24,556 nt of DNA from a virus. How positions within the stretch are numbered: the stretch's first letter is position 1; each line of letters begins with the position of its first letter. The stretch is taken from the IMG/VR virus record IMGVR_UViG_3300007538_000173, positions 1 through 24,556 of that record. One strand, written 5' to 3'. The translations under genes were made by a program, and so were the position numbers. Shown here piece after piece: positions 1 to 24,556 of the stretch. The notes beneath the pieces are model-generated. The model was not told the origin of the DNA, did no database searches, and saw nothing but the letters and a program-made list of their open reading frames with translations.

Positions 1-300
1 AAATAAATACATAAATTCTTCATATATTTCAGCACTAATATCACCTTCACAACAGAATATATCTACCATAGTTACATCTGCTATATCATCGCCATTAACT
101 TGAAGTTCTATGTTACATACATTACAATAGTTACCTTCTAAACCACCACTATATTCTGAACTTATATGGATGTAGAAGTCTTCACCATCAATGTCAAATG
201 TAAAACCTTTTGACTTATTATGAGGTGTATTTGTGGTGTATTCCCATAGATTATCTATAAGAGTAGGCCACTTTCTCTCTAATAATTCTAAATCATCCAT
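1..300 (-). CDS. hypothetical acidic protein, C-terminus cut by window edge
   Basis: An open frame runs from an ATG at 298-300 to the left edge, giving about 100 residues with no stop. It begins MDDLELLERKWPTLIDNLW and continues acidic. A strong SD (AAGAGGAG) lies 4-5 bases upstream of the ATG on the minus strand, which fixes the start. Three cysteines fall close together around residues 61-64 and a CC pair lies near residue 85, so weak metal binding is possible but not shown. It follows the GHKL-like gene by 18 bases and is the last visible gene of the leftward operon. No family recognised. Confidence 0.75.
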   Translation of the reverse strand, partial: MDDLELLERKWPTLIDNLWEYTTNTPHNKSKGFTFDIDGEDFYIHISSEYSGGLEGNYCNVCNIELQVNGDDIADVTMVDIFCCEGDISAEIYEEFMYLF

Positions 301-318
301 CACTTCTCCTCTTAGTTA

Positions 319-1476
319 TTAATCCCAATCTTTACAGTCAACACGACTCTTAATTTCATCCAACCAGTCAACCACTTCATTATCCCCTGTACGAGGTTTA
401 TCAGTGTTCTGCTGTGAGTAATCAATCAAGCCATTACTATATAATAAGTCTTCCATACGTTCAAGTGTTTTCAGTAATAATTCTGAGAAAGTTTCACGTT
501 CAACTTCAACATAATTTTCCATTGCACTTTGATATAAAGAGCTACTATTAATAGACCGAACAATACGTTCATTGTCAATGTAGACACTCTTATTTCCAGC
601 TTTCTCATTATTCTTATGTTCACTGTAAGAACTAGTAACCAACACTGCACCATGTTCAGCTAGAAATTCATCAGCAAAATCATCATCCAACTCATCTGGA
701 GTGTAACTTGAAGTACCTGCCCAACTGGCATTTACATATTCAGTATCAGCCTTGTTAGCTTTAATTGCCTCTTTGATGAAGCCCTTATCACCTGTGGCAA
801 TAATCAATTTAGCTGTGAGTTGTTGTAAGTCCCATTGACTCACAGCATCACGGTCTTGACTAAGCTTAATACCTTTTGGTTTAAAGTTATAGCTATATTT
901 AAAGTTTTTATTCTGACATACGTACATATCACCACAGAATACTTCCCCACCTTCTTCATCTTCTAGGTTAGAAATGATATCACCATACTGTGTAGAGTAT
1001 AATACTTCACGGTCTTGGAATACCAAACAGCGTTGTTTAACTTCATCAATATCTTGTGGTGATAACCCTTCGATCACTACAGTGAAGTTAGTACCATTAT
1101 CAAAAGGAGATTCATTAATCACCATAATATCAGCATCAAATTGTGATGAGTATTGGAATTCTGGACGCCAAACTACATCGTTATTGTAGATACTTACGTT
1201 GATGTTTTGGTCAGTTAAGACTATCATTGCTTGAATAATCCCTTGACCGTGGTAGCCACGCTTAGTGTCATCTTCTCTTTTATCACTAAGTCCAGACAGT
1301 AACATTTTATTACTAACCTTAATATCTTTATTAGTTAGAGAAATATAATCCTCTCCAAAATCAAAAGATAACTCACCATCACTATCCAATGCGTTGGCAA
1401 CCGCCTCAGCAATTGCGTGACTTTTTGTCCAATGTACTAGGCAACCACGAGTAAAATTAGTTACATATTGTGTCAT
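319..1476 (-). CDS. GHKL-type ATPase-like phage protein (distant rIIA/Hsp90-like fold)
   Basis: The 385-residue product has an N-terminal block resembling the GHKL (gyrase, Hsp90, histidine kinase, MutL) ATP-binding fold. An N-box-like E24-x3-N28-x2-D31 within AIAEAVANALD is followed by a strand-loop region and a glycine loop KRGYHGQGI (G74, G77, G79). The usual DxGxG box is not evident: the matching stretch reads ISLTNKDIKVSN. Phage ATP-binding proteins of this type are known, with T4 rIIA a distant relative, but their roles are mostly undefined. Residues about 100-385 are unassigned. The start has a strong SD (GGAGGAGG), and the ATG overlaps the stop of the gene at 1473-1667 by four bases, implying coupled translation. 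The fold assignment is by motif only; ATPase activity is inferred and uncertain. Confidence 0.72.
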   Translation of the reverse strand: MTQYVTNFTRGCLVHWTKSHAIAEAVANALDSDGELSFDFGEDYISLTNKDIKVSNKMLLSGLSDKREDDTKRGYHGQGIIQAMIVLTDQNINVSIYNNDVVWRPEFQYSSQFDADIMVINESPFDNGTNFTVVIEGLSPQDIDEVKQRCLVFQDREVLYSTQYGDIISNLEDEEGGEVFCGDMYVCQNKNFKYSYNFKPKGIKLSQDRDAVSQWDLQQLTAKLIIATGDKGFIKEAIKANKADTEYVNASWAGTSSYTPDELDDDFADEFLAEHGAVLVTSSYSEHKNNEKAGNKSVYIDNERIVRSINSSSLYQSAMENYVEVERETFSELLLKTLERMEDLLYSNGLIDYSQQNTDKPRTGDNEVVDWLDEIKSRVDCKDWD

Positions 1477-1667
1477 ACTTCCTCCTCCAAATCATCATCT
1501 ACCCAATCTTCACATTTACTCAAACATCCATCACCACTGTTACTTTTGATACTGTGTGCATAACATGTACCGTTAAAGTAAACAGAACCGTAATACATTC
1601 CATTATCTAATTCAATGTAGATAGAATAACCTTTATATTTGTCATAACTATATAGTTCTTGATCCAT
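1473..1667 (-). CDS. hypothetical protein (64 aa)
   Basis: Small acidic protein beginning MDQELYSYDKYKGYSIYIEL and ending DDDLEEEV. It is rich in tyrosine and predicted to be mostly beta in its first half. Three cysteines (in GTCYAH, DGCLSKC) are present but do not form a classic zinc motif. An SD (TAGGAGT) lies 5-6 bases upstream of the ATG. Its stop overlaps the start of the GHKL-like gene (ATGA-type junction), so the two are probably translationally coupled. No family recognised. Confidence 0.7.
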   Translation of the reverse strand: MDQELYSYDKYKGYSIYIELDNGMYYGSVYFNGTCYAHSIKSNSGDGCLSKCEDWVDDDLEEEV

Positions 1668-1679
1668 GAATACTCCTAT

Positions 1680-1886
1680 TTAAATACTACCACCAATAAA
1701 CTTACACCGTACTTTAGCCTGTTTAACTCTGACTCCAGTAGGTAAATTCTTCTTTGCTTCAGCAACCAAAGTCCTTCCAACTTCATGACACTCAGGTACT
1801 GAATTAACTTGTTGTGTGAATAATAATGGACTTGGTGCTTCTTGTCCAGAACTATTTAATATAATTACTAGGTACATTAGGTACAT
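1680..1886 (-). CDS. hypothetical protein with short hydrophobic N-terminus (68 aa)
   Basis: The product begins MYLMYLVIILNSSGQEAP, a hydrophobic stretch of about 11 residues that could be a weak signal or anchor, then becomes basic toward the C-terminus (VRVKQAKVRCKF). Two cysteines lie far apart, compatible with one disulfide if exported, which is speculation. The SD (GAGGAAG) sits inside the end of the upstream gene, about 7 bases before the ATG at 1886; the next in-frame ATG at 1877 is too far from it. The gap to the upstream gene is two bases. No family recognised. Confidence 0.62.
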   Translation of the reverse strand: MYLMYLVIILNSSGQEAPSPLLFTQQVNSVPECHEVGRTLVAEAKKNLPTGVRVKQAKVRCKFIGGSI

Positions 1887-1888
1887 GT

Positions 1889-2206
1889 TTAATCTTCCTC
1901 TACATAATCTACAGTAATAACTTCTATTTCTCTACACTTAACCCAACTACAGTAATACCCATATTTATCATTAGTGCCTAATCTTTCAAACCAACTAATG
2001 CTAGTATTATCGTCTTGATGATCTTGCATCCACAGACCAATCAATCCTCTAGGGACACTCTCCCCAGTCCAGTTAACACCATCCTTCACTTCTATAATGT
2101 ATTTAGTCTGTGAGATACCTTTACGATCTTCAATATAATGTTCGTCACGCAGTGTAGCAAACTCAGATAACCACTCTAATTCTTTCTCATTAAATACCTT
2201 ACCCAT
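1889..2206 (-). CDS. hypothetical protein (105 aa)
   Basis: Cytoplasmic-looking protein beginning MGKVFNEKELEWLSEFATL. The open frame extends upstream to 2260, but the ATG at 2206 is preceded by a strong SD (GGAGGAT, 7 bases) and follows the upstream stop by a single base, while the upstream candidate has no SD and lies inside the neighbouring gene. Residues 45-75 are tryptophan-rich (WTGES, LWMQD, ISWFERL). The C-terminus is acidic (VDYVEED). It is the middle member of a run of small leftward genes. No family recognised. Confidence 0.72.
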   Translation of the reverse strand: MGKVFNEKELEWLSEFATLRDEHYIEDRKGISQTKYIIEVKDGVNWTGESVPRGLIGLWMQDHQDDNTSISWFERLGTNDKYGYYCSWVKCREIEVITVDYVEED

Positions 2207-2207
2207 A

Positions 2208-2429
2208 TTAAATATCCTCCACATCACTTTGTTTAAAGTATAGTTTAACTGTAGTTGCAATCATAAACTGTACAGATTCAATTTGTTCTGGTGTCAACAC
2301 TTCATCTAACCCTTCAGAAGTGTACTCGCCATCTTTCATTATACCGACACGAAATCCTGTTAGATTACCATGTTGATAGTGACTAGAAACTGTTAGGTTT
2401 TCTTGTTCATTAAGTTTAACTTTTATCAT
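2208..2429 (-). CDS. hypothetical protein (73 aa)
   Basis: Short protein beginning MIKVKLNEQENLTVSSHYQH, with predicted beta strands then a helix (LTPEQIESVQFMIATTVKLYF). The SD reads AAGGAG about 8 bases before the ATG. Its stop at 2208-2210 is one base from the start of the next gene, a typical coupled junction. No family recognised. Confidence 0.7.
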   Translation of the reverse strand: MIKVKLNEQENLTVSSHYQHGNLTGFRVGIMKDGEYTSEGLDEVLTPEQIESVQFMIATTVKLYFKQSDVEDI

Positions 2430-2440
2430 TGTGATTCTCC

Positions 2441-2767
2441 TTAGAAGTTAAATAACATTAAACTATCGCTAGTATTATCATCTATATCCATTTCGTATAA
2501 TTTAAAAATCGTACCACTAACTTCATCTATAAACCAGATATAGCAATTTCCTAATGGTTCATTTTTAAATTCTGATATTGTAACTTCTACAACTACACAT
2601 CCGTATTGCCAAGCTTTCCATTTAGCAAACCATTTTGATTTGTACAGTACAGGCGTAAGGCACTTAACATATTTATTCCCTAAGTTACCAGATAATACAA
2701 ATAACCCACAGTTAGATTCAATTTGTAAGCGATTTTCATCTTTGTTCATTATGATGTAGCGTTTCAT
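2441..2767 (-). CDS. hypothetical protein (108 aa)
   Basis: Beta-rich protein beginning MKRYIIMNKDENRLQIESNC. The frame opens slightly upstream with a TTG (2773), but the ATG at 2767 is 5 bases after GAGGAT and is the better start. The pattern of short strands with aromatic residues (WFAKWKAW, CYIWFIDE) suggests a small beta-barrel, but no family is recognised. It lies 10 bases after the GIY-YIG gene in the same operon. Confidence 0.7.
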   Translation of the reverse strand: MKRYIIMNKDENRLQIESNCGLFVLSGNLGNKYVKCLTPVLYKSKWFAKWKAWQYGCVVVEVTISEFKNEPLGNCYIWFIDEVSGTIFKLYEMDIDDNTSDSLMLFNF

Positions 2768-2777
2768 AAGCAATCCT

Positions 2778-3326
2778 CTATTTAGTTAGCTTTTGTTTAA
2801 ATATATCCATTACTTCTTTTAATTCTGGATTTGATTCTCTCACATAAGTCATAGTCTGTCTACCCTTTTGTTTGAATCCATAATATGGAAGTAATCTACG
2901 TATAGTTGGTTTATGTACGAAAGAACATATAGGTCGGTTGTGCTTCCTATCAATTACCCTAACATCTGCCAGTAAATCTCCTACTTTAACAACATCCTTC
3001 TCCTTTAGTAATTGATACAAATCTTCCATACAATTAAGACTTCTTGTGCGTAAACTAATATCGGCTGACTTACTATTATTCTTATTATATAAGTTATCTA
3101 ATCCAATACCATCAATAACTTCCTGTTCCCACGCAAAAGCCTGTTCTTCTGATAAACCCATGAATACCCTTTCCACTGACAACTCACTTCCAGTAAAGAG
3201 TGCCTTATTTAATTCAGCACAAGTGCTTTTACCACTTATACAATGTTTGTATCTATTACCCTTACCCTTGCCAACATATCTCACTACATCATCTACATAG
3301 CAAACATACACATAATAGTTATTCAT
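2778..3326 (-). CDS. GIY-YIG family endonuclease, free-standing (homing-type)
   Basis: The 182-residue product starts with a recognisable GIY-YIG nuclease module: YYVYVCYVDDVVRYVGKGKG, where VYV and RYVGKGKGNR represent the two tyrosine/glycine motifs, followed by basic residues and a downstream glutamate (AFAWEQEVIDGIG, about residues 65-77) that would be the metal-binding Glu. The C-terminal 90 residues are basic (FKQKGRQTMTY near residue 155) and probably bind DNA. Free-standing GIY-YIG genes such as the T4 Seg genes cut related phage DNA to spread themselves. It is the first gene of the leftward operon, 51 bases from the leftward -10 box, with SD GAGGG. The nuclease fold is fairly certain; the target is unknown. 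Confidence 0.85.
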   Translation of the reverse strand: MNNYYVYVCYVDDVVRYVGKGKGNRYKHCISGKSTCAELNKALFTGSELSVERVFMGLSEEQAFAWEQEVIDGIGLDNLYNKNNSKSADISLRTRSLNCMEDLYQLLKEKDVVKVGDLLADVRVIDRKHNRPICSFVHKPTIRRLLPYYGFKQKGRQTMTYVRESNPELKEVMDIFKQKLTK

Positions 3327-3376
3327 AGTAGACCCTCTGTACAGTGTTAATTAACATAATCAAATTCAATACAATC

Positions 3377-3405
3377 AATATACGCCCCAACTTTTATCCT
3401 GTCAA
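3377..3405 (-). promoter_or_regulatory. leftward sigma70-type promoter
   Basis: Read on the minus strand there is TTGACA (3405-3400), a 17-base spacer and TATATT (3382-3377), 11 of 12 matches to the host sigma70 consensus. The expected start near 3370 gives a leader of about 45 bases before the GIY-YIG gene. The -35 box overlaps the left arm of the 13-bp inverted repeat, so a bound regulator could block it. Confidence 0.85.
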
Positions 3406-3441
3406 TAAATAATTTTACTATTTGTGATAATTATTTATTGA
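3402..3441. repeat. perfect 13-bp inverted repeat, probable operator or bidirectional UP element
   Basis: The left arm TCAATAAATAATT (3402-3414) and right arm AATTATTTATTGA (3429-3441) are exact reverse complements separated by 14 bases. The centres of the arms are 27 bp apart, between two and three helical turns. The repeat lies exactly between two divergent promoters and overlaps the -35 box of the leftward one; the rightward -35 begins 8 bases after the right arm. The arms are AT-only apart from one C or G, so they could serve as UP elements as well as an operator. Confidence 0.8.
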
Positions 3442-3449
3442 TCTGCTAC

Positions 3450-3478
3450 TTGACATTATATTGTAGTGGAGTAATAAT
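3450..3478 (+). promoter_or_regulatory. rightward sigma70-type promoter
   Basis: TTGACA (3450-3455), a 17-base spacer and AATAAT (3473-3478), 11 of 12 matches to the sigma70 consensus. The start would fall near 3485, giving a short leader of about 25 bases with SD AGGAGGG before the gene at 3511. It drives the rightward cluster of small genes and possibly the replication genes. Confidence 0.85.
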
Positions 3479-3510
3479 GATTGCAAGATAATTTATAGGA
3501 GGGAATAACT

Positions 3511-3708
3511 ATGTTTTGTAAGCATAAGTGGAAAGTGTTGAGTGAAGTTACAACTGAGAGTATGGCGCAACATATATTAAATACCACTGCAGATGTCCCT
3601 CAACCTAGGAATAGTATGCAGGCTGGACAGTTATACAATAGAAAACATATTCTTGTTGTAACATGTGAAAATTGTGGTAAACTTAAACGCTATGTAGAAA
3701 CAATCTAA
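3511..3708 (+). CDS. small zinc-binding protein (65 aa)
   Basis: The product opens MFCKHKWKVLSE and ends with TCENCGKLKRYVETI. C3 and H5 with C52 and C55 form a likely single zinc site joining the two ends. Short proteins with this C-x-H ... C-x2-C-G-K layout are widespread in phages and have no assigned role. A strong SD (AGGAGGG) stands 7 bases before the ATG. It is the first gene after the rightward promoter, so it is probably expressed immediately early. Confidence 0.78.
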   Translation: MFCKHKWKVLSEVTTESMAQHILNTTADVPQPRNSMQAGQLYNRKHILVVTCENCGKLKRYVETI

Positions 3709-3722
3709 TAAGGAGTATACTT

Positions 3723-4037
3723 ATGAGTAAACCTATTGAAGCTGGATGCAAGGCTATTATTGTGAATACAAGACAAGCTAAGAATTATTTCTTAGTAGGT
3801 ACCTCTTGTAATGTTTTGTTTTATGTGAAGACAGGTGAGTCATTTACTTGCCCTTACTCAAAGCAAGTTATACACTATATCGGTGTTGAGGCTTGGGTTG
3901 TGGATATTATTGATACAGAAACATCAACCTCACGTATGTTAAGATCATCAAACCTACTACGTATAGATGGAGAAGATTTCTCTGAGGAAGCGGAACAAAA
4001 TGAAGAATTGCTATTTGAAATGGAGTCACAACAATGA
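3723..4037 (+). CDS. hypothetical protein (104 aa)
   Basis: Begins MSKPIEAGCKAIIVNTRQAK, with a beta-rich body and an acidic C-terminal tail (GEDFSEEAEQNEELLFEMES). The beta-rich part, with GCKAIIVN and a hydrophobic EAWVVDII segment, suggests a small SH3-like barrel, but this is only an impression. SD AAGGAG lies 7-8 bases upstream. The stop overlaps the start of the next gene by four bases (ATGA). Confidence 0.75.
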   Translation: MSKPIEAGCKAIIVNTRQAKNYFLVGTSCNVLFYVKTGESFTCPYSKQVIHYIGVEAWVVDIIDTETSTSRMLRSSNLLRIDGEDFSEEAEQNEELLFEMESQQ

Positions 4038-4408
4038 TTATCAACACTAACAACCTAACACACTCACTACAATCAATTCTAAGCAACTCTATTGCTGCTT
4101 GTAATGAATCATACTCTAAGTATAATAAAGCTCAACACGGAGGCACTAGGGACGCTTTAAAGGTATCCTTCAATACTGGCTATAGTAACATTGTATTATT
4201 GATGGATATTATTGTGAAAGAGAACTTACCTACACTACAACGTTTAGAGTTGGACAAACTTAATGTGCTACACAATAGTATAAATAACTTAAATAAAAGA
4301 GTTGACAGTAATGTTACAATCAATCATTATACTAAGACAGACAATAACACCATAGATAATCTAGCGTGGTGTAATGTAAATACTGGTGAAATAGAGGAGA
4401 TGGTTTAA
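4034..4408 (+). CDS. hypothetical helical protein (124 aa)
   Basis: Mostly helical, asparagine-rich protein beginning MIINTNNLTHSLQSILSNSI. A central heptad-like stretch (PTLQRLELDKLNVLHNSINN) suggests a coiled coil. The ATG overlaps the upstream stop, so translation is likely coupled; the upstream CACAACA gives no SD, consistent with that. No family recognised. Confidence 0.72.
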   Translation: MIINTNNLTHSLQSILSNSIAACNESYSKYNKAQHGGTRDALKVSFNTGYSNIVLLMDIIVKENLPTLQRLELDKLNVLHNSINNLNKRVDSNVTINHYTKTDNNTIDNLAWCNVNTGEIEEMV

Positions 4409-4409
4409 C

Positions 4410-4637
4410 ATGGGTGTACTGAATTGTGACAGAGTTGGTTGTGATAACATTATGTGTGATAATATCTCTCCTACATATGGTTACTTGTGCAGTGAGTGTA
4501 AGCAGGAGTTAATTGCAGGTGGGCGACAAGATATTGACACCTTCATGGGAAGAAGTCCTGTAGAGGATCGTTACAGCTACGTTTGGGAAGAAGAAGTTAA
4601 AACTGAGTTTACTTCAAGATATGATGAGGATGAATAA
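4410..4637 (+). CDS. small zinc-ribbon-like protein (75 aa)
   Basis: The N-terminus carries five cysteines, C6, C11, C16, C27 and C30, in NCDRVGCDNIMCDN and YLCSECKQEL. The C-x4-C-x10-C-x2-C part looks like a treble-clef or zinc-ribbon site. The C-terminal half is acidic (YSYVWEEEVKTEF). Short proteins with the CDNIMCD signature are common in phage early regions and remain uncharacterised. SD GAGGAG lies within the end of the upstream gene, and the ATG follows its stop by one base. Confidence 0.78.
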   Translation: MGVLNCDRVGCDNIMCDNISPTYGYLCSECKQELIAGGRQDIDTFMGRSPVEDRYSYVWEEEVKTEFTSRYDEDE

Positions 4638-4638
4638 T

Positions 4639-4791
4639 ATGACTGAACAACGCAAACGTATCCAAGAGTTAAACATGTTGATCACTAAACGTGAAGATTA
4701 CCTTCGATACTTGAGTAGTGAAGTGCGTAAAACCAATGATGAATTATCCACATTGAAAACAGAATATAATCTATTAAATAAAGGAGAGTAA
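4639..4791 (+). CDS. hypothetical short coiled-coil protein (50 aa)
   Basis: A 50-residue frame, MTEQRKRIQELNMLITK through to LLNKGE, too short for many gene finders. It is highly charged and helical, with leucine/isoleucine spacing typical of a coiled coil over nearly its whole length. The ATG begins two bases after the stop of the upstream gene, and the codons GGA GAG at its end provide the SD for the following gene. No family recognised. Confidence 0.6.
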   Translation: MTEQRKRIQELNMLITKREDYLRYLSSEVRKTNDELSTLKTEYNLLNKGE

Positions 4792-4795
4792 TAAC

Positions 4796-4957
4796 ATGCC
4801 ACATAAAATTACAGTAGAGTTAGAAGTCACAGAAAAGTTATTGGAATACTTTGAGCGTGTCGCTAAAGCGTATAATAGTACAGTGGAAGAAATCATGGTT
4901 GCACGTTTACGCTATAGTGATAACAAAGACCATGCAGCAGGTGACTTAGATGAATGA
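4796..4957 (+). CDS. possible ribbon-helix-helix protein (53 aa)
   Basis: The layout suits the MetJ/Arc fold: one alternating strand (HKITVELEV), helix A (TEKLLEYFERVAKAYN), a short turn and helix B (TVEEIMVARLRYSD). SD AGGAGAG lies 6-7 bases upstream and the stop overlaps the next gene by 8 bases. RHH proteins are dimeric DNA binders that read palindromic operators, so it is a candidate regulator of this phage. The fold is inferred from the pattern only; no specific family is recognised. Confidence 0.6.
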   Translation: MPHKITVELEVTEKLLEYFERVAKAYNSTVEEIMVARLRYSDNKDHAAGDLDE

Positions 4958-5246
4958 ATATAATCTAGTATTTGAAAAAGGTATTTACATTTGTGCTGCA
5001 ACAGTACAATACACACCACCTCAAGGTAATAAATGGAGTGCTGATAGTGACATAGATTACGAAGGTGATTTCGACATTATTGATATGCTAGTATGGGAAA
5101 GTGATGATGAAACACAATATCCAGTTGACAAACATTCGATCACATGGGAAGATGTAGTACGTCATTATGAAGTGATGATGGAAACTACACAATTGGAGTA
5201 TGAGTTGGATTCAGTTGAAGATGATGAGGATTTCTGGGAGGAATAG
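4950..5246 (+). CDS. hypothetical acidic protein (98 aa)
   Basis: Very acidic protein beginning MNEYNLVFEKGIYICAATVQ and ending DSVEDDEDFWEE. It overlaps the upstream RHH-like gene by 8 bases. The strong net negative charge suggests possible DNA mimicry or binding of a basic partner, but nothing specific supports this. No family recognised. Confidence 0.72.
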   Translation: MNEYNLVFEKGIYICAATVQYTPPQGNKWSADSDIDYEGDFDIIDMLVWESDDETQYPVDKHSITWEDVVRHYEVMMETTQLEYELDSVEDDEDFWEE

Positions 5247-5249
5247 ATT

Positions 5250-5486
5250 ATGTCCGAGGGTTATATGGTTAGCTGTAAGAAGATGGCTACAATTAAGGCT
5301 GAGGAGCTTACAGCTTGGTTTGAAACATACTGTACTGAGTATAAAGATAACTCAGATATGCATCAAGTATTTGCTGACAAGCTTCACATTGAACGATATA
5401 GGGCTAAACAACTGGCACATAGAATCGCGTACTCATGTAACAAAGGGTTGCTTAATTTGGGGCATGGTATTGGAGGGATTAGGTGA
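5250..5486 (+). CDS. hypothetical protein, possible winged-helix (78 aa)
   Basis: Begins MSEGYMVSCKKMATIKAEEL. SD GGGAGGAA stands 6-7 bases before the ATG at 5250. Residues 38-70 (FADKLHIERYRAKQLAHRIA, then NKGLLNLGHG) read like a recognition helix followed by a small wing, as in compact HTH proteins, but the match is weak. The gene lies three bases after the acidic gene and overlaps the next start by one base. A longer overlapping frame (5200-5532) is a shadow. Confidence 0.68.
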   Translation: MSEGYMVSCKKMATIKAEELTAWFETYCTEYKDNSDMHQVFADKLHIERYRAKQLAHRIAYSCNKGLLNLGHGIGGIR

Positions 5487-6103
5487 TGTTTACCTTAGAC
5501 TATCACCTACTTTCAGAGAAGATACCAGATAATAAATCTAAGATATGCTATTACGTATTGAAAGGTAATTATCAACTAACAAGTAGTCTTGCACAACAAT
5601 TTGGAGACATTACTTACGAGTGGTTTAGTGATAATGGTGAGATCAGTAAGTACTACAAACCTGAGTCTGAGTGTAAGTATAAACTATTTGATACAAGACC
5701 TTCAGTTGGTTGGCCAGATGAAGATGTGCGACTGATGTTGTGTATAGCACATCAACCTATTTGGAAACTACATACTGGAGAGGTGAAGGTAGCTTGGAAT
5801 TATACTCATGATATTATGTATACAGTATCAAAGTACCAAGAAGGTAAAAATTACTTTCCTTGTTTTGATATTAACAATCTACTTCGTGAGGGTATTGTTA
5901 AAGTGGTATCTTGGGAGAAATGTAAAGTAGGTAGCTTAGGTAATGAGTATTTTCATGTATATGCAGATGTTGAGTACAAAGGAGATCCCTATCATCTGCG
6001 TATGGCACAGGAGGATAAGTGGGATGAAGATGATTGGACAATACCTGCTAAATTTGGTAAGGTTGAGATATTCGAGTGGTATAAAATTGAATGCGAGGGT
6101 TAA
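5486..6103 (+). CDS. hypothetical protein (205 aa)
   Basis: The largest of the unknown early proteins, beginning MFTLDYHLLSEKIPDNKSK, rich in tryptophan and tyrosine and predicted mixed alpha/beta. It contains DEDVRLMLCIAHQPIWKLHT near the middle and ends WYKIECEG. A GTG at 5483 could also start, but the ATG at 5486 overlaps the upstream TGA and is 8 bases after GGAGGG. No domain recognised. Confidence 0.72.
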   Translation: MFTLDYHLLSEKIPDNKSKICYYVLKGNYQLTSSLAQQFGDITYEWFSDNGEISKYYKPESECKYKLFDTRPSVGWPDEDVRLMLCIAHQPIWKLHTGEVKVAWNYTHDIMYTVSKYQEGKNYFPCFDINNLLREGIVKVVSWEKCKVGSLGNEYFHVYADVEYKGDPYHLRMAQEDKWDEDDWTIPAKFGKVEIFEWYKIECEG

Positions 6104-6106
6104 GTA

Positions 6107-6331
6107 ATGAAATTTGATAATTTAACAAATGAACAAATTGAGTGGTTGGAACAGAAAATCTATGAAGCTTATGATGAGGGTTGGACTGACAGTGACAACT
6201 ATAAAGACCACCTAGATAATAGTTGGAAAGAAAGTCTAGCCAAGAACCAAACATGTCATATACTTGCAGAACGTTTCATGGTACCAAGTGAGTTTAACTT
6301 TGATGATAAGGTTTTGATGACAAGGTTTTGA
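6107..6331 (+). CDS. hypothetical protein (74 aa), probably C-terminally altered by a 14-bp duplication
   Basis: Begins MKFDNLTNEQIEWLEQKIYE and is helical and charged. Its last codons lie in a perfect 14-bp tandem duplication (6309-6336). With a single copy the reading frame would continue from KVLMT into HDDYVPVLPEWW and end at 6402, giving about a 92-residue protein. The present stop TGA overlaps the ATG of the downstream remnant, so both parts may still be made. No family recognised. Confidence 0.65.
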   Translation: MKFDNLTNEQIEWLEQKIYEAYDEGWTDSDNYKDHLDNSWKESLAKNQTCHILAERFMVPSEFNFDDKVLMTRF

Positions 6332-6336
6332 TGACA
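6309..6336 (+). repeat. perfect 14-bp tandem duplication at a gene end
   Basis: AGGTTTTGATGACA occurs twice back to back (6309-6322 and 6323-6336). Fourteen is not a multiple of three, so the second copy shifts the frame, creating both a stop (TGA, 6329-6331) and a new ATG (6331-6333). Confidence 0.9.
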
Positions 6337-6402
6337 CACGATGATTATGTACCAGTATTACCAGAATGGTGGTATGCGTACCTAACTAAGGGTAAATTAT
6401 GA
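6331..6402 (+). CDS. 23-residue ORF, probable split-off C-terminus of the preceding gene
   Basis: The frame MTHDDYVPVLPEWWYAYLTK ends GKL. Its ATG overlaps the upstream TGA by one base and its own TGA overlaps the next ATG, so it fills the space between two genes exactly. It reads in phase with the preceding gene if one copy of the 14-bp duplication is removed, so it is most simply its former C-terminus. Whether it is translated separately is unknown. Confidence 0.5.
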   Translation: MTHDDYVPVLPEWWYAYLTKGKL

Positions 6403-6683
6403 AACTAGACTACCCTAACACTTGTCCTATCATAGACAGAGGTATAAGCTCTTGTTCAGATGCTATCTCAAGCCACGTAGAACGACTTGTGGAGAGTTTA
6501 TTTCCAATGTTGGATACATTGATTAACATGGTGCAGGAGACTTCCTATGACATATTACAGGATGTCGAGAGGGAATTTGAAGTGGTACGGAGTACAAATG
6601 AGGGTATGCGTAGTGCTGCTGATTGTCAGATTAAAGATTTGTGTGATGAATTGAGTGAGTTGGAGAGTAGGTGTGAGGATTGA
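6399..6683 (+). CDS. hypothetical coiled-coil protein (94 aa)
   Basis: Begins MKLDYPNTCPIIDRGISSCS; the rest is a nearly continuous helix with heptad spacing (LFPMLDTLINMVQETSYDIL, IKDLCDELSELESRCED). The ATG overlaps the stop of the 23-residue ORF. The SD is weak (AAGGG), so it probably depends on coupled translation. It is the last small gene before the primase-helicase. No family recognised. Confidence 0.7.
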   Translation: MKLDYPNTCPIIDRGISSCSDAISSHVERLVESLFPMLDTLINMVQETSYDILQDVEREFEVVRSTNEGMRSAADCQIKDLCDELSELESRCED

Positions 6684-6707
6684 TTATCTTTTTCTAAAGG
6701 ATAATCA
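6681..6707 (+). terminator. hairpin between the early small genes and the primase gene (weak terminator?)
   Basis: TGATTATC (6681-6688) pairs perfectly with GATAATCA (6700-6707); three more A-T pairs extend it past one bulged G with loop TTCT. It begins at the stop codon of the preceding gene. The stem is AT-rich and no clean T-run follows, so it may act as a partial terminator or RNA-processing site rather than a full stop. The rest of the 71-base gap is AT-rich with no clear promoter. Confidence 0.4.
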
Positions 6708-6754
6708 AGTTAGTTATTCTTTTATAAAATGTAATTAACATGAGGAGAAGTTTA

Positions 6755-8773
6755 GTGAGTGAGTATGATAGTGGTTTATTTATAGGAGAACATCATGCCT
6801 GTTTATCTACTGAGTTTCCTATTACTAAATATGGGAAGCCACGTAGATCATGTAACTCTAGTGATGGTTTAGCAGTATATGAACATACAATGACAACAGG
6901 AGAGTTATATTACGATGCTGTATGTTTCTCTTGTAAACAGGGTTTTACCAAGGAAGAAGTACATTCATCAAGTCTGACAGGTAATTTAGGTATTGATCCT
7001 TCGGTAGGTAAAGTTACCAAAGTTATGGAATTTGTCAATAAAGCCTCTAAGAAGTTACCTATTACCAGAGAAGAACGTGATATTCTATGGAATAAGACGG
7101 GTTGGGAGGCTAAAGGTTTTCGTGGGTTTACCGATGAGATATTAAAATTCTATGGGCATAGGACTGAGTTAAATGCTAATGGAGAGGTGATTGCTCAGTA
7201 CTACCCTGAGACAGAAGATTACAAACTTACGGGATACAAATCATGTCATGAACCTAAACGGTTCGGTATAGGTAATGTAGGAAAAACAGGACTTAGTAGC
7301 CAATTAAGTGGTCAACATAAATTCCCAGAAGGTGGTAAATATGCCTTGATAGTAGGCGGGGAAAAAGATAAAATTGCAGCACAAATTATGCTCCGTGAAT
7401 ATCAGGTAAAGAAACGACAAGATGGGTACAACCATTATAGTGTAGTTAGCCCTACAACAGGAGAACCTTCTGCTGCAAAACAATGTAGACAACAATACGA
7501 CTGGTTAAACTCGCATGAAGTTATTGTGATTGGCATGGATGCAGACGAAGTGGGGTTTGAGGCAGCCTTAGAGATAGCATCAGTATTACCAAAAGAAAAG
7601 GTGCGTATTGCTACATGGAGTGGTAAAGACCCTAATAAAATGTTATTAGATGGAAGACAGGCACAATTTTTATCTGATTTCTTTGGAGCTAAACCTTTAA
7701 TTGAGACAGGTGTGTATGATGCTAATATAGACTTCATGCAAGGTGTAATTGAAGTATTAACTACCCCAAGAATACCACTACCCCCTCATATGTATAAGTT
7801 ACAAGAAATGACAAAAGGCGCAGGTTTATTTACTAGATCCATATATTCACTCATAGGTGACACGAGCGTTGGTAAATCAACTCACATTGAGAGTATGATT
7901 GATTATTGGATGTTTAATGTACCTGACCATAAGGTAGGTATTGTAAGTTTAGAGGCTAACAAGGAAGAGTGGACAGCATCTATGTTATCTACATTTCTAA
8001 CTAACAACTTGTGGTGGATTCCTGTAGATGAAGTTAAGGATTACTTACAGCGTCCAGACATAGTTGAAAAGTGTAAATCTTTCTTCTATAATGAATATGG
8101 GGAACCACGATTCGCTATCTTAGATGATAGGGAAAATACGGTACATTCTTTAGAAAAGAATATAGAACGCTTAGTTAAACAGTTTGGTTGTACTATTATT
8201 GTTAATGATGTACTTACAGATGTATTAAGAACAGCGTCTAACGAAGACCAAGCTGCACATTTTAATTGGCAGAGTAACTTAGTTAAAGGGGGCACAACAA
8301 TCTTTAATGTACTGCATACCCGTAAATCCCCTTCAGATAGGAAAGGTAAGCCAACTTTTCCAGATGAAATGGACACATATGGTAGTTCGATATTCGTCCA
8401 AAAGGCTGCAGGTAACTTTATTATTGCACGTAATAAGAATGCACCAGAAGATGATATGATTGAACAAAATACAACGTATATGAAAGTAACTAAACTTCGT
8501 AAGGGTGTTACAGGTATGGCTGGTGCATTATATTATGATGGAGAGAGTAAAGTTATTGCTGATAGAGACCAATTTTTTGCTGCCAACCCAGATAAACTAC
8601 CTGTAGGATATGACCTAAGCGTTAGTAGTTTTGATAAGGCTTATTGGGAAGAAGGTGGTAGAGGTTATAACGGGGAAGGGTCTGAAGGTAGTTTTAGTGG
8701 TAATAAACAAAATAAAACTTTCACTATCAATACAGACAATGCACCAATAGATGTAGGAGGGTTCACACTTTGA
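6755..8773 (+). CDS. T7 gp4-type DNA primase-helicase
   Basis: The product unwinds the fork and primes lagging-strand synthesis. From a GTG at 6755 it is 672 residues. An N-terminal zinc domain shows C16, then C33-NSSDG and C57-x2-C60, with the first knuckle widened to C-x16-C instead of C-x2-C. The TOPRIM domain follows, with IVGGEKDK (about 200) and GMDADEVGFEA (about 260). The RecA-like helicase has Walker A GDTSVGKST (about 370), a Walker B-like TIIVNDVL, NVLHTRKSP, and an arginine-bearing C-terminus. The TOPRIM glutamate (EGE in T7) is glycine here (GGE). Start: an ATG exists at 6740, but the SD GAGGAG lies after it, 6-7 bases before GTG 6755. The stop overlaps the polymerase start. Confidence 0.93.
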   Translation: MSEYDSGLFIGEHHACLSTEFPITKYGKPRRSCNSSDGLAVYEHTMTTGELYYDAVCFSCKQGFTKEEVHSSSLTGNLGIDPSVGKVTKVMEFVNKASKKLPITREERDILWNKTGWEAKGFRGFTDEILKFYGHRTELNANGEVIAQYYPETEDYKLTGYKSCHEPKRFGIGNVGKTGLSSQLSGQHKFPEGGKYALIVGGEKDKIAAQIMLREYQVKKRQDGYNHYSVVSPTTGEPSAAKQCRQQYDWLNSHEVIVIGMDADEVGFEAALEIASVLPKEKVRIATWSGKDPNKMLLDGRQAQFLSDFFGAKPLIETGVYDANIDFMQGVIEVLTTPRIPLPPHMYKLQEMTKGAGLFTRSIYSLIGDTSVGKSTHIESMIDYWMFNVPDHKVGIVSLEANKEEWTASMLSTFLTNNLWWIPVDEVKDYLQRPDIVEKCKSFFYNEYGEPRFAILDDRENTVHSLEKNIERLVKQFGCTIIVNDVLTDVLRTASNEDQAAHFNWQSNLVKGGTTIFNVLHTRKSPSDRKGKPTFPDEMDTYGSSIFVQKAAGNFIIARNKNAPEDDMIEQNTTYMKVTKLRKGVTGMAGALYYDGESKVIADRDQFFAANPDKLPVGYDLSVSSFDKAYWEEGGRGYNGEGSEGSFSGNKQNKTFTINTDNAPIDVGGFTL

Positions 8774-10709
8774 TTTTAGATTTAGATAAATATTTACCAC
8801 AACGACATTATGGAGATATTGAAGCTAAAGGTTTCTATGATGTTGTTAATACAGAAGATGACGTTTGGTGTCTATGTACTATCACAGAAGATGATCAGGT
8901 ACTATTATTTCATGATTACCCTGAATATGATAATGTAGAGGTATATGATGCTGATGATAATAAAACTTATATCATACCACCGCGTGTAGGATCTCTTATA
9001 GATGGTGCTAGGTATTGGTATAAAATTGGCAGAAGTGGTGGCAAACTCTCAGTTCACAATTGTCAGACATACGATAAACCTTTAATTGAGAAGATTTGGC
9101 CTAAGTGTATTATACCTGCATCTTGTTGGGAGGATACTTATATACAATCAAAGGTGCAATGGTTCGACAGACCTTGTCCAAAAGGTGCCAAATCCGCTCA
9201 TGGCTTAAAAGCCTATGGCATTAAGTTTGGTAATAAGAAGCCAGACATAGAAGATTGGACAATCATGGATGCGTATAAACTACACCGTATCGTAGAAGAC
9301 TGTAAAATACAAAAGATGACTGCCTTATTTTTAGATAAGGAAGCAGAAACCTTTAAAACTAAGTTTGGTATGGATTTTACAAAAGCTATTAATGAAGTAG
9401 AGAAACCTTATGCAACTATTGCGTTTGAACAAGAGTTACGTGGTGCTAAGGTTGATGTAGAACATATTAATAAATGTGTAGCTTGGTTAGATATTGAAAC
9501 TGAACGTTTATCTTCTTACATAGAACCATCTTTACCACCTACCTTGAAAAATAAGACAGGACGTGTTGGTAGGAATGAGATGGCTCTTTTATTACTAGGG
9601 AGGGATGACGTAGCTGATATTATTGACACTTATACAGGTGAGGTAGTTAAACCTTACTACAAACCTAGTACTAATTTCCACCGTATTGAAAAGCAAAAGT
9701 ATTACTCAGGGTTTCATATATCATATGGAGATAGCCCTTCTTTCAAAAAGAAGAATGAACTTACAACGTGGATAAAAGATACGCATCCTGACACTAAAAG
9801 TAAAGAATGGGATATAGGTTTTGAGGAAAAAGAGACTCCCCTCTTAAACAAGAACACTTGTGAATATTTTGGTGTAGAGGAAACAGAAACTGATATTATC
9901 TCTGGTCCACATACACGTATTGAATGGAATATAACTAAACTTACCCAACATGAGAAGGTAAAAGGTTACCTGATAAAATCTGGTATTAAGTGGGCTGAAG
10001 TATGGAACATTAAAAAGGTAGACGGTTACCCAGCTAGAGCAGAGGAAGATACTATTATCTACTACCCACCAAAAGCCCATCCTTCTATGCAGATAACGTA
10101 TGAAGTTAAAAAGGGTGAGAACTTAGTATCATCCCCTAAATTTGGGGATAAAGAATATGAGCAACTTGGTGATGATGCAGAGATGGGTAAGGATATTGCA
10201 AAATACAACACCTATATGCATAGACGTAGGTTTTTCTCTAATGTTAAAGACCCAGAAAACAAGGGTGTATTAGCTTATGTTAGAGAAGATGGTAGGGTTC
10301 CCTGTGGTTTAGGAAACTTCCTTACATCTACAGGCCGTAGTAACCAACGGGTTATTGTTAATTTACCCTCTGAATCAAGTCTTTATGGTAAGGAGATGCG
10401 AGAAGCTATCATTGCAGATGAAGGTAAAATTCTAGTTGGTTGTGACCAAAAAAGCTCCCAACTTAGTATTGGAGCGTTTATAGCTAACAACCAAGATTAC
10501 TACAATGCTGTAGCCACAGGGGTTGAGTTTGAAAATACAGAAGATGGTTCGCAAGTTTACCTTGGGACTTCAGCCCACTGTGTTAATGCCCGTAACTTTG
10601 GTTTAGTTTCTCAAGAAGAATGGACTAAAGCTGTATCTTCTCAAGATGAGGGGTTAATACACAGTATAGCCTTAAGACGTAAGAAGTCAAAAGGTCCAAG
10701 TTTTGGCGT
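8770..10709 (+). CDS. family A DNA polymerase, exon 1 (3'-5' exonuclease, palm, start of fingers)
   Basis: Exon 1 encodes residues 1-646 and two bases of codon 647 of a predicted 824-residue replicative polymerase. The start is TTG at 8770, overlapping the primase TGA, with SD AGGAGGG at good spacing. The exonuclease domain shows D16-I-E18 (Exo I), SVHNCQTYDKP (Exo II) and a later RIVEDCKIQKM segment (probable Exo III). Motif A is VGCDQKSSQLSIGAF with D559; the position of the usual DYSQIE glutamate (steric gate) is Q564. Motif B begins R637-x3-K641-x3-F645-G. Reading through the splice site, the unspliced frame stops at 10716, so without splicing the protein lacks half the fingers and catalytic motif C. 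It is larger than T7 gp5 (704), with extra sequence between the exonuclease and palm. Confidence 0.92.
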
Positions 10710-10988
10710 TAACTAATATAGCGCATCCAACCTTAAACGGGGAAAACCTTACCATTAAGTTGAAGGTAACCTGCCGTGCTAAAGTGCCTAATTGTCACTA
10801 AAGCCTAACGACTAGATGTGTATGTAGAGAAGCATCGTAGAGCCAAGTGGTGGTATTTATACCTTAAATCGAAACGGGTTGGCTATTGCTTGCTAAAGTA
10901 ATAGATGATATAGTCTCAACTTCTATGGAAACATAGAGATGCAAGTGATGTTGCTGGCTCAGTATAACGAACTGGGTTGAAGATAATG
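10710..10988 (+). ncRNA. group I self-splicing intron (td-like, IA2 type), no internal ORF
   Basis: P1: exon GCGU (10706-10709) pairs with IGS GCGC (10721-10724), giving the U-G splice pair at U10709. P10: AATATA (10715-10720) pairs perfectly with exon 2 TATATT (10989-10994). P3: CCAACC (10727-10732) with GGTTGG (10877-10882). P4: ACGG (10737-10740) with CCGT (10774-10777). P5: ACCTT (10746-10750) with AAGGT (10763-10767). P6: GCT/AGC (10778, 10802) and AGTG/CACT. P7: GACTA (10810-10814) with TAGTC (10911-10915), in the classic contexts CCTAACGACTAGA and GATATAGTC. P8: a 9-bp stem 10883-10904. P9: TCTATG-GAAA-CATAGA (10922-10937). Two more 3' stems lie at 10941-10954 and 10958-10976. The last base is omega-G 10988. 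Extra P7.1/7.2-like stems and TAAACGGGGAA mirror T4 td. Splicing restores motif B. Confidence 0.94.
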
Positions 10989-11523
10989 TATATTTGGTTG
11001 TAGTGGTAAAAAACTAGGTTTAATGTTAGATATACCCCCACAAGAAGGTAACGAGAAAAAGAATAACTTCTTAACTCGTATGGGTCTTGATAAAGTAATT
11101 GAATATGTTAAAAGGTGTTCTCAGCAATTCAGTTACGGAGGGGGGTTCTTTATCCCTGTCTATGGTTACTGGCTATGGTGTCGTGGTGTAAACGTAGGGG
11201 TTAACTATTTTTGTCAAGGATTAGAAGCTATTATCCAGAAAAAGGCAGTTATAGCTTTTGATAAGATAATGGAAGCCAAGGGTTATAAAACTCACACAGG
11301 TTCTGTACTTCAGGTCCATGATGAGATCCTTATAGAGACTTTACCTGAGTTAGCTGATGAAGTTGGTAGGATAATGTGTAATTGCTACACAGAAGCTGGT
11401 TCTGATATGTTAGCTTGGTATAAGGAGAATAAATGGGCGTACCCTGCAGGTGGTGAACCTAGTATAAGTGTAGATTTTAGTGGAGGTTATGCTAAAGGTC
11501 TCAACTATTATGCGTGTCATTAG
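10989..11523 (+). CDS. family A DNA polymerase, exon 2 (fingers and motif C)
   Basis: Exon 2 supplies the last base of codon Val647 and residues 648-824. The joined sequence reads SFGVIFGCSGKKLG, aligning with SFG/NFGLIYGMSAFG-type O-helices of Pol I and T7. Here the usual Tyr766 (Pol I numbering) is Phe649. Motif C is LQVHDEILIE with H757, D758 and E759. A separate ATG at 11023 could give a 166-residue fragment, but it has no SD, lacks most of the O-helix and would be inactive alone. The exon ends at TAG 11521-11523, 15 bases before a hairpin. The polymerase reading is certain; splicing is inferred from structure. Confidence 0.9.
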
Positions 11524-11538
11524 TAATTAAACAAGATT

Positions 11539-11556
11539 ACCTCCCAAATGGGAGGT
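11539..11556 (+). terminator. hairpin after the polymerase gene
   Basis: ACCTCCC (11539-11545), loop AAAT, and GGGAGGT (11550-11556) form a perfect 7-bp GC-rich stem followed by GTCTTTATT. The T-run is imperfect, so termination may be partial. The right arm also contains GGAGGT, a full SD that would be masked in the hairpin. Confidence 0.65.
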
Positions 11557-11574
11557 GTCTTTATTGGGGGTTTT

Positions 11575-12714
11575 ATGAGTTTTAACTTTAAAGTTGGAGA
11601 CAAAGTTGCAAGTGTCTGTGGTAGTATGAATGGTGCGCTGATATCAATAGACCACAGACATAATCGATGTAAGGTTTTATTTGATAACGGAAGGGAGAGG
11701 AACTACAGTAAAGCTGCAATAGAATCTGGAGATATAGATGATAAACCTTATCAAAAAATAAAAGCAGGGGATAAATTTAATACTAATAAATACGGGGTGG
11801 TTACAGTTAAAGATTACCTAAGTACTTATAAGATTACTATAGAATTTAAAGATGGTGTTACTAGCTCCACAACAGCATCTAGTCTCAGATTAGGTAATGT
11901 TGGTCACCCTATGAGCGGCTTGTACATTGGCTTTGAGTTTACTAACAGTGATGGTTGTACTGGTAAAGTTATTAGATTTAATTCACCCTACGATGTAGAT
12001 GTAGAGTGGTTTGATGGTGTGGTAACTAAAGGGCATGCCGCAGCCCATATAAAGTTTGGAGGTGTTTACTACCCAAATTATAAATCTGTTTGTGGTGTCG
12101 GGTACTTTGGGATTGGAGATTATATTTCCGATAAGAGTGGTAAGACAGGTAATTATAATAAAAGAGTATATGGCTCATGGTGTAGGATGTTAGGTCGGTG
12201 CTACGATCCGAAAGAACAAATGAAACCTAAAGGTAGAGCTTATATTGGCGTTACTGTTTGCGAGGAATGGCACTGTTTTCAAAACTTTGGTAAGTGGGCA
12301 AGTGATAAGGAAGACAAATTTATTGTAGGTTTTGAGTTAGATAAGGATATGTTTGGTGATGGATTATCATATTCACCTGATAATTGCACATTACTCCCCG
12401 CCAGTATTAACAGTTTTCTCTCAGAATGTGGCGCTACTAAAGTATCAGGACTACCAGATGGTGTAAATATAGTTAAGCCTAAGGGGGGTACAAACGCTAC
12501 CGTGGGTTATATTGCTAGGTGTCACGTTGATAATGTAAGGCAATACCTAGGGTTCTATAAGACTCCAGAAGAAGCTGCAGAAGTATATAAGGTTGCCAAG
12601 GAAAGCGAAGCTCTTAGGTTAGCTGACAAGTTTAAGTCGGTTCTCAGTACAGAAGAATATGATAAACTTGTTAATTTTACTTTATCAGATATACATAGAA
12701 AGAAGGATAAGTAA
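11575..12714 (+). CDS. free-standing HNH/AP2-type homing endonuclease-like protein
   Basis: The 379-residue product has four parts. Residues 6-48, 63-108 and 115-162 are three diverged copies of a roughly 45-residue beta module (VGDKV...VLFDNG, AGDKF...IEFKDG, IGFEF...VEWFDG), probably SH3-like. Residues 170-285 form the nuclease core typical of phage HNH proteins (YGSWCRMLGRCYDP, VTVCEEWHCFQNFGKW, ELDKD, YSPDNCTLLPASIN); the histidine positions are diverged. Residues about 296-342 resemble an AP2 DNA-binding domain (YLGFYKTPEEAAEVY). Such genes are mobile and often linked to introns. The ATG at 11575 follows GGGGG; an earlier in-frame ATG (11548) sits in the upstream hairpin loop. An AUU at 11563 with the hairpin-borne GGAGGT is an unlikely alternative. 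It sits just after the intron-bearing polymerase gene. Confidence 0.8.
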   Translation: MSFNFKVGDKVASVCGSMNGALISIDHRHNRCKVLFDNGRERNYSKAAIESGDIDDKPYQKIKAGDKFNTNKYGVVTVKDYLSTYKITIEFKDGVTSSTTASSLRLGNVGHPMSGLYIGFEFTNSDGCTGKVIRFNSPYDVDVEWFDGVVTKGHAAAHIKFGGVYYPNYKSVCGVGYFGIGDYISDKSGKTGNYNKRVYGSWCRMLGRCYDPKEQMKPKGRAYIGVTVCEEWHCFQNFGKWASDKEDKFIVGFELDKDMFGDGLSYSPDNCTLLPASINSFLSECGATKVSGLPDGVNIVKPKGGTNATVGYIARCHVDNVRQYLGFYKTPEEAAEVYKVAKESEALRLADKFKSVLSTEEYDKLVNFTLSDIHRKKDK

Positions 12715-12718
12715 CCCC

Positions 12719-12747
12719 TTGACACCTACTCTCCCATACCCTATAAT
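12719..12747 (+). promoter_or_regulatory. perfect-consensus sigma70 promoter
   Basis: TTGACA (12719-12724), a 17-base spacer and TATAAT (12742-12747): 12 of 12 matches with optimal spacing. The start should be near 12753-12755, at the end of the left arm of the hairpin that follows. It begins four bases after the stop of the HNH gene and would drive the cluster of small genes that follows. Confidence 0.92.
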
Positions 12748-12773
12748 CTCCGTATCTTAATTGCTACGGAGAT
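12746..12773 (+). promoter_or_regulatory. SD-masking / terminator-like hairpin nested with the promoter
   Basis: ATCTCCGT (12746-12753) and ACGGAGAT (12766-12773) are exact reverse complements with a 12-base loop, followed by TTTTATT and the ATG at 12781. The right arm contains the SD (GGAG, 12768-12771). The left arm overlaps the -10 box and ends where transcription from that promoter would begin. Read-through RNA would carry the whole hairpin (terminating or hiding the SD), whereas RNA from the local promoter would lack the left arm. Confidence 0.75.
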
Positions 12774-12780
12774 TTTTATT

Positions 12781-13068
12781 ATGAAACTATCACCTTCTGA
12801 ACTCATATTAACTCTTGTAATATTATCAGTACTATTCTACACTGGAGTTACACGTTACCAATCTTCACTTGTACCTCCGCCTACATTGCCAAGTTGTACT
12901 GTGACTGATAACTTAGTCACTCTATACAATAAAAATTACACCAATGCTAAATTAAAGTTGACATGTGGTGGTGAAGTGTTTAATATTGACGGATTGAATG
13001 TAGGAAGAATTGTGTATAAACAAAACCGTAGAGTTTTAGGTTTGAAACATGCACCAGATGCTAAATAA
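12781..13068 (+). CDS. membrane-anchored hypothetical protein (95 aa)
   Basis: One N-terminal transmembrane segment (about residues 7-24, ELILTLVILSVLFYTGV) is preceded by few charges, then a proline-rich linker (SLVPPPTLPSC) and a small beta-rich domain with two cysteines (SCTVTD, KLTCGGEV) that could form a disulfide. An inner-membrane anchor with a periplasmic domain is likely, and a role in host takeover or superinfection exclusion is possible but unsupported. SD GGAG is nine bases upstream, within the hairpin arm. No family recognised. Confidence 0.75.
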   Translation: MKLSPSELILTLVILSVLFYTGVTRYQSSLVPPPTLPSCTVTDNLVTLYNKNYTNAKLKLTCGGEVFNIDGLNVGRIVYKQNRRVLGLKHAPDAK

Positions 13069-13082
13069 CTGGAGATAATAAT

Positions 13083-13682
13083 ATGAAAATTAAAGATATC
13101 ATTGCTAACTTGGATAAGTCTGAAGCTAATAGGGATGAGAATGTTAATTGGGATTTACAGAATATGATCTCTGATTTAAGTTTAGACTGTTGGGTGTATA
13201 GCCAAAATCAAGATGACTTACGTATGAAGTGTTACTGGTTGTCCGTTTGGACTTGTACAGATACCCATGTTGGGACAAGAGCTTACTTCTTGGATGATAT
13301 GTTGGTTTGTATCTCACAACAAAACTCACGTAAAGGTGGTGAAACCTTCGAGTGGGTTGATGAGATGGCTGTTACCGCCACAAGAAACTTCATATTTTCC
13401 TTACAGAAAGAAGAAGATGAATCTGATGTGACCTATCTAGATTTAGAAGAGGAAGTTGGTGTAGGTTTTAACGTTAATTTTACTGGACAATTACACACAG
13501 ATAAAGTAATCTACGAAGGAAGTAGGGCTGTTGTCTTAGAAGATAATGAATACACAGAGCTACCTTGTGGTAAGAAAGAAAATAACTTTCACACCATTAA
13601 GGTCACTAATGAATATGGCACTCGCCTTGTTGACATACAAAAATGTGTTGTCCCTTGGCATACTACAGATGGTTGGAGATAA
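13083..13682 (+). CDS. hypothetical protein (199 aa)
   Basis: Begins MKIKDIIANLDKSEANRDEN, with a tryptophan-rich region around residues 37-60 (DCWVYS, KCYWLSVWTCTDTH). An acidic segment (EEDESDVTYLDLEEE) separates it from a C-terminal half containing repeated short strands. The SD is GGAGAT, about 7 bases upstream, and the stop is followed one base later by the next ATG. No domain recognised. Confidence 0.72.
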   Translation: MKIKDIIANLDKSEANRDENVNWDLQNMISDLSLDCWVYSQNQDDLRMKCYWLSVWTCTDTHVGTRAYFLDDMLVCISQQNSRKGGETFEWVDEMAVTATRNFIFSLQKEEDESDVTYLDLEEEVGVGFNVNFTGQLHTDKVIYEGSRAVVLEDNEYTELPCGKKENNFHTIKVTNEYGTRLVDIQKCVVPWHTTDGWR

Positions 13683-13683
13683 T

Positions 13684-14097
13684 ATGACTAAACTAAAAGA
13701 CGTACACACTGAACATTGTTGTATCGATCATGGTTGTAAATATGGTAATGAAAACTGTACCGTAACTACTGGAAAAATTCAGCAGTCTTACTCTTGTATG
13801 GATTGTGAAGAAGAGTTGAAGCTGGAATCCAATAATGAATTATTAAAACTAATCCAGCAGCACACTGAGTTGCTTGCAGATTCTGTAGCTCGACGTAGAG
13901 AGACTTCTGCTGGTAACAAGGCACTTCATACCAAGATGTTAGAACTCTTGTCTGACGAAGACTGGGAAGGTGTGGAGGGTATGTTACGTGACTCTTGGTA
14001 CCAGAAACCTTTAGATGGTGTTATATGTTGCCTGAATCCATCTGATATGGATGTTAAGGTTAAATTCTACAATACATGGAGTGGTTATGAAAACTAA
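13684..14097 (+). CDS. small zinc-binding protein (137 aa)
   Basis: The N-terminus has a dense metal-binding pattern: H11, C12, C13, H16, C18 and C25 (HCCIDHGCKYGNENC), then C38-x2-C41 (SYSCMDCEEE). The HCC-x2-HGCKYG...C-x2-C signature recurs in many phage small proteins of unknown role and probably forms one or two zinc sites. The C-terminal part is helical with an acidic DWEGVEGM turn. The open frame extends upstream to 13546 inside the neighbouring gene, but ATG 13684 has SD TTGGAGA and is the natural start. It overlaps the next gene by 11 bases. Confidence 0.78.
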   Translation: MTKLKDVHTEHCCIDHGCKYGNENCTVTTGKIQQSYSCMDCEEELKLESNNELLKLIQQHTELLADSVARRRETSAGNKALHTKMLELLSDEDWEGVEGMLRDSWYQKPLDGVICCLNPSDMDVKVKFYNTWSGYEN

Positions 14098-14467
14098 AGT
14101 ACTCTTACTTGGTTCTGGTAGTGAACCATCTATGTCCCACAGTAGAATTATTGACACACTACAACATAGCCCTGAACTATTAATTATTTATATTAACCAA
14201 GATACTGTTGACACGATTAAAGGTTTAGATTATGATTGTGTCATCTTAGATGAACTCGTAGACTTAGGGTGTATTGAACAAGCCCGTGGTATTACCATTA
14301 AGAGTGATAATGTAAATGTTGGTACCATAGGTAATCCTGATTGGTATTATGATCCTGCACAATTAGTTCAGTTTGATGATTGTATGGGTATTGCAAATAA
14401 AAATTTATCTGGTAAGATAGTCGACACTAAACATAAGAAGCCATTTTATCAGACTGGTAGATGGTAA
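14087..14467 (+). CDS. hypothetical protein, possible alpha/beta nucleotide-binding-like fold (126 aa)
   Basis: Begins MKTKVLLLGSGSEPSMSHSR: a hydrophobic strand followed by a glycine/serine turn and helix, then a second strand (ELLIIYINQD) and a third (YDCVILDELV), as in Rossmann-like folds. Motifs for a named family are absent. The longer frame beginning at 14051 lies inside the upstream gene; ATG 14087 has GGAG at 5 bases and is preferred. Confidence 0.68.
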   Translation: MKTKVLLLGSGSEPSMSHSRIIDTLQHSPELLIIYINQDTVDTIKGLDYDCVILDELVDLGCIEQARGITIKSDNVNVGTIGNPDWYYDPAQLVQFDDCMGIANKNLSGKIVDTKHKKPFYQTGRW

Positions 14468-14486
14468 TTTAATTAAGGAGAATATT

Positions 14487-14687
14487 ATGGATATAACATT
14501 AACATATAATACAAACTACTTTCCATTTAGATGGACACTTAATGTGTGTAATGGATTGGGACTCCAAGTGGATTTTTCAGCTAAGCCAACAAAGAAACAA
14601 ATACGTAATGTGGTTAATGCTGTAATCAAAGCTGACCATACTAGTTGGGGCAAGAAATACAGTATAGTTAAAGGTAAAATGATTTAA
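14487..14687 (+). CDS. hypothetical protein (66 aa)
   Basis: Small basic protein beginning MDITLTYNTNYFPFRWTLNV, with two strands then a helix (TKKQIRNVVNAVIKADH). A textbook SD (AAGGAG) stands 7 bases upstream. The basic C-terminus (WGKKYSIVKGKM) could bind nucleic acid, but this is only charge-based. No family recognised. Confidence 0.68.
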   Translation: MDITLTYNTNYFPFRWTLNVCNGLGLQVDFSAKPTKKQIRNVVNAVIKADHTSWGKKYSIVKGKMI

Positions 14688-14706
14688 GCTAATAGAGGAG
14701 AGCCTT

Positions 14707-14910
14707 ATGCAACATTATGAACAACCTTGGGCGGGAGGTACAGTATATAACTGTATTCAAAATTGCCTGCGTTATGTACAACAATCAAGCAATAATGCAA
14801 TGACTACTACTATAAATGAAGTTACCATCGTAGTCTACAAAGAGTCTTTCATTAGTGACCTTTGTGATAAGTATGATATGCAACGTAAGATCACTTATAA
14901 ACAATATTAG
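14707..14910 (+). CDS. hypothetical protein (67 aa)
   Basis: Begins MQHYEQPWAGGTVYNCIQNC. It has three cysteines (C16, C20 and one in DLCDKY) and mixed alpha/beta character. The SD is AGAGGAG, 7 bases upstream. An opposite-strand open frame covers the same bases but lacks an SD and runs against the operon. No family recognised. Confidence 0.65.
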   Translation: MQHYEQPWAGGTVYNCIQNCLRYVQQSSNNAMTTTINEVTIVVYKESFISDLCDKYDMQRKITYKQY

Positions 14911-14919
14911 GAGAATATT

Positions 14920-15165
14920 ATGCATGACAAATTTATCGTTACAGAATGCATGGGTGTTAAACAAGTTGGATTCAACGGTGCAATGGGAGTGTCTGTGTTG
15001 GATGTTGAAGAAATTGTCCATATGCTAAACGGTTTTAGTAACACTTGTATTAAATTGGAAGAACGCATCGCTGGTCAACTTAAGATGATAGATGTTGCTG
15101 GTAAAGAAATTGAACGTTTAGAGGATGACCTAGATAGGATGTTCTCACAAGCTAACCCATATTAA
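14920..15165 (+). CDS. hypothetical protein with coiled-coil C-terminus (81 aa)
   Basis: Begins MHDKFIVTECMGVKQVGFNG. The first third is beta-like; residues 38-75 form a helix with heptad spacing (IKLEERIAGQLKMIDVAGKE, then IERLEDDLDRMFSQ), likely a coiled coil. SD TAGGAGA precedes the ATG by 7 bases and overlaps the stop of the upstream gene. No family recognised. Confidence 0.7.
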   Translation: MHDKFIVTECMGVKQVGFNGAMGVSVLDVEEIVHMLNGFSNTCIKLEERIAGQLKMIDVAGKEIERLEDDLDRMFSQANPY

Positions 15166-15199
15166 TATTATAAAGGTATTATCGATTAAGGGGTATAAT

Positions 15200-15376
15200 A
15201 TGTACAAAGATAAAAATGGTAACTACATTTCGATCCACTCAGTAGTTAAGTATAATGGATATTACTACGCAGTTATGCAGATGGATAAATCTAATGGTAG
15301 GGAATTCTTTGTTGAGTTGAAGAATGGTTGTGTAATTTGCTGGGCTAAACCAGAATTGTTGGAGGTAATCAATTGA
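15200..15376 (+). CDS. hypothetical protein (58 aa)
   Basis: A 58-residue frame beginning MYKDKNGNYISIHSVVKYNG and ending ELLEVIN, beta-rich with repeated YYY and FFVEL strands. SD AAGGGG lies about 8 bases upstream. Its last codons carry GGAGGT, the SD of the next gene, and its TGA overlaps that gene's TTG start. The arrangement and codon pattern support a real gene. No family recognised. Confidence 0.65.
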   Translation: MYKDKNGNYISIHSVVKYNGYYYAVMQMDKSNGREFFVELKNGCVICWAKPELLEVIN

Positions 15377-15705
15377 TAGCTTATAAATTATTTAGGTTAA
15401 CAAAAGATAATAAACTTGCACCTTTGTTCATTAACCGTAAACTACGTATACCTGTTGGAGTTTGGATGGAGGCTGAATTTCACCCAACAAAAGGGTTCTC
15501 TGAACGTCAGGGCTTCCACCTTTGCTTAACACCCTCAGCACCTCACTTGAAAGAAGTGTTAAAATCTGGTGAAGTTCGTGTATGGTGTCAAGTTGAGATT
15601 GAAGATTATAAATATCATGAACGTCCTGAATCTCAAGGTGGTATGTGGGTATTAGCACAGAAGATGAAGGTTATTAAACAATTAGACAAATATGGAGACT
15701 ATTAA
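15373..15705 (+). CDS. conserved-looking phage protein of unknown function (110 aa)
   Basis: The TTG start at 15373 is 6 bases after GGAGGT and overlaps the upstream TGA. The product reads YKLFRLTKDNKLAPLFINRK, then GVWMEAEFHPTKGF, then VRVWCQVEIEDYKYHERPES, QGGMWVLAQKMKVIK. This YKLFR...PLFIN...GVWMEAE...G(F/W)H...PHL...RVW...RPE-QGG pattern matches a protein I recognise as recurrent in phages and prophages with no assigned function. It is basic and lacks membrane segments or obvious catalytic motifs. Confidence 0.78.
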   Translation: MIAYKLFRLTKDNKLAPLFINRKLRIPVGVWMEAEFHPTKGFSERQGFHLCLTPSAPHLKEVLKSGEVRVWCQVEIEDYKYHERPESQGGMWVLAQKMKVIKQLDKYGDY

Positions 15706-15897
15706 ATGAACATTAGATTTTCACTATTAGACTTAGACATTAATACAAACCAACATATCTACGGATTATTCCTAGGTAATTGGTTAATAATTGATGCTAC
15801 TGGAAAGGCAACTTCTGAGGATAAATCGGTGTTACGTATTGAATATAGTATTGTGACTGGTTTAGAATTGGAAGTGTTGGGTGTTACTTTACTTTAA
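15706..15897 (+). CDS. hypothetical protein (63 aa)
   Basis: Begins MNIRFSLLDLDINTNQHIYG immediately after the upstream stop (no gap), with SD ATGGAGA inside the upstream gene. It is predicted to be all-beta (GLFLGNWLIIDATGK, LRIEYSIVTGLELEVLGVTL). No family recognised. Confidence 0.65.
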   Translation: MNIRFSLLDLDINTNQHIYGLFLGNWLIIDATGKATSEDKSVLRIEYSIVTGLELEVLGVTLL

Positions 15898-15908
15898 AGG
15901 AGAAATAA

Positions 15909-16199
15909 ATGGATAGTACGAATAATAAATCACTTACGTGGTTAAAAGTAGAAGCTTACTTGGAAGATGGTGGTATTAAATCTTGGAATTTAGTTAACAT
16001 ATTTGGTCAAGTAAATTATGCACAACTAACTGTACTAGCAAGTGATGTGGAGACTATTTGTAAGGATGTATTTGAAGCCTATGAAGGAGATGATTGGGGT
16101 TTAGATGAAGGATTCTTTTCATTAACACTTTCATTCGATAATCCACCAGATGAACTTACATTTACTTTATCGGATAGTTTCTACTCTCCTTTACTTTAA
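15909..16199 (+). CDS. hypothetical acidic protein (96 aa)
   Basis: Begins MDSTNNKSLTWLKVEAYLED. It is acidic, with aromatic and proline-containing C-terminal strands (FFSLTLSFDNPPDELTFTLS). SD AAGGAGA lies 6 bases upstream. It is the last gene of this run before the SSB promoter. No family recognised. Confidence 0.7.
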   Translation: MDSTNNKSLTWLKVEAYLEDGGIKSWNLVNIFGQVNYAQLTVLASDVETICKDVFEAYEGDDWGLDEGFFSLTLSFDNPPDELTFTLSDSFYSPLL

Positions 16200-16233
16200 C
16201 AAATTCAATTACATCACTTATTCTGAGATAACC

Positions 16234-16263
16234 TTGAGTTGGTATAAAGGTGAGTGTTATAAT
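16234..16263 (+). promoter_or_regulatory. probable sigma70 promoter for the SSB gene
   Basis: TTGAGT (16234-16239), an 18-base spacer and a perfect TATAAT (16258-16263). The start would be near 16270, giving a leader of about 95 bases before the SSB ATG. The -35 box is imperfect (four of six), so activity may be moderate. A second TATAAT at 16342-16347 has no matching -35. Confidence 0.65.
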
Positions 16264-16275
16264 TGTTGTACCAAA

Positions 16276-16339
16276 TGACCAGTGGATGGATATTCCACAA
16301 CAAACCTACTTGGTCAGTAGATACCCGCACATTATGTGC
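16276..16339 (+). promoter_or_regulatory. structured leader upstream of SSB (nested stems plus 13-bp palindrome)
   Basis: TGACCA (16276-16281) pairs with TGGTCA (16311-16316). Directly inside, GTGGA (16282-16286) pairs with TCCAC (16294-16298), leaving a 12-base AC-rich bulge (16299-16310). Further down, GCACATTATGTGC (16327-16339) is a perfect palindrome around a central T. The region is non-coding and lies between a promoter and the SSB start. It could be a translational autoregulatory site or a DNA operator; this is inferred. Confidence 0.5.
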
Positions 16340-16364
16340 ATTATAATTTATAGAAGGATACAAT

Positions 16365-17420
16365 ATGAAATTTACAGTTGTTACAAATGATGCAATCCAG
16401 AATACATCAGCAAGTTCTGATAATACCCCTGATTGGGATAAGATTAATGCTGAGAAACGTGAACGTGAGTTGGCTGCAATTGCATTAATGGAGACTGCTG
16501 ATGAAGCACAGTCGCTTAGTGGTGTGATCTCAGGTTACATTGATCTTGGAATTCAGGAACGTGGTGAGTATGAAGAGGAATACAATGCTGCAGACCCTAA
16601 GCATATTGATAAGTTAACTAAAGGTAGTTTTGTAGAAGACCGTTACAATGGTAAGCTTAAAAAGAAAGTACCTACTATCTGTACTCCAGCTAAACCAGCT
16701 AAAGCTTTTGTTTTGTCAGTAGACTTCCCTGACTATATGCAGGACTTTGGTGGTGAAATTGGGTTACGTCCATACCGTATGTACATGGGTGGTCAATTCT
16801 TTGTTAAGAACCCAGACTCTGCTGAAGGTAAGAAGATGCCTATCATTCAGAATCAAATGTATATGGTCGAGAATACTAATAATACTGCTGAGAAGTGGGC
16901 ATTACCAGTAAACTCTATTGCAGCTAAGATGTGTGTTGCAGCAGGTTTAGCTGATGAACATGGTTTAGTTCAGAAGGAGAAGATTACTGAACTTCTAGGT
17001 AAGGCTTTACAATTTGAAGTTAGAGTGTGGGATAAGCCAGCTAAACAAGGGGATAACACATACTTTACTGAGAGTATTAAGTTTGTTGGTAAACTCCCTA
17101 AAGGTATGCCAGTTCCAGTGTTAGACGAAAAGTATATTTTTGGTGTTAATATGACTACTGCAAACAACCCTGACATGGTTAAGCAAGTACGAGCTATTGC
17201 TAAGAATACTATGAAACTAGCTACTAACTTTAAAGATAGTGTACTTGAGAAAGAGTTACAGGAAGCTAAGGCTAGTTATAGCGTTAAACCTCCTGTATCA
17301 ACCTCAGACAAGAGTTCTACGCCAACTAGTACCAATGTAACACCAACTAAAGTTACTCCTCCTAAGACGGTTACAGAGCCTAATTTAGAGCATGAATTTG
17401 ATGATCAAATACCGTTCTAG
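16365..17420 (+). CDS. single-stranded DNA-binding protein
   Basis: The 351-residue product has a central domain with many alternating strands (VLSVDFPDYMQDFGGEIGLR, ALQFEVRVWDKP, YFTESIKFVGKLPKG) consistent with an OB-type phage SSB. A disordered Ser/Thr/Pro linker (about residues 308-338) then leads to the acidic C-terminal tip LEHEFDDQIPF. That tip matches the SSB-Ct (DDDIPF in E. coli) used to recruit replication partners. It would coat single-stranded DNA at the fork with the primase-helicase and polymerase. SD AGAAGGA lies 7 bases upstream. It is the last gene before the convergent terminator. The SSB call rests on the tip, linker and context; the core is diverged. Confidence 0.82.
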   Translation: MKFTVVTNDAIQNTSASSDNTPDWDKINAEKRERELAAIALMETADEAQSLSGVISGYIDLGIQERGEYEEEYNAADPKHIDKLTKGSFVEDRYNGKLKKKVPTICTPAKPAKAFVLSVDFPDYMQDFGGEIGLRPYRMYMGGQFFVKNPDSAEGKKMPIIQNQMYMVENTNNTAEKWALPVNSIAAKMCVAAGLADEHGLVQKEKITELLGKALQFEVRVWDKPAKQGDNTYFTESIKFVGKLPKGMPVPVLDEKYIFGVNMTTANNPDMVKQVRAIAKNTMKLATNFKDSVLEKELQEAKASYSVKPPVSTSDKSSTPTSTNVTPTKVTPPKTVTEPNLEHEFDDQIPF

Positions 17421-17449
17421 GTAAGTAGTTAATTTGTGAGGAGTTTTAG

Positions 17450-17569
17450 TTATATCTAAAGGAACACTGGCTAGATGTAGAATGGCTTTGTACTACGTGT
17501 CACGCTAAGAAGCCCATACAGTTAATAGCTAATAATATGGAAACAAAAGAACCCCTCTATATAATATGA
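17450..17569 (+). pseudogene. remnant of a zinc-binding or HNH-like protein (no start codon)
   Basis: A 39-codon open stretch begins right after a TAG and has no ATG, GTG or TTG upstream of its conserved part. It reads YLKEHWLDVEWLCTTCHAKK. The VEWLC-x2-CH pattern is the C-terminal zinc knuckle seen in many small phage HNH or zinc-ribbon proteins of the type HHxDYxKPLxVxWLCxxCH; the preceding HH is missing. An SD-like GAGGAG (17439-17444) precedes it without a usable start. It looks like a truncated gene between SSB and the terminator; chance resemblance is possible. Confidence 0.45.
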
Positions 17570-17601
17570 AAAACCCACAACATTCCTGTTGTGGGTTTTT
17601 T
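17569..17601. terminator. bidirectional rho-independent terminator
   Basis: AAAAACCCACAACA (17569-17582), loop TTCC and TGTTGTGGGTTTTT (17587-17600) form a perfect 14-bp hairpin with a T-run on the right and an A-run on the left, so it can stop transcription from both strands. It lies between the rightward SSB gene and the leftward tail fibre gene. The remaining bases to 17659 hold no gene that I can see. Confidence 0.93.
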
Positions 17602-17659
17602 GTCAATATAGTTAGTTGTAGGTACTATTATGTGTTATTTCATTCCCAGTTAGATGGGA

Positions 17660-20125
17660 TTAATAGTAAAATATCTCGTCAAAGTAAGCAGCAGCACTGG
17701 CACCTGTAACTTTTGCGGTAGATATAAGCGCTAAGTATCTTGGACTTCCAGATGGAACAGATACCGTGACTAGTCCGCCAGTTCCAGATACAAAACTAGA
17801 CGCTACCCTGCCATCCGTGGGTGATGTGGGGGTAGCCTTGTCGTATATTGCTAGGCCTGTCTCAAAATTTGCCGAAGATACTGACACAGGAAGCATTACC
17901 CTAGCGCTAACTGTGGTAACTCCTGCAGGTATTGGAAGGTTTATAATATAAGCTCTAGAAAATACATCCCCAAAACTTGTAGCCCCGTGAGCAATAAGAC
18001 TTGTTAAGTCTGTTGTTCCAGATCCGCTACCAACCAATATACTAGCTGTTGCCCCAGTTCTTGCAGCAAGCTTGAAGCCACCGTCCCATACGCCTTTATC
18101 TGGAGTTTGTTTATATATTGGGGTGTTAGTGTCTTTAATTAAATGGATGCCGCTAAACGATATTGAAACGTTTGTTTTACTGTTTAAAATGATATGCAAA
18201 TAATATGTCCCATTAATCCCAGAAACATCAACTACGAAATCACCCGCTTTGTTTGTTGCAGAATAAAATTTTCTACCAGCAACGGGATTTGCCTCGTTTA
18301 CAGTCTCAGTATCATATAAAGCAATTGCCACATCTGTACCATCAAATGATAATAACGATAATATGATCTTGTTTACATCCGCAAATGCAATAGTTTGTGT
18401 AGTTCTGTAGCTACTACGCCTTGTAGTTACACCATCAGTTCCAGTAACAGATACTAATGATGTTACTTGAGACATCGATACAGTTCCTTGATTAAATCCT
18501 TGGATAAATCCTGTTGGCAATCTTGGGTTTATGTTTCCCGAACTCAATATGGAGGTAAAAAGTCCTGATGCAGTATCTGGTGACAATAAGCTATCACCTG
18601 TTCTAGGGTCAATCACATTACCAGCGGAGCTATAAGCCGTATCAGGAGTACCAACTAGATAATTTATCTGTGCTGATATTCTTGCGCCAGTATAGTAAAA
18701 CGCAGTAATTACACCATTTGATGATTTCTTTGCTCCAACATATCCGCTATCGCCTGTACTTGTTCCCATCTCAGTATACGCAGCAAGTTTTCCGATCCTA
18801 ACCTGCTTGCTAAAATTATCAGTATATGCGTCATCAAATGATGCTGTACTTTGTAATAGGCTAGAAAAGTTATCAGCCTCAGTAAACCGACTATGATGAA
18901 TAAATTCTATTTGCTTGCTTTCATAGTTTGGTATCATCTCACCATTAGACAAAGTGAAATTAGTAATAGATGTGCTGTCAACTGGCTCAGTCCATGTTGC
19001 TCCGTTATCTGAACTAGTCATAAATTTAGCTGGTATTACTTGCGATGTGTTGCCAAAGCGAACAGCAGCACGAGCCATACAAACTAGTTTATTATCCCCG
19101 ATATCGCACCATGCTGGCTCTGTAACATCGGTTTGCGTTCCAGCTATTGACGATTGAGACCATGTAGCTCCGTTATCATCAGAATAGAATATTCTTGATA
19201 AAAATGTTCCATATTCAACGGCAAACGTACAAATACGACCGCTTAGCGTCAACAAAAACCCTGATACATCGCCGTTATATGCTATGACATTAGAGCCTCC
19301 TGATTGCATTAGCGTGGGTGTAAACGTCACGCCGTGGTCTGTTGAGCGATATATGTATGTTGCGTCACTATCTCCAGTTGACCATGGGAATCTAGCAACT
19401 AAAGCAACATAATCACCGTTTGCTGCAATCCCCGCAGCTTGGCATTTATAGCTAAAGTTTCCACTATCACTAGCTACCACCTTAACCGCTGTAAAAGCGT
19501 CAGAGTTCGTCTTCTTTTTGCGCATCATCACGCTATTAGTGTTGATACTGTGACCAGCATTAGTATTATAAAATACGACAAGATTATCTTCTGATTCATC
19601 ATAAGCTACAGTTGCGTGGGTCCACGATGCAAACGGGTCACCAGCACCATCTGTACTATCGAAAGCCTTTCCCATTTGAGTATAAAAATAATTATCTGTG
19701 ATTGTCTTGTTTTCCAAAGCTGTCAAATCTGCATCAACAGTTGATGCTCCTCTACCAATGTCATTAGCATTATGGGCTGACCCGTCGGCTGGGTTTCTTC
19801 CTGATAGGTCTGGGTGTGAGTTTAATTGAATTTTATAAACAAATCCCAAATCAGGAATAGCGCCAATAGTGTATGGGAGGGACGTCCCTCCCAGAGGTAT
19901 ATAAGCTTCCCCATTGTAAATCATGTATCCATTGTAAGATGTGAATGTTTTACCTGAAGCCCAGAAACCATCACCTATTTTTTCATAGTCTGTATATTTA
20001 TCTAGTGTGAACGCCAACTCAGCAGCTTTAATTTTCTTATCTTCCCCTCCTTGGCGTATCAATAGTAGATCCCCGTCACCTATATCACCAGCTACTGTTA
20101 GGTCGCTTAATTGTTTCACTGCCAT
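17660..20125 (-). CDS. tail fibre / tailspike with sialidase-like Asp-box repeats
   Basis: The 821-residue product begins MAVKQLSDLTVAGDIGDGDL, a short N-terminal motif typical of virion-attached fibres. Residues about 150-480 contain three Asp boxes, STDHGVTF (261), SDDNGATW (315) and SSDNGATW (371), the turn signature of sialidase/BNR beta-propellers, with PWSTGD and AWCDIGDNKLVCM between. The region after about 480 is rich in Gly, Ser and Thr and looks like beta-sandwich adhesion domains. It probably binds or degrades a host surface glycan. SD GAAGGAA lies 8 bases before the ATG. Its codon use (more GCG, CCG, ACG) looks less AT-biased than its neighbours, suggesting acquisition by exchange. 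Catalytic residues of true sialidases cannot be confirmed by eye. Confidence 0.82.
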   Translation of the reverse strand: MAVKQLSDLTVAGDIGDGDLLLIRQGGEDKKIKAAELAFTLDKYTDYEKIGDGFWASGKTFTSYNGYMIYNGEAYIPLGGTSLPYTIGAIPDLGFVYKIQLNSHPDLSGRNPADGSAHNANDIGRGASTVDADLTALENKTITDNYFYTQMGKAFDSTDGAGDPFASWTHATVAYDESEDNLVVFYNTNAGHSINTNSVMMRKKKTNSDAFTAVKVVASDSGNFSYKCQAAGIAANGDYVALVARFPWSTGDSDATYIYRSTDHGVTFTPTLMQSGGSNVIAYNGDVSGFLLTLSGRICTFAVEYGTFLSRIFYSDDNGATWSQSSIAGTQTDVTEPAWCDIGDNKLVCMARAAVRFGNTSQVIPAKFMTSSDNGATWTEPVDSTSITNFTLSNGEMIPNYESKQIEFIHHSRFTEADNFSSLLQSTASFDDAYTDNFSKQVRIGKLAAYTEMGTSTGDSGYVGAKKSSNGVITAFYYTGARISAQINYLVGTPDTAYSSAGNVIDPRTGDSLLSPDTASGLFTSILSSGNINPRLPTGFIQGFNQGTVSMSQVTSLVSVTGTDGVTTRRSSYRTTQTIAFADVNKIILSLLSFDGTDVAIALYDTETVNEANPVAGRKFYSATNKAGDFVVDVSGINGTYYLHIILNSKTNVSISFSGIHLIKDTNTPIYKQTPDKGVWDGGFKLAARTGATASILVGSGSGTTDLTSLIAHGATSFGDVFSRAYIINLPIPAGVTTVSARVMLPVSVSSANFETGLAIYDKATPTSPTDGRVASSFVSGTGGLVTVSVPSGSPRYLALISTAKVTGASAAAYFDEIFYY

Positions 20126-20143
20126 CTTATCTAATTCCTTCTT

Positions 20144-20617
20144 CTAAAATTGTTTTTCTATTATAAAAAATAATAAAGTGGTTAACCCTAGTAAATTCTC
20201 TCTAGTGTTGTGTCTGTTATGTTTAGTAGAGATATATGCACATAAACTTATTGCAACTATAGTTAATTCTCTATAAAAGTAGTTACTGTACCCTAACAAT
20301 GAATATCCAAGTAAATTAATGTCATACGCTAACGTGTTTAATATTATACTTAGGTCAATCAACCATATACCTATCATCAATACAAAGAACACAACCTTAC
20401 CTGATAACTTCTGGCATAGTGTTATACATGATAGGTAGCATACTGTGTGTATTAGTAAGAGAGATAACCTAGCTGCATCTAATGACTCTAGGTATGTTGT
20501 GATTAATAGTGTCATTAAATATGAATACAATACCACCCTAGATATCTTACGAGTAACTTCACAATAACTACCTTCAGCATATAATATTAATACTAATGGA
20601 AATAATAATGGGTTCAT
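20144..20617 (-). CDS. multi-pass membrane protein (157 aa)
   Basis: Begins MNPLLFPLVLILYAEGSYCE. Four to five hydrophobic segments are visible, around residues 3-16, 28-42, 50-66, 75-95 and 112-128, joined by short polar loops, with a final hydrophobic stretch (LLGLTTLLFFII). It lies between the tail fibre and the lysis genes, so a role in lysis timing, superinfection exclusion or fibre modification is possible; none is shown by the sequence. The SD is weak. No family recognised. Confidence 0.7.
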   Translation of the reverse strand: MNPLLFPLVLILYAEGSYCEVTRKISRVVLYSYLMTLLITTYLESLDAARLSLLLIHTVCYLSCITLCQKLSGKVVFFVLMIGIWLIDLSIILNTLAYDINLLGYSLLGYSNYFYRELTIVAISLCAYISTKHNRHNTRENLLGLTTLLFFIIEKQF

Positions 20618-20632
20618 TACTCGTAATTCCAG

Positions 20633-20905
20633 TTATTTTTTACTGTCTAGTATATACTTGTGTAATAGGTCTTCTAATCTTTTAATTGAATCATCTACTC
20701 TTTTAAGTGACAACTCTTGATTCTCAGACCTCTCAACTAACACATCAATTTTTGCATTAGTTTTAGAATCATTTTTATGTAATTCTTCTACACGTTGTTC
20801 TGTTTGTTCGAACCGTTTATCTACCATAGACCACCCCTTAATTATAATTGGTATGAAAGCTGCCCATAGGTATTTAATCAAGGCTAATACGTCTATATTG
20901 CCCAT
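20633..20905 (-). CDS. membrane-anchored coiled-coil protein in lysis cassette (90 aa)
   Basis: From the ATG at 20905 the product begins MGNIDVLALIKYLWAAFIPI: one membrane segment (about residues 5-23) followed by a long coiled coil (DKRFEQTEQRVEELHKND to IKRLEDLLHKYILDSKK). The layout resembles XhlA-type haemolysin/lysis proteins but with the membrane segment at the opposite end. The frame extends upstream to 20962, but that part overlaps the o-spanin gene and lacks an SD; AAGGAC lies about 10 bases before 20905. It may assist the holin. Confidence 0.65.
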   Translation of the reverse strand: MGNIDVLALIKYLWAAFIPIIIKGWSMVDKRFEQTEQRVEELHKNDSKTNAKIDVLVERSENQELSLKRVDDSIKRLEDLLHKYILDSKK

Positions 20906-20924
20906 ATTAAGGTAGTCCTTATTA

Positions 20925-21137
20925 TTATTTTGTTTTACATAATTTTTCATAAGTTTCATCATTCATTAGTATATTCCTTGCCAACTTATTACTAATAACA
21001 ACCTTATCATTATCTGTTGGTTCCATAGGAATAGCAATTAAACAGTAATCACTTACCACGCTTGAGCAGCCTGTCCCTAACATCATTATCACTAAGAGAA
21101 TTGATGTCATCTGATATTTCTTTAGCAACTTGGACAT
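20925..21137 (-). CDS. o-spanin (Rz1-like outer-membrane lipoprotein)
   Basis: The 70-residue product has a lipoprotein signal (KKYQMTSILLVIMMLGTGCS) with a lipobox-like LGTGC, then YCLIAIPMEPTDNDKVVISN and a C-terminal NDETYEKLC. This YC...P...D...N-E-x-Y/W-x-x-L-C layout is typical of Rz1-type o-spanins, which sit in the inner leaflet of the outer membrane. The gene overlaps the i-spanin gene by 89 bases in another frame, the classic nested arrangement. Together they fuse the two membranes at the last step of lysis and imply a Gram-negative host. An internal ATG at 21110 is an alternative start. Confidence 0.8.
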   Translation of the reverse strand: MSKLLKKYQMTSILLVIMMLGTGCSSVVSDYCLIAIPMEPTDNDKVVISNKLARNILMNDETYEKLCKTK

Positions 21138-21255
21138 TATCTAGTACCTTCTGTTGTACCTCATTATTAGCAGAATCCTTTCCGCTAGTACTACCTTTAA
21201 AGAAGGCATAAATAATAGCTACGATACCAAGTCCCATAGCTATTAAATATTCCAT
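21049..21255 (-). CDS. i-spanin (Rz-like inner-membrane protein, short)
   Basis: The 68-residue product begins MEYLIAMGLGIVAIIYAFFK, a single N-terminal membrane anchor, followed by a helical periplasmic part (NEVQQKVLDNVQVAKEISDD) and the C-terminal SDNDVRDRLLKRGK, an ending seen in Rz-like proteins. It is shorter than lambda Rz (153). The ATG overlaps the holin-like gene stop (TAATG), so translation is coupled, and its 3' part overlaps the o-spanin gene. It is the partner of the o-spanin. Confidence 0.78.
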   Translation of the reverse strand: MEYLIAMGLGIVAIIYAFFKGSTSGKDSANNEVQQKVLDNVQVAKEISDDINSLSDNDVRDRLLKRGK

Positions 21256-21464
21256 TACTTTTTAGTATTCCACACAGAAGCTTTATCTAAGATAGATGAA
21301 ATAACACCCAAGTATTGCTTAGCTTTAGCTACAAACTCATCATCTTTAGTTGTAGGAGTAATCTTTGCAAAAGTATCTAATGCCGCTACTACTGCAGTTG
21401 CAAATACCACTAATGCACCAAAGTACATTAGACCATCTTGAAAATATTGAATATATAATTCCAT
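21255..21464 (-). CDS. probable holin (small membrane protein, 69 aa)
   Basis: Begins MELYIQYFQDGLMYFGALVV. A single hydrophobic segment (about residues 10-31, GALVVFATAVVAALDTF) is followed by a conserved-looking TPTTKDDEFVAKAKQYLG and a helical, lysine-rich tail. Small proteins with this TPT-x-DDEF motif are common next to spanins in phages of Gram-negative bacteria. The position just upstream of the spanins supports a holin role; the sequence alone does not prove it. SD AAAGGT is 7 bases upstream. Confidence 0.62.
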   Translation of the reverse strand: MELYIQYFQDGLMYFGALVVFATAVVAALDTFAKITPTTKDDEFVAKAKQYLGVISSILDKASVWNTKK

Positions 21465-21489
21465 TTTATTTACCTTTTAAGTTATTAAT

Positions 21490-22314
21490 TTATGCTGTTC
21501 TTAACCAACGGTTATAAACTACGTAAGTTTGTGTGATATTGAATGGATCTCCAGTTCCAGTAGAGTTGTTGGTGGCTAAAGTGAACTGAGATGCTTCTGC
21601 AGTCCCAGCCCCACTTGCCATTTTATTACTTTCAGTCCCTGATTCATCGTACATATCCCAGTTTGTTGCATGTTGATGAGGTACTAGTTCAGATTGAAGC
21701 ATAACGTGCTTGTATTCACCACCAGAGCTTCCAGAAGGAAAGTTTATAGTCTCCCCTCTGCTATCTGTTCCACTACCAGCACCGATAGATACTCTACCTT
21801 GTCCATCTGCTACCCACGTACCTCTACCTAAATATACACTAGGGTTTCCAGAGTTAGTTTTATTCTCGTATATAGTCCCTACAGGGTATACCTTATCGAA
21901 GAAGGTATTAAATAAGGTGTCTGTATTAAGTCCTAAATTATCTCTTGCTGCTGAAGCACTAGGGATGTCTGATAGATTAAGACTACGTTGGTATACGTCT
22001 AAATTAGTTCTTGCAGTAGCTTTACTGGGTAAGTCAGCTAAGTTAGCAGCTTTAGCTAAAGCACCTAAGTTTGTCAGGGCAGTTGCAGTATTGGTGACAT
22101 CTGATAGGTTTAAGTCAGGTGTCAATGTCTCATTTTTTAATGCATCAGTTAATAACTGTAATAGTTTATTTAAATGTTGTGCATTTACTGGATTTAATCT
22201 TAACCACCCATTGTTCCAAAGGTCATCTGATATACTAAGCGTGTTTGGTGTGTTTAGTATAGGGTCAATCACTACTGTATTAGCCCATACCTTTAAATCA
22301 TCTTTAGCTGCCAT
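21490..22314 (-). CDS. tail fibre / collar-type tail protein
   Basis: The 274-residue product begins MAAKDDLKVWANTVVIDPIL. Residues about 67-130 carry three diverged repeats of about 24 residues (LNLSDVTNTATALTNLG, ANLADLPSKATARTNLD, LNLSDIPSASAARDNLG), the NLSD-x-R-NLG repeat typical of phage tail fibres. The C-terminal part (VYPVGTIYENKTNS, YLGRGTWVADGQGRVSIGAG, LVPHQHATN, VVYNRWLRTA) is a tail-collar type domain with a histidine pair. It probably belongs to the receptor-binding apparatus, joined to the baseplate by its N-terminus. SD AGGAGGT is strong. Confidence 0.85.
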   Translation of the reverse strand: MAAKDDLKVWANTVVIDPILNTPNTLSISDDLWNNGWLRLNPVNAQHLNKLLQLLTDALKNETLTPDLNLSDVTNTATALTNLGALAKAANLADLPSKATARTNLDVYQRSLNLSDIPSASAARDNLGLNTDTLFNTFFDKVYPVGTIYENKTNSGNPSVYLGRGTWVADGQGRVSIGAGSGTDSRGETINFPSGSSGGEYKHVMLQSELVPHQHATNWDMYDESGTESNKMASGAGTAEASQFTLATNNSTGTGDPFNITQTYVVYNRWLRTA

Positions 22315-22328
22315 GTTATATGACCTCC

Positions 22329-23024
22329 TTAGTTTATAATAACTTGTGCAAGAAGTCCTTCAGACTCTGTTACAGAAGTTCCTGTTGATGTTGTAAGGGC
22401 TAGTTCATCTCCGTCGAATAAAGTTAGCGGTGTTAGTTCTCCACCAGAGAATATTACAAATTCATCTACTCCTGCCCAATCAAGGTAGGCATATTGAGTA
22501 TTAGTCTCATCCCCTGCTTCATTTATCCAAGAAGGTACAAACCTGTCTCCGTTAATATTATTAACGGTAGTTACACTAACACCTGCTGGTTTTATATTAT
22601 CTATAAGATTATATAATCCTGTAGTATCTACGCCTTCATCTATCTGAATCACATTGAATAAAGAAGCTGGAAAATAGTCTATTATTCTTGAGTTAGTTGA
22701 GCCAGTTTGCTGCTTTGTAATATCAATAATAATGTTTGGAGTACCATCACTATTATTTGATGCCACTTTAAGTAAGAGAGCTAACCTGTACTGTGCATCA
22801 GTTCTAGATTTTCTTGCTTCACCTACTATCTTCCCGATGTAATCTAACCACACACCTATTGCTGTATTTATATTCTTCTGGTCTGCTATAGATAATGTAG
22901 CTAATTCTATTTCCTGTACTTGTTCTAGGAATAGTTGTATTAGTTTATTAAAGTTATCTTTATCTAAGAAGTCTATATTCCTAGCAAACCCTTGTTCAAT
23001 TTGATCTATTAACTTAGGTAACAT
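22329..23024 (-). CDS. baseplate/tail protein, DUF2612-like
   Basis: The 231-residue product begins MLPKLIDQIEQGFARNIDFL. Residues about 50-105 (AIGVWLDYIGKIVGEARKSR, AQYRLALLLKVASNNSDGTP) match the DUF2612 type of phage protein that follows baseplate J in many myoviruses and takes the place of P2 gpI. The C-terminus (ITKQ to NNINGDRFV, then YLDWAGVDEFVIFSGGEL) may be the fibre attachment part. SD GGAGAT lies 5 bases upstream. It lies 10 bases after the baseplate J gene, so both are in one operon. Confidence 0.8.
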   Translation of the reverse strand: MLPKLIDQIEQGFARNIDFLDKDNFNKLIQLFLEQVQEIELATLSIADQKNINTAIGVWLDYIGKIVGEARKSRTDAQYRLALLLKVASNNSDGTPNIIIDITKQQTGSTNSRIIDYFPASLFNVIQIDEGVDTTGLYNLIDNIKPAGVSVTTVNNINGDRFVPSWINEAGDETNTQYAYLDWAGVDEFVIFSGGELTPLTLFDGDELALTTSTGTSVTESEGLLAQVIIN

Positions 23025-23034
23025 ATAATCTCCA

Positions 23035-24477
23035 TTATGTTAATAGTGGAACTCTGTCTACAGAAAATATTAGATTAGTTACATTGTTGACAGGTATTCT
23101 TGCAGTAGAATAAAAAGGGGTGTCAGTTGGTAAGTCCGTAATGGCTACTTCAATCTTTGAAATATAGACACCAGTTACTTTAGAGTATATATTGCCATAA
23201 AATTTAGTTGGTTCTAAGTCCTCTCCTCTGTAGAAACCATCACCTGTCTCAACTACAGCCTCTCTTATTTGGTCTGGACCATCAGGTAGGAATTCTTCTT
23301 CGGAGTTTATTACGTATGTTATTCTTACCCATGCGTACTTGTTATCAAACCTAGAGAACTTAACTAGTTGGGCATCACCATTATGGTCTACAATTACTAC
23401 TGATGTATCACCCCAAGTCTCAATCCCTGCTGGTTTAGTTTCCCAGATAACATTTGCAATTGAACTATCTAACCCACCTGCAACATATGTCTCATAACTC
23501 TTAGGAGGACGACCATCAGCGTCATTTGCAAAGGTAGTATTCTCTATCACATACGCAAACGAAACTCCTGTAACGTCACTTATAGACGCTTCTATTGAAG
23601 GTTTGGTTGCTGTACCAGTAGATTGTTCTCTTGCTTCCATTCTCACACGTAGTTCTGCGTCAGACTCCTCATTCCTACCAATGTTAAAATCATTTTCATT
23701 AGTTACTGTTGATATACCAATAACTGGAGATCCTAATAATGTTAATGTATCGGCGTAGAAATCAATTGCACCTGCGGTACCTGCTGTAGCCTCTACTAAG
23801 GAAGATACCGATACTAAGTTAATATTTCCACTATTAGAGGTAAGTAAGTTATTGTTAGAAGTGTTTGAGGATACTACAATATTACCACCAATATAAACTG
23901 CAGAGTATAATTCCCCCCCACCTAATGTAATTGCATCAGCCAAATCTTTAGACACAGAGTTTACTGAATTTCCAGATATTGCAGTTACACTATATAAGTC
24001 TCCATTAACTGTTATAGTGTACACACCACCAACTAACACGATTGGAATAATTAATCTAGTTTGGTTACAAGATAATCTACTTAATGTAAGCACATTATTT
24101 GTCAGTACAATTTCTTTATTTGCGGTAGATTTAACTGGAGTAAATGCTGGAACTACTGTATTGTTTGTGCCAGTGAATAACAGTATGCCATTACTACTAC
24201 TTGCTAATAAACGAGTCAACCCAATCAACGCTGCTAGATCTGATAAATATTTACCTTCAGCTTTATCTCGGTTACCTTGGTCAGCAACAGAAGCTGATAA
24301 ATCCCACTGGTCTTTTAATGCAGCACCAAATAAGCCAGCTAATACACCAAAAACAGAGTCTGGTGTTGTTGGGAATTGTTCTCCGAAGTATTCTGGTGTC
24401 TTAGCTCCAGTTGCCAACTCTTCTACTATATCTGTGTATTGTTTATTTTCAAAACCTTGTGATGTTACACCACTCAT
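23035..24477 (-). CDS. baseplate J-like protein (baseplate wedge)
   Basis: The 480-residue product begins MSGVTSQGFENKQYTDIVEE. Its N-terminus (PEYFGEQFPTTPDSVFGVLA, QWDLSASVADQGNRDKAEGK, LSDLAALIGLTRL) and the later FNIGRNEESDAELRVRMEAR, SIEASISDVTGVSFAYVIEN segments are typical of gpJ/gp47-type baseplate proteins, which form the periphery of contractile-tail baseplates. This is the main evidence for a myovirus-type virion. Length is in the normal range for the family. SD AGAGGAA lies 6-7 bases before the ATG; the upstream gene ends 12 bases away. Confidence 0.93.
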   Translation of the reverse strand: MSGVTSQGFENKQYTDIVEELATGAKTPEYFGEQFPTTPDSVFGVLAGLFGAALKDQWDLSASVADQGNRDKAEGKYLSDLAALIGLTRLLASSSNGILLFTGTNNTVVPAFTPVKSTANKEIVLTNNVLTLSRLSCNQTRLIIPIVLVGGVYTITVNGDLYSVTAISGNSVNSVSKDLADAITLGGGELYSAVYIGGNIVVSSNTSNNNLLTSNSGNINLVSVSSLVEATAGTAGAIDFYADTLTLLGSPVIGISTVTNENDFNIGRNEESDAELRVRMEAREQSTGTATKPSIEASISDVTGVSFAYVIENTTFANDADGRPPKSYETYVAGGLDSSIANVIWETKPAGIETWGDTSVVIVDHNGDAQLVKFSRFDNKYAWVRITYVINSEEEFLPDGPDQIREAVVETGDGFYRGEDLEPTKFYGNIYSKVTGVYISKIEVAITDLPTDTPFYSTARIPVNNVTNLIFSVDRVPLLT

Positions 24478-24489
24478 TTTATTATTCCT

Positions 24490-24556
24490 CTAGATATTTA
24501 ATGTTATAGAGGGAAAGGTTATTTCTACACCATTAGCAATTGCTGAAAATGTGTAT
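24490..24556 (-). CDS. C-terminus of a further baseplate-region protein (partial)
   Basis: On the minus strand an open frame enters from the right edge and ends at TAG (24490-24492). The visible 21 codons read YTFSAIANGVEITFPSITLN then I. It lies immediately upstream of baseplate J in the same direction; in myoviruses this slot usually holds a GpW/gp25-like or DUF2634-like protein, but the fragment is too short to decide. Confidence 0.6.
   Translation of the reverse strand, partial: YTFSAIANGVEITFPSITLNI

Follow-up and report, generated by a model that had tools for sequence, protein, structure and literature searches.

Promoter-early stem-loops (PeSLs) of T4-type phages were reportedly the subject of work by Arbiol et al. 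in 2010 and Comeau et al. in 2014. One source presents PeSLs as mobile cassettes of these phages that consist of a promoter and a stem-loop (PMC4503421), and two others also cite them (PMC3950731; PMC5348500). A second described system is the RBS hairpin of T4-type phages, which is known from I-TevI, I-TevII, I-TevIII, segB and mobE, as well as from soc and e; in T4, long transcripts hide the RBS, and an internal promoter yields a local RNA without one arm of the hairpin, in which the RBS is freed (PMC2988022). In the haloarchaeal virus HGTV-1, a TATA-box region and an inverted repeat precede most left-side ORFs, and this arrangement was likened to PeSLs (PMC3950731).

The element described here lies in a 24,556-nucleotide stretch of viral DNA (IMG/VR record IMGVR_UViG_3300007538_000173), the whole of which is referred to as the window. 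Like PeSLs, it is a short intergenic cassette in which a strong sigma-70-type promoter is joined to a stem-loop resembling a terminator, and its kind is present several times per genome and marks sites of small-gene exchange. The promoter matches the sigma-70 consensus at 12/12 positions with a 17-nt spacer, as in strong early promoters; the adjacent 10-bp stem and the TTTTTATT that follows it have an approximate terminator score that is positive but moderate; and the cassette is conserved where the flanking genes have been exchanged. Repetition is seen in related phages, which carry a second cassette family and a hairpin-less paralogue, and the window fragment (24.6 kb) has one cassette. The layout differs from that of PeSLs in that the stem begins inside the -10 box and the right arm provides the SD, whereas in the usual RB49 arrangement, seen in 7 of 11 cases, the terminator precedes the -10 by approximately 60 bases. 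Because membership in the T4-like phages was not found, the nearest records being Shewanella phages 1/4 and 1/40, which are listed only as Caudoviricetes and have an A-family polymerase, the element is called PeSL-like and full membership is not claimed.

The resemblance to the T4 RBS hairpins, with the SD paired in the long RNA and one arm removed by the promoter, holds by prediction. The T4 late promoters delay late genes, whereas the promoter in the window is of the consensus sigma-70 (early) type and not of the late, gp55 type; in addition, the window hairpin is also terminator-like. HGTV-1 shares the repeated promoter and inverted-repeat cassettes before small ORFs but uses an archaeal promoter. 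At the modB locus of RB49, too, the left arm occupies the start site, the right arm contains the SD, and a T tail and the ATG follow, but its sequence and phage are unrelated and its stem is shorter (6 bp, with a further stem of 3 bp inside). The window element fits a PeSL combined with a T4 start-site-dependent SD hairpin in a very compact layout. An initial annotation of this DNA had considered the overlap of promoter and arm unusually compact; the shared left arm does represent an extra-compact variant, but the kind has already been described as PeSLs.

Table 1. Positions of the promoter-hairpin element and of related features (window coordinates unless another sequence is named).
Feature	Position	Strand	Basis or remark
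Upstream HNH-endonuclease-like gene, 388 aa	11548..12714	+	PHROG 953, E = 9e-49
Conserved mobile cassette core (promoter and hairpin), 67 bases	12709..12775	+	DNA similarity, HMM matches
-35 box TTGACA	12719..12724	+	Read from sequence; invariant in 8 aligned cassettes
-10 box TATAAT	12742..12747	+	12/12 with 17-nt spacer; 3-base overlap with left arm
Left arm AATCTCCGTA (anti-SD)	12745..12754	+	Three pairs changed on both sides, 0 broken
Predicted transcription start, 7th base after -10 and last left-arm base	A12754	+	Promoter geometry, inferred
Loop TCTTAATTGC	12755..12764	+	Invariant in window and four homologous cassettes
Right arm TACGGAGATT	12765..12774	+	Fold, alignment pairing
Shine-Dalgarno GGAG, within right arm	12768..12771	+	Sequence; GAGG in L003, Shewanella phages 1/4 and 1/40 with matching left-arm change
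U-rich terminator-like tail TTTTTATT	12773..12780	+	Read from sequence; positive terminator score (approximate)
95-aa ORF with N-terminal hydrophobic stretch, served by cassette	12781..13068	+	ORF reading
Type-2 composite sites	G001 ~55215-55290; RB49 ~3140-3200		Hairpin encloses -10

The perfect TTGACA-N17-TATAAT promoter of the initial annotation was borne out (12/12, 12719-12747), and it is the sole one in a scan of the 24.6 kb window to combine a 12/12 match with a 17-nt spacer. The 8-bp repeat placed at 12746-12773 was essentially right in its location, but the stem is longer, with 10 perfect pairs (12745-12754 with 12765-12774) around the loop and, in the predicted fold, an extra inner C-G pair beyond a U/C mismatch. 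The tail, given as TTTTATT, was also essentially right; it is 7/8 T in the window and ends immediately before the start codon (ATG, 12781-12783), which lies nine bases from the SD. With +1 placed by the usual 6-base gap after the -10, an A occupies the predicted +1 register in 8/8 aligned cassettes, in each of which the register coincides with the last base of the left arm or with a position inside it; this provides in silico support for the proposed start at the left-arm end in the window's cassette family. The TATCTTAA portion of the loop is also common to the second cassette family. The two families, which differ otherwise, are predicted to begin their transcripts with the same bases, ATCTTAA (window, L002, L003, Shewanella phages 1/4 and 1/40, G001). 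The -35/-10 spacer (window 12725-12741) is C+T-rich in the main family (CCTACTCTCCCATACCC, CAATCCATCCACTCCCC), its exact sequence being variable. Elsewhere in the window, an 11/12 promoter (TTGACA-17-TATGAT, 14208-14236) is present without a hairpin of the cassette type.

The HNH-like gene upstream shows 63% identity with VPBG_00078 from Vibrio phage helene 12B3, probably starts at the ATG at 11575, and is the likely source of read-through RNA. Because its stop codon (12712-12714) lies approximately 30 bases before the stem, ribosomes finishing this gene should not open the stem. The 95-aa ORF downstream contains one N-terminal hydrophobic stretch, as judged by eye; a family search and a tblastn search against annotated phages gave no match for it, a search with the next gene (13083-13682) gave no relatives, and Rfam models at gathering cut-offs found nothing across the window. 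Farther upstream, the A-family DNA polymerase gene is split (8770-10716 and 11023-11523) by a probable group I intron at 10646-11010, with an RF00028 match at 10646-10938 (45.6 bits, E = 2e-10) slightly below the gathering score of 50; the polymerase is one uninterrupted annotated CDS in H101 and phage 1/40. The gap between the polymerase and HNH genes contains a terminator-like hairpin (11538-11557; ACCTCC-CAAATG-GGAGGT, then CTTTATT), of which the stem ACCTCC/GGAGGT is kept in phage 1/40 (L019 ~4151-4168) with a different loop. A strong 14-bp hairpin between convergent genes (AAAACCCACAACA...TGTTGTGGGTTTT, 17569-17600) is likely a two-way terminator, and a similar hairpin is found in G001 near 91793.

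The cassette is common to four related phage sequences, namely two metagenomic phage contigs (L002 and L003), which have both the cassette and the 95-aa gene, and Shewanella phages 1/4 and 1/40, which have the cassette without this gene (HMM matches, E = 7e-21 to 1e-18). The homologous cassettes of phages 1/4 and 1/40 lie at ~107920-107990 of KJ018209 and ~114220-114290 of KJ018211. Substantial DNA similarity between the window and the two Shewanella phages at this locus (67 bp at 80.6% and 63 bp at 81.0%) is limited to the cassette, and both flanks are non-homologous: downstream, the 95-aa ORF is replaced by the 113-aa S14_185, and upstream, the position of the 388-aa HNH-like ORF is taken by S14_186, which is unrelated, or by S140_188, which has a distant similarity. 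Because the similarity is confined to the cassette while the flanking genes differ, the cassette represents a conserved unit around which genes have been exchanged. A second cassette family of like layout is found in phages 1/4 and 1/40 and in G001 (CATAATCTCCTTATCTTAAACGGTAAGGAGATTTTTATTTATG), where it precedes three unrelated ORFs in the three phages. A third cassette of phage 1/40 is related (paralogous) and retains promoter and SD, but the hairpin is missing.

Arm covariation accompanies this conservation. The arms read CTCC/GGAG in the window and L002 and CCTC/GAGG in L003 and phages 1/4 and 1/40, a shift involving two adjacent double changes that retains both the pairing and the SD. The main family has two stem types only, so its covariation amounts to a single double swap; a third double change, contributed by the second cassette family, originates in that paralogous family only. 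All 10 stem pairs hold in the 8 sequences, with standard pairs in 80/80 pair cells, compared to 36-54% paired for slid pairings used as a control.

The layout also recurs in phages that are unrelated. Under strict criteria, 7 of the 8 genomes examined contain 1-3 elements each, versus 0-0.1 in shuffles. An unrelated 139-kb phage contig, G005, carries the layout at 28188 and 29117. In RB49, the -10 upstream of modB (AY343333, -10 at 9459, minus strand) is followed by GCCTCC...GGAGGC TTTTTTATTATG and the ATG; this pre-modB layout is without promoter annotation in the record. The initial annotation had proposed that the element limits translation of the membrane protein encoded downstream to the local promoter, but the layout is not confined to this gene, as it also occurs in the second family, the 139-kb contig and RB49 modB. 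Because the cassette stands before different genes in different phages, it is a general mobile insulating start cassette and not a switch that arose for this one protein. The layouts form a series: the terminator lies upstream of the promoter (type 1, most RB49 cases), a terminator-like hairpin has the -10 in its loop and leaves the downstream SD free (type 2, RB49 3179 and G001 55248), or the left arm is at the start site and the SD in the right arm (type 3, the class of the window).

In IMG/VR, 35 distinct places matched TATAATCTCC-gap-GGAGATT-ATG, versus 5 for the mispaired GAGGATT control (binomial p = 6e-5 against a baseline of 89:64 for GGAGATT over GAGGATT before ATG in the fetched loci); the test is conservative, because the fetched hits inflate this baseline toward GGAGATT. 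Many of the 35 places are without a -35 match and thus support pairing between the -10-adjacent sequence and the SD more than full promoters. Of two loci with the stem pattern that were inspected, L022 proved to be a true further case. Locus L023 (CCCCGTA...TACGGGG TTTTTTTT) has a -10-like TATAAT and no start codon and was dropped; it is a terminator after an apparent structural gene. A scan of bacterial genomes gave 10 places, mostly with a short stem extension or none, several of which represent one Clostridia repeat. Three contigs of Clostridia MAGs (L119, L122, L125) contain near-identical promoter-terminator-like repeats, TTGACA...TATAATCTCCCCATAG.AGGGGAGATTTTTT, with no adjacent ATG.

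The cassette is real and well conserved, and the mechanism that the initial annotation proposed for it is plausible; it is the best explanation, though not new in kind. The element is probably a PeSL-type cassette, compact and mobile, that serves to start early genes. Transcription by the sigma-70 RNA polymerase of the host would begin at A12754, so that the local message would be without the anti-SD arm; a message of this form would make no hairpin, escape termination and expose GGAG. RNA from the polymerase/HNH unit would keep the left arm, allowing the hairpin to form, and would either end within TTTTTATT, short of the start codon, or, where this point is passed, keep its SD locked in the stem. 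In this way, the cassette would reset transcription and insulate the next gene, and recombination would have placed it before different small genes. We think that both roles operate, with most of the upstream RNA probably terminated and the remainder sealed.

Folding predictions are in line with the exposure of the SD in local RNA. The predicted cost of opening the SD in the window is 14.0 kcal/mol in the long read-through RNA versus 4.5 kcal/mol in the short local RNA, approximately 10 kcal/mol lower without the left arm; across the two cassette families, the values are 12.4-14.3 versus 1.3-4.5 kcal/mol, and in both RNA forms the cost is 1-2 kcal/mol for cassettes whose SD is free. A function of the hairpin on read-through RNA likewise gained in silico support from the compensatory changes, which keep the stem and SD, and from the terminator-like tail. 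Approximate terminator scores, calculated with an approximate formula after d'Aubenton-Carafa et al. and useful as a relative guide only, are ~19 for the window, ~9 for the Shewanella phages, ~40 for RB49 modB and 53-59 for canonical RB49 stem-loops. Several observations weigh against the PeSL-like cassette: the predicted terminator is only moderate and is weaker still in the Shewanella phages, some SD pairing remains in the local message (4.5 kcal/mol), and the hairpin-less paralogue of phage 1/40, with its promoter and SD, implies that the hairpin is dispensable somewhere.

It is rather unlikely that the hairpin is a terminator only, stopping upstream transcription and sparing the local transcript, with the SD overlap a by-product of packing. 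The T-rich tail of the window agrees with such a role, as do the composites RB49 3179 and G001 55248, whose terminator is built around the -10 and whose SD is not part of the stem, and Vibrio phage 1.101.O, in which a terminator hairpin precedes a separate GAGG. However, both arm variants retain the SD, and G005_28188 and G005_29117 keep an SD-sealing stem despite a poor U-tract (approximate terminator scores of -41 and -3). Because members with a sealed SD and poor U-tract and members with a terminator and free SD both exist, the two roles are separable. The converse, in which read-through is unstopped and the hairpin silences the gene on long transcripts, like those of T4 I-TevI and mobE, is improbable: in most members, a U-rich tail directly follows the stem, and related PeSLs are described, in the title of a paper cited in PMC4503421, as promoter-terminator composites. 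The large gap in predicted SD opening cost and the established T4 precedents (PMC2988022) are the arguments for it.

Still less credence is given to a DNA operator, in which the inverted repeat from -10 to +21 would be bound by a repressor that acts as a dimer and is encoded by the phage or the host. In favor of it are the overlap between dyad and promoter and the loop TCTTAATTGC, which is unchanged across five sequences. Against it, the element is polar, with the SD and T tail on the right only; stems vary among cassettes of one phage, where one common operator would be expected to have constant half-sites; and SD arms that pair outnumber mispaired ones in unrelated phages as well.

The promoter-hairpin observation is far above chance. 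The full configuration (promoter of at least 11/12, a Watson-Crick stem of at least 8 from the -10, an SD in the right arm and a start codon) has a single occurrence in the window versus 0 in 10 shuffles, these being drawn by order-1 Markov sampling and not by exact dinucleotide shuffling, and the 131-nt region folds at -22.0 kcal/mol versus -14.4 +/- 2.8 in shuffles (z = -2.7). The idea that promoter, small hairpin and RBS overlap by accident, the genome being AT-rich, was rejected as refuted by conservation and has next to no probability, for although promoter-like and terminator-like sites taken singly are near the shuffle expectation in the region, their joint configuration is essentially missing in shuffles, and the cassette is conserved with compensatory change and common to non-homologous gene contexts.

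A broader proposal, advanced tentatively, is that the element may be a unidirectional insulator, present repeatedly across unrelated phages: a promoter fused into the left arm of a terminator and SD-lock hairpin, such that the fate of a message is set by its origin alone. This design may have arisen or spread repeatedly (Shewanella-type phages, the 139-kb metagenomic phage, Enterovibrio phages and RB49 modB), perhaps with a regulator that reads the shared start sequence ATCTTAA.

If the mechanism of the PeSL-like cassette is true, approximately 65 bases would launch a message, halt or silence the one arriving from upstream and provide the ribosome site. This would explain how a new small gene can be added to an early region without disturbing its neighbors, and would offer a portable, sequence-tolerant insulator part. 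Furthermore, it would extend the PeSL idea beyond T4-type phages and join it to the start-site-dependent RBS hairpin of T4.
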